DNA of 64,000 nucleotides. Origin: Bradyrhizobium sp. WSM3983 (lineage in GTDB: Bacteria; Pseudomonadota; Alphaproteobacteria; Rhizobiales; Xanthobacteraceae). Below are positions 1 to 64,000 of this stretch, one piece after another. The notes below the pieces were generated by a model that saw only the letters and a list, made by a program, of their open reading frames with translations, made no database searches and was not told where the DNA came from. The position numbers and the translations under genes were made by a program. Numbering within the stretch: position 1 is the stretch's first letter; each line of letters opens with the position of its first letter. Where the stretch lies: assembly GCF_000473045.1 (NCBI RefSeq), contig NZ_AXAY01000001.1, positions 330,931 through 394,930 on the forward strand. Reading direction: 5' to 3'.

Positions 1-1649
1 CGGGAGAGTTAGCCGCGGAGCTTGCCCGCTATCACGAGGACAGCGAAGAGCTGTTTATTCAGCGATGCGTCGAACTACATAACGAGAAGAAAATCAATCT
101 CGTTGAACTTCCCCCGCAACCCGGTTTCAAAAAAATTACCGGCCACGACTTTTTCACAGCTCAACACTTTTACTGTGAAGCCATACCAAAGCTCGATGCC
201 GATGTCGTCGCACTCATGGAGTGCTGCCAATCGCTAATCGAACAGGCAGGCGCGGACGGTGCTGCGGGTCAGCCGAATGAAGCATTTCGGCTATGGTGCC
301 AAAATAATCCCGCGGAAGGCGCGCGAGTGATTAGCAAGGCCCGCGAAGGCGATAACCTAGCGAAACGATTTGTCACATTTGCCCTGCAAGCCTCGGCAAA
401 TATGGAGACCGCGGCAGATTTTGTGCAGTCGTATGACGATGAGCGTCGACTGTTCGGGATGGCAGCATTGGGACGTATGCCCATGGCTGACGCATCCAAA
501 GCACACCAAGCGACACAAGTACTGGAGCCTTTTCTGGTTGCGGTAGACGATGACAATCTCCGCGCAAACGCACTGTTCGCCGCGTTTGATGTGCTCAAGA
601 AGTATAATGATGTTGACAAGGCGAGCAACTTTATCGAAGCCGCAACGGATAAGCCGGGGCCCGCAACGTTGCATGCGTTAGCTCAAATCATTTGGCTCCA
701 CCACAAGCTGATGACTTCACAGACGATCGAGAAGGCGCTGACTGCGTTACAGGCGATCCAATCTGATCACAAAGGCACGCTTCGAGCGCTTGATATCGGA
801 CTGAACCAGTTGCTTGCTGGTGGTAATCGCGCTGCTGTCATAGATTTTCTGACGACAACGCTTCGCAACGACAAAATAACACTAGAAGATTTTCCGACGA
901 CGACTGGCGAGCTAAAGCGAAGTGATCGTCGTCGCCTCTACGAAATCATCGTGCGATGGTTCCTCTCTGGCAGTCATGCACTGTGTGACAACGTTGGGAA
1001 TCTCATAGAGTTTGAGGATAAGAACACGTTTGACGCCAGCATCGTCGTCCCCTCTGAATTGACGGCAGCGCATCAAGCCTTCTTGTGTCGTAAAGCGATT
1101 GGCATTCTATTCACGCGCCCTGTAACCTGCTGCTCGATCCTTGTTTCCGTGCTTCGAGGTGGTGATAAAGAGGTCATAGAAGAGGTTGTCGACTTGCTAT
1201 TCGAGCCCATGCTCGTGAACTATAGCGGCAAAGCACTTGACTACCTCAAGACGATAGCAGTCGAGGACCCAGCTTACGCCAGCGTCCAGACTGCTTTAGA
1301 TCGTCATCGGGCGTACCTTGCCGGCCTTGAAAAGCCAGGATTAATCAAAGAGCTACACCCTTCCGATTATCAACGCGACGTCGTGCGGCAACGTACATAC
1401 GATGAAATGCGTGCCGCGCAGAAATCGGCTGAGCAAGAGTCCGTGCTGCTTAGCGTCGTACATCGATCTACCTTGCTTTATGGCAAGCGATCACTCACCT
1501 ATGTCTTTGACGACGATGGCGGCCGTCGAGCAGTATCGCTCGATCTACATTCTGTCGGCGTGTCATTCGAAATGCCCCGCCAAGACGTGCTCGATCCGGT
1601 AGGCCTGGATTTCATGCTCCGCGTTTTTCGCGTGGAGAAGATACAATGA
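1..1649 (+). CDS. Helical-repeat-like protein of unknown function, 5' end outside the window
   Basis: The frame is open from base 3 with no start needed, so the protein begins left of the window; 548 residues are visible. An ATG at 216 is internal: the open frame upstream of it continues without a stop. I recognise no catalytic motif. The visible part is a run of amphipathic helices rich in Leu, Ala and Asp (e.g. DNLRANALFAAFDVLKK), as in HEAT/ARM-type solenoids; the last 70 or so residues look like a small beta-rich domain. The stop overlaps the next start (ATGA, 1646-1649), so the two proteins are translationally coupled and probably act together. Base composition is visibly lower in GC than the genes after 3.5 kb, which suggests acquired DNA. 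Function unknown. Confidence 0.8.
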   Translation, partial: GELAAELARYHEDSEELFIQRCVELHNEKKINLVELPPQPGFKKITGHDFFTAQHFYCEAIPKLDADVVALMECCQSLIEQAGADGAAGQPNEAFRLWCQNNPAEGARVISKAREGDNLAKRFVTFALQASANMETAADFVQSYDDERRLFGMAALGRMPMADASKAHQATQVLEPFLVAVDDDNLRANALFAAFDVLKKYNDVDKASNFIEAATDKPGPATLHALAQIIWLHHKLMTSQTIEKALTALQAIQSDHKGTLRALDIGLNQLLAGGNRAAVIDFLTTTLRNDKITLEDFPTTTGELKRSDRRRLYEIIVRWFLSGSHALCDNVGNLIEFEDKNTFDASIVVPSELTAAHQAFLCRKAIGILFTRPVTCCSILVSVLRGGDKEVIEEVVDLLFEPMLVNYSGKALDYLKTIAVEDPAYASVQTALDRHRAYLAGLEKPGLIKELHPSDYQRDVVRQRTYDEMRAAQKSAEQESVLLSVVHRSTLLYGKRSLTYVFDDDGGRRAVSLDLHSVGVSFEMPRQDVLDPVGLDFMLRVFRVEKIQ

Positions 1650-3361
1650 AATTGTTGTTTCGCAGTTACTTGGCTTCTTTGAGGGAGCGCGGCGAGCTAG
1701 ACGCAATCCTGCCGGACTTGCTCAGCGAGCTTGGATACCACGTTTATTCTAGACCGCAGCGCGGGACCGCGCAGGCAGGGGTAGACATTGCCGCCGTGGG
1801 ATTAGATGACGACGGTAAGAAGAAGGTCTTTCTATTCTCCGTAAAGCAGGGCGACTTGACTCGGCAGTCGTGGAATGACGGCAGCGCTCAAGCGCTTCGT
1901 CCGTCTCTCGATGAGATACTGGATAATTACATTCCAAACAGAATTCCCAAGAGGTACCAGAAGCTCAAAATCGTTATCTGTTTGGTCTTTGGCGGCGACA
2001 TGCAAGAGCAGGTGCGGGGTACTGTCAACGGATACACAAGGCGAAACTCAAACAAGAAGGTCTCGTTCGATGAATGGAACGGGGACAAGCTAGCCGGCCT
2101 TCTACTTCAGGGGGTGCTGCGTGAAGAGATAATGCCCAAAGCCCTTCGATCGCACTTTCAGAAGTCGGTTGCCCTTGTGGACGAGCCAGACATTGCATAC
2201 CGTCATTTCTCGCGCTTGGTGCGCGAGCTGACCGGCCTAGCCAATAGCGACAAAGCAAAGATAAGGATTGCTCGACAGCTCTACATTGCTACTTGGGTTT
2301 TGTTCGTTTGGGCGCGCGACATCGGGAACGTCGAAGCCGCATATCAGGCCAGTGAACTTCTTCTGTTGACCCTTTGGGACTTGGTTCGGCCCTTCATAGG
2401 TAAGAAGCGCAGCGCCGCTGGCAAAGCCATAACGTTGGTCCTGCACTACGCAATACAGATGCATCTCGCGATAGCGTCGGAGTTGGTTGAGCGGAAGATA
2501 TTGCCCCATGTTGGAATACAAGATGGGATCGCAATGGCAGTCCAAGGCCGATCATCCGCCGACATAAACCTCAAGCTGTTTGATACTCTCGGCCGCATCG
2601 CCTTGACAGGACTGTGGGTTCATTGGCTTGTCGAACGATACACAGACGAGAACGCACGCGCAGAGGCCAGACTGAAAATAGCTCAATTTACCGAAATGGG
2701 CTTTAAACTAATCAATAATAACAGGACGCTTTTTCTTCCCCTGCAAGATCAACACGGGGTTGAAGTGGCGATGTTTTTGCTTTTTGTCACGGCAGTCAAC
2801 GGTAATCGGCACGATGCCCATGCTTGGCTACGCGAGATGGTCAACCGCCTTTCGTACAGCATCCGAACGCACGGGAAGTATCCCTGTGTTTTTCTTGATT
2901 ACCGCGCTCTCGTCGCTCACCCGAGGGAAAGGACGGAAGAATATCGTAAAGAAGCAACCGCGGGATCGATCCTGATCCCCATCTTGGAGGCCTTCCTATC
3001 AGCATTGGAAAGCAAAGAGGCACTGGAAAAGCTGCTTGATCTGAAGGCGAAAGAACTGGCGCACTGCACACTTCAAGTATGGCTGCCCGACGCTTCCAGC
3101 GAGGAAAATCTGTACAACGGAAAGCACGACCACGGTCTTACATTGACTGATTTGCCACTGTCCTCAACAGGTAACGAGCTCGTCAGCTTGATAAAGAATG
3201 CGTGCGATCAGACAGAGGGATATGGCTCCCTGTCTGCTATTGTGACTGGGTATTGGCCTATCATCATCACTGCCTGTCGCCACCGCAGAATGCCCATACC
3301 GCCGCAGATGCGGATTGATATGGTCTACGATCCGTCGATCGAGACCGAGAATAAAGGATAA
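1646..3361 (+). CDS. PD-(D/E)XK nuclease-fold protein with long helical C-terminus
   Basis: 571 residues. The first ~150 residues fit a restriction-endonuclease-like fold: helix with E28 (LLSELGY), then GVDI with D47, then the strand FLFSVKQGD with K67, i.e. the E...D...xxK layout of Mrr-like nucleases. The remaining ~400 residues are mostly helical and carry no motif I can name. It overlaps the upstream helical-repeat gene by 4 bp (ATGA). A nuclease joined to a large helical region and paired with a solenoid-like partner resembles the architecture of anti-phage or plasmid-defence operons, but that is inference. No methyltransferase or helicase is adjacent within the window; upstream genes are not visible. 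Confidence 0.8.
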   Translation: MKLLFRSYLASLRERGELDAILPDLLSELGYHVYSRPQRGTAQAGVDIAAVGLDDDGKKKVFLFSVKQGDLTRQSWNDGSAQALRPSLDEILDNYIPNRIPKRYQKLKIVICLVFGGDMQEQVRGTVNGYTRRNSNKKVSFDEWNGDKLAGLLLQGVLREEIMPKALRSHFQKSVALVDEPDIAYRHFSRLVRELTGLANSDKAKIRIARQLYIATWVLFVWARDIGNVEAAYQASELLLLTLWDLVRPFIGKKRSAAGKAITLVLHYAIQMHLAIASELVERKILPHVGIQDGIAMAVQGRSSADINLKLFDTLGRIALTGLWVHWLVERYTDENARAEARLKIAQFTEMGFKLINNNRTLFLPLQDQHGVEVAMFLLFVTAVNGNRHDAHAWLREMVNRLSYSIRTHGKYPCVFLDYRALVAHPRERTEEYRKEATAGSILIPILEAFLSALESKEALEKLLDLKAKELAHCTLQVWLPDASSEENLYNGKHDHGLTLTDLPLSSTGNELVSLIKNACDQTEGYGSLSAIVTGYWPIIITACRHRRMPIPPQMRIDMVYDPSIETENKG

Positions 3362-3509
3362 TTCCGGTTCGCGGTGTTCTCACCTGCGCAAGCACGGCAT
3401 TTAGACTAGGACAATCCCGTTATTGACAGTTTTGTCCACTTGCTGTGGCTCGCTACCGGGAGTCGACGGTCTCAAGCCCGGCCATCACGAAAGCGAGACT
3501 GTCTATCTC

Positions 3510-5075
3510 TCACGAATGTTGCGCGACCATAGCCGAGCGCGCCTGCGGCTGCGGCACGATATCGACGGACCAGAGATCGCGGTTATCGAGGTCTTTCAAG
3601 GTCACCGTCATCACGCCGCTGGTGCCGTCAATGTCGACGCGACCGAAGAACTGCAGGCCGAAGCAGGGCGCGAGGTTCTCGCCCTGGGCTTCGCTGCAGC
3701 CATTCCGGTACGTCGGCACGGGGCCAAAGGTGTTGTCGAGCTCGCCGGGGCCCCAGGTGCCGGCATGCAGGGGGCCCGAGACGAACTCCCAGAACGGCTC
3801 GAAATCACTGAACTGCGCCTTGTTCGGATCGTAGTAGTGCGCGGCGGTGTAGTGCATGTCGGCAGTGAGCCAGACAATGTTGCGGACACCCGCGCGCTTG
3901 ATTGAGGCCAGCAGATCGGCGATCTCGTGCTCGCGCCGGTCAGGTGGGCCGTCGCCGAGCGCGACGGCATCGAGGCTGATCAGGCCGATCGGCAGGTCGG
4001 CCGCGATCACCTTCCAGGTCGCGCGCGAAGCGGCGAGCTCCCTCTTCAACCACGCGAGCTGCTCGGCGCCAAGAATCCAGCCGCGATGGTCGACGCCCTT
4101 GTTCCAGGTCTCGTCGCGATAGCTGCGCATGTCGATCATGAAGACGTCGAGCAGCGGGCCGTAGGCGATCTTGCGATAGACCCGGCCCTGCCGCGCGCCG
4201 ACATCCCGGATCGGCATGAAATCGAAAAAGGCGCGACGGGCGCGCGCGACCAGGCGCGGCGTGCCGTCGTCCTCGTAGCCGGCGTCGTCATAGCTGCCGG
4301 TCGGCGACCAGTCATTGGTGACCTCGTGATCGTCCCACTGCGCGAACATCGGCACCTCGGCGTGAAAGGCGCGGAAGTTCTCGTCGAGATGGTTGTATTT
4401 GTAGTTGCCGCGGAATTGCGCCAGAGTGTGCGCGACTTCCGCCTTTTCCTCGGTCACCAGATTGCGCCAGAGATCGCCATCCGGCAGCTTCTGCTCGGAC
4501 GGGATGGTGCAGTCGGCATAGATATGGTCGCCGGAATGGATGAAGAAGTCCGGACGGTTGTCGAGCATGGTGCGATAGCTGCGATAGCCGCCGCGGGAGA
4601 TGTCGATGCCCCAGCCCTGTCCCGCGACGTCGCCTGACCACAGGAACGAGATCGACTGGCCTGCGGCCGGCGCGGTGCGGAAATGGCCGACGCGGCTTTC
4701 GCCGGCGATGCCGGTGGCGATGTCGTCGAAGCGCACGCGATAGAAGATGTCCTGCCCGGGCGGCAGATCGTCGAGCTGCAGCTTTGCAGTGAAGTCTGCG
4801 TCCGGCAGCGCGTCACGCGAAGCTGAGGCAATGATCGTTCTGAAGCTCTCGACGGTCGAGTATTCCACCTGCATCCGCGCGGGCCGGTCGGCGCGCGCCC
4901 AGATCACGGCCGAGCCATCCGAGACGTCACCGGACTGGATGCCGCCCGCGATCTGCGGGCGATCGGCGGCACGGCTGATGCGAGGCTTTGCAAGCGAGGC
5001 GATGGCGAGAGAGGACGTGGAGCGAACCAGGAACTGCCGCCGGGTCCATGCGCGCGAAGCGCGGAGCGTTGCCAT
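3510..5075 (-). CDS. phoD: PhoD-family alkaline phosphatase/phosphodiesterase, Tat-exported
   Basis: 521 residues, normal for PhoD. Residues 1-37 form a twin-arginine signal peptide (TRRQFLV at 11-17, hydrophobic stretch, cleavage near SRA-AD), so the enzyme should act in the periplasm. An N-terminal PhoD domain (GGIQSGDVSDGSAVIWARAD) precedes the metallophosphatase core with SGDHIYAD, WDDHEVTNDW and TADMHYTAAHYYDP, which carry the metal ligands. PhoD enzymes release phosphate from phosphomono- and diesters and are usually induced by phosphate limitation. A perfect inverted repeat and a tandem 22-bp repeat sit directly upstream (see those entries). It stands alone. Confidence 0.93.
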   Translation of the reverse strand: MATLRASRAWTRRQFLVRSTSSLAIASLAKPRISRAADRPQIAGGIQSGDVSDGSAVIWARADRPARMQVEYSTVESFRTIIASASRDALPDADFTAKLQLDDLPPGQDIFYRVRFDDIATGIAGESRVGHFRTAPAAGQSISFLWSGDVAGQGWGIDISRGGYRSYRTMLDNRPDFFIHSGDHIYADCTIPSEQKLPDGDLWRNLVTEEKAEVAHTLAQFRGNYKYNHLDENFRAFHAEVPMFAQWDDHEVTNDWSPTGSYDDAGYEDDGTPRLVARARRAFFDFMPIRDVGARQGRVYRKIAYGPLLDVFMIDMRSYRDETWNKGVDHRGWILGAEQLAWLKRELAASRATWKVIAADLPIGLISLDAVALGDGPPDRREHEIADLLASIKRAGVRNIVWLTADMHYTAAHYYDPNKAQFSDFEPFWEFVSGPLHAGTWGPGELDNTFGPVPTYRNGCSEAQGENLAPCFGLQFFGRVDIDGTSGVMTVTLKDLDNRDLWSVDIVPQPQARSAMVAQHS

Positions 5076-5083
5076 TCAAGAGA

Positions 5084-5106
5084 CTTTCGTCGAATCGCGA
5101 CGAAAG
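5084..5106 (-). promoter_or_regulatory. Perfect 9-bp inverted repeat in front of phoD
   Basis: CTTTCGTCG (5084-5092) and CGACGAAAG (5098-5106) are perfect complements around a 5-base loop, beginning 9 bases upstream of the phoD start. It could be a protein operator or, in the mRNA, a hairpin beside the ribosome binding site. Confidence 0.5.
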
Positions 5107-5119
5107 GTGCCTGCGCTCG

Positions 5120-5163
5120 TTGACTCCCAGCTTACGGTTTTTTGACTCCACGCCTACGGTTTT
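5120..5163. repeat. Two tandem 22-bp direct repeats upstream of phoD
   Basis: 5120-5141 and 5142-5163 both read TTGACTCC, five variable bases, then TACGGTTTT; they agree at 19 of 22 positions and abut exactly. Two-turn spacing suits a dimeric activator binding one DNA face. I cannot match it confidently to the Pho-box consensus. Confidence 0.55.
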
Positions 5164-5193
5164 GCGACGCGGAGGTGACGGTCTCGGACCGGG

Positions 5194-5613
5194 TCAGTGC
5201 TTCCAGTTGCAGATGCCGCCGGAACGACACGGCCAGGTCTGGATGCGAGTGTCCATCGCCTGCGCGTTCAGCGGATTGCCATGACGATGCGCGAGCTTGG
5301 TGCGGGCTGCGCCCCGCGGCTGCGCACTCTTCGTGTGAGCGACCTTCGGCTCGGCGACGTGTACGCGTTCGGCCGCGACCTTCTTCGGCACGTCGATGGG
5401 CTCAGCACGAACTCGCGCCTCGTTGCCGCCCTTCGCCTCCAGCGCGACCGGCGCGAATTGCGTCTCGGGCCCGAGCCGCTTCGGCGACAGTACGGCCTTG
5501 GAGAGATCGAGACCGAGATATTCGTCAGGCTTGTAGTCGTCAGCGCGTGCGATGCCGCCCCACGCGAGCACGAGGGCAACAGCAACTCCAAAAGGAACGC
5601 TTTTCAGGACCAC
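5194..5613 (-). CDS. Small secreted protein, unknown function
   Basis: 139 residues with a clear signal peptide (hydrophobic FGVAVALVLAWGGIA, cleavage near ARA-DD). The mature part is hydrophilic and rich in Lys, Arg and Ala with two Cys near the C-terminus (PCRSGGICNW), which could form a disulfide. No family recognised. A perfect palindrome lies 28 bases upstream of the start, and a possible AT-rich promoter follows it. It reads in the same direction as phoD, but the repeats between them suggest separate promoters. Confidence 0.7.
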   Translation of the reverse strand: MVLKSVPFGVAVALVLAWGGIARADDYKPDEYLGLDLSKAVLSPKRLGPETQFAPVALEAKGGNEARVRAEPIDVPKKVAAERVHVAEPKVAHTKSAQPRGAARTKLAHRHGNPLNAQAMDTRIQTWPCRSGGICNWKH

Positions 5614-5640
5614 GGACGCCTCCTGAAATTGATGAGTTAA

Positions 5641-5655
5641 GGAGTAATTTACTCC
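5641..5655. promoter_or_regulatory. Palindromic operator candidate GGAGTAA-T-TTACTCC
   Basis: Perfect 7-1-7 palindrome 28 bases upstream of the small secreted protein gene, in an AT-rich patch (5628-5665). The position fits a repressor site overlapping a promoter. The regulator is unknown. Confidence 0.45.
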
Positions 5656-5721
5656 TATCTAATAGGCGTCGCGCGCATTTCCAGCCGTCAAATACGGCCG
5701 TGGTTAAGAAGTTTGGCAGTG

Positions 5722-6723
5722 TCAGGCGACCTTTCGCGTCGCACCCGTCCCATCCAGGAACCCCATCAGCCGGCTGCGGATGATTTGTTCCGCCTCGGTC
5801 ATGATACGATCGACGAGTTCCTTGCAGGAGGGGATGTCGTGGATGAGCCCTGCAACCATGCCGCAGCTCCAGGCGCCGGCATCCATCTGCCCGTCCAGCA
5901 TGATCTTGGGATAGACGCCCGCAACCTGATCATGGATGTCGTCGATGGCCAGCTTGGCGCCCTTCTCGCGCTCGATCTCGAGCAGGCGGTCGACATTGGC
6001 GTTCTTCAGGACGCGCTCGGTGTTGCGCAGGGCACGCATGATCAGACGGGTGTCGAGCTCGGTCGCTGCGACCAGCGCGTTCTTCACGTTCTGATGGACA
6101 GGTGCTTCCTTGGTCGCGATGAAACGCGTGCCCATGTTCATGCCCGCCGCGCCCAGCGACAGGGCCGCGACGAGGCTGCGCCCATCGGCCATGCCGCCGG
6201 AGGCCACGAACGGGATCTTCAATTCCTCCGCCGCGCGCGGCAGCAGGATCATGTTGGGGATGTCATCCTCGCCGGGATGGCCGCCGCACTCAAAGCCGTC
6301 GACGCTGACGGCGTCGCAGCCGATCCGCTCGGCCTTCAGCGAATGACGCACCGAGGTGCATTTGTGGATCACCTTGATGCCGGCCGCCTTCAGCGCAGAC
6401 ATGTATGCTTCCGGGCTGCGGCCCGCCGTCTCCACCGCCTTGATGCCGCCCTCGACGATGGCTGCGATGTATTCCGGATAAGGCGGCGCCGCGAAGGTCG
6501 GCAGGAAGGTGAGGTTCACGCCGAACGGCTTGTCGGTCATGTCACGGCAATGCGCGATTTCCTTGGCCAACAGCTCCGGTGTCTTCTGCGTGAGACCGGT
6601 GATGATGCCGAGCCCGCCGGCATTGGAGACGGCAGCCGCCAGCTCGGCAAAGCCGACGAAATGCATGCCGCCCTGGACGATGGGGTGCTCGATGCCGAAC
6701 AGTTCGGTGATCGCGGTCTTCAC
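5722..6723 (-). CDS. Nitronate monooxygenase family FMN protein
   Basis: 333 residues, full length. TIM-barrel FMN protein of the NMO / 2-nitropropane dioxygenase family: N-terminal PIVQGGMHFVG, then NAGGLGIITGL, VDGFECGGHPGE in the middle, and the phosphate-binding ASGGMADGRSL and LGAAGMNMGTRF. Family members oxidise alkyl nitronates such as propionate-3-nitronate; some relatives act on other substrates, so the exact one is open. It lies 65 bp downstream of the SDR gene on the same strand and they probably form an operon facing the HxlR regulator. Confidence 0.88.
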   Translation of the reverse strand: MKTAITELFGIEHPIVQGGMHFVGFAELAAAVSNAGGLGIITGLTQKTPELLAKEIAHCRDMTDKPFGVNLTFLPTFAAPPYPEYIAAIVEGGIKAVETAGRSPEAYMSALKAAGIKVIHKCTSVRHSLKAERIGCDAVSVDGFECGGHPGEDDIPNMILLPRAAEELKIPFVASGGMADGRSLVAALSLGAAGMNMGTRFIATKEAPVHQNVKNALVAATELDTRLIMRALRNTERVLKNANVDRLLEIEREKGAKLAIDDIHDQVAGVYPKIMLDGQMDAGAWSCGMVAGLIHDIPSCKELVDRIMTEAEQIIRSRLMGFLDGTGATRKVA

Positions 6724-6788
6724 TCAAGTACCTCCCGGAATTTTTGCCTGGTGTCGGATTCAGTCTAGCTGGACTTTTTTCGCGACGG

Positions 6789-7526
6789 TCACCATTTCTC
6801 GCCGAACGGGCGGATCTCCATCTCGAAGGTCCAGGCGCTCTTCGGCTGCTGGTAGAGCTGCCAGTAGGAATCGGCGACAGCCGAAGGCGGCATCAGAAGA
6901 TCGGGATTGTCGAGCGCATTCGACCCGAGCGCCTCGAGCCGGCGTTGCCGCACCCATTCAGTGTCGACGCCGGAATCGATGATGAGATGGGCGACGTGGA
7001 TGTTCTTCGGCCCGAGCTCGCGCGCCATCGCCTGCGCCACCGCACGCAGCCCGAACTTGGCGCTGGCAAAGGCCGCAAAGCCGCTGCCGCCGCGCAAGGA
7101 CGCCGTCGCGCCGGTGAAGAAGATCTTGCCGCCACCGCGCAGCAGCATCAGCCTCGCCGCCTCGCGTCCTGCGAGGAAGCCGGAATAGCAGGCCATCTCC
7201 CAGACCTTGCGAAACACGCGCTCGGTGGTGTCGAGGATCGGGAAATTGACGTTGGCGCCGACGTTGAAGATGCAGACCTCCAGTGGCGCATGCTTGTCGG
7301 CATCGTTGAGGAAGGAGACGATCTCCTCCTCCTTCCGCGCGTCGAGCGAGCGGGCGTGGATCTCGCCGCCCGCGGCTTCGATGTCCTTCACCAGCGGCGC
7401 GAGCTTGTCGCCGTTGCGGCGGCCCGCATAGATCGAAAAGCCTTCGGCGGCGAATTTCCTGGCAATCTCGGAGCCGATGAAATCGCCAGCCCCGATCACG
7501 GCGGCGGTCGCGTTTCGTTTGGGCAA
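6789..7526 (-). CDS. SDR-family oxidoreductase-like protein lacking the catalytic Tyr
   Basis: Rossmann-fold short-chain dehydrogenase with the nucleotide loop GAGDFIG near the N-terminus, the NVGAN strand and GATASLRG. At the usual YxxxK site it reads FASAK, so the catalytic Tyr is Phe while Lys is kept; activity may be altered or absent. I prefer a TTG start at 7526 because GAGGAG sits 6 bases before it; an in-frame ATG at 7550 would add eight residues and has no good ribosome site. First gene of a likely operon with the nitronate monooxygenase. Confidence 0.85.
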   Translation of the reverse strand: MPKRNATAAVIGAGDFIGSEIARKFAAEGFSIYAGRRNGDKLAPLVKDIEAAGGEIHARSLDARKEEEIVSFLNDADKHAPLEVCIFNVGANVNFPILDTTERVFRKVWEMACYSGFLAGREAARLMLLRGGGKIFFTGATASLRGGSGFAAFASAKFGLRAVAQAMARELGPKNIHVAHLIIDSGVDTEWVRQRRLEALGSNALDNPDLLMPPSAVADSYWQLYQQPKSAWTFEMEIRPFGEKW

Positions 7527-7570
7527 GGTCGCCTCCTCAGGTGAGAGCATGTGATTGGGCCTGAGGCTAT

Positions 7571-7587
7571 AGTTCTAAAATAGAACT
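7571..7587. promoter_or_regulatory. Palindrome AGTTCTA-aaa-TAGAACT, likely HxlR operator
   Basis: Perfect 7-3-7 inverted repeat in the 163-bp region between the divergent SDR and hxlR-type genes. HxlR regulators are dimers that bind such palindromes between their own gene and a divergent target, so this is the probable operator for both. Confidence 0.6.
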
Positions 7588-7689
7588 GTCAAATTGAGGG
7601 AACGAATGCTAGGCTGCGCTACAAATTGCACTGATCATTCAAGTCAGTTCCTTTTTCTGACGGACTAAGCCTGAGCCGGAGACCAAACC

Positions 7690-8160
7690 ATGAAGTGGGA
7701 CACGCTGGACGAGGAGCCCTGCTCGCTCTCCCGCACCGTCGCCGTCGTAGGCGACCGCTGGACGCTCTTGATCCTGCGCGAATGTTTTCTGCGCGTGCGC
7801 CGCTTCGAGGCGTTTCAGTCCTCGCTCCAGATCACGCGACATCTGCTCTCGGAGCGTCTGAAGAAGCTGGTCCGCTTCGGCATCCTGCGCCGCGTCCCCT
7901 ATTCCGAGGCGCCGAAGCGCTACGAATACATTCTCACGCAAAAGGGGCTCGACCTCTATCCGATCATCATGGCGATGGTGCATTGGGGCGATACCCACAT
8001 GGGCGACGAGCGCGGCCGCCCGCTGCTGCACGAGCACAAGAATTGCGGCAAGCTGTTCGATCCGGTGATGGTGTGCTCGGAATGCGGCGAGCCCCTGCAT
8101 CCGAAGCAGGTGCATGTGCATGTAGGCCCGGGACGGCCCAAGGCGATAGCTGCGGGGTAA
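7690..8160 (+). CDS. HxlR-family winged-helix transcriptional regulator
   Basis: 156 residues. HxlR signature near the N-terminus: CSLSRTVAVVGDRWTLLILR, then the recognition region ITRHLLSERLKKLVRFGIL and the wing RYEYILTQKG. The C-terminal extension holds CGK...CSECGEPLHP, a possible metal-binding Cys cluster seen in many long HxlR proteins. Divergent from the SDR/nitronate monooxygenase operon with a palindrome between them, so it most likely controls that operon, probably in response to a reactive or aromatic metabolite (inference). Confidence 0.9.
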   Translation: MKWDTLDEEPCSLSRTVAVVGDRWTLLILRECFLRVRRFEAFQSSLQITRHLLSERLKKLVRFGILRRVPYSEAPKRYEYILTQKGLDLYPIIMAMVHWGDTHMGDERGRPLLHEHKNCGKLFDPVMVCSECGEPLHPKQVHVHVGPGRPKAIAAG

Positions 8161-8178
8161 GCGACGAAGGCTGCGCCC

Positions 8179-9798
8179 TCAATGCCCCCGCGCCGGCGCG
8201 TGCAAGTCGACTGGCCGCAGCACGGCAGCGATCGGGATCAACAGCATGGCGACGATCGCAAGCGTCCAGAACACGTCGATATAGGCGAGGAAGGTGACCT
8301 GCTGCTGCAACGTTTGGCCGACCCAGGCCGTTGCCTGGGAAGCCGCGTCCGTCGCGTTGGAGCCCTGGGCCTCAAAGAAGCGCGTCATCGCGTCGATGCT
8401 CTGCTGGTAGCCGAGATCGGACGGCGCGACATGCTCGATCAGCCGGCTCTGATGGAATTGCTGGCGTTGTGCCAACATCGTCTGCGACAGCGCCACCCCC
8501 ATCGAGCCGCCGATATTGCGTCCGACATTGATCAGGGCGGAGGCTTGGTTGGTTTGCTCGGGCGGCACGCCGTCATAGGACGCCGTCGTCACCGGCAGAA
8601 ACAGGAAGGGAAGACCGATCGCGAGATAGATGCGCGAGAGCGCGGCGTAGCCATAGGAAATGTCTCCGGTCAGGCCGGTCAGATGCCACATGGAAAGTCC
8701 AGCGACCGCGGCGCCGAACATGATGAGGTATTTCGGTTGCACGATCCCGACCAACTGTCCCACGACCGGCATCAACATCATTGTCGCGATGCCGCCGGGC
8801 GATAGCGCGAGGCCGGCGAGCATTGCGGTGTAGCCGAGCTCTGTCTGCAACAACTGCGGCAACAACTGAGTTGTCGCGATCAGCACCGCAAAGGTGCCGA
8901 GCATCACCAGAAAGCATGAGCCGAATTGGCGCTTGCCGAGCAGGCGGATATCGACGATGGGATCATCGCGCGACAATTCCCACGGGATCAACGCGAGCAG
9001 GCAGAAGGCAGCCAGCAACGCAAAGCACAGGATCATATTGGACCCGAACCAGTCGTTGCGCTGGCCTTCATCGAGCACGAATTCGAGCGAGCCGAGCCCG
9101 ACCGCAATCAGGATGAACCCGACATAGTCGACACGAAGGCCCCTGCTGAGCAGCTTTTCCCTTTCCTCTTCGGCACCTGACGGCTCCTTCACCAGGGTGC
9201 CGACGAGAAGCAGCGAGAGCAGTCCCATCGGCACGTTGATCAGGAACACCCAGTGCCAGGAATAGGTATCGGTGATCCAGCCGCCCAGCGTCGGGCCGAT
9301 CACCGGGGCGACCACCACGGCCACACCGTAGATGGCGAACGCTTGACCCCGCTTCTGCGGCGGAAAGGAGTCCGCCAAAATCGCCTGCTCGCTGGTCGCC
9401 ATGCCACCACCGCCGAGACCTTGCAGGATGCGGAACAGCACCAACGATTGCAAACTCCAGGCAAGACCGCACAACAGCGAAGCGAGCGAGAAGGTCGCCA
9501 CGCACATCATGTAGAAGCGCTTGCGGCCGAGCACGGTCGACAGCCAGCCCGAGATCGACAGCACGACGGCATTGGCGACGAGATAGCTCGTGATGACATA
9601 AGTGCTCTCGTCGATGCCGACGGCGAGCCCGCCGGCGATGTGGCGCAGCGCGACATTGGCGATGGTGGTGTCGAGTACCTCCATGAAGGTCGCGATCGAG
9701 ACCACGAAGGCGATGAGGTAGGGATTATGCCCGCCGGCTGCCGAACGCTCCGGCGACCAGCCTCCGGCAGATGCGCCGCCTTGCGCGACGTCCGTCAT
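8179..9798 (-). CDS. DHA2-family MFS drug exporter (EmrB/QacA type)
   Basis: 539 residues, about 14 membrane segments, the usual size of DHA2 transporters. Motifs: GWLSTVLGRKRFYMM (motif A), FRILQGLGGGGM, and GPTLGGWITDTYSWHWVFLINVP (motif C) (given in parts: GPTLGGWITD / YSWHWVFLINVP). It exports hydrophobic compounds using the proton gradient. Its start overlaps the stop of the membrane-fusion gene by 4 bp, so the two are made together, and the pair would work with an outer-membrane channel encoded elsewhere. Convergent with the HxlR gene, 18 bp apart. Confidence 0.92.
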   Translation of the reverse strand: MTDVAQGGASAGGWSPERSAAGGHNPYLIAFVVSIATFMEVLDTTIANVALRHIAGGLAVGIDESTYVITSYLVANAVVLSISGWLSTVLGRKRFYMMCVATFSLASLLCGLAWSLQSLVLFRILQGLGGGGMATSEQAILADSFPPQKRGQAFAIYGVAVVVAPVIGPTLGGWITDTYSWHWVFLINVPMGLLSLLLVGTLVKEPSGAEEEREKLLSRGLRVDYVGFILIAVGLGSLEFVLDEGQRNDWFGSNMILCFALLAAFCLLALIPWELSRDDPIVDIRLLGKRQFGSCFLVMLGTFAVLIATTQLLPQLLQTELGYTAMLAGLALSPGGIATMMLMPVVGQLVGIVQPKYLIMFGAAVAGLSMWHLTGLTGDISYGYAALSRIYLAIGLPFLFLPVTTASYDGVPPEQTNQASALINVGRNIGGSMGVALSQTMLAQRQQFHQSRLIEHVAPSDLGYQQSIDAMTRFFEAQGSNATDAASQATAWVGQTLQQQVTFLAYIDVFWTLAIVAMLLIPIAAVLRPVDLHAPARGH

Positions 9799-10949
9799 CG
9801 CACTTTGGTCCAGGGCACGACCGACATCCCGGGACCAACAGGCAGATCAGCCGGCCAATTGTCGACCACGATCTTCACCGGCACGCGCTGCACCACCTTG
9901 ACGTAGTTGCCAGTGGCATTCTCCGCCGGCAGCAGGCTGAAGGCGGTGCCGGAGCCCGGCTGCACGGAATCGACGTGGCCGGTCAGCTTGCGTCCGGGAT
10001 AAGCATCGATGCGAATCTCGACCGGCTGGCCCGGCCGCATATCGTTCAGTTGCGTTTCCTTGTAGTTGGCGACGATCCAGACATCGTCGGGTACGAACAT
10101 CATCAGGCTCTGCCCCGCGGTCACGAACGTGCCCTTGGCACCCGAGAGCTTGACGACGCGGCCCGACTGCGCAGCAACGACGCTGGTGTATTGCAGGTTC
10201 AGCCTGGCCTGATCGAGTTGCGCCTGCGACTGCTCCAGTTGCGCCTTGGCACCCTCGAGCTGGGCCTGCAGCGTCTTGATGCCGACCTGCGCGGCTATCA
10301 CCGCGGTCTTGGCGCGCTCGGTGTTGGCCTGCTGGGCCTGAAGATCGGAGCGGGTCTGCTGCTGGCGCTGCACAGTGCCGGCGCCCTTCTCGACAAGATC
10401 TTCCGCGCGATTGAACTCTTCCTGCGAGAATTGGAGTTGCGCCTGTGCCTGATCGAGCTGCGCCTGCGCCTGCTTGATCTGCTCCTGCTGGGAGACGATC
10501 TGCGCCTCGACATTTGCGATGTTGGCCTTGGAGACCTCGACCTGCGCCGCGGCCTGATCGACGGCGATGCGATAGTCGCGCTCGTCGATCTTGGCGAGGA
10601 GATCACCGGCGTTGACATGCTGGTTATCCGTGACCGGGACATCAGTCACGTAGCCGCCGACTTTCGAGGCCACGGAAAAGCTGCGCGCCGCGACGAAGGC
10701 GTCGTCGGTGGATTCATAGTGGCGGACCTCGAGCCAATAGAGCAGACCGCCGACCAGCGCTGCGATCAGCACGACGACGCCGACGGTCGCGAGCAGCCAG
10801 TGCTCGGCGAGCCGCTCGCGCAGCGACGGCGCCGGCTTCTTCGATTGGTCCTTGGCTTCGCCGGTCTGATCAGGAGAAGTCTTTGGAGCTTCCTTCGCCC
10901 TCTGCGGTTGCTCCGCAGACGGCTCACGCTCCCGTGTCTGAGCATCCAC
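9795..10949 (-). CDS. EmrA/HlyD-type membrane fusion protein
   Basis: One transmembrane segment (LLATVGVVVLIAALVGGLLYW), a lipoyl-like half-domain (VASKVGGYVTDVPVTDNQ), a long Gln/Ala coiled coil, and the closing half-domain plus beta-barrel (SGRVVKLSGAKGTFVTAGQ). It bridges the inner-membrane exporter to an outer channel. I take the GTG at 10949 as start (VDAQTRERE); an in-frame ATG at 11027 lies inside a matching EcfG promoter (11009-11033), so transcription would begin after it. Overlaps the exporter gene by 4 bp. Confidence 0.88.
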   Translation of the reverse strand: MDAQTREREPSAEQPQRAKEAPKTSPDQTGEAKDQSKKPAPSLRERLAEHWLLATVGVVVLIAALVGGLLYWLEVRHYESTDDAFVAARSFSVASKVGGYVTDVPVTDNQHVNAGDLLAKIDERDYRIAVDQAAAQVEVSKANIANVEAQIVSQQEQIKQAQAQLDQAQAQLQFSQEEFNRAEDLVEKGAGTVQRQQQTRSDLQAQQANTERAKTAVIAAQVGIKTLQAQLEGAKAQLEQSQAQLDQARLNLQYTSVVAAQSGRVVKLSGAKGTFVTAGQSLMMFVPDDVWIVANYKETQLNDMRPGQPVEIRIDAYPGRKLTGHVDSVQPGSGTAFSLLPAENATGNYVKVVQRVPVKIVVDNWPADLPVGPGMSVVPWTKVR

Positions 10950-11008
10950 AGTGAATACCTTTCTCGGCACGAAATCGGCAGCAGAGCCGGCACCGGTGCC
11001 GCGAGCCC

Positions 11009-11033
11009 AACCGCGTCGCCAAAGCATGGTTCC
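11009..11033 (-). promoter_or_regulatory. Putative EcfG promoter of the efflux pair
   Basis: On the minus strand GGAAC (11033-11029), 17 nt, GTT (11011-11009). Matches the alphaproteobacterial general-stress sigma consensus and supports the downstream GTG start of the fusion protein. Confidence 0.4.
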
Positions 11034-11125
11034 GGATTCTGGAGAGCACCGCTGCTATTCGTGATTGCATTGCCCAAAAACGAAGCGCGGCACTTGACGT
11101 GCCGCGCTCGTCTCAATCGACGCAC

Positions 11126-11284
11126 CTAGTGCGTCTTGGTCTCGTGCCACTTCTCCAGGTCAGGTTTTTTGTCGCCGGACTTCTGCTCCTTCTCCGGATT
11201 GCCCTTCCAGGGCTTGTCCGTCTGGGCGTGCGATCCCCAGTCATTCTGGTGCCGGGGATCGTCGTTAGGCTTTTCCCGGCTCAT
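11126..11284 (-). CDS. Small hydrophilic protein, 52 residues
   Basis: Begins MSREKPNDDPRHQNDW and ends EKWHETKTH. Extremely hydrophilic (Lys, Asp, Glu, Pro), no hydrophobic core, probably disordered; proteins of this kind are common in stress-induced sets of Bradyrhizobium. The start ATG is at 11284, preceded by GGGAGAT. It lies between the efflux pair and the PRC-barrel gene on the same strand. Function unknown. Confidence 0.6.
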   Translation of the reverse strand: MSREKPNDDPRHQNDWGSHAQTDKPWKGNPEKEQKSGDKKPDLEKWHETKTH

Positions 11285-11316
11285 CGGATCTCCCTCAGTC
11301 TCTGTCCGCGAAGCGG

Positions 11317-11691
11317 CTAGGCGAAGGGAACACCGTAATAGGCGTTGATGCTGCGCGTGGCGGCGTCATCACCCCAGTTCCAATCGCTGCGCTCGCCGTA
11401 TTTCGGCGCGCCTTCGAGCGCCTTGGCGGTGATCCCGGTGACATAGCCACCGAGCTCGGTGTCGTATTTCAGCGACTGCCAGGGCAAGGGATAGTGATCG
11501 TTGCCGAGCCCCAAAAATCCGCCGAAGCCAAGCACGGCGTAAGATACCTTGCCGCTGACCTTGTCGATCATCACGCGTTCGATCGAACCAATTCGGCTGC
11601 GATCGGAACCGTAGACCGATGTTCCCTCCACCTTGTCGCTGCCGATCAGCCGGCCGATCTCGCTGCGGTCCAGTTCGCGCTGATTCAACAT
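11317..11691 (-). CDS. PRC-barrel domain protein
   Basis: 124 residues. PRC-barrel fold: LIGSDKVEGTSVYGSD, IGSIERVMIDKVSGKVSYAVL, then GFGGFLGLGNDHYPLPW. Such proteins are often stress-induced and may bind RNA or other proteins; no enzyme activity is expected. The start at 11691 has GGAGA six bases upstream; longer in-frame starts lack this. Divergent from the TPP enzyme with EcfG-like promoters on both strands. Confidence 0.85.
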   Translation of the reverse strand: MLNQRELDRSEIGRLIGSDKVEGTSVYGSDRSRIGSIERVMIDKVSGKVSYAVLGFGGFLGLGNDHYPLPWQSLKYDTELGGYVTGITAKALEGAPKYGERSDWNWGDDAATRSINAYYGVPFA

Positions 11692-11722
11692 CTCAATTCT
11701 CCACTCAGCCAGTGTCTGCATC

Positions 11723-11748
11723 AACTTTCGTGAAGGGGTGATCGTTCC
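11723..11748 (-). promoter_or_regulatory. Putative EcfG promoter of the PRC-barrel gene
   Basis: Minus strand GGAAC (11748-11744), 18 nt, GTT (11725-11723), about 30 bases before the start. One base longer than the best spacing, so a near match. Confidence 0.35.
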
Positions 11749-11770
11749 AGAAGGCACCTGCGTCCAAACA

Positions 11771-11795
11771 GGAACATCGCCGGGAACGCGCTGTT
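11771..11795 (+). promoter_or_regulatory. Putative EcfG promoter of the TPP enzyme gene
   Basis: GGAAC (11771-11775), 17 nt, GTT (11793-11795), about 35 bases before the ATG at 11830. Confidence 0.45.
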
Positions 11796-11829
11796 CTTGA
11801 TTTTCAGCGCAAGGAAACCGGGAGCCGCA

Positions 11830-13617
11830 ATGACCCAGACCGTCTCCGACTTCATCGTCCAGCGTCTGCATCAGTGGGGTGTACGCCATATCTTCGGTTA
11901 TCCAGGCGACGGCATCAACGGCGTGTTCGGCGCGATGAACCGGGCGGAAGCCAAGATCGGTTTCGTGCAGGCCAGGCACGAGGAGATGGCGGCGTTCATG
12001 GCAAGCGGTTATGCGAAGTTTTCCGGCGAGCTTGGCGTCTGTATCGCAACATCCGGGCCCGGCGCCTCACATCTGATCACCGGCCTCTATGATGCGCTGC
12101 TGGATCACCAGCCTGTGCTGGCGATCGTCGGCCAGCAGGCGCGAAACGCGCTCGGCGGCAGCTATCAGCAGGAACTCGATCTCGTCTCGATGTTCAAGGA
12201 CGTCGCGGGCGCGTATGTCGCGCAGGCGTCCTCTCCCGCTCAAGTGAGACACCTGATCGATCGCGCGGTGCGCATCGCACTCGCACGCCGTGCTCCCACC
12301 GCGATCATCCTGCCCAACGACCTCCAGGAAGAGCCCTACGAAGGACCACCTCGCGCGCACGGCACCCTGCATTCCGGTGTCGGCTACAGTGCGCCACGCG
12401 TGATGCCGCGCGAGACCGAGCTCGATCATGCCGCGGAGGTGCTCAACGCCGGCAAGAAGGTCGCGATGCTCATCGGCGCCGGCGCGCTGCAGGCCACGGA
12501 CGAAGTGATCAGCGTTGCCGATCGCCTGTCGGCCGGCTGCGCCAAGGCGCTGCTCGGCAAGGCGGCACTCCCGGACGATCTGCCATGGGTAACGGGCTCG
12601 ATCGGCCTGCTCGGCACCGAGCCCAGCTACAACATGATGATGGAATGCGACACGCTGCTGATGATCGGCTCTGCGTTCCCTTACGCAGAATTCCTTCCGA
12701 AGGAAGGCGCCGCGCGCGGCGTGCAGATCGACATTGATGCCAGCATGACGTCGATCCGCTTCCCCATGGAGGTCAGCCTCGTCGGTGATGCCGCGGAGAC
12801 ATTGCGCAGTCTGCTGCCGCGGCTCGCGCCCAAGCGCGACAGCGCCTGGCGCAAGGGCATCGAGAACAACGTCGCCAAATGGTGGAAGACGCTGGACGAC
12901 CGTGCGCATCAGCCCGCCGCGCCCATCAATCCGCAGCTCGTCGCCTGGGAATTGTCGCCGCGCCTGCCCGAGCGCGCCATCATCACCAGCGATTCCGGCT
13001 CCTGCGCCAACTGGTTTGCGCGCGATCTCAAGATCCGGCGCGGCATGACGGCCTCGCTCTCCGGCGGCCTCGCCTCGATGGGCGCGGCGGTCCCTTACGC
13101 GCTCGCCGCGAAATACGCCCATCCGGACCGGCCGGTGATCGCGCTGGTCGGCGACGGCGCCATGCAGATGAACAACATGGCCGAGCTGATCACTGCCGCG
13201 AAATACTGGCGATCCTGGCGCGATCCGCGCTTTGTCGTCTGCGTCTTCAACAACGAAGATCTCAACCAGGTTACCTGGGAGCAGCGCATCATCAATGGCG
13301 ATCCCAAATTCGAGGCCTCGCAGCGCATCCCCGACGTGCCCTATTCGCGTTTCGCCGAGATGATCGGCCTCGCCGGCATCTTCGTCGATAGCCCGCAATT
13401 GCTCGGCTCGGCCTGGCAGCAGGCGCTGGCAAGCGAGATGCCTGTCGTGCTGGAGGTGAAGACCGATCCCGAAGTGCCGCCATTGCCGCCGCACATCACC
13501 TTGCAGCAGGCGAAGAACTTTTCGCTCGCTTTGATGAAGGGCGATCCTGACGAGTCCGGGGCGATCAAGGGAGCGGCCCGGCAAGTGCTGGAAAAGGTCT
13601 TGCCCGGAAACGAATGA
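11830..13617 (+). CDS. Thiamine-diphosphate enzyme of the acetolactate synthase/pyruvate oxidase type
   Basis: 595 residues from the ATG at 11830 (an ATG 33 bases upstream lies too close to the promoter). N-terminal TPP-Pyr domain with the catalytic Glu in RHEEMAAFMASGYAK and GVCIATSGPGASHL; central domain; C-terminal TPP-binding GDGAMQMNNMAE...FNN motif. Closest in layout to PoxB-like pyruvate oxidases/dehydrogenases and the broad group called TPP-requiring proteins; substrate is probably pyruvate or a related 2-oxo acid, not proven. Followed 8 bp later by a small gene in the same direction. The promoter matches the EcfG consensus, pointing to a stress role. Confidence 0.87.
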   Translation: MTQTVSDFIVQRLHQWGVRHIFGYPGDGINGVFGAMNRAEAKIGFVQARHEEMAAFMASGYAKFSGELGVCIATSGPGASHLITGLYDALLDHQPVLAIVGQQARNALGGSYQQELDLVSMFKDVAGAYVAQASSPAQVRHLIDRAVRIALARRAPTAIILPNDLQEEPYEGPPRAHGTLHSGVGYSAPRVMPRETELDHAAEVLNAGKKVAMLIGAGALQATDEVISVADRLSAGCAKALLGKAALPDDLPWVTGSIGLLGTEPSYNMMMECDTLLMIGSAFPYAEFLPKEGAARGVQIDIDASMTSIRFPMEVSLVGDAAETLRSLLPRLAPKRDSAWRKGIENNVAKWWKTLDDRAHQPAAPINPQLVAWELSPRLPERAIITSDSGSCANWFARDLKIRRGMTASLSGGLASMGAAVPYALAAKYAHPDRPVIALVGDGAMQMNNMAELITAAKYWRSWRDPRFVVCVFNNEDLNQVTWEQRIINGDPKFEASQRIPDVPYSRFAEMIGLAGIFVDSPQLLGSAWQQALASEMPVVLEVKTDPEVPPLPPHITLQQAKNFSLALMKGDPDESGAIKGAARQVLEKVLPGNE

Positions 13618-13625
13618 GGTGAACC

Positions 13626-13853
13626 ATGAGCGATTTTCGTGACATTCAGCATGGCGTCAACGACCCCATCGACGGCGTCGACGTGAAGCGCCAGATCAAC
13701 ACCAACCAAACGCAGCATGAGCGGGCGCAGCGCCATGCCGATGTGCGCGCCGAGCCATCGGCCTCGCCGTCCGAGCCATTCCTGCCGGAACGGCTGCGGC
13801 GGAGGCCGACCGATCCGATCAATCCCCGCACCGGCCGCAATCCAACGGATTAG
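13626..13853 (+). CDS. Small hydrophilic protein, 75 residues
   Basis: MSDFRDIQHGVNDPIDG... with many Arg, Pro, Asp and Asn residues; probably disordered. The ribosome site GAGGTGA lies before the ATG, 8 bp after the TPP enzyme stop, so it is likely co-transcribed with it. No family recognised. Confidence 0.65.
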   Translation: MSDFRDIQHGVNDPIDGVDVKRQINTNQTQHERAQRHADVRAEPSASPSEPFLPERLRRRPTDPINPRTGRNPTD

Positions 13854-13877
13854 GAACCTTGGTTCTGAGGCCGTGTT
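13853..13877 (+). promoter_or_regulatory. Putative EcfG promoter of the DUF4142 gene
   Basis: GGAAC (13853-13857), 17 nt, GTT (13875-13877), about 58 bases before the ATG at 13935; it begins on the stop codon of the preceding gene. Confidence 0.45.
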
Positions 13878-13934
13878 GGTCGCCGCAAAGACCCGCGCGG
13901 CAAAGGCCGTGTGGCCAATCAGAGGGACCCGACC

Positions 13935-14498
13935 ATGAAACGTACAGTCATCGCCATCGCCTGCGTGCTTCTCGCAGGCCCAGCGCTTGCCCAGTCGCTC
14001 GGTGAGAAAACCGGCGTCAACTCGGCGCTCGGCGTCGCACCGACCACTGCCGATTTCGTCAAGGAAGTCGCCGTCAGCGACATGTTCGAGATCGAGTCGA
14101 GCAAGCTCGCCGAGCAGAAGGGCAACGCGCAGGAGAAGAGCTTCGCGCAGCAGATGATGACCGACCACACCAAGACCAGCAGCGAGCTGAAGGCCCTCGT
14201 CGGCGACGGCAAGGTGCAGGCCACGCTGCCGACGGCGCTCGACAGCTCGCACCAGAGCAAGCTCGACAAGCTCAAGAATGCCTCCGGCAAGGACTTCAGC
14301 TCGGACTTCAACTCCTATCAGGTCAGCGCGCACGAGGACGCGATCTCGCTATTCGATCGCTATGCCAAGGGCGGCGACAATGCCGCGCTGAAGGATTGGG
14401 CCGACAAGACGCTGCCGGCGCTCAGGCATCACCTCGATATGGCCAAGGAACTCGGCAGGGCGCCGAGCGTCGGACAGTCAAAGCAAGACCTCGGTTAG
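13935..14498 (+). CDS. DUF4142 periplasmic protein
   Basis: 187 residues; signal peptide MKRTVIAIACVLLAGPALA, cleaved before QS. The rest is the ferritin-like four-helix DUF4142 pattern: DFVKEVAVSDMFEIESSKLA, FAQQMMTDHTKTSSEL, and the C-terminal LPALRHHLDMAKEL. DUF4142 proteins are abundant in stress regulons of rhizobia and of unknown activity. Start chosen at 13935 to place the signal peptide first. A second, more divergent relative is at 18021-18533. Confidence 0.88.
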   Translation: MKRTVIAIACVLLAGPALAQSLGEKTGVNSALGVAPTTADFVKEVAVSDMFEIESSKLAEQKGNAQEKSFAQQMMTDHTKTSSELKALVGDGKVQATLPTALDSSHQSKLDKLKNASGKDFSSDFNSYQVSAHEDAISLFDRYAKGGDNAALKDWADKTLPALRHHLDMAKELGRAPSVGQSKQDLG

Positions 14499-14520
14499 CA
14501 ACGACGCTCTCCTCCGCTGG

Positions 14521-14910
14521 TTGAGACCGCAAAGTGGCGGCGGCCTCGACATCATCGTCAACAACGCCGCCCGTCAGCAGGCGCGCGCCTCCATCCTCGA
14601 CGTCTCGTCGGAGGATTTCGACGCGACCATGAAGACCAACATCTGCGCGCCGTTCTGGATCATCAAGGCGGCGCTGCCGCATCTCAAGCCGGGATCCTGT
14701 ATCGTCGGCACGACGTCCGAGCAGGCTTACGATCCCTCACCCGAGGCTGCGACGATGAATTGCGTGAAGTCGCCCACAAAAGCAGCTCGCTTCCAATGGG
14801 AAGCTATGGCTCCGCGGGCGGATCGGGACAGCCGTAACGCAGGAACCATCATCGACGCCCGGGCTTTACAAAACTGTCATGAAGTCGCTTCGCCAGCCTT
14901 GGACCGATGA
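14521..14910 (+). pseudogene. Remnant of an SDR-family dehydrogenase
   Basis: Residues 9-75 of the frame read like the middle of a YghA-type SDR: LDIIVNNAARQQ, FDATMKTNICAPFWIIKAAL, LPHLKPGSCIVGTTS, QAYDPSPE. The N-terminal nucleotide-binding third is missing, and after AATMNCVKSPTKAA, where YxxxK should be, the sequence degenerates and reads into the PAP2 start. There is no ATG; the frame begins with TTG. A decayed fragment left between the DUF4142 and PAP2 genes. Confidence 0.7.
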
Positions 14911-15494
14911 CGCTCGTAACAGTCAAACCCACACGGATCGATATCGCGATCGCGAACGAGATCGCGGATCACACCAACCCGGAGCTCGAGGAGACTGCTG
15001 AAGCCCTGACCTGGGGCGCGGACGAGCATGTGCTGCTCGCCCTCGCCGCTGCGGGTTGGCTATATGCACGGAATCGACCTGGCGAAGAGCGCCGTGCGGC
15101 CAACCACATCCTCGCGGTGTCGCTGGTGACGGCGATACTGCCCCACATCCTCAAATCTGCGTTCAATCAAATCAGGCCGGACCGGCTGACGGTACGAGGG
15201 CATCGCCGCGGCATCCCATTCTCGGGAAGGGCGCGCGATGCCTTTCCGTCCGGCCACGCCGTGCACATGGGCGCGCTGGCATCCGCGGCCGGCCTGCTGC
15301 CCCCGGCCCGGCGACGTCTCGTGCGCACCATCGCGACAGCCCTGTCGTTGACACGCATCGCGCTGCTCGCGCATTGGGCCAGCGATGTGGTCGCGGGCTT
15401 CACCTTGGGCATCGTCATCGAGCGGATGCTGAGGCCATGGACGCTCGCAAAGCGGAGCGGAGAGCCCGCGGATCGGCGGGCACATCATGACTGA
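14907..15494 (+). CDS. PAP2-family membrane phosphatase
   Basis: 195 residues with the three PAP2 motifs: K83...R90-P91 (KSAFNQIRP), PSGH at 114-117, and SLTR...H156...D160 (SLTRIALLAHWASD). Several membrane segments. PAP2 enzymes remove phosphate from lipid phosphates such as phosphatidate or undecaprenyl pyrophosphate. First of three overlapping genes (8-bp overlap with the next), followed by two small membrane proteins. Confidence 0.88.
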   Translation: MTLVTVKPTRIDIAIANEIADHTNPELEETAEALTWGADEHVLLALAAAGWLYARNRPGEERRAANHILAVSLVTAILPHILKSAFNQIRPDRLTVRGHRRGIPFSGRARDAFPSGHAVHMGALASAAGLLPPARRRLVRTIATALSLTRIALLAHWASDVVAGFTLGIVIERMLRPWTLAKRSGEPADRRAHHD

Positions 15495-15834
15495 GTACGT
15501 CCTCCGCTTCATCGCCGGCGGCGTGATCGTGTCCGCCTTCGCAATCCTCGGCGACATGTTGCGGCCCAAGAGTTTCGGTGGCCTCCTGGGCGCAGCGCCG
15601 TCGGTGGCGCTGGCGACGCTGGGCATCGCTGTCGTCCAACACGGTCCGAAATATGCCGCGGCCGGAAGCTGGAGCATGATCTACGGTGCGGCAGCCCTCG
15701 GCTGCTACAGCCTTGCCGTCTGCCAACTCCTGATAAGATTTCGATTCTCGGCGCTACCTGCCACCATCATCGCTTCCGTTGTGTGGCTTGCGGTTGCCTT
15801 TGGCCTGCTCGCGAGTTTCGGAGGCGCCGTGTGA
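15487..15834 (+). CDS. DUF3147-type small membrane protein
   Basis: 115 residues, four hydrophobic segments: VLRFIAGGVIVSAFAIL, GLLGAAPSVALATLGIAV, WSMIYGAAALGCYSLAV, ATIIASVVWLAVAFGLLAS. The pattern R-GG-...-P-S-...-L-A-L matches DUF3147, a family of unknown function. It overlaps the PAP2 gene by 8 bp and ends in TGATG shared with the next gene. Confidence 0.8.
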   Translation: MTEYVLRFIAGGVIVSAFAILGDMLRPKSFGGLLGAAPSVALATLGIAVVQHGPKYAAAGSWSMIYGAAALGCYSLAVCQLLIRFRFSALPATIIASVVWLAVAFGLLASFGGAV

Positions 15835-16289
15835 TGCTGGTCAAGCTGTCATCGTCGGCTTTGAGACAAACGCGCTGGTACGAATACGGCGTTCGCTTCC
15901 TGCTCGGCGGATTGGCGACGGTTTTCGCGGGCGTCGTGAGCGCACGCTTTGGCGTCGCCATCGGTGGGCTCTTCCTCGCCCTCCCTGCCATCTTCTGCGC
16001 CAGCGCGACACTGATCGAAAGCCATGAACGCCGGACCAAGGAGAAGGCGGGTCTCAGCGGACGGAAACGCGGGCAGCAGGCTGCAGCTCTCGATGCCGCG
16101 GGTGCCGGTCTGGGGAGCTTGGGTCTTGCTGCGTTCGCCGCCACGTTCTACGCCCTGGTCGCGGCCAGCGTGATTGGGACATTCGCAGCCGCCCTCCTGG
16201 CATGGGCTGCCGTCTCGGTGTCAGCGTGGTGGTTGAGGCGGAAGCTTCGCGTCACCGCCCACGTTACGCGGACTGAACGCAAGGGGTGA
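15834..16289 (+). CDS. Second DUF3147-like membrane protein
   Basis: 151 residues from the ATG at 15834, which overlaps the previous stop by one base. FLLGGLATVFAGVVSARFGVAIGGLFLALPAIF repeats the pattern of the preceding protein (broken here: FLLGGLATVFAGVV / IGGLFLALPAIF), and a cytoplasmic loop rich in Lys and Arg separates it from two further segments. Probably a duplicated partner forming a hetero-oligomer with the previous protein (inference). Confidence 0.78.
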   Translation: MLVKLSSSALRQTRWYEYGVRFLLGGLATVFAGVVSARFGVAIGGLFLALPAIFCASATLIESHERRTKEKAGLSGRKRGQQAAALDAAGAGLGSLGLAAFAATFYALVAASVIGTFAAALLAWAAVSVSAWWLRRKLRVTAHVTRTERKG

Positions 16290-16487
16290 TCAGCGAGAAG
16301 CCGCAGCATCTTCCCGTATCATCAGGAAATCATACATCTCGGCTGCAGTCTGCAGCTGATCGATCCGCGCCACGAGGGTGTCGCGCTGGTGACCATCCGG
16401 CACGCGCGACACCTCCTGCTCGAGCCGCAGCCTCTGCGCGTCGAGACGTTCCTCGAATGTGTGGGGTTCAGACCGTCTTCGCATCAT
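16290..16487 (-). CDS. Small coiled-coil protein, 65 residues
   Basis: MMRRRSEPHTFEERLDAQ... with heptad-like LRLEQEV and LVARIDQLQTAAEMYDFLM. Ends one base after the convergent membrane gene. Its start lies inside the 3' end of the next upstream small gene (20-nt overlap in another frame), which supports coupled translation. Function unknown. Confidence 0.6.
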   Translation of the reverse strand: MMRRRSEPHTFEERLDAQRLRLEQEVSRVPDGHQRDTLVARIDQLQTAAEMYDFLMIREDAAASR

Positions 16488-16629
16488 CCATCCTCGGTGG
16501 TTGCAGACCCGGGCTGTTGGCCCAGCGTTCGACCTGATCGATGACTTTCTGGTGGCTCGGACGCACCGACGACTTTGGTGCTTCGGGCTCTTCAGAAAGC
16601 TTGCGGGGTAATCTGACTTCGTCCGTCAT
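16468..16629 (-). CDS. Small protein, 53 residues
   Basis: MTDEVRLPRKLSEEPEAP ... VIDQVERWANSPGLQPP ... ends DDAKTV. The ATG at 16629 is preceded by GAGGGAGA. Overlaps the following 65-residue gene by 20 nt. Hydrophilic with one short helix (HQKVIDQVERW). No family recognised. Confidence 0.55.
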   Translation of the reverse strand: MTDEVRLPRKLSEEPEAPKSSVRPSHQKVIDQVERWANSPGLQPPRMDDAKTV

Positions 16630-16803
16630 GACCCATCTCCCTCTTCAGTAAAATGCGCTTCGACGAAAGTCGTTTCAACTATTAACACATTGATTTTGCT
16701 ATATTTTCTTACTAATTTGGGGATTTTGTCGACTCTTATGGAACTCGCTCCAAATTCGGTCGTTGAGCAAATTACTCAAACTACTCAAATTATGTGATCG
16801 ACC
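16630..16803. promoter_or_regulatory. AT-rich divergent promoter region
   Basis: 174 bases between two divergent small genes, far more AT-rich than the surroundings (e.g. TATTTTCTTACTAATTT near 16701). Contains CGACGAAAGTCG, a near-palindrome at about 16653. Likely holds promoters for both directions. Confidence 0.4.
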
Positions 16804-17046
16804 ATGAATGACCTTCGCGCCGAGCGCCTTCAGGTCATGCTCTCGCCGGAAGAGCTGGCCGCCGTTGATGACTTCCGGTTCAAACATCGCATGCCGACGC
16901 GCGCCGCAACGGTTCGCGAACTTCTCAAGTTCGGACTGGCCGCCGCGGATGTTGATGCAGTAGCTGGCGTGAAGTCGAGCAGCTTCGGCGTGTTCGGCCG
17001 CGGGCCCGACGGGCACACGCAGGGCGAGAGCGGGAACGAAGACTGA
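16804..17046 (+). CDS. Small ribbon-helix-helix-like protein
   Basis: 80 residues. Residues 8-46 (RLQVMLSPEELAAVDDF ... TRAATVRELLKFGL) fit the strand-helix-helix of CopG/MetJ-type DNA-binding proteins. The C-terminal 30 residues are Gly/Ser/Asp-rich. No toxin partner is adjacent. Probably a small DNA-binding regulator; target unknown. Confidence 0.65.
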   Translation: MNDLRAERLQVMLSPEELAAVDDFRFKHRMPTRAATVRELLKFGLAAADVDAVAGVKSSSFGVFGRGPDGHTQGESGNED

Positions 17047-17066
17047 TCACAGGCCTCGCAAAGCAA

Positions 17067-17146
17067 ACGACCCCGGCACAGTGGGGTGCCAGGGTCGTCC
17101 TTGGAGATTGCTTCCGGAGCACCGGGGGCATGTCAACCGGAAGCAA
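17067..17146. other. Two consecutive stem-loops, possible terminator or small RNA
   Basis: Stem 1: ACGACCCCGGCA (17067-17078) with TGCCAGGGTCGT (17087-17098), one mismatch. Stem 2: TTGCTTCCGG (17108-17117) with CCGGAAGCAA (17137-17146), perfect, 19-base loop. No T-run follows stem 1, so a simple terminator is not certain. Lies between the RHH-like gene and a convergent small gene. Confidence 0.4.
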
Positions 17147-17185
17147 CCTGTCGACTCCTCGTATGAGGATTCGTTCCTCGCGTCG

Positions 17186-17392
17186 TTAACCGCTCGGCGC
17201 AGCGCCTGAATCGTCCGGCGTCATGCCGGAGCCCGGCGTCTTGCTGTCGTCATTAAGCTTGGGGTCACGCGTCGCCTCACGCGACGGCAAACCTTTCTGG
17301 TCCGTCTTGTGTACGGTCTGCGCACGCTGCTTGTCGCGCGGCTGATCCTCCGCGCGCCTGTCCTTGACGATGCCGTGGTCGGAATGTGCCAT
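17186..17392 (-). CDS. Small hydrophilic protein, 68 residues
   Basis: MAHSDHGIVKDRRAEDQPRD... rich in Asp, Lys, Arg, Gln and Ser, with SKTPGSGMTPDDSGAAPSG at the end; no hydrophobic core, likely disordered. AGGACATC before the ATG. Upstream lies a near-match to the EcfG promoter. Unknown function. Confidence 0.65.
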   Translation of the reverse strand: MAHSDHGIVKDRRAEDQPRDKQRAQTVHKTDQKGLPSREATRDPKLNDDSKTPGSGMTPDDSGAAPSG

Positions 17393-17428
17393 GATGTCCT
17401 CTCGCCTGTTCCGATGCCTCGAAGCGCT

Positions 17429-17453
17429 TACGCTCCGGTGCGTCGAATGTTCC
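17429..17453 (-). promoter_or_regulatory. Weak EcfG-like promoter
   Basis: Minus strand GGAAC (17453-17449), 17 nt, GTA instead of GTT (17431-17429), about 37 bases before the 68-residue gene. Confidence 0.25.
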
Positions 17454-17477
17454 GGAACGCGCGAGAGGTGTGCGACG

Positions 17478-17609
17478 CTAGCTATGCGTCGCGTGCACCG
17501 CGACTGATGCGTTTTCCTGATGCACCTGCCGGACCGTCATCACCGTCGCGAACGCGACCGATACGCCAAAGGCGAGAATGAGCGAGAGAAGTGCCAGACG
17601 TGGAGCCAT
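17478..17609 (-). CDS. 43-residue single-span membrane protein
   Basis: MAPRLALLSLILAFGVSVAF then ATVMTVRQVHQENASVAV and ends HATHS. One N-terminal hydrophobic segment. A very strong ribosome site, AAGGAGG, stands eight bases before the ATG, which is the main support for so short a gene. Function unknown. Confidence 0.6.
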   Translation of the reverse strand: MAPRLALLSLILAFGVSVAFATVMTVRQVHQENASVAVHATHS

Positions 17610-17728
17610 CGCAAAACCTCCTTCTGGAATTGAAAAATCAACGCGATCGACTATTCCCGGATGATTGTTGATTCGTGCCGCTCATTCCGTGAGCGGCCTC
17701 ACAGGCAGATTCACGGAAAAGAGAGCGG

Positions 17729-17923
17729 TCAGGCACGCTGGCTTTGCAGGGCGCTGACCTTAACGGGCGGCACTTCGCCATCCAGCCAGTCCTGCTCTTT
17801 CGCCAAGGCCGTCCAGGCATCCGCCATGCGCGAATAGCGATTATAAGCGGGTTGTCCTTCCGAGCGCTCGGCCAATTGCAGGCAGTTCTCGGCATTGTCC
17901 CTGAAGATGTCAGACTGTCTCAT
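17729..17923 (-). CDS. Small helical protein, 64 residues (AENCLQLAE type)
   Basis: MRQSDIFRDNAENCLQLAER ... YSRMADAWTALAKEQDWLDGE. The pattern of two amphipathic helices, the first with A-E-x-C and the second with M-A-x-x-W-x-x-L-A, recurs in many small rhizobial proteins; loosely related ones are at 26927, 31706 and 42456 of this window. Function unknown. Confidence 0.7.
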   Translation of the reverse strand: MRQSDIFRDNAENCLQLAERSEGQPAYNRYSRMADAWTALAKEQDWLDGEVPPVKVSALQSQRA

Positions 17924-18020
17924 GAAGGAAACGTGGGTACGGAACCCCCGACCCGCAACCGGCCCTTACAGGACCGTAACCTCCGCCGGAACCTTGCACG
18001 TTACAGGTCATTGGAGATTC

Positions 18021-18533
18021 ATGCGCATATTTGTCGCAATCATCCTGGCCTTCATCGGCACCGCGGCGCCTGCCGACAGCACCGGCGAGCAAATGCGCGG
18101 CGACCGCGCGCCTGACGCGACGGACGTCATCAGCGGCCTCTACGCCTTCAGCCGCTTCCAGCAGGGCCTCTTGGAGAGCACCGACCTGAAGGGCAATGCG
18201 GAAGTGAAAAACCTCGCCGCCTGGCGGGCTGAAGAAGCGGCCAAACGCGACAAGGCGCTGAAGGGGATTCAGGATACAATCGGTACTGAGCCGCGGGTGA
18301 ACAAGACAGCATCAATAGTCCCCACCCTCGCCAAGCCCGATGATACTGAGGGGCCGGCTTATGTCAGAAGTTTTTATGCGGCGCAGATTCCCGAATATGA
18401 ATCCGCTATCACGCTCCTCGAACGTTATTTGAAAGCCCCCGACAATACAGCCCTTGCAGCGTTCGCCCGCGAGCAGCTCCCGACACTCCGTTCCCAGGTG
18501 GAGGACGCCGAGCGCACCTTGGCCGACAAATAA
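18021..18533 (+). CDS. Exported DUF4142-like protein
   Basis: 170 residues from the ATG at 18021; signal peptide MRIFVAIILAFIGTAAPA. The body is helical with AYVRSFYAAQIPEYESAITL and a closing LPTLRSQVEDAERTL helix, which resembles the last helices of DUF4142. Upstream in-frame starts would place the signal peptide internally and are rejected. Convergent with the next gene, 5 bp apart. Confidence 0.75.
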   Translation: MRIFVAIILAFIGTAAPADSTGEQMRGDRAPDATDVISGLYAFSRFQQGLLESTDLKGNAEVKNLAAWRAEEAAKRDKALKGIQDTIGTEPRVNKTASIVPTLAKPDDTEGPAYVRSFYAAQIPEYESAITLLERYLKAPDNTALAAFAREQLPTLRSQVEDAERTLADK

Positions 18534-18538
18534 CAGCC

Positions 18539-18838
18539 CTACTTCTTGTCCTCGGGATGATGCTGTTGGTCCATCGGACGCACAGTGCGATCGCTGTCGG
18601 GCATCTGGTCCCGCCCGGCATCGCCATTGGCATCCTTGCCGCCCGAGGTCGAAGTTCCGCTGCCGCTGGGGTTTGACTTGGGGGCGATCCCCGTGGTCTG
18701 CGAACCCGCCTGCGGTGTTGCGGAGCTGGCGGCGGGATCGCCGGTCACGGCCCCGCGCCCGCTTGGCGCACCGGCCTGCGCCACCGCCGATCCGGTGGCA
18801 AATAATGCGGCGATAAAGACGGCCAATCCGGCTCTCAT
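18539..18838 (-). CDS. Small exported disordered protein, 99 residues
   Basis: Signal peptide MRAGLAVFIAALFATGSAVA followed by a Gly/Ser/Thr/Pro/Asp-rich tail (PSGSGTSTSGGKDANGDAG) with no fold expected. GGAGAG precedes the ATG at 18838. Its promoter region has an exact EcfG match. Unknown function, probably a periplasmic stress protein. Confidence 0.7.
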   Translation of the reverse strand: MRAGLAVFIAALFATGSAVAQAGAPSGRGAVTGDPAASSATPQAGSQTTGIAPKSNPSGSGTSTSGGKDANGDAGRDQMPDSDRTVRPMDQQHHPEDKK

Positions 18839-18864
18839 ATGCGCTCTCCATGGGCTCACACGCT

Positions 18865-18889
18865 AACCTCGAGGCCTGTCCGGCGTTCC
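18865..18889 (-). promoter_or_regulatory. Putative EcfG promoter of the exported small protein
   Basis: Minus strand GGAAC (18889-18885), 17 nt, GTT (18867-18865), 27 bases before the start at 18838. Confidence 0.45.
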
Positions 18890-18965
18890 TACGTCGATAG
18901 CCGGGGGGTTTCTAAATCGGAACACCCCACCTTGCTAAGGGGTGCGAATTTTTGGGGAGTCGGGT

Positions 18966-18990
18966 GGAACTCTCGACAATTTTCGCCGTT
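18966..18990 (+). promoter_or_regulatory. Putative EcfG promoter of the HAMP-array kinase
   Basis: GGAAC (18966-18970), then 16 nt and CGTT (17 nt to GTT at 18988-18990), the full consensus. It lies 138 bases upstream of the kinase start. A GC stem-loop (CACCCC at 18923 with GGGGTG at 18939) followed by a T-run lies just before it and could insulate the unit. Confidence 0.45.
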
Positions 18991-19128
18991 GTCGCGTTTG
19001 GGCTGAGCAAGGCAGGTTCCAATTCCTCGCGCCGCAACGTTGGCGCTTGATTTCGAATTTGGCTGACGCTCTAGTTTGGCTAGTCGCGTCACGCCAAGGA
19101 TTCGGCCGACGCCCGCGGGGGAATTAGT

Positions 19129-25425
<6,297 letters not shown>

Positions 25426-25439
25426 GTTTGGATCCGAGA

Positions 25440-26930
25440 ATGGACCACGAAAAGGTCAACATCCTCCTCGTCGACGACCAGCCCGCAAAGCTGCTCGCCT
25501 ACGAGGTGATCTTGAAGGAACTCGGCGAGAACCTCGTGATCGCCTCGTCCGGCCGCGAGGCGCTGGAGGTGCTGCTCAAGACCGAGGTCGCGGTAATCCT
25601 GGTCGACGTCTGCATGCCCGAGCTCGACGGCTTCGAGCTCGCGGCGATGATCCGCGAGCATCCGCGCTTTCAGAAGACCGCGATGATCTTCATCTCGGCC
25701 ATTCAGGTCAGCGACATCGACCGCCTGCGCGGCTACGAGATGGGTGCGGTGGACTACGTGCCAGTGCCTGTCATACCGGAAGTGCTGCGTGCCAAGGTCA
25801 AGGTGTTTGCCGAGCTTTATCGCAAGACGCGCGAGCTCGAACGGCTGAACCAGGACCTTGAGGACCGCGTGCGCGCCCGCACCGCCGAGCTGGAGAACTC
25901 CACCGCAAAACTGCGCGAGAGCGAGGAGCGGCGCAGCATGGCAATCGCCGCCGGCAAGATGGGATCATGGGACTGGGATTGGGTCAACGGCGACTGGATG
26001 TGGGACGAAGGCCAGTACCGCATTTTCGGCGTGACGCCGGAGACCTTCAATGTCACCTCGGCCAACGTCCAGGCGCTGCTGCACCCTGACGATGCCGACC
26101 GGTTCAGCCAGGCCGTCGCGGCGTTCAATACCGGCTCACGTGCCTATGAGGGCGAGTTTCGTATCAGCCGCCCCGACGGTGAAGTGCGTTGGTGCGTCGG
26201 CACGGCGGCCGCAACGGTGGACCCTGGCGGTCGCGTCGTACGAGTGAGCGGTGTCACCGTCGATATCACCGAACGCAAGCGCGCCGAGGAGCGGCAGAAC
26301 CTGCTGGCGCGCGAAGTCGATCACCGCGCCAAGAATGCGCTGGCGCTGGCGCAGTCAATCGTGCGCCTCACCCGCGCCGACGAGGTCAAGGCTTACGTCA
26401 ACGCCGTCGAGGGGCGCATCAATGCGCTCGCGCGCGTGCACACCATCCTGTCGCTGTCGAGCTGGCAGGGCGCCGAGCTCTCCAAGCTGATCGAGGAAGA
26501 GCTTGCACCCTATTCGCTCGGCGGACAGATCAAGCTTGTGGGTCCCGAGGTGCATTTGCTGCCGGCCACCGCGCAGACGCTGGCGCTGGCGCTGCACGAG
26601 CTCTTCACCAATTCGGCAAAATACGGTGCGCTCTCGACCCGGTCGGGGCGGCTCGCGATCGGCTGGCAGGCCGAGAACGATCTCCTCATCTTGACCTGGG
26701 AGGAGACAGGAGGGCCGTTGGTCAGAACGCCGAAATCGCGCGGCTTCGGAACGAGAAGCCTGCTGGCCAGCGTCGAATCCCAGCTTGGCGGACAGGCCCA
26801 GTTCGATTGGCGTTCAGAGGGCCTGTTGTGTCGTCTCGAGGTGCCGTTATCACGCAAGGGCGCGGCAACGTCGGCGACGCAGGACAAGTTCGAGGCCAGC
26901 TCTCCCGAACTCCAGCGCGCGTCGGGCTAG
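25440..26930 (+). CDS. Receiver-PAS-HWE histidine kinase
   Basis: 496 residues from the ATG at 25440, 14 bp after the HAMP kinase. Receiver domain 1-122 with D56 (ILVDVCMPELDG); coiled linker 125-165; PAS domain ~168-280 ending VDITERKRAEE; HWE-type kinase with H295 (DHRAKNALALAQ), N-box LHELFTNSAKYGAL and the hallmark WE pair in LILTWEETGGP. HWE/HisKA_2 kinases often feed PhyR and the general stress response in alphaproteobacteria. The receiver could take phosphate from the preceding kinase (inference). The stop overlaps the end of a convergent gene by 4 bp. Confidence 0.92.
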   Translation: MDHEKVNILLVDDQPAKLLAYEVILKELGENLVIASSGREALEVLLKTEVAVILVDVCMPELDGFELAAMIREHPRFQKTAMIFISAIQVSDIDRLRGYEMGAVDYVPVPVIPEVLRAKVKVFAELYRKTRELERLNQDLEDRVRARTAELENSTAKLRESEERRSMAIAAGKMGSWDWDWVNGDWMWDEGQYRIFGVTPETFNVTSANVQALLHPDDADRFSQAVAAFNTGSRAYEGEFRISRPDGEVRWCVGTAAATVDPGGRVVRVSGVTVDITERKRAEERQNLLAREVDHRAKNALALAQSIVRLTRADEVKAYVNAVEGRINALARVHTILSLSSWQGAELSKLIEEELAPYSLGGQIKLVGPEVHLLPATAQTLALALHELFTNSAKYGALSTRSGRLAIGWQAENDLLILTWEETGGPLVRTPKSRGFGTRSLLASVESQLGGQAQFDWRSEGLLCRLEVPLSRKGAATSATQDKFEASSPELQRASG

Positions 26931-27148
26931 CGCGACGCAGTTGCCCTCAGTCGTGGCATCGGATGCGGTTCGTCGGCGACGCGCCCTTCGAGCCAGGCTT
27001 CGGTCTGCGCGAGATCCCGCAGTGCCGTCGCGTAGCGGCGGGCGGCGCTGCGCTCCGCACCGCGCGGCAGCTTGCGCGCCTTGCGCAACATGTCAGCCGC
27101 CGCATTGCGGTAAGCCAGCGAGCGATAGAGAAAGACCACCTTGCCCAT
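26927..27148 (-). CDS. Small helical protein, 73 residues
   Basis: MGKVVFLYRSLAYRNAAADML ... YATALRDLAQTEAWLEGRVADEP (parts). Two amphipathic helices; the WLEG/WLDG end matches the small protein at 17729. Start taken at 27148 with GGGAAC upstream; ATGs at 27178 and 27232 are alternatives without better support. Overlaps the stop of the HWE kinase by 4 bp on the opposite strand. Confidence 0.65.
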   Translation of the reverse strand: MGKVVFLYRSLAYRNAAADMLRKARKLPRGAERSAARRYATALRDLAQTEAWLEGRVADEPHPMPRLRATASR

Positions 27149-27239
27149 ATCGATTGTTCCCGTGTTGATGGCGTTCATTCTCGCAAAATCGGCATGAACG
27201 TCGGATGAAGCGGGTGATGACAATTCCTTCATGCGCGTT

Positions 27240-27265
27240 GGAACTTGCGATTAGGGGCGCGCGTT
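27240..27265 (+). promoter_or_regulatory. Putative EcfG promoter
   Basis: GGAAC (27240-27244), 17 nt, CGTT (27262-27265), 26 bases before the ATG at 27292; supports that start. Confidence 0.42.
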
Positions 27266-27291
27266 TGCATGCAAGATCGATCGGCAGTTCC

Positions 27292-27561
27292 ATGCGCGCA
27301 AAAAAGTCGCCAAACAGGTCGCCAAGTCTGATCTCTCCCACCGGAATCATCAAACTGATGACACATGCGATGATGGGCGCGGCATTGGGTCTGACCTTCA
27401 CGCTTGCGCTGATCCTGGCCAATCCTGCGGTCGCCGAATTGCTGAACCACGGCGGCCGTGCGGCAGCCTTCGTCTTTGTCGGCACGATGGTGACCACGTT
27501 TGCCATCGGTGCCGCGCTGACGGGCGTCGTGTTCATTCTCAACGAGGACAAGGAATCTTGA
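27292..27561 (+). CDS. Small two-span membrane protein, 89 residues
   Basis: Basic N-terminus (MRAKKSPNRSPS) then MMGAALGLTFTLALILA and VFVGTMVTTFAIGAALTGVVF segments (the latter given in part: FVGTMVTTFAIGAALTGVV). Start 27292 fits the promoter position; an upstream ATG at 27205 would lie before the promoter. Family not recognised; similar small membrane proteins are common in rhizobial stress sets. Confidence 0.68.
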   Translation: MRAKKSPNRSPSLISPTGIIKLMTHAMMGAALGLTFTLALILANPAVAELLNHGGRAAAFVFVGTMVTTFAIGAALTGVVFILNEDKES

Positions 27562-27595
27562 AGCGCGCGTGAAGCGCAATGCGACGTAATTGTTC

Positions 27596-27620
27596 GGAAC
27601 TCTCGTGGCGAATGGCGGTT
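27596..27620 (+). promoter_or_regulatory. Putative EcfG promoter
   Basis: GGAAC (27596-27600), 17 nt, GTT (27618-27620), 38 bases before the ATG at 27659. Confidence 0.45.
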
Positions 27621-27658
27621 GGCAGCCTGCGTCAATTCAACTCAGGGAGTTCCCACGC

Positions 27659-27898
27659 ATGAAGACGACCAAGCTCGCTCTCGCCGTGATGCTGGCCACC
27701 AGTCTGGCCGCCGCGCCGTTCGCCGCACAGGCCAAATCGCACAAGGCCAAACATGGATCGGCGACCTCGTCGTCGCAGACGACGGGCGCTAACATGAAGA
27801 AGACCGTTCCTCCCGACGCGTCCGGCCAGGGCGGTGCCGGCCCTGGCAGCGATCAGGGTGGCAGCATGACCAAGCCCCAGAGCGGAATGAGCAAGTAG
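27659..27898 (+). CDS. Small exported hydrophilic protein, 79 residues
   Basis: Signal peptide MKTTKLALAVMLATSLAAAP with cleavage near AQA-KS; mature part rich in Lys, Ser, Thr, Gly (SHKAKHGSATSSSQTTG). GGGAG precedes the ATG. A strong terminator follows at 27921. Likely a periplasmic stress protein of unknown role. Confidence 0.72.
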   Translation: MKTTKLALAVMLATSLAAAPFAAQAKSHKAKHGSATSSSQTTGANMKKTVPPDASGQGGAGPGSDQGGSMTKPQSGMSK

Positions 27899-27920
27899 GC
27901 GCGGGCTCACGGCATCAAGA

Positions 27921-27945
27921 AGCCCCGCGGCGCCGCGGGGCTTTT
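27921..27945. terminator. Rho-independent terminator
   Basis: GCCCCGCGG (27922-27930), 2-base loop, CCGCGGGGC (27933-27941), TTTT. Ends the small exported protein gene; on the other strand it can also stop the convergent three-gene unit starting at 28729. Confidence 0.8.
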
Positions 27946-27978
27946 CGTTGCGTGTTCGCGGACCGCCGCTGCGCTGGC

Positions 27979-28179
27979 TCAGCGCCACATGGTCGGTGCG
28001 CGGGTCAGAGCATCCCGGCCGGCTCGCTTCAAATCCTCAAGCGAGCAACGATCCTCGCGCGCAGCTGCTCGCAATCGCGCGGCAACGCGCTCGCGCGTCG
28101 TCGTATCCCACGGAGGAATTTCAGCACAGACTTCATCGAGCACCGCCCGCAGCAGGGCGGCCATCTCGGCATCCGGCAT
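27979..28179 (-). CDS. Small helical protein, 66 residues
   Basis: MPDAEMAALLRAVLDEVCAEIP ... RERVAARLRAAAREDRC (parts). Two or three helices, acidic then basic. Last of three minus-strand small genes; ends before the terminator at 27921. Function unknown. Confidence 0.6.
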   Translation of the reverse strand: MPDAEMAALLRAVLDEVCAEIPPWDTTTRERVAARLRAAAREDRCSLEDLKRAGRDALTRAPTMWR

Positions 28180-28214
28180 GGACGAGCTCCGGCATGTCGC
28201 GTTGCGCGACCGCT

Positions 28215-28424
28215 TTAGCTGCGTCGGATGTCAGTGATGTTAAGGCGGCGACTTGCGGAGTCTATCTTCACGAGGTGGTCAAGCTGCGCCCGCTTGCGCG
28301 CGATCAGGAGCTGGGCCGCAGCATCGTCGAGGCCCTCACGCTGCAATTGCCGGATCGCAGAGCCCAATTCGAGGATCTCGGCGCGTAGTTTCAGAATCCG
28401 GTAGGTGTCCGGGTCTTCCTCCAC
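28215..28424 (-). CDS. Small helical protein, 69 residues
   Basis: MEEDPDTYRILKLRAEILELG ... AAAQLLIARKRAQLDHLVKI. Amphipathic coiled-coil pattern. Overlaps the 3' end of the preceding gene by 34 nt in another frame and is followed after 35 bp by the 66-residue gene. Unknown function. Confidence 0.6.
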   Translation of the reverse strand: MEEDPDTYRILKLRAEILELGSAIRQLQREGLDDAAAQLLIARKRAQLDHLVKIDSASRRLNITDIRRS

Positions 28425-28729
28425 CGCCTGCCTCCATCCGCCCCATTCGTGAACTTTCTCAGCGCCGCGACGCCGGCCGGCACGGTCTCATTCTTCAACA
28501 GACGAAGACGCACCCGGTACTGGATGTCGGGTAATACCTCGCCGCCGCCGGCAGCCTTCCATTCGCCGACCAGCAGATTGATCTGCCGGCGCAGATCCAT
28601 CTGCGCCTGGGCCCGTTCGGTGCAGTCGCGATCGCGATTGACGAGATCGCGCACAGATGCCTCGACATTGGCCATTTCCAGCCTCAAGGCACTGATTTTA
28701 CGTCGAATTTCATTAATTCTGTTGTCCAT
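28391..28729 (-). CDS. Small coiled-coil protein, 112 residues
   Basis: MDNRINEIRRKISALRLEMA ... CTERAQAQMDLRRQINLLV: a long N-terminal coiled coil followed by a basic tail. First of the three-gene minus-strand unit; the 61-bp AT-rich space to the divergent DUF3072 gene must hold both promoters. Function unknown. Confidence 0.62.
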   Translation of the reverse strand: MDNRINEIRRKISALRLEMANVEASVRDLVNRDRDCTERAQAQMDLRRQINLLVGEWKAAGGGEVLPDIQYRVRLRLLKNETVPAGVAALRKFTNGADGGRRWRKTRTPTGF

Positions 28730-28790
28730 GACTTGTTAGAACAAAATAAGAACATATAGTCAAGTCACGAATGCAGACTGGAGAACGGAC

Positions 28791-28985
28791 ATGCAGGTTC
28801 AGGGTAAATACGACGCCAAGGCTTTTCTCATGGACCAGATGACCCGGGCGCAGGGGCTGCGGCTGAAGCGGCTGAGTGAGGAGGCCTACCAACCCGCACA
28901 ATACAATCGAGATCTGTCCTCCGCCGAAGCCGCGCGCCGCATCCAGGTGCTGGAGGCCGAAATCGAGCTCGCGAACTCCTTCTGA
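28791..28985 (+). CDS. DUF3072 protein, 64 residues
   Basis: MTRAQGLRLKRLSEEAYQP and SSAEAARRIQVLEAEI match the DUF3072 layout (MTxxQ...LKxLSEEA followed by a SK/AEAS-type helix). These small proteins are widespread in actinobacteria and rhizobia and of unknown function. GGAGAACGG precedes the ATG. Confidence 0.8.
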   Translation: MQVQGKYDAKAFLMDQMTRAQGLRLKRLSEEAYQPAQYNRDLSSAEAARRIQVLEAEIELANSF

Positions 28986-29005
28986 GGCGCGCAGCCGGCG
29001 TCTTT

Positions 29006-29030
29006 GGAACGTTGCGTCAGCACTCCTGTT
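29006..29030 (+). promoter_or_regulatory. Putative EcfG promoter
   Basis: GGAAC (29006-29010), 17 nt, GTT (29028-29030), 27 bases before the ATG at 29058. Confidence 0.45.
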
Positions 29031-29057
29031 CTCTTCCAGGGCCAAGGGAGAGCGCTG

Positions 29058-29333
29058 ATGGCACGGAAGGCAAAGAAGCGCCGCTACTCACGTAGCTCCG
29101 GCAGCGACGTCGAGCGCGAGATGCGGCGTTACAAGAAGGGTACTGCGAAGAGCGGGCGCGGTGGGCGCGTGAAGAGTCGCAAGCAGGCGATTGCGATCGG
29201 CCTCTCCGAGGCGCGCAAGAAGGGCAAGAAGGTGCCGAAGAAGGCCTCGAAGCGGAAGACGTCCAAGAAGAAGACAACCAAGAAGAAGACAACCAAGAAG
29301 AAGAGTTCGAAGCGCAAATCCGCCAAGCGGTGA
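29058..29333 (+). CDS. Lys-rich DUF6496/histone H1-like protein
   Basis: 91 residues. DVEREMRRYKKGTAKSG and KQAIAIGLSEARKKGKKVP form the DUF6496-type head; the tail is repeated KKTTKKKTTKKKSSKRK, as in histone H1-like DNA-compacting proteins. The tail DNA has two copies of the 12-mer AAGACAACCAAG spaced in frame, so its length may vary between strains. GGGAGA precedes the ATG. Probably binds nucleic acid under stress (inference). Confidence 0.8.
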   Translation: MARKAKKRRYSRSSGSDVEREMRRYKKGTAKSGRGGRVKSRKQAIAIGLSEARKKGKKVPKKASKRKTSKKKTTKKKTTKKKSSKRKSAKR

Positions 29334-29345
29334 CGCTGACCGGCG

Positions 29346-29708
29346 TCAGGTCATGCTGCCAGGCATGAAGCAGCGAATCGAAACACCGAACGCCGTCTTG
29401 ACCGGCCAGACGATGGTGCGGCCGGCGCGGTTTGGCTCGGTAATCACGGCTTCATCGGGAACCTCGACCCACTGCCCGTCGAGGCGGACCCGGTAGTGCC
29501 CATTGTGCGAGTCCCAATCTGGATCGGCCACGGCAACGCCATCGGCATCCGAACAGCACGGACCGAGATGGCTGCGCAGGCTGTCGAACCAGGGTTTTAG
29601 CGGCGAGTCGGTGAAGCGGCCGTCATCGCGCCCCATGGCACTTCCGGTCGACAGCACGAAAGGCGCCGCGAGCAGCGCAAGCTTCAGCGAGAGTTTCAAT
29701 CGATCCAT
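29346..29708 (-). CDS. Small exported protein, 120 residues
   Basis: Start at 29708 gives the signal peptide MDRLKLSLKLALLAAPFVLS. The mature part has CCSDADG, GHYRVRLDGQWVEVPDEAVI and a single later Cys, a beta-rich fold with possible disulfides; similar exported proteins occur in many bradyrhizobia. Function unknown. Convergent with the DUF6496 gene, 12 bp apart. Confidence 0.75.
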   Translation of the reverse strand: MDRLKLSLKLALLAAPFVLSTGSAMGRDDGRFTDSPLKPWFDSLRSHLGPCCSDADGVAVADPDWDSHNGHYRVRLDGQWVEVPDEAVITEPNRAGRTIVWPVKTAFGVSIRCFMPGSMT

Positions 29709-29934
29709 GTCGGCACCGATCAAATGCGAACCACCGGCCGGTTCCACAAAGCCGCCGGACGTCCGAAGTTCCACTCCTGCAATCTGCCTCGGCGCCGTCA
29801 TTGCCGCCAAAGCACAACACGCGATTCCAAAGTCTGACGAGCGAACGCGGCTTTTTCGGACGAACCCGTCATCATTGCTGCCGTTAACGAGAATGTTATC
29901 GGCGGCCTGTGGCTATCTCGAAAGATACACACGA

Positions 29935-29960
29935 AAAAGGCGGCCCGCAGGCCGCCTTTT
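29935..29960. terminator. Bidirectional terminator after degP
   Basis: AAAAGGCGGCC (29935-29945), loop CGCA, GGCCGCCTTTT (29950-29960): a perfect 11-bp stem with A- and T-tracts on both sides. Ends the minus-strand degP transcript. Confidence 0.85.
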
Positions 29961-29983
29961 GGATTTGCCGTCGGGGCCGGGAG

Positions 29984-31525
29984 TCAGGCGAGCGGCACCG
30001 CGACGAACCGGGTCGCGTCCGCGTTCTTCACCTGCAGCAGCACGCTGTTCTTGCCGGACGATTTGGCTTGCGCCAACTCGGAGCGGACGTCGCCGACATT
30101 GGCGACCGCCTTGCCGCCGACATTGAGGATGACGTCGCCGGTCTGGATGCCGCGCTGCGCCGCCGGGCCCTGCGGGTCCACCTCGGTGACCACGACGCCC
30201 TTCTGGCCTGCGCCCTGGACGTCGCCGGCCGGCGCCAGGCTGAGGCCGAGGCGCGGCGTGCCGGGGGCCTGCTGCGTCTTGCCGTCGTCAGCCTTGCCGT
30301 TTCCTTGGGCCTGCCGCTCGTTCGGCAGCTCGCCGAGCGCCAGCGTCACCGTCTTGGTGTCGCCCTTATGGACGACATCGAGCTTCACGGACGTGCCCGG
30401 CGCCAGCGTGGCGATGGTGCGGGCGAGATCGCGGGAGTCCTTGATCGCGGTGCCGTTGACGGCCGTGATGACGTCGCCGGCCTCGATGCCGGCCTTCGCT
30501 GCCGGGCTGCCATCCTGCGGATTGTCGACGATTGCACCGCGCGCCGCCTTCAGGCCAAGGCTGTCGGCGATCTCCGCGGTCACCGGCTGCACCTGCACAC
30601 CGAGCCAGCCGCGGGTGACAGCGCCCTTGTCCTTCAGCTGCGCGACCACGAGCTTCGCGGTCGAGGACGGAATATCGAAGCCGATGCCGACCGAGCCGCC
30701 CGATGGCGAGAAGATCGCGGTGTTCACGCCGATCACGTTGCCGTTCATGTCGAAGGCCGGACCGCCGGAATTGCCCTTGTTGATCGGCGCATCGATCTGG
30801 ATGTAGTCGTCATAGGGGCCGTTTCCGATATCGCGGCCGCTGGCCGAGACGATACCGGCCGTCACGGTGCCGCCGAGGCCGAAGGGATTGCCGACCGCAA
30901 CCACCCAGTCACCGATCCGTGGCTTCTGGTCGGAGAATTTCACGAACGGAAAATCCTTCTTGCCGTCGACCTTGATCAGCGCAAGATCGGTCTTCGGATC
31001 GGTGCCGACCACCTTCGCGGTGTAGATCGTGCCGTCGTCGGTCGTCACCTGCACCGACTCCGCATGGTCGACGACGTGGTTGTTGGTCACGGCATAGCCG
31101 TCGGCTGAGATGAAGAAGCCGGAGCCCTCGCCCGTGATCACCTGGTGACGCTGGCGCGGCATGCCGTTCATGCCGCCCGGGAAGCCGAATTGCCGCGAGA
31201 ACTGGTCGAATGGAGAATCCTCGTCCGAATCCATCCGGTTCTGTTGCAGCATCGCGCTCTTGTCGTTGTCCTGGTCGATCTTCACCCGGACCGAGATAAC
31301 GGCCGGCTTGACCTTGGCGACGAGATCGCCGAAGCCCGGCAGCGTCGCGGCGCTTTCAGCGGCCTGCGCAGGCGAAATCAGGGAGTTCACGCCGAACGGC
31401 GTCGAAGCGGGAGACGCAGCCAGCACGGCCACGCCAAGTGCGGCCACGGTGCCAAGCAGCGCAAGCCGGCGCGGCTTCAGGATTGTTCGGGTCTTGGTGG
31501 TGTCGGAATTGACGCGATCGATCAT
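29984..31525 (-). CDS. degP: DegP/HtrA family periplasmic serine protease
   Basis: 513 residues from the ATG at 31525. N-terminal signal anchor (LALLGTVAALGVAVLAAS). Protease domain with the triad H150 (TNNHVVDH), D180 (KTDLALIKVD) and S253 (GNSGGPAF); two PDZ domains follow (RGWLGVQVQPVTAEIADSL and GLSLAPAGDVQGAGQKGVVV regions). Degrades misfolded envelope proteins and may act as a chaperone. A 15-bp perfect inverted repeat lies directly before the start. A longer start at 31579 would translate through that hairpin and is rejected. Stands alone with its own terminator. Confidence 0.93.
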   Translation of the reverse strand: MIDRVNSDTTKTRTILKPRRLALLGTVAALGVAVLAASPASTPFGVNSLISPAQAAESAATLPGFGDLVAKVKPAVISVRVKIDQDNDKSAMLQQNRMDSDEDSPFDQFSRQFGFPGGMNGMPRQRHQVITGEGSGFFISADGYAVTNNHVVDHAESVQVTTDDGTIYTAKVVGTDPKTDLALIKVDGKKDFPFVKFSDQKPRIGDWVVAVGNPFGLGGTVTAGIVSASGRDIGNGPYDDYIQIDAPINKGNSGGPAFDMNGNVIGVNTAIFSPSGGSVGIGFDIPSSTAKLVVAQLKDKGAVTRGWLGVQVQPVTAEIADSLGLKAARGAIVDNPQDGSPAAKAGIEAGDVITAVNGTAIKDSRDLARTIATLAPGTSVKLDVVHKGDTKTVTLALGELPNERQAQGNGKADDGKTQQAPGTPRLGLSLAPAGDVQGAGQKGVVVTEVDPQGPAAQRGIQTGDVILNVGGKAVANVGDVRSELAQAKSSGKNSVLLQVKNADATRFVAVPLA

Positions 31526-31531
31526 GTCGAA

Positions 31532-31573
31532 ATGTCCATGTTGGGTAAGTCGCCTTCCACCCAACATGGACAT
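31532..31573 (-). promoter_or_regulatory. 15-bp perfect inverted repeat in the degP leader
   Basis: ATGTCCATGTTGGGT (31532-31546) and ACCCAACATGGACAT (31559-31573), loop of 12 bases. In the mRNA it forms a hairpin whose 3' arm carries the GGAC before the ATG at 31525, so it could hide the ribosome site; as DNA it could be an operator. Confidence 0.6.
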
Positions 31574-31705
31574 CGTCACCTTACGACGTCCCGTCCGTCC
31601 GATTAAATCTTGGCAAAGTAACTGCGGCCGGCGGCCGCAGTTCTAGTTCTCTCAAGTGACGCCGGAGCCTCGCAAGCAATCTCGTGAAGAATTGCAGACA
31701 GCCCC

Positions 31706-31918
31706 TCACGCTGCGGCGGGTCGCTCCCACGCCGCGGCTGCGATGGCGTCGTCTTCGCGTTGTGCATTGCACGCATCGAAATGCGCCTTCAACGCAACCT
31801 CAGCGAGATATTCGAAATGTTCGGCCTGGCCGAGCAGCTGCCAGTTCTGGAGCGGCCGATAGGCCGCCTGCTGGCGACAGAGGGACGCCAGGGCGCGGTA
31901 GCGACGTACGTTCTCCAT
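31706..31918 (-). CDS. Small helical protein, 70 residues (ENVRRYR type)
   Basis: MENVRRYRALASLCRQQAAYR (in part) then WQLLGQAEHFEYLAEVALKAHF. Clearly a paralogue of the gene at 42456: both share ENVRRYR, ASL-RQ-AA-RP, W-LL-QA and a final helix ending in a-F. GAGGGTCTC precedes the ATG at 31918. EcfG-like promoter upstream at 32037. Function unknown. Confidence 0.72.
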   Translation of the reverse strand: MENVRRYRALASLCRQQAAYRPLQNWQLLGQAEHFEYLAEVALKAHFDACNAQREDDAIAAAAWERPAAA

Positions 31919-32036
31919 GAGACCCTCCCTCGCATTCACACAGGGCTTATTGTCCTGATTTGCGTCAGGCCGATGGCGATTGTGCAAAACATTTTCTTGC
32001 GCCCACAGCCGGCTTAACCTGGGTTAACTTTCAGGA

Positions 32037-32060
32037 AACCCGCAGGCGCACATTGGTTCC
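32037..32060 (-). promoter_or_regulatory. Putative EcfG promoter
   Basis: Minus strand GGAAC (32060-32056), 16 nt, GTT (32039-32037), about 118 bases before the small gene at 31918. Allowed but less common spacing. Confidence 0.35.
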
Positions 32061-32094
32061 TATAGGCGAACCCCAATTGGAACTAGCGATCGGT

Positions 32095-32370
32095 TTAGGC
32101 GTAGCGGCGGTGTTCGACGTTGATGCCGATCAAACCGCAATACTGTTCGATTGGTTCGGGCCGCCCGGTGAGATAACCCTGCATCTTCTCGCAGGCCTCT
32201 TGCACCAGGAAGGCACGCCGCGCCTCCGTCTCCACTCCTCCCGCAACGACCGGAATGTGCAGGGCGTGTGCAAGGCTGCGGACCGCACGGACGATCTCCG
32301 CCGATTGCGGTGTCGCCTCAAGGTTGGAGATACGATCAATTCTCCGTAGGACGCCGGAGGTAAGGCGCAC
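32095..32370 (-). pseudogene. Fragment of an EAL (c-di-GMP phosphodiesterase) domain
   Basis: Reads like the last third of an EAL domain: SAEIVRAVRSLAHALHIPVV, then AGGVETEARRAFL and CEKMQGYLTGRPEPIE. The EAL motif and most metal ligands are missing, and the conserved Glu of VVAEGVE is Gly here. No start region or ribosome site is convincing. It lies 21 bp after the end of the cbb operon on the same strand, so it may still be transcribed. Confidence 0.75.
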
Positions 32371-32391
32371 ACGCGCGGCGATCTCCGTAGT

Positions 32392-33129
32392 CTACCGGAT
32401 GAGCGCACTCTCGCCGGCTCGCATCGGCTGCGCGGAACTTTCCTGCAACTTTGGACGTCGACCGGCCTCCGCAGCAACGCGAATGGCCGCGATGTTAGCG
32501 GCATAATCGGCGCCGCTGATGCCGCGGAACACTGCGGAACCCGCGACCAGCGTATCGGCGCCCGCAGCCGCAACGACGGCGGCATTGTCGCGCGTGACAC
32601 CGCCATCGACCTCGAGCCGGATCGGCCGCTCGCCAATCATGCTTCGAATCCGCCTGATCTTCCCGAGCTGGGATTCGAGAAAGGACTGGCCGCCGAAGCC
32701 CGGGTTGACCGTCATCACCAGCACCAGGTCGAGACGATCAAGCACATATTCGATCGCGCTCTCGGAAGTCGATGGGCAAAGGCTGACACCGGCCTTCTTG
32801 CCCAGCGCGCGGATCGCCTGGAGCGAGCGATCGAGATGCGGCCCCGCCTCGGCATGAACAGTGATGACGTCGGCGCCTGCCTTCGCGAAGGCCTCCAGAT
32901 ACGGATCAGTCGGCGTGATCATCAGATGCACGTCAAAGACCTTCTTCGTCACAGGCCGGATCGCCTTGATGACGTCTGCGCCAAAACTGATGTTCGGCAC
33001 GAAGTGGCCGTCCATGACGTCGCAATGGATCCAGTCGGCGCCGGCCGCATCGATCGCTGCGATCTCCTCGCCGAGGCGCGCGAAATCTGCAGCCAGGATC
33101 GAGGGCGCGATGGTGATCTCTTTGTTCAT
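32392..33129 (-). CDS. cbbE: Ribulose-phosphate 3-epimerase
   Basis: 245 residues, a little longer than usual because of a C-terminal tail. TIM barrel with [35 protein letters not shown] and RLEVDGGV, which carry the metal and phosphate ligands. Interconverts ribulose-5-phosphate and xylulose-5-phosphate to regenerate RuBP. Last gene of the cbb operon; start overlaps the cbbX stop by 4 bp. Confidence 0.93.
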
Positions 33130-34058
33130 GGCTTGGAACTCCGCACATCGGCGCCACCGTTGAAGACGCGACTCGCCAGCACGTCAGCGGGATCGATGGT
33201 TTCGAGATCGGCGACGTCGAGCATGCGGTCGAGATCCGACACCAGGCGGTCGGCTTGCCGCAGGCGGATGCGATCGACCGCGTTGCGGACCGAGCGCGCG
33301 TTGGAGAAGAACGGCTGGGTTCTTCGCAGCGCGATGTACTTCTCGAACGCCTCGCGCGCCATCGTCGAGAAACGGTAGCCGCGCTCCTTCAACATCGATT
33401 CGGCAATCACCAGCAGCTCTGCTTCCGCATAGTCCGGGAAATCGATGTGGTGGGCGATGCGCGAGCGGAAGCCGGGATTGGAGGCGAAGAAGTTCGTCAT
33501 CCGTTCGCCATAGCCGGCGAGGATTACGACCAAGTCCTCGCGCTGGTTCTCCATCACTTGCAACAGGATCTCGATCGCCTCCTGGCCGTAGTCGCGCTCG
33601 TTGTCGGGCCGGTGCAGATAATAAGCTTCGTCGATGAAGAGAACGCCGCCCATCGCCTTCTTCAGGATCTCCTTGGTCTTCGGTGCTGTGTGGCCGATAT
33701 ATTGCCCGACGAGATCATCGCGCGTCACCGAGATGACTTGCCCGCGCCGCACGAAGCCGAGCCCGTGCAGGATTTTTGCCATGCGCAGCGCCACGGTGGT
33801 CTTGCCGGTGCCGGGATTTCCGGTGAACGACATATGCAGCGTCGGTGGCGCAGACGCCAGGCCGGCACGCTGCCGGATACGCTCGATCAGCAGGAGCGAC
33901 GCGATCTGGCGTACGCGGCTCTTGACCGGCCGCAGCCCAATCAGTTCCTGCTCGAGCTGTTGCAGCGTATCGGTGATCCCGGCCGCTTCGGCCTCCCTGC
34001 GGAGATCGAAGCTGGTCTCGTTGGGCTCGGTTGTCGTCGCGTGGGGAACGTCGAGCAT
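33126..34058 (-). CDS. cbbX: CbbX, red-type RuBisCO activase
   Basis: 310 residues from the ATG at 34058 (GAGGTG upstream). AAA+ ATPase: Walker A GNPGTGKT at 80-87, Walker B LFIDEA at 140-145, [11 protein letters not shown] pore region at 118-128 and the arginine-finger region [13 protein letters not shown]. CbbX removes inhibitory sugar phosphates from form IC RuBisCO by pulling the large-subunit C-terminus. Lies 98 bp after cbbS and overlaps cbbE by 4 bp. Confidence 0.95.
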
Positions 34059-34156
34059 CGGCACCTCGAAGAAAAGAGCTTCGCCGCGGGGGGAGCGGCG
34101 AAGCAGTGGTCCGCCAAGGATACGGAGCAGGGAGTGCTCCGCGCGGAGACGAATGG

Positions 34157-34564
34157 CTATTGCCGGGCGTGAGTGACCACCTTGCGAACAGTGCTGTACC
34201 GGATCGCGCGGCCACCAACCTCCTGCCGCACCAGCTCGAACTCGGCCTCTTGCGGCGGGCGGTTGACCAGGAAGGAGATCCGCACCGATTCCCAGCCGTG
34301 GCTGGAATCGAAGCCGCTCACACGGATGTAGCGGTCGCCATAGACCCGGCGGCACTCCGCGAGCTCCATCATCACGCCGGCGGCGTCCTGGAGATCGAAC
34401 ATCGGCAGGCCCCACATCTCCCAATAGGTGTTGCGGGGATGCGGATCGTCGGTGAACTCGATATTCACCGCCCAGCCGTTGGTCAGGCAATATTGCACCT
34501 GCTTAGCGATCTGATCGTCGGTCAGGTCGGGCAGGAACGAGAAGCAGCCCTGGGTCAGTTTCAT
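34157..34564 (-). CDS. cbbS: RuBisCO small subunit, form IC
   Basis: 135 residues from MKLTQGCFSFLPDLTDDQI; an ATG 15 bases upstream overlaps the cbbL stop and is less likely. NTYWEMWGLPMFD is the small-subunit signature, and the C-terminal extension after SFLVNRPP is typical of red-type enzymes. Forms the L8S8 enzyme with CbbL. Gap to cbbL 11 bp. Confidence 0.95.
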   Translation of the reverse strand: MKLTQGCFSFLPDLTDDQIAKQVQYCLTNGWAVNIEFTDDPHPRNTYWEMWGLPMFDLQDAAGVMMELAECRRVYGDRYIRVSGFDSSHGWESVRISFLVNRPPQEAEFELVRQEVGGRAIRYSTVRKVVTHARQ

Positions 34565-34575
34565 GTCGCGTCTCC

Positions 34576-37153
<2,578 letters not shown>

Positions 37154-37167
37154 GACAAGTCCTCCTG

Positions 37168-39192
37168 TTATTGCTTACGAGTGCGGGCGATCGCCCGCCG
37201 GGCAGCTTCGGCAATGCCTTGCGGCGTGATGCCGAATTCGCGGTAGAGCACGGGCGCCGGTGCCGAGGCGCCGAAGCCGCGCATGCCGACGAACTCGCCC
37301 TCAGCGCCGATCCAGCGATGCCAATTGCCGGCGACGGCGGCCTCGACGCCGACACGCGGCGCGGTGCCGAGAACAGCGGCGCGATAATCGTCCGGTTGTT
37401 CTTCGAACAGGGCGAAGCAGGGTGCGGACACGACGGCGGCGCGGACATGCTCTGTTGCAAGCAGGCGGGCGGCTTCCAGCGCGATCGACACTTCCGAGCC
37501 GGTCGCCATCAGCGTGACGTCGCGCCCCCCGTCGGGCGAGACGATGAGATAGGCGCCGCGCGCGACGCGATTTCTGCCACGCACATCGCTGCGGAAGGTC
37601 GGCAGCGCCTGGCGCGACAGGCACAACACGGAGGGACGGTCCTCCGCCTCGAGCGCGCAATCCCAGGCTTCCAGCGTCTCGACCGCGTCTGCGGGACGGA
37701 ACACCAGCAGGTTCGGAATGACGCGGAGCGCGGCGAGATGCTCGACCGGCTGATGCGTCGGACCATCCTCGCCGAGGCCGATGGAGTCATGCGTCATCAC
37801 ATGGATGACGCGTAGCCGCATCAGGGCCGCAAGGCGGATCGCCGGCCTGCTGTAGTCGGAGAAGGCAAGGAACGTGCCCCCATAGGGAACGAATCCGCCA
37901 TGCAGCGCGAGGCCGTTCATCGCGGCAGCCATGCCGTGCTCGCGGATGCCATAGTGGATGTAATCGCCGGCGAACGCGCCGCGCTTGACCGGCGCCTGCA
38001 CCTTGGCATGCGTCAGGTTCGAATGCGTCAGGTCCGCCGAGCCGCCGACAAATCCAGGAATGGTTCCCGCGATGGTGTCGAGCACCTGTTGCGAGGCCTG
38101 CCGCGTCGCGAGCTTTGGACGCTCGGTCGCAAAGCGCTCGCGCAATTTCGCCGAGGCCCGGGCATAGGCGTTCGGCAGGGCAACCGCTTTGCCCTCGATG
38201 AACTGGTCGCGCACCTCAGGCGTCGCATCTTCGTAGCGATCGAGCCAAGCGAGACGATCCACCTGCCCGCGCTGGCCGATCATCCGCCACGCCTTCATGA
38301 TCGTGACAGGCACCACGAATGGCTGATAATCCCAGCCGAGCGTCCGCCGCGCTGCCGTGGCCTGCTCGGCGCCGAGCGGCGCGCCATGCGCCTTCTCGGT
38401 GCCCTGCCGGTCCGGCGCGCCATAGCCGATGATGGTGCGGCAGGCGATCAGCGACGGTTTTGCGGTTTCGCGCTCCTCCGCGATCGCCTGCGCGATTGCC
38501 TCGGGATCGTGCCCGTCGACGCGGCGCACCGACCAGCCGGATGCAGCGAAGCGCGCCAGCTGGTCATCCGAGGTTGCGAGCGAGGTCGGCCCGTCGATCG
38601 AAATGCCGTTGTCGTCGAACAGCACGATCAGGCGGCCGAGCTGGAGATGGCCGGCGAGCGAGATCGCCTCCTGGCTGATGCCTTCCATCAGGCAGCCGTC
38701 GCCGGCGATCACATAGGTGAAGTGATCGACGAGGCCATCGCCATGCCGTGCATTGGCCATGCGCTCGGCGAGCGCCATGCCGACCGCCGTGGCGATCCCC
38801 TGCCCCAACGGTCCCGTCGTGGTCTCGACACCCGGCGTGTGGCCATATTCTGGATGCCCCGGCGTTTTCGAGCCCCATTGCCGGAACGCCTTGATGTCGT
38901 CGAGGCTGACATCGCCGCCAGTGAGATGCAGCAGCGCATAGAGCAGCATCGAGCCGTGGCCGGCTGAGAGCACGAAGCGGTCGCGGTCCGGCCAGTTCGG
39001 ATGCGCCGAGTCGAATTTGAGGAAGCGCGAGAACAGCACGGTCGCGACATCGGCCATGCCCATGGGCAGACCGGGATGGCCGGACTGGGACGTCTCGATC
39101 GCGTCGACCGCTAGGAAGCGGACGGCATTGGCGAGGTCGCTGTGCCCGACTGCCGTGAGGTCGGCGTCGGCATGAACCGAGATGTTCATCAA
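37168..39192 (-). CDS. cbbT: Transketolase
   Basis: 674 residues, full length. [20 protein letters not shown], the TPP-binding [18 protein letters not shown]...NGISIDG and the pyrimidine domain with [10 protein letters not shown] and [14 protein letters not shown]. Moves two-carbon units in RuBP regeneration. Two adjacent ATGs (39192 and 39189) follow GGGAGGG; the second has the better spacing. Confidence 0.95.
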
Positions 39193-39220
39193 ACCCTCCC
39201 GTTGTTGTCGTTGTTGTGGA

Positions 39221-40096
39221 TCATTTCAGGCCCCGCTTGCGTTCGATCAGCTGCATGATCAGCGGCGTCAGGATGAGCTGCATCGCGAGGTCAAGCTTCG
39301 CGCCCGGACACACGATCGAGTTCGCGCGGGACATCCAGCTGTGCGGCAGCATCGAGAGCAGATAGGGGAAATCGATGCCGCGCGGATTCTTGAAGCGGAT
39401 CACGACCATCGATTCGTCCGGAGTCGGGATCCAGCGCGCGATGAACGGATTGGATGTGTCTACCGTCGGCACGCGCTGGAAGTTGATGTCCGTCTCGGTG
39501 AATTGCGGGCAGATATAGTGGATGTAATCCGGCATCCGCCGCAGGATGGTGTCGGTGACGGCCTCGGTCGAATAGCCGCGCGCGCTGCGGTCGCGATGCA
39601 GCTTCTGGATCCATTCGAGATTGATCACGGGCACGACGCCGATCTTGAGGTCGGCATAGCGCGCGACATTCACCCTGTCGGTGACCACAGCGCCATGCAG
39701 GCCTTCGTAGAACAGCAGGTCGGAATTCTCCGGCAGCCGCTCCCATTCGGTGAAAGTGCCGGGCGCGGCACCGTGCAGTGCGGATTCCTCGGCGTCGTGT
39801 ACATAGTGCCGCGTCGTCGCCGTCCCAGTCTCGCCATAGTCGCGGAAGGCCCGCTCCAGCTCCTCAAACAGATTGGTCTCGGGGCTGAAATGGCTGAAAT
39901 GCTTGTTGCCGCGTTCGGCCTCCGTGGCCATCTGCGCGCGCATCTCGGCGCGGTCGTAACGATGGAAGGCATCGCCCTCGATGTAGGCGGCGTTGACCTT
40001 CTCGCGGAAGAATATCTGTTCAAAGGTCTTCTTGACCGACGTCGTACCCGCGCCGGAGGAGCCGGTGATGGAGATGATCGGATGCTTTCTGGACAT
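39221..40096 (-). CDS. cbbP: Phosphoribulokinase
   Basis: 291 residues, the size of bacterial class I enzymes. Walker A GSSGAGTT at 12-19, [16 protein letters not shown], and [13 protein letters not shown]. Phosphorylates ribulose-5-phosphate to RuBP, the step unique to the Calvin cycle. 12 bp after cbbF, 28 bp before cbbT. Confidence 0.96.
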
Positions 40097-40108
40097 GGGT
40101 CACCTCGC

Positions 40109-41146
40109 TCACAACCGGAAGAAGCCGCGCCGCGCGAACAGCGGCGCGGAGACACTCGCAACCAGCAGCGGATCGCAGTGCAGTTCGGCAACACGCCGCA
40201 CCTCGTTGCTGGAGCCCATGACCAGCGGCACGCGCTGGTGCAGGTTTTGCGCTGAGAGATCGAGGATGCGCTCGCTTCCAGTCGAGGCCGAGCCGCCGGC
40301 CTGCTCGATGATCATCGCCATCGGGTGCGCTTCGTAGACGAGGCGCAGACGGCCGTCGCCATAGCCGGGCCGCGCGTCGGAGGGATAGAGGAACACGCCG
40401 CCGCGGGTCAGAATGCGATAGGCCTCCGCGACCAACGAGCCGATCCAGCGCATGTTGAAATTGTGGTTGGCAGGCCCGTCGACGCCGGCGAGACATTCGT
40501 CGATGAAGGCGCGCACCGGCGAATCCCAATGGCGGCGGTTGGAGATGTTGATCGCGAACTCCTCGCACGCCTCGGAAATCTGCACGGCGCTGCGCGCCAG
40601 ACGGAAGCAGCCGGCCTTGCGATCGAGGGTGAAGATGTCGACGCCGTCGCCCAGCGTCAGCACCAGCGCGGTCTGGGGACCGTATGTGATGAAGCCCGCC
40701 GCGAGTTGCGCCGCCCCGCGCTGATGGAAGGCGAGACCGAGATCGTCCGGCGCTGGCAGGATCGAGAAGATCGTGCCGACGGTCATGTTGAGATCGATGT
40801 TGGAGGAACCGTCGAGCGGATCGATCGCGACGCAGATCTTGGCCTCGCGGTCTCCGAATTGCGGCTCGCGCATCTCTTCGGACGCCAGCGCAGCGATCGG
40901 CAACTTACTGAGGCAGCGGCGCAGGATCGCATCCGCCTGCACATCGAGGTCGCGCTGGACGTCGCCGTCGGTGTTGCGGCCGGTGGTCAGGCCGGAGGCG
41001 ACCGCGAGATCGCCGGTGGCGATGAGGTCGGCGATCTCGATCGCAGCCGCCGCGATGGCGTCGACTGCGGCCGCCACGGCCAGCGCATGCGGCGCCGTCT
41101 CGGAATACCGTTGAAGGTGGTCGTCCAGCCTGAGTTGCCCGATCAT
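40109..41146 (-). CDS. cbbF: Fructose-1,6-bisphosphatase class I
   Basis: 345 residues. Metal-binding [27 protein letters not shown], and the substrate region [20 protein letters not shown] with [15 protein letters not shown] (given in parts). Removes phosphate from FBP, probably also SBP, for RuBP regeneration. First gene of the operon, divergent from cbbR across 119 bp. Confidence 0.95.
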
Positions 41147-41265
41147 CTGCGTCCATCCCCTTGTGGGCGCCGCATCCAGTTCCCTCGCCTCTGGAGGTCG
41201 GTGCGGTCGGTCCCAGCACGAGGAGATTGACAGGGCCGGCTTAATAAGGAAAATTTCTATTCATA
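41147..41265. promoter_or_regulatory. Divergent cbbF/cbbR promoter with CbbR-site candidate
   Basis: 119 bp between the divergent genes. The only AT-rich part is at 41241-41266, an imperfect dyad (TTAATAAGGAAAATTTC...ATTCATAA) directly touching the annotated cbbR start. LysR-type regulators bind such T-rich/A-rich dyads to repress themselves and activate the divergent operon. No other strong palindrome is visible. Confidence 0.55.
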
Positions 41266-42243
41266 ATGAGCGCCAAAGAATTTTCTTATAAAGGCCCCGG
41301 CCATGCGGTGACCCAGCTCCGGCATCTGACGATCCGGCAGTTGCGCTCGCTTGCGGCGCTGTCGGCCAAGGGCAGCGTCACCGCGGCCTCGACCCAGCTT
41401 GGGCTGACCCAGCCGGCCGTGACGCAGCAGCTCCGGCAGCTTCAGGACCTCGCCGGCCTGCCGCTGGTGCAGCGGACTGGCGACGGCATGCTGCTGACGG
41501 AAGCAGGCCGCGAAGTGCTGGCGCTCGCGGAACGCGTCGAAGCCGCGATCACGGACTGCCAGGGCGCGCTTGACCTGCTTGCGGGCAGGACTGGCGGCAC
41601 GGTGCATCTCGGCGCGGTCTCGACCGCGAAATATTTCGTGCCGCACGCGATCGCGGCATTTTCCAAGCGCTCGCCGAAAATCGAGATCAAGCTCACCATC
41701 GGCAACCGCGAGGAGATCCGCGAGGCCATGCATGGCTACGAGCTCGATTTCGCCGTGATGGGTCGGCCGCCGGCCGACGTCAGCGTCGATGTCCGCCAGC
41801 TCGGGCGCAATCCGCACATCATCGTCGCGCGCAAGGGACACTGGCTGGAGAAGGATTCAGGCCTCAGCCTGACCGATCTCGTGCACGAGACTTTCCTCAC
41901 CCGCGAGGCGGGTTCGGGCACGCGCACGCTGATGGAGGGGATGTTCCAGAAGTCCGATCTCGAACCGATCATCGGCATGGAGATGAGCAGCAACGAGACG
42001 ATCAAGCAGGCGGTGATCGCAGGTCTCGGCATCGCCTTCATCTCGGCGCACACGGTGGCGCATGAGCTCGCCGAGGGCCGCCTCATCGTGCTCGACGTCG
42101 CGGGCCTGCCCATCGTCCGGCAATGGTACGTGATCCGCCGCAGCGACAAGGTACTGCTGCCGCCGGCGCAGGCGATGTTCGATTTTTTGGGATCAGAAGG
42201 CTCGAACTATCTGCCCGAAGTGCCCGATTTCGGCGAGCGGTAG
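41266..42243 (+). CDS. cbbR: CbbR, LysR-type regulator of the Calvin-cycle operon
   Basis: 325 residues. HTH at ~30-60 (GSVTAASTQLGLTQPAVTQQ), then LysR effector domain with TGGTVHLGAVSTAKYFVPH. The sequence and position facing cbbF identify it. The ATG at 41266 has no ribosome site and touches the dyad; CbbR proteins usually begin close to RHLTIRQLR, so a GTG at 41308 is an alternative start. It should activate cbbF onward in response to metabolites such as RuBP or NADPH (known for the family). Confidence 0.92.
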   Translation: MSAKEFSYKGPGHAVTQLRHLTIRQLRSLAALSAKGSVTAASTQLGLTQPAVTQQLRQLQDLAGLPLVQRTGDGMLLTEAGREVLALAERVEAAITDCQGALDLLAGRTGGTVHLGAVSTAKYFVPHAIAAFSKRSPKIEIKLTIGNREEIREAMHGYELDFAVMGRPPADVSVDVRQLGRNPHIIVARKGHWLEKDSGLSLTDLVHETFLTREAGSGTRTLMEGMFQKSDLEPIIGMEMSSNETIKQAVIAGLGIAFISAHTVAHELAEGRLIVLDVAGLPIVRQWYVIRRSDKVLLPPAQAMFDFLGSEGSNYLPEVPDFGER

Positions 42244-42254
42244 CGCGCCGGCGC

Positions 42255-42347
42255 TCAGGCCATCAGCTTCATCGCGACCGTCGCCGCCAGAATGATGATG
42301 ATCTGGAGCAGGCGCTCTGTCGTGAAGATGCGGTTGAAGGTGGTCAT
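42255..42347 (-). CDS. 30-residue single-span membrane peptide
   Basis: MTTFNRIFTTERLLQIIIIL then AATVAMKLMA: a short basic head and one hydrophobic helix. The ribosome site is weak (GGGGCGAG). Convergent with cbbR, 11 bp apart. Supported only by composition, so uncertain. Confidence 0.4.
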   Translation of the reverse strand: MTTFNRIFTTERLLQIIIILAATVAMKLMA

Positions 42348-42455
42348 CGCTCGCCCCGGCCATCGTGAGAGATCTGTACGGATTGCTAGCACACGCAGGC
42401 AGCGGGGCAACTCCGTAGTCGTCACGGGTTCTGTTCGCGAGCGGATGGTTATCAA

Positions 42456-42665
42456 TCAGGCAGCGCGCGGGGCGGCGTAATCGGCGCGCGCAGCGAAATA
42501 GGCTTCCAGTTCCGACAGTGCGCGGGCTTCCCACTCGCTGGCCTGCTCCAGCAGCGACCAGCGCTGGCCGGGCCGAAACGCCGCGGTCTGGCGATAGAGC
42601 GATGCGATGCCGCGGTAGCGGCGCACGTTCTCAAAAATGGCATGCCCGTTGATTTGGCCGTTCAT
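42456..42665 (-). CDS. Small helical protein, 69 residues (ENVRRYR type)
   Basis: Start at 42665 with GGGAGA upstream. FENVRRYRGIASLYRQTAAF, then RPGQRWSLLEQASEWEARAL and SELEAYFAAR. Paralogue of the gene at 31706, which shares the ENVRRYR block, the RQ-AA-RP turn and the W-LL-QA helix. Function unknown. Confidence 0.72.
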   Translation of the reverse strand: MNGQINGHAIFENVRRYRGIASLYRQTAAFRPGQRWSLLEQASEWEARALSELEAYFAARADYAAPRAA

Positions 42666-42802
42666 GTCGAAATCTCCCTCGTATTCCCGCGGGAGAAATT
42701 GCGGCCAAATCTTTTTTGAAAAGTTAGCGGCGCGACCCAGCTGCGCGGATGGTTGCCAGACTGTTGCGCGGGCGCAACGCGCACACTCGCTGCAGCACCT
42801 GT

Positions 42803-43222
42803 TTATTGCGAATTCGTTGCCGTGCTCTCGCCCGACGATTTCAATCCGCCGCTTCTGTTGATGGTCACGGTCGCGCGGCAGAGATCGGCAAGGCCGATCA
42901 GGAGCAGGGAGAGCAGGCAGAACAAATTGATGGAATCGGCGTTCGCACTGGACAGCGGCGTGAACTCGAAGAAGGGCGGCATGAACGCCCACCATACCAC
43001 CGGAATGGTGAGCAGCGCGGCGAACAGCGCCGCCGGTGCGCCTGCGACAACGCCGAGCGCGAACAGGCTCGGCAGGAACGCCGCGAAATAGAGCTTTGCA
43101 CCGAGCGCGACGCAGGCGCCTTGAAGCGCAGCCGACGCTGCGACGACGACAAATCCGAGCAGAAACGCCTGCCACGACCATGGCCGTACTCGCGGTACGC
43201 CAACCAGTCCCGCACGCCTCAT
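42803..43222 (-). CDS. Stand-alone DUF4118-like membrane protein
   Basis: 139 residues from the ATG at 43222, which follows GGGGAGG. Four membrane segments with YFAAFLPSLFALGVVAGAPA and WAFMPPFFEFTP: the layout of the DUF4118 sensor domain found in KdpD and some histidine kinases (fast turn PSxFA..aG). No kinase domain follows, so it is the sensor module alone. Confidence 0.75.
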   Translation of the reverse strand: MRRAGLVGVPRVRPWSWQAFLLGFVVVAASAALQGACVALGAKLYFAAFLPSLFALGVVAGAPAALFAALLTIPVVWWAFMPPFFEFTPLSSANADSINLFCLLSLLLIGLADLCRATVTINRSGGLKSSGESTATNSQ

Positions 43223-43362
43223 AGGGCCTCCCCTGCCGCCGTTAACCAGGCCGCTTGCGACCAAAGTACTACAGCTGCAGGGAATCCGCGAGGTGGAAAT
43301 TGCTCCCTCCAGGCCGCCCGATTCGCGGCTTGGTAAACAGGCAGCGGCACACAATCGTACCG

Positions 43363-44556
43363 CTATTCGGTGACCGCATAGAGCAGGCTCGCGACCGGCA
43401 GCGCAAGGCCAATGGCCGAGGCCAGCGTCCAGCCGCCTTGCGCGAAGGCCCAGGTGCCGAGCGCGGATCCGGCGGCACCGGCGGCGAAGAACGTCGCCAT
43501 ATAGAGGCCGTTCAGGCGGCTGCGGTGCTCGTGCCCGAGCACGAAGATGGCGCGGAAGCCCAGCACGACATTGCCCTGCACTCCGAAATCGATCGCGATC
43601 GCGGCCACCATGAGGCAGGCGAGGTTGAGCATCGATCCGGCCGCGCCGAGATGCGTCACCAGGAAGCCCACCGCGACGAACAGCATCGCGGCCAACGTGG
43701 CGATGCGGCTGTGGCCGCGATCAGCGAGCCGTCCTGCGATCGGCGCCGCGAACACGCCGGACACGCCGGCGAGCGCGAACAGGGCGATGCCGCGCTGGGT
43801 GAAGCCGAATTGGCTCGCAAGCTGAAGCGGCACCACCGTCCAGAACAACGTGAAGGCGCCGAACAGGCCGGCCTGGTAGAGCGCGCGCCGCCGCAACAGC
43901 GGCGTGGCGCGCACCAGATGCGGCATCGACAGCAGCAGCGCGCCGTAATGCATGCGTGCCACCGGCTTGCGCTTCGGTAGCGTGAGACGCAGCACGATCG
44001 CGAGTACGATCATCAACGCCGCCGAGCAGAAGAACACCGCATGCCACGACAGCGCCGCGGTGACGAAGCTCGAGGCCGGTCGCGCCAGCATGATGCCGAG
44101 CATCAATCCGGTCGAGACATTGCCGACGACGCGGCCACGAATGGCTTCCGGCGCCAGATGTGCGGCATAGGGAATGATAATCTGCACCGCGACCGAGCCG
44201 AGGCCGATGAACAGCGCGGCAATCAGGAACGGCAGCGCATGGGTTGCAAACGCAGCGGCGAGCAGCGACGCCGCGCCGAGCGTGATCACGGTGCAGATCA
44301 ACGTGCGGTTCTCGACGAGATCGCCGAGCGGCACGATGAACAGCAACCCCGTGCCGTAGCCGATCTGCGTCATGGTCACGATCAGGCCGGCCGCCGCATG
44401 CGACAGGCCGAGCGCGGCGCTGATCGGGGCGATCAGCGGCTGGGCATAATAAATGTTGGCGGCGACCATGCCACAGGCCGCGGCAAGCACGAAGGTCAGT
44501 CGTTGCGACACCGCATCCGTCTCCGGCGCGGTCTCGATCGTGGCATTCATCGTCAT
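43363..44556 (-). CDS. MFS transporter (sugar/drug efflux type)
   Basis: 397 residues, 12 membrane segments. AANIYYAQPLIAPISAALGL near the N-terminus, GLLFIVPLGDLVENR (motif A) and the second-half GRLADRGHSR. Proton-driven efflux of a small molecule is expected. The gene is preceded by an 18-bp palindrome that recurs upstream of the TetR gene just before it, so TetR represses both. GGAGAG stands before the ATG. Confidence 0.9.
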   Translation of the reverse strand: MTMNATIETAPETDAVSQRLTFVLAAACGMVAANIYYAQPLIAPISAALGLSHAAAGLIVTMTQIGYGTGLLFIVPLGDLVENRTLICTVITLGAASLLAAAFATHALPFLIAALFIGLGSVAVQIIIPYAAHLAPEAIRGRVVGNVSTGLMLGIMLARPASSFVTAALSWHAVFFCSAALMIVLAIVLRLTLPKRKPVARMHYGALLLSMPHLVRATPLLRRRALYQAGLFGAFTLFWTVVPLQLASQFGFTQRGIALFALAGVSGVFAAPIAGRLADRGHSRIATLAAMLFVAVGFLVTHLGAAGSMLNLACLMVAAIAIDFGVQGNVVLGFRAIFVLGHEHRSRLNGLYMATFFAAGAAGSALGTWAFAQGGWTLASAIGLALPVASLLYAVTE

Positions 44557-44592
44557 TCCAAACTCTCCAACACGTCAAAGTCCTCCAGATAT

Positions 44593-44610
44593 AGGAAACG
44601 ATCATTTCCT
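44593..44610. promoter_or_regulatory. TetR operator upstream of the MFS gene
   Basis: AGGAAACGATCATTTCCT, an 18-bp palindrome with one mismatched pair, 37 bases before the MFS start and 14 bases after the tetR stop. Confidence 0.75.
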
Positions 44611-44624
44611 AATTTCACAAATGT

Positions 44625-45245
44625 TCAGGCAAGCAGCTTCATCGCGACGCCGACCAGGCGGTCGCCGTCGAGCGGCAGGCGCGCCTTGCCGACGACGCGC
44701 AGGCCCTGTGTCATGCAGATCATCAGCCGCGCGGTGTCGTCGGCTTCGACATGGTCCGAAATCGAGCCGTCGGCCTGCCCTTCGCGAATGAGGCCGGCGA
44801 TGAACGCCTCATTGGTCTTGAGCTGCGCCGTGACGCGCGCACGCATCACCGGATCGATCGCCGACAGCTCGACCGCACTGCCGACCACGATGCAGCCGCG
44901 CCGCCCCTCGCTGCCCTGGGAGTGCTCGACATAAGACAGCAGCACATGGCGCACCCGCTCGCGGCCATTCGTACCGCGCGCAGCCGCATTGCGGGTCTGC
45001 TCGCCCCGTACCGCGGTGTACCGCTCGAAAGCGGCGAGGAAGACGGAATGCTTGTCGCGAAATGCCTTATAGACGCTGCCGGTGGCAAGCCGCATGGCCG
45101 CCGTCAGGTCTCCGATCGAGGTGGCATGATAGCCGCGCTCGCAAAACACCCGGATCGCGCCGTCCAGGGCCGTATCCATGTCGAACTCCCGGGGTCGGCC
45201 GGGTGGCTGAGGAGAGGGTTGAGACTGGCGGGCGACTTGTTGCAT
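44625..45245 (-). CDS. TetR-family repressor
   Basis: 206 residues from the ATG at 45245. HTH: AIRVFCERGYHATSIGDLT then RLATGSVYKAFRDKHSVFL. C-terminal helical ligand domain. Longer in-frame starts run into the operator and repeat DNA and are rejected. Same strand as the MFS gene, 68 bp upstream of it; matching operators precede both genes, so it represses itself and the exporter until a ligand arrives. Confidence 0.9.
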   Translation of the reverse strand: MQQVARQSQPSPQPPGRPREFDMDTALDGAIRVFCERGYHATSIGDLTAAMRLATGSVYKAFRDKHSVFLAAFERYTAVRGEQTRNAAARGTNGRERVRHVLLSYVEHSQGSEGRRGCIVVGSAVELSAIDPVMRARVTAQLKTNEAFIAGLIREGQADGSISDHVEADDTARLMICMTQGLRVVGKARLPLDGDRLVGVAMKLLA

Positions 45246-45256
45246 TGCGGGATAAT

Positions 45257-45274
45257 AGGGAATGATCGTTTCCG
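45257..45274. promoter_or_regulatory. TetR operator upstream of tetR
   Basis: AGGGAATGATCGTTTCCG matches the reverse complement of the MFS operator at 16 of 18 bases, 11 bases before the tetR start. Confidence 0.75.
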
Positions 45275-45312
45275 AATAAAGACAATTGGTTGTGATTGGG
45301 CCCCCCTCTCTT

Positions 45313-45444
45313 GTCCCGGACGCGCTGCAGCGTGCAACGCTGCTGCGCAGAGCCGGGACCCAGAAAGCAACACGGCAAAGCAGCGAGATGGGCCCCGGCT
45401 CTGCAGCGCACCGTCGAAGAGACGCTGCGCTGCGTCCGGGGCAC
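45313..45444. repeat. Palindromic intergenic repeat (GTCCCGGACGC family)
   Basis: GTCCCGGACGC at 45313 pairs with GCGTCCGGGGC near 45431-45441, with an inner pair of GCTCTGC/GCAGAGC blocks. Such elements are common between genes in bradyrhizobia (from memory). Confidence 0.6.
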
Positions 45445-45507
45445 GAGAGCGGAGTGTGTCGCGCTCGCAATGACGGAGTATGAGGCAACATGGTTCTCCA
45501 AATGACG

Positions 45508-45612
45508 CTGTCATTCTCCGCGAAGGCGGAGAATTCAGTACGCCGCGGCCTCTCTGCTCGATCACAACCGTCTCGGAGTACTGGATCACCCGGTCAAGCC
45601 GGGCGATGACAG
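45508..45612. repeat. Palindromic intergenic repeat (CTGTCATT family), copy 1
   Basis: Begins CTGTCATTCTCCGCGAAGG, has CAGTAC/GTACTG inner arms and ends ATGACAG. Same family as 62135-62239. Confidence 0.7.
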
Positions 45613-46406
45613 CGAGTGTGCAGCTCCAGACACACCTTCGCGGCCTCGCGGCGCAATTCGCCCGAGCTTTGCTTCGTCTCTTTGCCCTCTCGTCCAAGAG
45701 GGCGCAGGGAAGGCCGGGTGCTGACCTCGCACCCGCGGTCCGCTGCGCGAAGATGTAGCGCAGGAAAACCGCACAGCAGCATACAGGTGGTGCCAATCAC
45801 TCGGCCTTCCCTGCGCGATGGGTTGACGGCTTATGCCGTGCTCTCCCGGGAGCCGAATTCCTTCTGGCCTCCCTCGCCCCGCGAATTGACGATGCGGTTG
45901 ACCCGGTTGGGCGCTCCACACCTCCGCGACAGGCTTGGCCGTAGCAACGACGGCCAGGACCACACGGTTTTGCCGTACGCGCGCTCGCCTGATGCCACAG
46001 GGTCCTGCGGCCGTGTGCACACGCGCCGCAAGAATGTTGGCGAGACGAATTCAACAGCGCCGCTCGTCCACACGCGGCCTCGGGCTCACAGGGACTACCC
46101 GCCCTGCCCGCACCTCTCGTGCCGACGCTGCCGCGTCCACCGCAAACCCGGCTCGCAATTCGTGACGACGTACGATCGCCCCTCAAGGATGAGCCGGGAT
46201 GGGCAAAACATACGCCATTTCCGAATTTCGGTAAAGCGGAATGTTTTTGCGGAGAGGGGTTGACGTCCGGGCGAAACACTCGCGTGTCTGGAACTTTCGT
46301 TGCCAATCTGCAACGGTTCCCCACGATCTAGGACCGGACAAAAGAAACGCCCATTGCGGCCACGAACCCCGCTCACAACGCCGTGAGACGAGTCAGGGGA
46401 ACGACG
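45613..46406. other. Gene-free region with long stem-loop and repeat-like DNA
   Basis: About 800 bases without a credible gene. GCGCAGGGAAGGCCG (45702-45716) pairs perfectly with CGGCCTTCCCTGCGC (45802-45816). The block from about 45640 to 46330 resembles a long intergenic element I remember as repeated in Bradyrhizobium and relatives. Open frames here (for example minus strand 45797-46324) have biased composition and no recognisable protein. Confidence 0.5.
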
Positions 46407-46631
46407 ATGCGTGCACAGCGCGTTTGGAACGTGAATGGAGCCGCCAGCATCGGGCAGCTTCAGTCCAGATTGGACGATTTGAACAAGCGACTGAACCAGC
46501 TTGAAAGTCAGCATCCCGAGAGCTGGAAGGTCGACGAGCTGAAATCGAGCGCGCTCAGCCTGTCGCGGGAGATCGACGACATCCGCTGCGCCGAGGCGAC
46601 GGCGGCGTTGCGGGAGTTGCTGCGGAAATAG
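46407..46631 (+). CDS. Small coiled-coil protein, 74 residues
   Basis: From the ATG at 46407 with GGGGA upstream: MRAQRVWNVNGAASIGQLQS (part), then LDDLNKRLNQLESQHPESW and LSLSREIDDIRCAEATAALR. Strong heptad pattern. Unknown function. Confidence 0.65.
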   Translation: MRAQRVWNVNGAASIGQLQSRLDDLNKRLNQLESQHPESWKVDELKSSALSLSREIDDIRCAEATAALRELLRK

Positions 46632-46772
46632 GACAGCGGCAGGCCGCAACGGATTCGTGATCCGCCGCGCGCCCGGCTTTGTGCACAATCCAGCCACATC
46701 TTGGACGTTCATTAGGTGCCTGCACGTCTCGGGAGCGAGCGCGCGCTCGTCCTCGCGATGGCGGGACACCGA

Positions 46773-46798
46773 TTGCAAGATCGTGTTGCAAGATCGTG
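46773..46798. repeat. 13-bp tandem duplication upstream of the GlxA-type gene
   Basis: TTGCAAGATCGTG occurs twice head to tail (46773-46785, 46786-46798), 28 bases before the ATG at 46827. Could be a recent slippage event or a doubled binding site. Confidence 0.6.
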
Positions 46799-46826
46799 AC
46801 CGCACATCGCAGAAATTGACCAAATC

Positions 46827-47831
46827 ATGAGCACGCCCGCTTCGGCCAGCCCTGAACGCCAAATCGTCGTTCTCGTCTATCCGGACATCATGGCCATGGA
46901 TGTCTGTGGCCCGATGGAAGCCTTCGCCATGGCGAATGCGCTGGCCGGTCGCAGCCTGTACCGCCTCTCCGTCGCCGCCGTCACGACCGATCCGATCACG
47001 ACGTCGCTGGGGTTTTCCATCGTCCCCAACCACGCGCTCGCCGATCTCGACGGCCCGATCGACACGCTTCTGGTCGCGGGGGGATATGGTCACGTCGCCG
47101 CGCTGCGCGATCCGGCGCTGATCGGCTGGTTGCGCGAAGCGGCGCCCCGCGCGCGACGGTTCGGCTCGATCTGCACCGGCGCCTTTCCGCTCGCTGCGGC
47201 CGGCCTTCTCGACGGCAAGCGCGCGACCACGCATTGGGCGCTTGCGCCGTCTTTCGCGCAAAGTTTTCCGTCGACCACCCTCGATATCGACAGCATCTTC
47301 GTACGCGACGGCCAGACCTACACGTCCGCGGGCATCACGGCGGGGATCGATCTCGCGCTCGCCTTGATCGAGGAAGATCACGGGCAGACCTTCGCGCTGC
47401 GCGTGGCCCGCAGCCTCGTGGTGTTTCTCAAGCGTCCAGGCGGGCAGTCGCAATTCTCGACGCATCTTCAGGCGCAGTTCAGCGCTGTTCCCGCCCTCCG
47501 CAAGGCGCAGGAATGGGCACTGGCACATCTCGCCGAAGACCTCAGCGCCGAGGCGCTCGCGGCCCATGTCGGGATGAGCGAGCGGAATTTTCGCCGGATG
47601 TTCGTCGACGAGTTTCACGAGACACCGCGCGAATATGTCGAGCGAATTCGCCTCGACGAGGCCCGGCGTCAGATCGAGGACACCAATCTTCCTGTCCAGG
47701 CTGTCGCAAAACGGTGCGGGTTCGGCACCGTGCACAGCCTGCGGCGCGCCTTCGTCCGCCAGCTCGGCGTGACGCCGCAATGGTATCGGGCACAGTTCCA
47801 GAAGAACGAAGCGGCTCGCGACGCCACCTAA
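46827..47831 (+). CDS. GlxA-family regulator (DJ-1/PfpI plus AraC HTH)
   Basis: 334 residues. N-terminal DJ-1/PfpI domain with C116 at the nucleophile elbow (GSICTGAFPLAAAGLLDGKR), used for ligand sensing; C-terminal AraC double helix-turn-helix with LAAHVGMSERNFRRMFVDEF and VAKRCGFGTVHSLRRAF. GlxA-type regulators activate catabolic or stress genes. No obvious target operon adjacent; the next gene, a LuxR-type regulator, lies 159 bp on. Confidence 0.92.
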   Translation: MSTPASASPERQIVVLVYPDIMAMDVCGPMEAFAMANALAGRSLYRLSVAAVTTDPITTSLGFSIVPNHALADLDGPIDTLLVAGGYGHVAALRDPALIGWLREAAPRARRFGSICTGAFPLAAAGLLDGKRATTHWALAPSFAQSFPSTTLDIDSIFVRDGQTYTSAGITAGIDLALALIEEDHGQTFALRVARSLVVFLKRPGGQSQFSTHLQAQFSAVPALRKAQEWALAHLAEDLSAEALAAHVGMSERNFRRMFVDEFHETPREYVERIRLDEARRQIEDTNLPVQAVAKRCGFGTVHSLRRAFVRQLGVTPQWYRAQFQKNEAARDAT

Positions 47832-47916
47832 ACTTCCGATTGCAATCTTTGGCCGGATTTATCCCATCTTTGGCCAGGACTGCACACGCCGTGCGATGGC
47901 CGCCGCGCGCGTTTCG

Positions 47917-47946
47917 TTGTTTAATCGCGACTTGTTTAATCGCGAC
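47917..47946. repeat. 15-bp tandem duplication
   Basis: TTGTTTAATCGCGAC occurs twice head to tail (47917-47931, 47932-47946), 44 bases before the LuxR-type gene. Confidence 0.6.
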
Positions 47947-47990
47947 ATTGCCCCGCCGCACGTCGCGGCGTCGAAAGGAGCGCATACCAA

Positions 47991-48638
47991 ATGCGCACCA
48001 GTGAAATTGTAAATCTATTTCCGGATCATGATTTTCACGCCGTGCCGGCGGTTCTGGACCATCTCTCGGCCGGTGTGGCCTTGCTCGATCGCAGGCTCCA
48101 CGTTCAGTTTGCCAACAAGGCGTTCCGGGCGATGACGGCTGACGGCGCGCTGGCGTTGCGCGGCCGGACGCTTTCGAGCGCATGGCCGGCCTCGGCCCGG
48201 CAGTTCGATCGTATGACCCGCTCGGCGCTGTCGGGCGCGCCCGGCGGCACGATGGCCATTCCACATCCCGGCGACGGGCGCCTCATCACCATTCTGGTAA
48301 CGCCGGCGCAGGGCCGCACGCTCGACGGCTTCACAGAGCTCGGGGATCGCGACAGCGCCGCGATCATCTTCATGCTCGACCCGGCCCGGCCACCGGCGCT
48401 GCCGCCGCAATGGATCATGGACGCCTACAAGCTGACCAAAGCGGAGGCGCAGGTCGCGCTGCAGGCCTCGCTCGGCCACTCCGTGTCCACCATCGGGATC
48501 CGGCTCGAGATTTCACCGAACACGGTCAAGACGCATCTGCGTCGCGTCTTCGCCAAGACCGGCGTTCGCGGCCAGGCTGAGCTGGTGGGCCTGCTCTCGG
48601 CGCTGCGGTCCGTGCGCGGTGACGATTGCGGGGCTTGA
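47991..48638 (+). CDS. LuxR-type HTH regulator with PAS-like N-terminus
   Basis: 215 residues. Residues ~15-130 form a PAS-like domain (LDHLSAGVALLDRRLHVQFA); C-terminal LuxR HTH ~147-205 (YKLTKAEAQVALQASLGHS, IRLEISPNTVKTHLRRVFAK). No receiver or autoinducer domain. AAAGGAG precedes the start. Target unknown. Confidence 0.88.
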   Translation: MRTSEIVNLFPDHDFHAVPAVLDHLSAGVALLDRRLHVQFANKAFRAMTADGALALRGRTLSSAWPASARQFDRMTRSALSGAPGGTMAIPHPGDGRLITILVTPAQGRTLDGFTELGDRDSAAIIFMLDPARPPALPPQWIMDAYKLTKAEAQVALQASLGHSVSTIGIRLEISPNTVKTHLRRVFAKTGVRGQAELVGLLSALRSVRGDDCGA

Positions 48639-48664
48639 GACGTGGCGGGCAGCTTACCTGCGGC

Positions 48665-48775
48665 CATCCTTCGAGACGCCCGCCTAAGGCGGGCCCTCAG
48701 GATGAGGTCGCGGTTTGCGGCGAGATATCCGACCCTCATGGTGAGGAGCCCGCCAAAGCGGGCGTCTCGAACCAT
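48665..48775. repeat. Palindromic intergenic repeat (TCGAGACGCCCGCC family)
   Basis: TCGAGACGCCCGCC near 48671 pairs with GGCGGGC-type sequence and GGGCGTCTCGA near 48760-48770; inner CTCAGGATGAGG. A common rhizobial repeat class (from memory). Confidence 0.65.
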
Positions 48776-48875
48776 GCAGGCCGAACCCTCACGGCAGTCT
48801 TCGACTGTCGTATGCCCGGGATCGAGGAACCAACGCCCGTGCCCGCCATTGCCATGGAGAGCATGGAGCAAAATC

Positions 48876-48989
48876 ATGACCAGGCACCTGACGCGAGCCC
48901 ATCTCGCGCGCGGTGTGGCCGGCGCGGTTTCCACGCTGGTCCTGTGCGCGACGGCGGCCTTCACCATCGCGCACCACTTCGCGCTGTGA
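48876..48989 (+). CDS. 37-residue exported or membrane peptide
   Basis: MTRHLTRAHLARGVAGAVST then LVLCATAAFTIAHHFAL: a basic head and one hydrophobic segment. GGAGC six to nine bases before the ATG. Ten bases before the next small gene and probably co-transcribed with it. Confidence 0.5.
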   Translation: MTRHLTRAHLARGVAGAVSTLVLCATAAFTIAHHFAL

Positions 48990-48999
48990 GGAAATTCGC

Positions 49000-49326
49000 A
49001 TGATGTCCGACCCCGAGGAGTCGGTGCGGCTGCAAGGCTACGGCGAGATGAAGCTGCGCACGGCGATCGCGACGGTGATGCCGCTTGCCCCGCGCGAACG
49101 CGCGGAGGCCGCGATCTTCCGGGTTCGTGACGGCGTGCGTGTGGCAGCGAGCGAGATCGCCGAACTCGCATCAGAGTGGGGTATCGCGCCGGCACCTGAA
49201 GTCAGGTCGCCGAGTCTCGCCCCGGAGCCGCACTGGCCGGACATCGTCCGCGGCATGGTGCGCGAGGCGCCGCTGCCGTCGCTGATGGTTGCGTTTTTGC
49301 TAGGTGTGCTGGTGTCGCGGCGGTAG
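49000..49326 (+). CDS. Small protein with C-terminal membrane anchor, 108 residues
   Basis: From the ATG at 49000 (GAGGAAATTCGC upstream; ATG at 49003 also possible). Acidic head, APRERAEAAIFRVRDGVRVA helix, and a C-terminal hydrophobic end PSLMVAFLLGVLVSRR, a tail-anchor pattern. No family recognised. Confidence 0.62.
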   Translation: MMSDPEESVRLQGYGEMKLRTAIATVMPLAPRERAEAAIFRVRDGVRVAASEIAELASEWGIAPAPEVRSPSLAPEPHWPDIVRGMVREAPLPSLMVAFLLGVLVSRR

Positions 49327-49363
49327 TTCGCTCGGTGGGCCCCAGCGCTGCTACACTTCGATC

Positions 49364-49648
49364 CTATGCCGCACGCAAGCGGACCAACTCGGCTTCAAAC
49401 TCGAACCGCAACTGTGCCCCCTCGTCTTCCGGCAGACAGCTGGTCATCTGCGGAAAAATCGTCTGATACAGCGCCGTCTTTTTCGGCTCCCAAGGGAGGG
49501 TTTGAGCGGCCCTAGCCTCGGCGAGGATTCGCTGAAGTTCAGAGCGAACCTGATCGGGATTGGGCCGGTACACGGGGGTGGGCGCGTCGCCGAATAGTTC
49601 GGCCTGTTCCTCGTCGTGAAAGAGATCGCGCTGGCGGGGTGAGTTCAT
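49364..49648 (-). CDS. Small hydrophilic protein, 94 residues
   Basis: MNSPRQRDLFHDEEQAELFG, then YRPNPDQVRSELQRILAEAR and PWEPKKTALYQTIFPQMTSC. Well-formed helices and conserved-looking motifs; I recall similar proteins from bradyrhizobia and other Rhizobiales but no function. Confidence 0.7.
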   Translation of the reverse strand: MNSPRQRDLFHDEEQAELFGDAPTPVYRPNPDQVRSELQRILAEARAAQTLPWEPKKTALYQTIFPQMTSCLPEDEGAQLRFEFEAELVRLRAA

Positions 49649-49725
49649 GTCGCATATTCAGCCATAAAATCAGGGCATCTTTGCGCCGGTAAGCGACGAC
49701 GGAAGCTTTCGGGGGAAATGGTAAC

Positions 49726-50583
49726 TTACCAGCGTATCGCGCCGGATGCCTGAGTACTTGGCAACCTGAGATGTTTGGGCACGATCATAATTTCTTTGCC
49801 GCTTCGCCGGACAGATGCCGCGTACCGCAATCCAAATGGACGAATAGTCGTCCACCCTCGATACAGCGACCTGATTTCAGGACAATCATCATACGTCAGA
49901 ACCCAAGCGGATCCTGGGCGGCTCCTCAGTTCGTCCGCTATCCGTACGTGATATGAAGCATCCAACGAGTTTAGATAGAGCGTCGCTCCCTTCTCATAGT
50001 AGGGAGGATCGATGAAAAAAAATACCTTATCGTGATCAAGCTGCTTAATTAACTCGATCCCATCAATGCCCGTTACCGAAATTCGATCACTGAACTCTGC
50101 GATCTTCGCGCAACGCTCGAGTAAATCGGGTTTATTATAGCGAGCGTCAATGAGCCACTCCCCGCGCTGCTTGATCCCACCGATCGGACCGCCGTTCATG
50201 ATAATCCCGGATCTATTACAGCGGTTGAGGTAGAACGCGGAAAACCCCTTCCGAAGGCGCGACACCTTCCGCCGTGACAGATAAAGCTCTCTCTGTCGTC
50301 TCCACTCGGCCATACTGACGCGTGTTTTCGACAGCAACGCAGCAAAGTCTAGTGGCTGGTGTTTGAGCGACCACCAGAACGCAAAGATCGCAGGGTCCGC
50401 ATCGTTGATGTGAATCTCAGGTGCTTCCTCTAAAGTCAAGAGATTCAGGGACGCGCCCGCCCCGCCCGCGAACGGCTCGGCAATCTGCCGATTACCGAGA
50501 TTGTTGATCCTCCGAATCTGACTAAGCAAGTTAGCCATCACAAACTTTCCGCCAGGGTATCGAAGCGGGCTGACATTCCTCAT
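49726..50583 (-). CDS. D12-class DNA adenine N6-methyltransferase
   Basis: 285 residues. SAM-binding EPFAGGAGASL (36-46, the FGG motif region) and catalytic DPPY at 192-195 (FFFIDPPYYEKG) in the order of Dam/D12 enzymes. Opening MRNVSPLRYPGGK is also typical. It methylates adenine in DNA; the target site cannot be read from sequence. Its start overlaps the stop of the ParB-like gene by 4 bp. No restriction endonuclease gene is next to it. More AT-rich than the flanks. Confidence 0.9.
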   Translation of the reverse strand: MRNVSPLRYPGGKFVMANLLSQIRRINNLGNRQIAEPFAGGAGASLNLLTLEEAPEIHINDADPAIFAFWWSLKHQPLDFAALLSKTRVSMAEWRRQRELYLSRRKVSRLRKGFSAFYLNRCNRSGIIMNGGPIGGIKQRGEWLIDARYNKPDLLERCAKIAEFSDRISVTGIDGIELIKQLDHDKVFFFIDPPYYEKGATLYLNSLDASYHVRIADELRSRPGSAWVLTYDDCPEIRSLYRGWTTIRPFGLRYAASVRRSGKEIMIVPKHLRLPSTQASGAIRW

Positions 50584-52028
50584 TTTGTTTCCTCGGCACC
50601 CGCTTCTAGCATCAGCCGAAATAGCGGCTCAGTTCGCATCCAAAATTGTAGGATCTCGCGCGGCCCAGGCAAATCGCCGGTTTGATGCACAAACGCATGC
50701 AACTCACTTATGCTGAATGGAGCCGAAGCATCGTAGCGCAACGCCTTTTCGACTCGAATAGCATCGGCTTCTGGAAGTTGCGCCTTTGCAATCTTCACGA
50801 CGGCGGGCAATATCTGCCGCATCGTTGGAGTGCCATACGCCAGCTTGCCCTTTGATCTTAGATCGGCGGTAAGCGCCGAAAGGTCTCCGATTCGATCAAG
50901 ATAATAGAATATCGAAAGCTCCAAAAAGACTCTGAGCAAGACAGATCCTGCATTCGGGAATCTTTCACGATCGAGCTTTGTCAGCTCATCACGAATGTCG
51001 ATAAGCCGATCGTTTCCAAATCGCACATGGAAGTTTTTTGGGAGAACAGTCGAGCTTACCTTCTTCCCTCGGCGCCGCGTCGCAGCAGCAGTACGAGCAG
51101 CCGTTGAAGCGACAGTCTTGCCGTCCGTTAATTCGGATGGAACGAAGGTGGCATTGCGCTTCCTTACTTTGTCCGCACCCTTCCAGCTGTCCAGGTATCG
51201 CTTGATGTCTTCGTTCTTGTTTAGCGTTCGAGACGACGCTTTCCCGGTCGCGACATCTGTCACCAAGCGCGTGAAGCCTTTCACGAATTCGCTCTTGGCC
51301 GTGCGGCCTAGAAGACCGTGGTCCGCATTTTTCTCAACAAAAAAATATTCCCGCCCGACTGAGGAGTCGAATACGCGATTCAAGGTTGTAAAAACTTTGG
51401 CTCTCGGATTATCGAGCTTTGCCTTCACCTCCTCAGGCAGCGGAAGTGCACGAGCCATATCGGCGATTGCTCGTACCTGACGGGCCTCCTGGATGTCGGA
51501 GACCGAAAAGCCCAGATCATCGGCAAGCTCGTCGTTGTCATAGCCCTCGGTGATTTTATCGAGAATGAAGCTCGCTCGATTTTCCGCCTGCCAAGCGAGA
51601 ACTGGAGTGCCGATATGCCGGCCGGCGACCTGTCGGTCGGTTGCTTTGCGGCTTGGCGCCACGGTCACAGGCACTCGGGCTAAGCTATCGGGATCCAGTA
51701 TCTTTCGTGCAAGCTTTTCAAGCTGCGCACGCGCGGGCCCTTCTAACAAGCCCGGTTCTCGAAGGCCTTTCAGCGCCGCTAGGCGCCGATTCCCTTCGAC
51801 CACAACCAGGCGATTACCTTCGTTGATCGCCAACAATGGTTCATTTGGAAAAAAACCGCGAAGGGCAATGCTCTTGGCAACCTCAAGAGCTTTATCGTGA
51901 TCAAAGAGATACTGAATGATCTCTCGCGGAGCCCTGGCGGTGATCTCACGTCCCAGTCGTGGATTTTTCGGATCGAGTAGTAAACTCGCGACACCAAAGG
52001 GCCGCGTTTGCCAATTTGCGCTTGTCAC
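50580..52028 (-). CDS. ParB/sulfiredoxin-fold protein paired with the methylase
   Basis: 482 residues. N-terminal ParB-like domain with VVEGNRRLAALKGL at 77-90, which fits the ParB/Srx nucleotide-binding box; then a helical part (DELADDLGFSVSDIQEARQV) like the ParB HTH. The C-terminal ~250 residues are unfamiliar, with an Arg/Lys-rich middle (TRRRGKKV). Co-translated with the methylase (4-bp overlap). Lies 154 bp from the 3' end of tRNA-Pro. May be a CTP-binding or nuclease-type DNA protein; exact role unknown. Confidence 0.82.
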   Translation of the reverse strand: MTSANWQTRPFGVASLLLDPKNPRLGREITARAPREIIQYLFDHDKALEVAKSIALRGFFPNEPLLAINEGNRLVVVEGNRRLAALKGLREPGLLEGPARAQLEKLARKILDPDSLARVPVTVAPSRKATDRQVAGRHIGTPVLAWQAENRASFILDKITEGYDNDELADDLGFSVSDIQEARQVRAIADMARALPLPEEVKAKLDNPRAKVFTTLNRVFDSSVGREYFFVEKNADHGLLGRTAKSEFVKGFTRLVTDVATGKASSRTLNKNEDIKRYLDSWKGADKVRKRNATFVPSELTDGKTVASTAARTAAATRRRGKKVSSTVLPKNFHVRFGNDRLIDIRDELTKLDRERFPNAGSVLLRVFLELSIFYYLDRIGDLSALTADLRSKGKLAYGTPTMRQILPAVVKIAKAQLPEADAIRVEKALRYDASAPFSISELHAFVHQTGDLPGPREILQFWMRTEPLFRLMLEAGAEETK

Positions 52029-52182
52029 AGCTTTCCCCCCACCCAGCCGGGCATCATGGTGGAAGGTGCGCAGGCGTGCAACTGGAAGGACGTCCCGCCC
52101 CTGTGGACGAGCGCCCGATCTTCAAATCATCGCGCATTTCGTTGCGCGGCAATCAGTCGGGAACTATAAGCCATTGAAATCT

Positions 52183-52259
52183 TGGTCGGAGTGGCAGGAT
52201 TCGAACCTGCGACCCCTGCGTCCCGAACGCAGTGCTCTACCGGGCTGAGCCACACTCCG
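52183..52259 (-). tRNA. tRNA-Pro (CGG)
   Basis: 77-nt cloverleaf on the minus strand: acceptor CGGAGTG/CACTCCG, anticodon stem CTGCG/CGCAG with loop TTCGGGA (anticodon CGG), T-arm GCAGG-TTCGAAT-CCTGC, and an encoded CCA end at 52185-52183. tRNA 3' ends are favoured integration sites; the AT-rich methylase/ParB pair lies downstream of this one. Confidence 0.95.
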
Positions 52260-52327
52260 ACAAGAGGCCGGCTTATAGCGTCGGGTGTGACGCACCGCAA
52301 GCGGCCGAGCTGAGGAATTTTGTCCCT

Positions 52328-53317
52328 GTGAAAACGGGTCTTGAAACGTTGATTTTACCGGCCGGAAAGGCCGGCGCGGACGCCGCCGCCCGGACCTTGG
52401 CCGCCGGCGGGCTGGTCGCGTTCCCGACCGAGACGGTCTACGGGCTCGGGGCGGACGCCGCCAACGCCGCCGCGATTGCCCATCTCTATGCCGCGAAGGG
52501 CCGGCCGGCCTTCAATCCGCTGATCGCCCATGTCGCCGACCTCGCGGCCGCGCGGCGGATCGGGCGGTTCGACGCGCGCGCCCTGAAGCTTGCCGAGGCG
52601 TTCTGGCCGGGGCCGCTGACACTGGTGGTGCCGAAGACGGAAAATTGCCCGGTGGCCGATCTCGCCACGGCGGGTCTCGACACGATCGCGATCCGCATTC
52701 CCGCCCATCCGGTGGCCGAAGCGATCTTGCGCGCCTTCGGCGGGGCCGTGGTGGCGCCATCCGCAAATATTTCGGGCCACGTCTCGCCGACGCTTGCGGC
52801 CCATGTCGAGAGCGATCTTGCGGGACGGATTGACCTGATCGTGGACGGCGGGCCGGTCGCGGTCGGCGTGGAATCGACCATCGTCGGCTGCCTCAACGCG
52901 CCGATGCTGCTGCGCCCTGGCGGGTTGTCACGCGAACGGATCGAGGCTGTGCTCGGCATGCCCCTGGCGCGGCCGCCGGTGGAGGCCGAGAGCGACGACA
53001 GTCAACCGCTGGCGCCGGGCATGATGGCCTCGCATTACGCGCCGCGCGCCAATGTGCGGCTGAATGCGCGCGACGTGGCACCGGGCGAAGCCTTGCTGGC
53101 GTTCGGGCCTGCGGAGCTGCCCGGACTTGGGGCCGCCGTTGCTGTCATGAATTTGTCGCCCGTGGCTGATCTCGATGAGGCCGCCGCCAATCTATTCGGC
53201 TATCTTCGCAGTCTCGACGCGAAGGCTCCGCGGGCGATTGTCGTGATGACGATTCCCGAAGAAGGCTTGGGCGAAGCGATCAACGACCGGCTCCGGCGCG
53301 CCGCAGTCGCGCGATAG
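52328..53317 (+). CDS. tsaC: L-threonylcarbamoyladenylate synthase (Sua5/YciO/YrdC)
   Basis: 329 residues from the GTG at 52328; the ATG at 52232 lies inside the tRNA and is rejected. YrdC domain: GGLVAFPTETVYGLGADA, KGRPAFNPLIAHV, PLTLVVPKTENCPV, and SANISGHVSPT; a Sua5 C-terminal domain begins at PLAPGMMASHYAPRA. Makes the threonylcarbamoyl-AMP used for t6A at position 37 of ANN-decoding tRNAs. Followed by a palindromic repeat. Confidence 0.92.
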   Translation: MKTGLETLILPAGKAGADAAARTLAAGGLVAFPTETVYGLGADAANAAAIAHLYAAKGRPAFNPLIAHVADLAAARRIGRFDARALKLAEAFWPGPLTLVVPKTENCPVADLATAGLDTIAIRIPAHPVAEAILRAFGGAVVAPSANISGHVSPTLAAHVESDLAGRIDLIVDGGPVAVGVESTIVGCLNAPMLLRPGGLSRERIEAVLGMPLARPPVEAESDDSQPLAPGMMASHYAPRANVRLNARDVAPGEALLAFGPAELPGLGAAVAVMNLSPVADLDEAAANLFGYLRSLDAKAPRAIVVMTIPEEGLGEAINDRLRRAAVAR

Positions 53318-53364
53318 CGCATGATCCGGAAAGTGTGCAGCGGTTTTCCGATAGGATCATGCGC
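53318..53364. repeat. Palindromic repeat (GCATGATCC family), copy 1
   Basis: GCGCATGATCC...GGATCATGCGC with the inner block AGTGTGCAGCGGTTTTCCG. Matches the reverse complement of 55264-55312 with a few changes. Confidence 0.8.
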
Positions 53365-53395
53365 AAGAGAGTAAGAGCTAAGAAGAGACGAGACG

Positions 53396-54823
53396 ATGAA
53401 CATCAATCAATCCGCCACCCCTCCGCTTGCGCCCGAATTGATCGACCAATTCCGCAAGATCGTCGGCGACAAGCACGCGATCACCGATGCGGCTGACATC
53501 CAGGCTTACGTCACCGAGGAGCGCAATCTGTTCCACGGCCGCTCACCGCTGGTGCTGCGCCCGGGCTCGACGGCCGAAGTCTCCGCGATCTGCAAGCTCG
53601 CCTCGGAGCGCAGAATCGCGCTGGTGCCGCAGGGCGGCAACACCGGGCTGGTCGGCGGGCAGACGCCGCACAATGGCGAGGTCGTGGTGTCGCTGCGCCG
53701 GCTCGACAAGATTCGCGAGGTCGACCCCGCCTCCAACACCATGACCTGCGAGGCCGGCGTGGTGCTGCAGATCGCGCAGCAGAAGGCGTCTGACGTCGAC
53801 CGGCTGTTTCCGCTGTCACTGGGCGCTGAAGGAAGCTGCACCATCGGCGGCAATCTCTCGACCAATGCCGGCGGCACCGCGGCGCTTGCCTATGGCGTGG
53901 CGCGCGAGATGGCGCTGGGGCTGGAAGTGGTGCTCGCCGACGGGCGCGTGCTCAACGTGCTGTCGAAGCTGAAGAAGGACAACACCGGCTACAATCTGCA
54001 CAACCTCTTCATCGGCGCGGAAGGCACGCTCGGCATCATTACCGCGGCAACGCTCAAACTGTTTCCGAAGCCGCGGGCGATCGAGACCGCCTATGTCGGG
54101 CTGAAGTCGCCGGCGGCGGCCTTGAGCCTGCTGACCATTGCGCAAAGCGAGGCCGCCAATGCGCTGACGAGTTTTGAGCTGCTGTCGGAAATGGCGGTGG
54201 ACTTCTCGGTCCGCCACGGCATCGACGTGCGCGACCCGCTCGCAGAAAAGCATCCCTGGTACGTGCTGATGGAATTGTCCTCTCCGAGCGACGATGCCCG
54301 CACGCCGCTGGAGACGATCCTGGCCCGCGCCATGGAAGAGGAGATCGTCGACGACGCCGTGATCGCGGCCAACCTCACCCAACGCAACGGTTTCTGGAAG
54401 CTGCGTGAGGAGATGTCATCAGCGCAGAAACCCGAGGGCGGCTCGATCAAGCACGACATCTCGGTACCGACCGCAGCGGTGCCGGCCTTCATCGAGGAAG
54501 CCAACGCCGCCGTGGTGAAGCTGATCCCCGGCGCGCGGCCGGTGCCGTTCGGCCATCTCGGCGACGGCAATCTGCATTACAATGTCAGCCAGCCGATCGG
54601 TGCCGACACCGCGGATTATCTGGCGCGCTGGCACGAGATGAACGCTGTGGTGTTCGCAATCGTGCTGCGCATGGGCGGGTCGATCTCGGCCGAGCACGGC
54701 ATCGGCGTGCTCAAGCGCGACGAGCTGCCTGACGTCAAGGACAAGACCGCGATCGAGCTGATGCGCGCGATCAAGGCGATGCTCGATCCGCACGGCATCA
54801 TGAATCCGGGGAAGGTGCTGTGA
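53396..54823 (+). CDS. FAD-dependent D-2-hydroxyacid dehydrogenase (GlcD/D2HGDH family)
   Basis: 475 residues. FAD-binding domain with LVPQGGNTGLVGGQTP and GAEGSCTIGGNLSTNAGG; C-terminal cap with GHLGDGNLHYNVS and SAEHGIGVLKRDEL, the metal/substrate site. Oxidises a D-2-hydroxyacid, such as D-lactate or D-2-hydroxyglutarate, passing electrons to an acceptor such as ETF or cytochrome c (family knowledge). Overlaps the GNAT gene by 4 bp. Confidence 0.9.
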   Translation: MNINQSATPPLAPELIDQFRKIVGDKHAITDAADIQAYVTEERNLFHGRSPLVLRPGSTAEVSAICKLASERRIALVPQGGNTGLVGGQTPHNGEVVVSLRRLDKIREVDPASNTMTCEAGVVLQIAQQKASDVDRLFPLSLGAEGSCTIGGNLSTNAGGTAALAYGVAREMALGLEVVLADGRVLNVLSKLKKDNTGYNLHNLFIGAEGTLGIITAATLKLFPKPRAIETAYVGLKSPAAALSLLTIAQSEAANALTSFELLSEMAVDFSVRHGIDVRDPLAEKHPWYVLMELSSPSDDARTPLETILARAMEEEIVDDAVIAANLTQRNGFWKLREEMSSAQKPEGGSIKHDISVPTAAVPAFIEEANAAVVKLIPGARPVPFGHLGDGNLHYNVSQPIGADTADYLARWHEMNAVVFAIVLRMGGSISAEHGIGVLKRDELPDVKDKTAIELMRAIKAMLDPHGIMNPGKVL

Positions 54824-55257
54824 GCGCTCTTGCGATCGACGCGATCAACGATGGCGACGTGGAACCGGTCGTGGCGCTATGGCAGCGCTGCGGCCTGACG
54901 CGGCCCTGGAACGATCCGCATGCCGATATCGCGCTGGCGCGGCGGCGCGACAATTCCACCGTGCTGATCGGCCGCGACAATGGTGCGATCGTCGCGACCG
55001 TCATGGTCGGCCATGACGGCCATCGCGGCTGGGTCTATTACGTCGCGGTCGACCCCGATGGACGCAAGCGCGGCCTTGGCCGGGCGATCATGGCCGCCGC
55101 CGAGGACTGGCTGCGGAGTGCCGGCATCGCAAAGCTTCAGCTGCTGGTCCGCCGCGAGAATGCGCAGGCCAATGCATTCTATCAATCATTGGGCTTCGAG
55201 GAATCGACCTCGGTGATGTTCCAGAAGTGGCTCGACGGCCGCGCCCCCACATCATGA
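54820..55257 (+). CDS. GNAT-family N-acetyltransferase
   Basis: 145 residues. Acetyl-CoA site VYYVAVDPDGRKRGLGRAIM (motif A) with ARRENAQANAFYQSLGF near the end (written LVRRENAQANAFYQSLGF in the protein). Resembles the YpeA group. Substrate unknown. Co-translated with the dehydrogenase (ATGA-type overlap). Confidence 0.87.
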   Translation: MSALAIDAINDGDVEPVVALWQRCGLTRPWNDPHADIALARRRDNSTVLIGRDNGAIVATVMVGHDGHRGWVYYVAVDPDGRKRGLGRAIMAAAEDWLRSAGIAKLQLLVRRENAQANAFYQSLGFEESTSVMFQKWLDGRAPTS

Positions 55258-55263
55258 CTTTTT

Positions 55264-55312
55264 GAGCATGATCTTTTCGGAAAACCGCTTCACACTTTTC
55301 CGGATCATGCTC
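55264..55312. repeat. Palindromic repeat (GCATGATCC family), copy 2
   Basis: GAGCATGATC...GATCATGCTC with inner GGAAAACCGCTTCACACTT; the inverted counterpart of the copy at 53318. A hallmark rhizobial intergenic element (from memory). Confidence 0.8.
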
Positions 55313-55329
55313 GCATCCGGAAGACAGCA

Positions 55330-55911
55330 ATGACCATCTCCGACCGCGTCCGCATCAAGGACGTCCGTGTGCTCTCGGACGGCTGGACCACGCTGAAGAG
55401 CACGACGTTCGACTACCGCCGCGCCAACGGCGAATGGCAGACGCAGAAGCGCGAGACCTATGAGCGCGACAACGCCGCCGCCGTACTGCCCTACAATCGT
55501 GCGCGCCGCACCGTGATCCTGGTGAAGCAGTTCCGCCTGCCGGCATTCATTCGCGGCTACGACGACCTGCTGATCGAAGCGGCCGCCGGCGTGCTCGACG
55601 ACGCCGCCCCCGAGGTACGTATCCGCGCCGAGGCCGAGGAGGAGACCGGCTATCGCCTGCACGACGTCCACAAGGTGTTCGAGGCCTTCATGAGCCCGGG
55701 CGCCATCACCGAGAAACTGCATTTTTTCGTCGCCGAATACGAGCCGGGGATGCGCGTGAGCGACGGCGGCGGCCTCGAGCACGAGGGCGAGGATATCGAG
55801 GTGCTGGAGCTCGGCATCGACGAGGCGCTCGCCATGATCGCCGACGGCCGCATCATCGATGCCAAGGCGATCATGCTGCTGCAATACGCGGCGCTGCATA
55901 TTTTTCGGTAG
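55330..55911 (+). CDS. nudK: Nudix hydrolase, NudK/ADP-ribose pyrophosphatase type
   Basis: 193 residues. Nudix box: AAAGVLDDAAPEVRIRAEAE then EETGY (G-x5-E-x7-REUxEExGU with Ala-Gly at the start, as in NudK). KQFRLPAFIRGYDDLLIEAAAG is typical of GDP-mannose pyrophosphatase (in part: KQFRLPAFIRGYDDLLIEA). Hydrolyses nucleotide sugars such as GDP-mannose or ADP-ribose. Confidence 0.88.
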   Translation: MTISDRVRIKDVRVLSDGWTTLKSTTFDYRRANGEWQTQKRETYERDNAAAVLPYNRARRTVILVKQFRLPAFIRGYDDLLIEAAAGVLDDAAPEVRIRAEAEEETGYRLHDVHKVFEAFMSPGAITEKLHFFVAEYEPGMRVSDGGGLEHEGEDIEVLELGIDEALAMIADGRIIDAKAIMLLQYAALHIFR

Positions 55912-55935
55912 GGTCGCCGCCGCGAGCTCGCTGCA

Positions 55936-56054
55936 CCTCTCCCGCTTGCGGGAGAGGTCGGCGCGTAGCGCCGGGTGAGGGCTCTCTCCTCATCGGGGCT
56001 TCCCCATTGCGGAAGCACCCCCACCCCAGCCCTCCCCCGCAAGCGGGAGAGGGA
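55936..56054. repeat. Palindromic repeats CCTCTCCCGC/GCGGGAGAGG
   Basis: Stem CCTCTCCCGC-tt-GCGGGAGAGG (55936-55957) and a second stem at 56031-56054 (CCCTCCCCCGC-aa-GCGGGAGAGGG-type). A shorter single copy is at 60258. Common rhizobial repeat class. Confidence 0.7.
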
Positions 56055-56177
56055 GCAGACTTCCGCCGCGGCGAGCTATCCAATCTGCAATTCAGGCCTG
56101 CGCCGTCCCGCTCCCGGTTGAGCAACTCCCAAACTATCTCTAGTCTGGTCTCTAACCAAGAACCAGGAGACGCGCCC

Positions 56178-57107
56178 ATGTCCGCTCCGCGCGATGACGA
56201 ATTCGGCTTTGCGCCCGACTATGATTCCCCCGTCCCCTATATGCAGCGCACGCGGGACTATTACACCGCGATCGGCTACACCACCGCCTATCGCTGGGCG
56301 CATTACACCGAGGCGCCGTTCCAGAAGCTGAAGAAGCCGCTGGCACAAACGCGCGTGACGATCATCACCACGGCGGCGCCCTACGATCCGACCAAGGGCG
56401 ACCAGGGGCCTGGTGCGGCGTACAATGGCAGCGCGAAATTCTATCAGGTCTATGACGGCAACACGTCGCAGCCACACGATTTGCGCATCTCGCATATCGG
56501 CTACGACCGCAAGCACACGTCAGCGACCGACAACGGCACCTGGTTTCCGCTGCCGCAGCTTTTGAAAGCGTCCGCCGCCGGCCGTATTGGCGAGGTCGCG
56601 CCGCGCTTCTTCGGCGCGCCGACCAATCGCAGCCATCGCGTCACGCTCGACACCGACGCGCCGGAGATTTTGGCGCGCTGCCTCACTGATGCGGTCGACG
56701 TCGCGGTGCTGGTGCCGAACTGCCCGGTGTGTCACCAGACCACGGCCCTGGTGGCGCGGCATCTCGAGGCCAACGGCATTCCGACCGTGGTGATGGGCTG
56801 CGCCAAGGACATCGTCGAGCACGCCGCGGTGCCGCGCTTCCTGTTCTCGGACTTCCCGCTCGGCAATTCCGCCGGCAAGCCGCACGAGACCGCCTCGCAG
56901 GCGCAGACGCTCGAGCTGGCGCTTCGGTTGCTGGAGACCGCGAGCGGCCCCCAGACCACGATGCAGTCGCCGCTGCGCTGGAGCGAGGATGCCTCCTGGA
57001 AGCTCGACTACAACAACGTCGCCCAGCTCTCGCCGGAAGAACTCGCTCGCCGCCGCGCCGAATTCGACAAGCAGAAGGAGATCGCCCGCGGCAACCGCGC
57101 CGCCTGA
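56178..57107 (+). CDS. Selenoprotein-B-like (glycine/D-proline reductase family) protein with Cys
   Basis: 309 residues from the ATG at 56178 (AGGAGA upstream). Family match rests on VAVLVPNCPVCHQTTALVAR with C182 and C185 at the redox site and HIGYDRKHTSATDNGTWFPL earlier. In the anaerobic reductases one of these positions is selenocysteine; here both are Cys and no UGA is in frame. No partner reductase subunits are nearby, so an aerobic redox or lyase role is more likely. Followed by a CoA-transferase 36 bp later, probably one unit. Confidence 0.78.
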   Translation: MSAPRDDEFGFAPDYDSPVPYMQRTRDYYTAIGYTTAYRWAHYTEAPFQKLKKPLAQTRVTIITTAAPYDPTKGDQGPGAAYNGSAKFYQVYDGNTSQPHDLRISHIGYDRKHTSATDNGTWFPLPQLLKASAAGRIGEVAPRFFGAPTNRSHRVTLDTDAPEILARCLTDAVDVAVLVPNCPVCHQTTALVARHLEANGIPTVVMGCAKDIVEHAAVPRFLFSDFPLGNSAGKPHETASQAQTLELALRLLETASGPQTTMQSPLRWSEDASWKLDYNNVAQLSPEELARRRAEFDKQKEIARGNRAA

Positions 57108-57143
57108 CGTCCTCCAACAACGACAACAACAAGGGAGAGAGAC

Positions 57144-58337
57144 GTGACGCGACCGTTCGAGGGCGTGAAGATCCTGGACTTCACCCAAGTGCTGGCCGGC
57201 CCCTATGCGAGCTACCAGCTCGCGCTGCTGGGCGCCGACGTCATCAAGGTCGAGCGGCGCGAGGGCGAGGACATGCGCCGCACGCCGCTGTCGCGCGAAT
57301 GGGCCGAGCGCGGGCTCGCACCGGCGTTCCAGGCCATCAACGGCAACAAGCGCAGTCTGACGCTCGATCTGCAAAAGCCTGACGCGATCGCGATCGTGAA
57401 GAAGCTTGCGGCGCAAGTCGACGTCGTCATGGAGAATTTTCGCCCAGGCGTGATGGACAAGCTCGGCATCGGCTATGAGGCGCTCTCGGCGATCAATCCC
57501 AAGCTGATCTATTGCGCGGTGTCAGGTTTTGGCCAGACCGGCCCGGATCGTCTGCGGCCCGGCTATGACGGCAAGATGCAGGCGCTGTCGGGCATCATGG
57601 CGATCACGGGCCATCCCGAGACCGGGCCGACGCGCGCGGGTTTTGCGGTGTGCGATGTGCTCTCCGGCGCGACGGCGGCGTTCGGCGTGTCGAGCGCGCT
57701 GTATCAACGCGACCGCACCGGCAAGGGACAGCTCATCGACGTCTCCATGCTGGAGGCGACGATGGCGTTTCTCTCGGGCCAGATCGCGGATTGGTTGGTC
57801 GCCGGGCATCGTCAGCAGCTCTCGGGCAATCAGGCGGTGAGCCGCCGGACCACGGCGAATTTGTTCAGATGCGGCGATGGTCACATCCTGCTCGCCGTCA
57901 ACAACGAGAAGCAATATCGCGCGCTGATGGCCGCGCTCGGCCGCGAGGACACGCTATCCGATCCGCGCTTCGTGGACTGGTTCGCGCGTAACGAGAACGA
58001 GCCTGCCTTGCGCGTCATCATCGAAGAGGCACTCGCAGCAAAGCCCGCGCGCGAATGGGAGACGATCCTGGAAGACGCCGGCGCGCCCTGCGCCAGCATC
58101 TGGAAGGTCGAGGAGGTCATCGACCATCCGCAGATCAAGGCGCGCGGCGCGATCCAGGAGCTGGACACGCAATACGGCCGCCTGCGCTTTGCCGGCAGCG
58201 GATTCAAGCTCGCACATGGTGGTGGCAAGCTCGACCGGATGGCGCCGGAATTGGGCGCGGACACGGATGCGGTGCTGGGCGAGCTCGGATTCGATGCAGC
58301 GGAGATTGCGGCGTTGCGGGCAAGGGAGATTGTTTAA
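57144..58337 (+). CDS. CaiB/BaiF-family (class III) CoA-transferase
   Basis: 397 residues. FEGVKILDFTQVLAGPYAS, GADVIKVERREGEDMR, and VSGFGQTGP followed by the catalytic Asp in GYDGKMQALSG (~residue 142). Moves CoA between carboxylic acids through an aspartyl-CoA thioester. GGGAGAGA precedes the start. Substrate unknown; pairing with the selenoprotein-B-like gene suggests one catabolic route. Confidence 0.92.
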   Translation: MTRPFEGVKILDFTQVLAGPYASYQLALLGADVIKVERREGEDMRRTPLSREWAERGLAPAFQAINGNKRSLTLDLQKPDAIAIVKKLAAQVDVVMENFRPGVMDKLGIGYEALSAINPKLIYCAVSGFGQTGPDRLRPGYDGKMQALSGIMAITGHPETGPTRAGFAVCDVLSGATAAFGVSSALYQRDRTGKGQLIDVSMLEATMAFLSGQIADWLVAGHRQQLSGNQAVSRRTTANLFRCGDGHILLAVNNEKQYRALMAALGREDTLSDPRFVDWFARNENEPALRVIIEEALAAKPAREWETILEDAGAPCASIWKVEEVIDHPQIKARGAIQELDTQYGRLRFAGSGFKLAHGGGKLDRMAPELGADTDAVLGELGFDAAEIAALRAREIV

Positions 58338-58341
58338 AACT

Positions 58342-58449
58342 CCGCTGCCGTAGGGTGGGCAAAGCGAAGCGTGCCCACCATCGCGCATCGCATAACTGGA
58401 CAGATGGTGGGCACGGCGCGTTGCGCCTTTGCCCACCCTACGGCAGCGG
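58342..58449. repeat. Long palindromic intergenic repeat (CCGTAGGGTGGGC family)
   Basis: CCGCTGCCGTAGGGTGGGCA (from 58342) is the complement of the end at 58430-58449, and CGTGCCCACCATC pairs with GATGGTGGGCACG inside. Almost the whole gap between two convergent genes is one hairpin, so it could also end transcription from both sides. Confidence 0.85.
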
Positions 58450-58452
58450 TGA

Positions 58453-59217
58453 TCAGAACAACGACCCTTGCCCATCATCCGATGAGCTAGCCACTGCCTT
58501 CCGCACCGCCTTTTTGGGCTTCACCGCCTCTGCTTCGGCCTCCATCTCCTCCGCGCTGATCGGCAAGAGCAGCTGATCGTCGTCATTGGCGACGCGATTG
58601 ACGCGGGTCGACACCGGGTGCCAGGCGAATTCGCCGCGGCGCGGGGCGGTCATCAGCGGCAGGATCGCATCGACCTCGTCGCCGCGGCAATCGAGCCAGC
58701 GTTCGAAATCGCGCGGGCTGATGGTGACGGGCACGCGGTCATGCAGCGCGGCGATGTCCTCGCCCGCGGCCGCCGTGACGATCGCCACCGTGTCGAGTTC
58801 CTCGCCGTTCGGCCCGATCCAGGTTTCGAACACCGCGGCAAGGCCGAGCGGCGCACCATCGGCGCGATGGATGAAGAACGGCTGCTTGCGGCTGTCGACC
58901 GCCTTCCATTCGTAATAGCCGTCGGCCGGGATCAGCCCACGCCGCCGGCGGATCGCGCGTTTGAAGGCGGGCTTCTCCAGCACCGTCTCGCAGCGGGCGT
59001 TGATCAGCAGCGTAAAGCCCTTGGGATCCTTGACCCAGCCCGGCAACAGGCCCCAGCGCATCAGGCGAAAATGGCGGGCGCCGTTCTCGACCAGGACGAC
59101 CGGAATCGGTTGCGTCGGCGCGACATTGTACCGTGGCGGGAAATTCGGCTGCTCGATGTAGCCGAACAGTTGCCGCAAAGCCGCGGGGGCCGAAGTTATG
59201 ACGAAGCGTCCACACAT
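58453..59217 (-). CDS. SRAP-domain protein (YedK/HMCES family)
   Basis: 254 residues. Catalytic C2 (MCGRF), N73 (INARCET), E103 (GYYEWK) and H159 (LHDRVPV), the set that forms a covalent DNA-protein crosslink at abasic sites to protect single-stranded DNA. The C-terminal 30 residues are a Lys/Glu-rich tail ending SSDDGQGSLF, a plausible beta-clamp-like or protein-binding end (inference). Confidence 0.93.
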   Translation of the reverse strand: MCGRFVITSAPAALRQLFGYIEQPNFPPRYNVAPTQPIPVVLVENGARHFRLMRWGLLPGWVKDPKGFTLLINARCETVLEKPAFKRAIRRRRGLIPADGYYEWKAVDSRKQPFFIHRADGAPLGLAAVFETWIGPNGEELDTVAIVTAAAGEDIAALHDRVPVTISPRDFERWLDCRGDEVDAILPLMTAPRRGEFAWHPVSTRVNRVANDDDQLLLPISAEEMEAEAEAVKPKKAVRKAVASSSDDGQGSLF

Positions 59218-59280
59218 CCTGGGGCGTCTATATAGGTTCCGTTCAGGTCCTTTTAACCCCGAACGTTAACACTGCGGCGG

Positions 59281-59781
59281 ATGAGCTCAATGGCCTCGCA
59301 ATCCGCGCGGACGCATGCACAAACGGCCCCCGAGGCGCAAGCATGGGCCGAACGACTGCGCGTGGCCAACATCAACCCGCGGACCGGGCTTGCCACAGAC
59401 TATCTCAACCATTTCAATGAAGCGGTGATGCTCCTTGAGATGATCCCGGACATGCCGGAATGCGCCGAGGACTTTCTGACCTGGTCGCCGCTGTCCTATG
59501 CCGAGCATTTTACGGCCTCGAACTTCAAGGCACGGGACCTGGCAATCGAAGCCTATGAGAAGGCCGAGCCAAACGTGCGGACCCAGTTCGACCACATCAC
59601 CGACACCATGACCTCGATCCTGACCGCAGTCGGCTCGGCCATGCGCGAGGTCGAGAAGGACACGACCCGCGTTCGGTTGGCCGAGCAGGCCGCCCTCTGG
59701 GTCAAGCCGCTGATCGCGGCCTGCGGCGGCATCATCAACGGCGGCGCGGAGGCCGACGTCGACAGCATCATGGCGAATTGA
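59281..59781 (+). CDS. Conserved-looking helical protein, 166 residues, unknown
   Basis: Good codon use and regular helices: NINPRTGLATDYLNHFNEAV, SYAEHFTASNFKARDLAIEA, MREVEKDTTRVRLAEQAALW. I recall similar proteins near YgfZ/pyrC in Rhizobiales but no function. A second ATG at 59290 is possible. 18 bp upstream of the Nudix gene; may be one unit. Confidence 0.8.
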   Translation: MSSMASQSARTHAQTAPEAQAWAERLRVANINPRTGLATDYLNHFNEAVMLLEMIPDMPECAEDFLTWSPLSYAEHFTASNFKARDLAIEAYEKAEPNVRTQFDHITDTMTSILTAVGSAMREVEKDTTRVRLAEQAALWVKPLIAACGGIINGGAEADVDSIMAN

Positions 59782-59799
59782 GCCAGGGTCGTTGAAGAA

Positions 59800-60234
59800 A
59801 TGCCTGACGTTATCCAGCCCACTCACCCCCAGATCGCAGTCAGCGCGGCGATTTTCCGCGACGGCAAGGTGCTGCTGACCCGCCGTGCCCGCTCGCCCGC
59901 AAAAGGGTTCTATTCGTTGCCGGGCGGCCGGGTCGAATTCGGCGAATCGCTGCACCATGCCCTGAGCCGCGAGGTCGACGAGGAGACCGGGCTCGAGATC
60001 GAGATCGTCAGCCTGGCCGGCTGGCGCGAGGTGCTGCCGGCCGCGCCCGGCGCCGGCCATTATTTGATCATGTCCTTTGCCGCCCGCTGGGTGGCCCGGG
60101 AACCTGCTCTGAACGACGAGCTCGACGATTACCGCTGGATCGCCCCCGATGCCCTGGGCAGCCTTGGCGACCTCAAGCTGACCGGAGGGCTGGAGGAGAT
60201 TATCCAGTCGGCGGCGCGCCTGATTGGGGCATAG
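59800..60234 (+). CDS. Nudix hydrolase, MutT/ADP-ribose type
   Basis: 144 residues. Complete Nudix box LPGGRVEFGESLHHALSREV then DEETGLEIE. ISAAIFRDGKVLLTRRARSP-type start (here VSAAIFRDGKVLLTRRARS). Cleaves a nucleoside diphosphate linked to another group; substrate not predictable. Confidence 0.9.
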   Translation: MPDVIQPTHPQIAVSAAIFRDGKVLLTRRARSPAKGFYSLPGGRVEFGESLHHALSREVDEETGLEIEIVSLAGWREVLPAAPGAGHYLIMSFAARWVAREPALNDELDDYRWIAPDALGSLGDLKLTGGLEEIIQSAARLIGA

Positions 60235-60257
60235 CCGGCACGGCGAGCTCCGCTACA

Positions 60258-60277
60258 CTCTCCCGCAAGCGGGAGAG
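60258..60277. repeat. Short palindromic repeat CTCTCCCGC-aa-GCGGGAGAG
   Basis: Perfect 9-bp stem with 2-base loop; single-stem copy of the family at 55936-56054. Confidence 0.7.
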
Positions 60278-60340
60278 GGAGCGCACCGCGCGGGCGGCTC
60301 ACCTTGCTTCTCTGGCCCTGAGGGGGCATACAGCCCGCCG

Positions 60341-60718
60341 ATGTCGACGCGATTTCTGGCCATTTTTGTCCTGATTCTCGCCTGCGCCTCCGCGCCCGCC
60401 CGGGCCCAGGACGTGGCAGCGCCGTTCGACGCCGATTTGCAGCGGCTGGCCGAGATCCTCGGCGGCCTGCACTATCTGCGCGGCATCTGCGGCTCCAACG
60501 AGGGCAACAAATGGCGCAGCGAGATGCAGGCGCTGATCGAGGCCGAAACCCCCTCGGGCGAACGCCGTACCCGCATGATCGCCGGCTTCAACCGCGGCTA
60601 TAACGGCTTTCAGCAGACCTATCGAAGCTGCACGCCGGCGGCGACGGTGGCGATCCGCCGTTACATCGAGGAAGGCTCGAAGATCTCGCGCGATCTCACG
60701 GCGCGTTACGCGAACTGA
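60341..60718 (+). CDS. Exported TIGR02301-family protein
   Basis: 125 residues from the ATG at 60341. Signal peptide MSTRFLAIFVLILACASAPA, cleavage near ARA-QD. LAEILGGLHYLRGICGSNEG, then ERRTRMIAGFNRGYNGFQQT and YRSCTPAAT with two Cys, the pattern of the alphaproteobacterial family TIGR02301. Function unknown. Confidence 0.85.
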   Translation: MSTRFLAIFVLILACASAPARAQDVAAPFDADLQRLAEILGGLHYLRGICGSNEGNKWRSEMQALIEAETPSGERRTRMIAGFNRGYNGFQQTYRSCTPAATVAIRRYIEEGSKISRDLTARYAN

Positions 60719-60726
60719 TTTTTATC

Positions 60727-60808
60727 GTCATTCCGGGGCGTGCGTAGCGCGAACTACGATGCGCAATTGCGCATCATAGCTCGCGACTTCGTCGCGCCCC
60801 GGAATGAC
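60727..60808. repeat. Palindromic intergenic repeat (GTCATTCCGGGGCG family)
   Basis: GTCATTCCGGGGCG (60727-60740) pairs with CGCCCCGGAATGAC (60795-60808); inside is the perfect palindrome GATGCGCAATTGCGCATC. Confidence 0.8.
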
Positions 60809-60948
60809 AGCCATGGGAACCCTGTCATCGTCTTTGTACACAGCCGTTAACCGTTCTTAAAGATGTGGCCTAGCGGTCGTTAATGCGCGTGCTACACCTC
60901 TTGCACAGCGCATCGCCGTGGATCGCGCCCCAGCCCCGATTGAGATTC

Positions 60949-61215
60949 ATGAGCCAGCCGATTTCCTACGCCCCCGCCCGCGCGCCGTTGCCCGATCACG
61001 AGCAGAAACAAGCCGCACTGAGCTATCTCAACGAGGCCTGGGCCGAAGCGCGCCATGACGGCGTCGACGGCGACTGCCTGGCGCAGGCGAGCCTGTTTGC
61101 AGCGCTCGCCGAGCTTGTCGGCACTTATGGCGAGGACGCGGTGGCGAAATTCGTCGAGGGTTTTCCTGCCCGCATCCGCAACGGCGAATTCTCGATCGAC
61201 CTCTCCAGGCAGTAG
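60949..61215 (+). CDS. Small protein, 88 residues
   Basis: MSQPISYAPARAPLPDHEQK, then AALSYLNEAWAEARHDGVDG and LFAALAELVGTYGEDAVAKF. Two or three helices; looks like a real small gene by codon use. Start at 60949 has a weak ribosome site; 60883 is an alternative. Unknown function. Confidence 0.7.
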   Translation: MSQPISYAPARAPLPDHEQKQAALSYLNEAWAEARHDGVDGDCLAQASLFAALAELVGTYGEDAVAKFVEGFPARIRNGEFSIDLSRQ

Positions 61216-61227
61216 GTATTTCGAGCC

Positions 61228-62097
61228 TCAATCTGTCTCCATCGGCAGCGTTGGATCCCTCGCCCACTCGCCCATCGAGGCGTCGTAGAGCGTCAGCTTG
61301 TCGTAGCCGAGCTGCGTCAGCATCAGCAAATCGATCGTCGCCGAAATGCCGCCGCCGCAATACAGGATTACGTTCTTGTCGCGCGTGACGCCTGCCGCGG
61401 TGAATTTGGCTTCGGCATCCGCAAGCGAGGTCAGGGTCTTGTCGGCATTGACGAGCGTCGCAGCCGACACGTTGACGCTGCCGGGCACGCGGCCGGGCCG
61501 GCCGTAGCGGCTTGGCTCAAGGCCTTTATGAAACTGCGGCCCGAGCGCGTTGACGGTGACGGTCGAGGGATCGCCGATCCGCGCCTTGACGGTATTCTTG
61601 TCGACGAAGAAGCCTGCGCGCGGCGCGGCCTTGAAGCTCGTCGCCGGATAGCCCTTCGATGCGCCGGTTTCGATAGCCCGCCCCTCTTCCTTCCATTTAT
61701 CGAAGCCACCATCCAGCACCTGCGTGTTGACGCCGAGCGAGCGCAGCATCCACCAGAACCGCGTCGACCACATCATGGTGCCGATGCTGTAGAGCACGAT
61801 GGTCTTGGATGCGTCAGCACCGTGGCGACCGAAGGCGGCTTCGAGCTGGGCCACGCCTGGCATCATGAAGAACTGCTGCGCGGAGGTGTCGGAGAACTCG
61901 CCTTGCAGATCGAGGAAATCGGCGCCAGGGATATGGCCGGCCGCGAACGTCTTGTCACCGGGGACGGCGCGATACGGTACGTCGCTGCCGGGCGGGACCG
62001 GCTCGTTGTAGGTCGTGCAGTCATAGAGGCGGAGATCGGGATCGCTGAGGATCGAGGCGAGCTGATCGGTGGTGATGAGGGGTGTTGGTTGGGACAT
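61228..62097 (-). CDS. sseA: Sulfurtransferase (3-mercaptopyruvate/thiosulfate, rhodanese type)
   Basis: 289 residues from the ATG at 62097 (GGGAGCGA upstream). Two rhodanese domains: N-terminal LRLYDCTTYNEPVPPGSDVP and the C-terminal catalytic VILYCGGGISATIDLLML with the active Cys (CGGGIS rather than CGSGVT, so substrate preference is uncertain). Moves sulfur from 3-mercaptopyruvate or thiosulfate to acceptors such as thiols or cyanide. Confidence 0.9.
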   Translation of the reverse strand: MSQPTPLITTDQLASILSDPDLRLYDCTTYNEPVPPGSDVPYRAVPGDKTFAAGHIPGADFLDLQGEFSDTSAQQFFMMPGVAQLEAAFGRHGADASKTIVLYSIGTMMWSTRFWWMLRSLGVNTQVLDGGFDKWKEEGRAIETGASKGYPATSFKAAPRAGFFVDKNTVKARIGDPSTVTVNALGPQFHKGLEPSRYGRPGRVPGSVNVSAATLVNADKTLTSLADAEAKFTAAGVTRDKNVILYCGGGISATIDLLMLTQLGYDKLTLYDASMGEWARDPTLPMETD

Positions 62098-62134
62098 TGC
62101 TCGCTCCCAATTTGAGCTTGCGCTTCGCGGCACT

Positions 62135-62239
62135 CTGTCATTGCCCGCGAAGGCGGGCAATCCAGTATTCCAGAGGCCGCAGTGATCGAGCCGAGGGGCC
62201 GCGGCGTACTGGATGCCCCGCCTGCGCGGGGCATGACAG
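62135..62239. repeat. Palindromic intergenic repeat (CTGTCATT family), copy 2
   Basis: CTGTCATTGCCCGCGAAGG... with CAGTA/GTACTGGAT inner arms and ...GGGGCATGACAG at the end; same family as 45508-45612. Confidence 0.8.
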
Positions 62240-62266
62240 CGGAGCGAGAAGTTGGAGCGGAAAACC

Positions 62267-63601
62267 CTACTGCTTCAGCGTCTCCAGAAACCGTACCGGC
62301 TCGCCCTGCGATGCCGTCACCAGCTCGCCCTGCCACATCACGCGGCGGCCGCGGATGAAGGTGCCGACGGGCCAACCCGTCACGCGGACGCCGTCATAGG
62401 GGGTCCAGCCGGCTTTCGAGGCGACCCATTTGTTGCTGATGGTCTCGCTGCGCTTCAAGTCGACCACCGTGAAGTCGGCATCGTAACCGGCGGCGATGCG
62501 GCCTTTGCAGGCCATGTTGTAGAGGCGCGCAGGGCCCGCGCTGGTGAGATCGACGAACCTTGCCAGCGACAGCCGACCGGCATTGACGTGATCGAGCATC
62601 AGCGGCACCAGCGTCTGCACGCCGGTCATGCCGGAGGGCGACGCCGGATAGGTCTTCTGCTTCTCTTCCAGCGTATGCGGGGCGTGGTCGGAGCCGAGCA
62701 CGTCGATGATGCCCTGCTCGATGCCGCGCCAGATGCCGGCACGGTGATCGGCGCCGCGCACCGGCGGGTTCATTTGTGCCAGCGTGCCGAGCCGCTCGTA
62801 GCATTCGGGCGCGACCAGCGTGAGATGATGCGGTGTCGCCTCGCAGGAGGCGACGTCCTTGTGGTCGCGCAAGAACTCGATTTCTTCCTTGGTGGAGATG
62901 TGCAGCACGTGGATGCGCTTGCCCGTCTCGTGCGCGAGCTTGACCAGGCGCTGCGTCGCCATCAGCGCCGCGGTCTCGTCGCGCCAGACCGGATGCGAGC
63001 GCGGATCGCCCTCGATGCGGAACGACTTGCGATCGTTGAGACGATACTCGTCCTCGGCATGGAACGCGGCACGGCGGCGGATCACCTGGAAGATGCGGCG
63101 CAGGCTTTCATCGTCCTCCACCAGCAGGGCGCCGGTCGAGGAGCCGATGAACACTTTCACGCCGGCACAGCCCGGCGCGCGCTCGAGCACCGGCAGATCC
63201 TGCACATTCTCGCGGGTGCCGCCGATGAAGAAGGCGAAATCGCAATGCATGCGGTGACGGGCGCGCTTCACCTTGTCGGTGAAGGTAGCCTCCGTCACGG
63301 TCAATGGAGACGTGTTCGGCATCTCGAACACTGCAGTGACGCCGCCCATCACGGCGCTGCGCGAACCGGTCTCGAGGTCTTCCTTCTGCTCCAGCCCGGG
63401 CTCGCGAAAATGCACCTGCGTGTCCATCACGCCGGGCAGGATGTGGAGACCCCTGCAGTCGATCACCTCGGCGGCGGATCCTTGCGACAGCGGGCCTAGC
63501 TCGGCGATGCGACCATTGGCGATGCCGATATCGCGAACAGACTCGCCATCCTGGTTGACGACGGCGCCGCCTTTGAGGATCACATCGAAACGCTGGGTCA
63601 T
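62267..63601 (-). CDS. pyrC: Dihydroorotase, amidohydrolase type I
   Basis: 444 residues. Metal-binding DTQVHFREPGLEQKEDLETG (HxR motif, type I), GVTAVFEMPNTSPLTV, and the C-terminal GSDHAPHTLEEKQKTYPA with the catalytic Asp. Closes carbamoyl-aspartate to dihydroorotate in pyrimidine synthesis; relatives with related hydrolase roles exist. Divergent from the YgfZ-type gene. Confidence 0.9.
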   Translation of the reverse strand: MTQRFDVILKGGAVVNQDGESVRDIGIANGRIAELGPLSQGSAAEVIDCRGLHILPGVMDTQVHFREPGLEQKEDLETGSRSAVMGGVTAVFEMPNTSPLTVTEATFTDKVKRARHRMHCDFAFFIGGTRENVQDLPVLERAPGCAGVKVFIGSSTGALLVEDDESLRRIFQVIRRRAAFHAEDEYRLNDRKSFRIEGDPRSHPVWRDETAALMATQRLVKLAHETGKRIHVLHISTKEEIEFLRDHKDVASCEATPHHLTLVAPECYERLGTLAQMNPPVRGADHRAGIWRGIEQGIIDVLGSDHAPHTLEEKQKTYPASPSGMTGVQTLVPLMLDHVNAGRLSLARFVDLTSAGPARLYNMACKGRIAAGYDADFTVVDLKRSETISNKWVASKAGWTPYDGVRVTGWPVGTFIRGRRVMWQGELVTASQGEPVRFLETLKQ

Positions 63602-63702
63602 GGCTGGAGGCCTCTCTCATCCCCAAGCGCAGGGCTCGAGGTCTTGTCGTTTATGCCTTGCGGGCTTACGTTCCGGAGCAACATGTCGCAAGAGATTTTC
63701 AC

Positions 63703-64000
63703 ATGAAATCAGCGTTTCTTCCCGACCGGGGCGTGATCAAAGTCGCGGGCGAGGATGCGCGCACCTTCCTCAATGGCCTCATCACGACCGATGTCGACAA
63801 GCTCAAGCCGGGCCTTGGGCGATTCGGTGCGCTGCTGACACCGCAGGGCAAGATCATCGTCGATTTCCTGATCACTGAAGCGCCCGCCGGCCATGGCGGC
63901 GGGTTCCTGATCGACTGCCCGAAGGCGCTGGCCGACGGCCTCGCCACCAAGCTGAAATTCTACAAGCTGCGCGCCAAGGTGACGGTGGACAACCTCTCCG
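63703..64000 (+). CDS. ygfZ: Folate-binding YgfZ/GcvT-like protein, cut by the window end
   Basis: 99 codons visible. MKSAFLPDRGVIKVAGEDAR, then FLNGLITTDVDKLKPG and FGALLTPQGKIIVDFLI match the YgfZ N-terminus (folate-binding T-protein fold). YgfZ/IbaA helps Fe-S cluster enzymes to form. The characteristic KGCYxGQE motif would lie beyond the window. Divergent from pyrC, 101 bp apart. Confidence 0.9.
   Translation, partial: MKSAFLPDRGVIKVAGEDARTFLNGLITTDVDKLKPGLGRFGALLTPQGKIIVDFLITEAPAGHGGGFLIDCPKALADGLATKLKFYKLRAKVTVDNLS

Follow-up and report, generated by a model that had tools for sequence, protein, structure and literature searches.

The founding paper for Olokun, a defence system made up of the proteins OloA and OloB, is reportedly that of Millman et al. 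in 2022. Olokun appears in the later literature as a named, known defence system, attributed to reference 7 of the paper concerned (PMC10121019), and a table that collects mechanisms either validated or predicted places it under nuclease activity (Table 1 of PMC10855318), so that the idea of a nuclease has already been published, as a category. Elsewhere, the passages that deal with Olokun give its mechanism as unknown (PMC12926258), describe the system as lacking thorough characterisation (PMC12592470), or are confined to reports of its occurrence (PMC12629846; PMC12390725). Within these passages, which come from a literature whose subscription papers lie mostly outside the set, no tested mechanism is described for Olokun, and neither active-site residues nor a short form of the system is mentioned.

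The DNA considered here, called the window, is the whole analysed stretch of 64,000 nucleotides from Bradyrhizobium sp. WSM3983, and it opens within a pair of adjacent genes on one strand, oloA first and oloB second (Table 1). The closest proteins, 93% and 89% identical, likewise point to Bradyrhizobium. An earlier note on this DNA had described a two-gene operon with a 4-bp overlap, and both frames were indeed open at the places it gave. The first of them (3-1649, 548 aa within the window) remains open leftward, and its start lies 52 bp to the left of the window edge, at L002:16880. The note was thus correct in placing the 5' end of the operon outside the window, while the further genes that it thought might lie there were not seen in the inserted segment described below. 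Its description of the pair as unnamed has to be withdrawn, as PADLOC matches the two proteins to the OloA and OloB of Olokun, which is already published. The OloA model, PDLC03925, was matched at E=2e-98 (329 bits, profile 42-594 of 596), and the match to the OloB model likewise extended over nearly its full length. Gene order, strand and tight pairing are alike as well, and no difference in architecture was found for the Bradyrhizobium copy. Judged by sequence, the two-gene unit matches the long form of the Olokun phage-defence system. The preferred reading of how it works, which we consider fairly probable, is that OloA, a predicted solenoid, senses infection and releases OloB, whose predicted FokI/Mrr-like domain would then cut DNA. 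In Pfam, no family rose above its cut-off in OloA or OloB, and Pfam and NCBIfam together gave nothing usable for either protein, with weak ARM_TT21, DarC-adaptor and BadH hits far under cut-off. The search for a sigma-70-like promoter ahead of oloA found none; it returned one site, on the opposite strand, against 2.9 expected.

Table 1. Positions of the Olokun genes, their domains and motifs, the borders of the insert, and the enterobacterial short-form loci. Positions are those of the window unless a locus is named.
Feature	Position	Strand	Remarks
oloA	1..1649, 5' end cut by window edge	+	full gene 566 aa
OloA C-terminal core, residues ~314-558 of 566	888..1622	+	part kept in 300-aa enterobacterial form
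ATGA start-stop overlap, oloA/oloB	1646..1649	+	4-bp overlap also in 71/76 adjacent pairs
oloB	1646..3361	+	571 aa; PADLOC OloB model PDLC03926, E=1.3e-198, 660 bits, profile 1-550 of 556
OloB residues 1-162, predicted restriction-endonuclease-like domain (FokI/MspJI/Mrr-type)	1646..2131	+	predicted model
D19 codon, invariant acid in helix 2	1700..1702	+	87/87; aligned with helix Glu of Mrr domains
D47 codon, GVD motif	1784..1786	+	87/87
K67 codon, xVK motif	1844..1846	+	88/88
W144-N-G-D147 motif, end of nuclease domain	2075..2086	+	W144 89/89, D147 88/89
OloB helical region, residues 163-571	2132..3358	+	predicted model; no confident known fold, tied helical matches
Window part of 3,751-bp insert	1..3471	.	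empty-site comparison; insert start L002:16652
Right TCAAGCC 7-bp repeat, in REP-like palindrome	3472..3478	.	flanks insert
Short-form Olokun loci	L173:2096-4674; L175:8001-10579; L184:6001-8579; L185:4501-7091		enterobacteria

Comparison with three empty sites of relatives delimited an insert of 3,751 bp, which has an aldo/keto reductase gene to its left and PhoD to its right. It sits inside a REP-like palindrome and is flanked on both sides by the repeat TCAAGCC (left copy at L002:16645-16651). The genes oloA and oloB are the only ones seen in the insert, and no integrase was seen within it. The AT-richer DNA remarked upon in the earlier note was borne out, with a GC content of 52.5% over bases 1-3000 and 59-68% in the other 61 one-kb windows, except for a patch at 50-52 kb. 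The insert as a whole has 52.8% GC versus 63-64% outside, and third-position GC is 55-60% in oloA and oloB versus 76-84% in two neighbour genes. The patch just mentioned is a second AT-rich segment (50001-52000 of the window; GC 52 and 55%) amid GC-rich surroundings.

The insert is absent from 28 of 29 relatives, the remaining one being a contig end, and in those 28 the reductase side and PhoD adjoin, the alignment ends ranging from a 6-bp overlap to a separation of 383 bp. Within the genus, 59 of 60 genomes had a match to PhoD and 4 of 265 had one to OloB, WSM3983 being included in both counts, and two of the four OloB matches are in broken frames. WSM3983 also carries, on contig C40 (L152:5137-6379), a further copy of oloB that has decayed and is spread over two shifted frames, and neither its nuclease domain nor any oloA was found in the surrounding 12 kb.

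A scan of genome contigs gave 95 confirmed loci, the best 80 of which made up the locus set; their titles span Pseudomonadota to Anaerolineales, Cyanobium, Desulfosporosinus and Nitrospirae. OloA was present in 78 of the best 80 of 95 loci, the other two starting at contig ends, and a complete OloB with clear absence of OloA was seen in none of them. OloA lies directly upstream of OloB in 77 of these 78 (76 according to the script's rule and, in addition, L031, whose OloB frame extends far upstream), and 1,240 bp separate it from OloB in L059. One or the other gene is split into two frames in six of the best 80 loci. The two proteins are co-inherited, the distances among OloA sequences and among OloB sequences being correlated at r=0.94 over 72 pairs, with a maximum of 0.09 in 1000 permutations. 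Among the 990 neighbouring reading frames, no constant third gene was found, none occurring in more than six of the best 80 of 95 loci. A 1,488-aa protein, whose copy at L041:11872-16335 has a P-loop-like start by eye and no match in Pfam or PADLOC, lies within about 200 bp of Olokun in five of the best 80 of 95 loci.

Wider samples gave matches in 6 of 297 genomes at the level of the order and in 9 of 398 at that of the phylum, counts that include fragments (L009, L183), a short form (L181) and genomes with a second kind of pair (L008, L182), the latter two classes being described below. A phage collection held no record matching OloB at E<=1e-5. Six viral contigs from IMG/VR (L197-L202) carry an OloB relative, and Olokun may therefore also ride on prophages.

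Neighbourhoods of the pair at other loci are rich in defence genes: PADLOC families at E<=1e-10 numbered 342 for 128 neighbour proteins from 75 loci versus 27 for 125 controls, an enrichment that is only rough because families rather than proteins were counted, PADLOC models are redundant, one of the 128 test proteins is a piece of OloA, and the controls come from nearly a single genus. The test proteins were the nearest frames of 180-1000 aa among the 990, at most two per locus, and the controls were taken out of 140 frames that occupy a single fixed position in 20 genomes, 19 of which belong to the window's genus. On the matter of context, where the earlier note had regarded a consistent housekeeping setting of homologues as telling against its reading, the result is mixed, with defence-rich surroundings near homologues and metabolic genes on both flanks in WSM3983. 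These metabolic neighbours, together with the location of some enteric copies beside umuD, are what might be expected if OloA and OloB served DNA repair or another housekeeping function instead of defence. Such a role is exceedingly improbable in view of the scarcity of OloB in the genus, with half of its few copies broken, the empty sites in relatives and the defence genes that surround other loci.

OloA is predicted to fold as a HEAT/ARM-like alpha-solenoid of helix pairs with a small C-terminal beta hairpin (mean pLDDT 90.1), which agrees with the solenoid-like first protein of the earlier note; by sequence, its matches among solved structures are generic repeat proteins. Conservation is 0.44 in the C-terminal core versus 0.36 in residues 1-313, and OloA as a whole is conserved less than OloB and evolves faster. 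This faster evolution, the strict pairing, the co-inheritance and an overlap in which the possible neutraliser gene comes first would also suit a toxin-antitoxin arrangement, in which OloA inhibits OloB and is lost or displaced upon infection, whereupon free OloB cuts DNA or RNA of the cell. We regard this arrangement as unlikely, as 566 aa is, by general knowledge, large for an antitoxin and no OloB clearly without OloA was seen in the locus set, although the latter observation fits the preferred reading equally well.

Enterobacterial plasmids, mostly from Klebsiella, revealed a shorter form of the system, in which an OloB of about 560 aa is accompanied by an OloA partner of 300 aa. It resembles the long form in the homology of OloB over its full length and in the 4-bp overlap, and differs from it in having an OloA of just 300 aa and in that a variable gene may precede the pair. 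The Klebsiella OloB is homologous throughout (hhalign 100%), while the 300-aa OloA matches only the C-terminal part of long OloA (hhalign against alignment A5, probability 98.2%, 241 columns). Because the short partner matches that part alone, the comparison suggests that OloB requires the C-terminal part of OloA. One enterobacterial OloB is about 24% identical to the Bradyrhizobium copy and retains D19, D47 and K67. A DNA search, within its sensitivity, matched the pair in 2 of 5,426 E. coli genomes, and both copies belong to the short form and are homologues of the Bradyrhizobium pair.

The genes upstream of the short form vary. A CHAT gene lies 110 bp off in both E. coli copies, two K. pneumoniae records encode a DUF6932-hydrolase protein there, L191 has a 355-aa protein that Pfam does not match, and L173 has an opposite-strand reading frame that is UmuC-like by eye. 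CHAT was considered as a third component and rejected, as no CHAT gene was seen at that place in four other plasmid records (with incomplete gene tables) or in L173, and for this reason it is retained solely within a modular variant of the sensor-nuclease model. According to this variant, which is offered tentatively and seems somewhat unlikely, the C-terminal core of OloA would hold and gate OloB and the N-terminal solenoid would be exchangeable, for example for a CHAT protease.

The nuclease fold that the earlier note ascribed to the second protein was upheld in the predicted model of OloB (mean pLDDT 89.5), in which residues 1-162 form the core alpha/beta restriction-endonuclease fold of PD-(D/E)XK enzymes and, according to a second-look structural aligner, resemble the nuclease domains of FokI and MspJI. 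The predicted fold is thus common to OloB and the FokI and MspJI cleavage domains, and no DNA-recognition domain was identified in OloB. Type IV restriction nucleases with an Mrr_cat domain (PF04471) are similar in another respect, as their core helix acid, GVD and lysine positions were aligned with those of OloB in a profile comparison that gave 75.8% and a weak alignment. Most of the 16 Mrr_cat sequences have Gln or Glu two residues before the lysine, whereas OloB mostly has Ser, and OloB possesses a large helical region and an OloA partner besides. The assignment as a putative nuclease derives from the second-look aligner and this weak profile alignment: no Pfam family was found for OloB at E<=1, the Mrr_cat cut-off was not reached, no sequence relative was found among solved structures at E<=1, and the first 50 matches listed by Foldseek for whole OloB were helical proteins, none at E<=0.001. 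For the helical half, many helical proteins, including 14-3-3, tie as matches, and no meaning was read into these ties.

The catalytic residues that had been put forward for OloB were E28, D47 and K67. The first aspartate and the catalytic lysine of the PD-(D/E)XK motif are present as D47 and K67, both invariant in all readable sequences (Table 1). E28 had to be rejected as a catalytic acid, as this position holds E in 60 of 87 readable OloB sequences and otherwise Q (20), A (4), S (2) or R (1); when the profiles of OloB and Mrr domains are aligned, the helix acid corresponds to D19, which is invariant as well, and not to E28. The motif lacks its second acid, as all 88 readable sequences have S, T, V, I, C or L at position 65, and nuclease activity of OloB could consequently be lost or altered. 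OloB was therefore assigned a predicted fold and a nuclease-like working, and was not filed as a canonical PD-(D/E)XK enzyme. Serine two residues before the lysine occurs in some active restriction enzymes.

The consistently missing acid and the failure of OloB to match Pfam at E<=1 would fit a dead or weak nuclease domain that binds DNA, with OloA and OloB together blocking phage replication without cutting. This alternative is decidedly improbable, given that D19, D47 and K67 are invariant even at about 24% identity and that DNA binding alone would not obviously require them. An atypical active site would also be compatible with RNA rather than DNA as the substrate of OloB, but the proteins matched by nuclease fold and by the Mrr profile are DNA endonucleases, and cleavage of RNA is accorded very little probability.

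A different pair, of 851-862 aa and 481-486 aa (L189:4191-8166 and L190:2491-6481), is also picked up by PADLOC. This second pair (L008, L189, L190) is matched by the OloB model, and one partial protein by the OloA model, yet its single sequences showed no detectable similarity to the Bradyrhizobium-type profiles A4 and A5 (0.1% and 0.7%). The PADLOC models for Olokun may therefore mix two systems or families. L008 was tried as an OloB homologue, failed to align, belongs to the second pair, and was excluded from later alignments (A3, A4) and counts.

Returning to the preferred reading, in which a sensor controls a nuclease, the variable N-terminal solenoid of OloA would act as the sensor of an infection product, and the better conserved C-terminal part would hold OloB. 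Up to the detection of a phage product by OloA, OloB would stay silent; once released, it would cut DNA. Since neither a methylase nor any other constant partner was seen travelling with the pair, it would be activation, and not DNA modification, that gates cutting. Activation-gated cutting would probably damage phage and host DNA together, and abortive infection is thus the probable outcome. Because short forms without the supposed sensor part persist on plasmids, where no constant third gene was seen, the sensor may be elsewhere.

The Bradyrhizobium copy of Olokun is a clean and minimal unit of two genes whose empty site is known precisely, and D19, D47 and K67, not E28, are named as the residues to mutate. 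The short form of OloA indicates which part of this protein likely touches OloB. If the modular variant is true, a single OloB nuclease would serve several triggers, the solenoid sensor having been deleted in the enterobacterial short forms and replaced there by other sensors.
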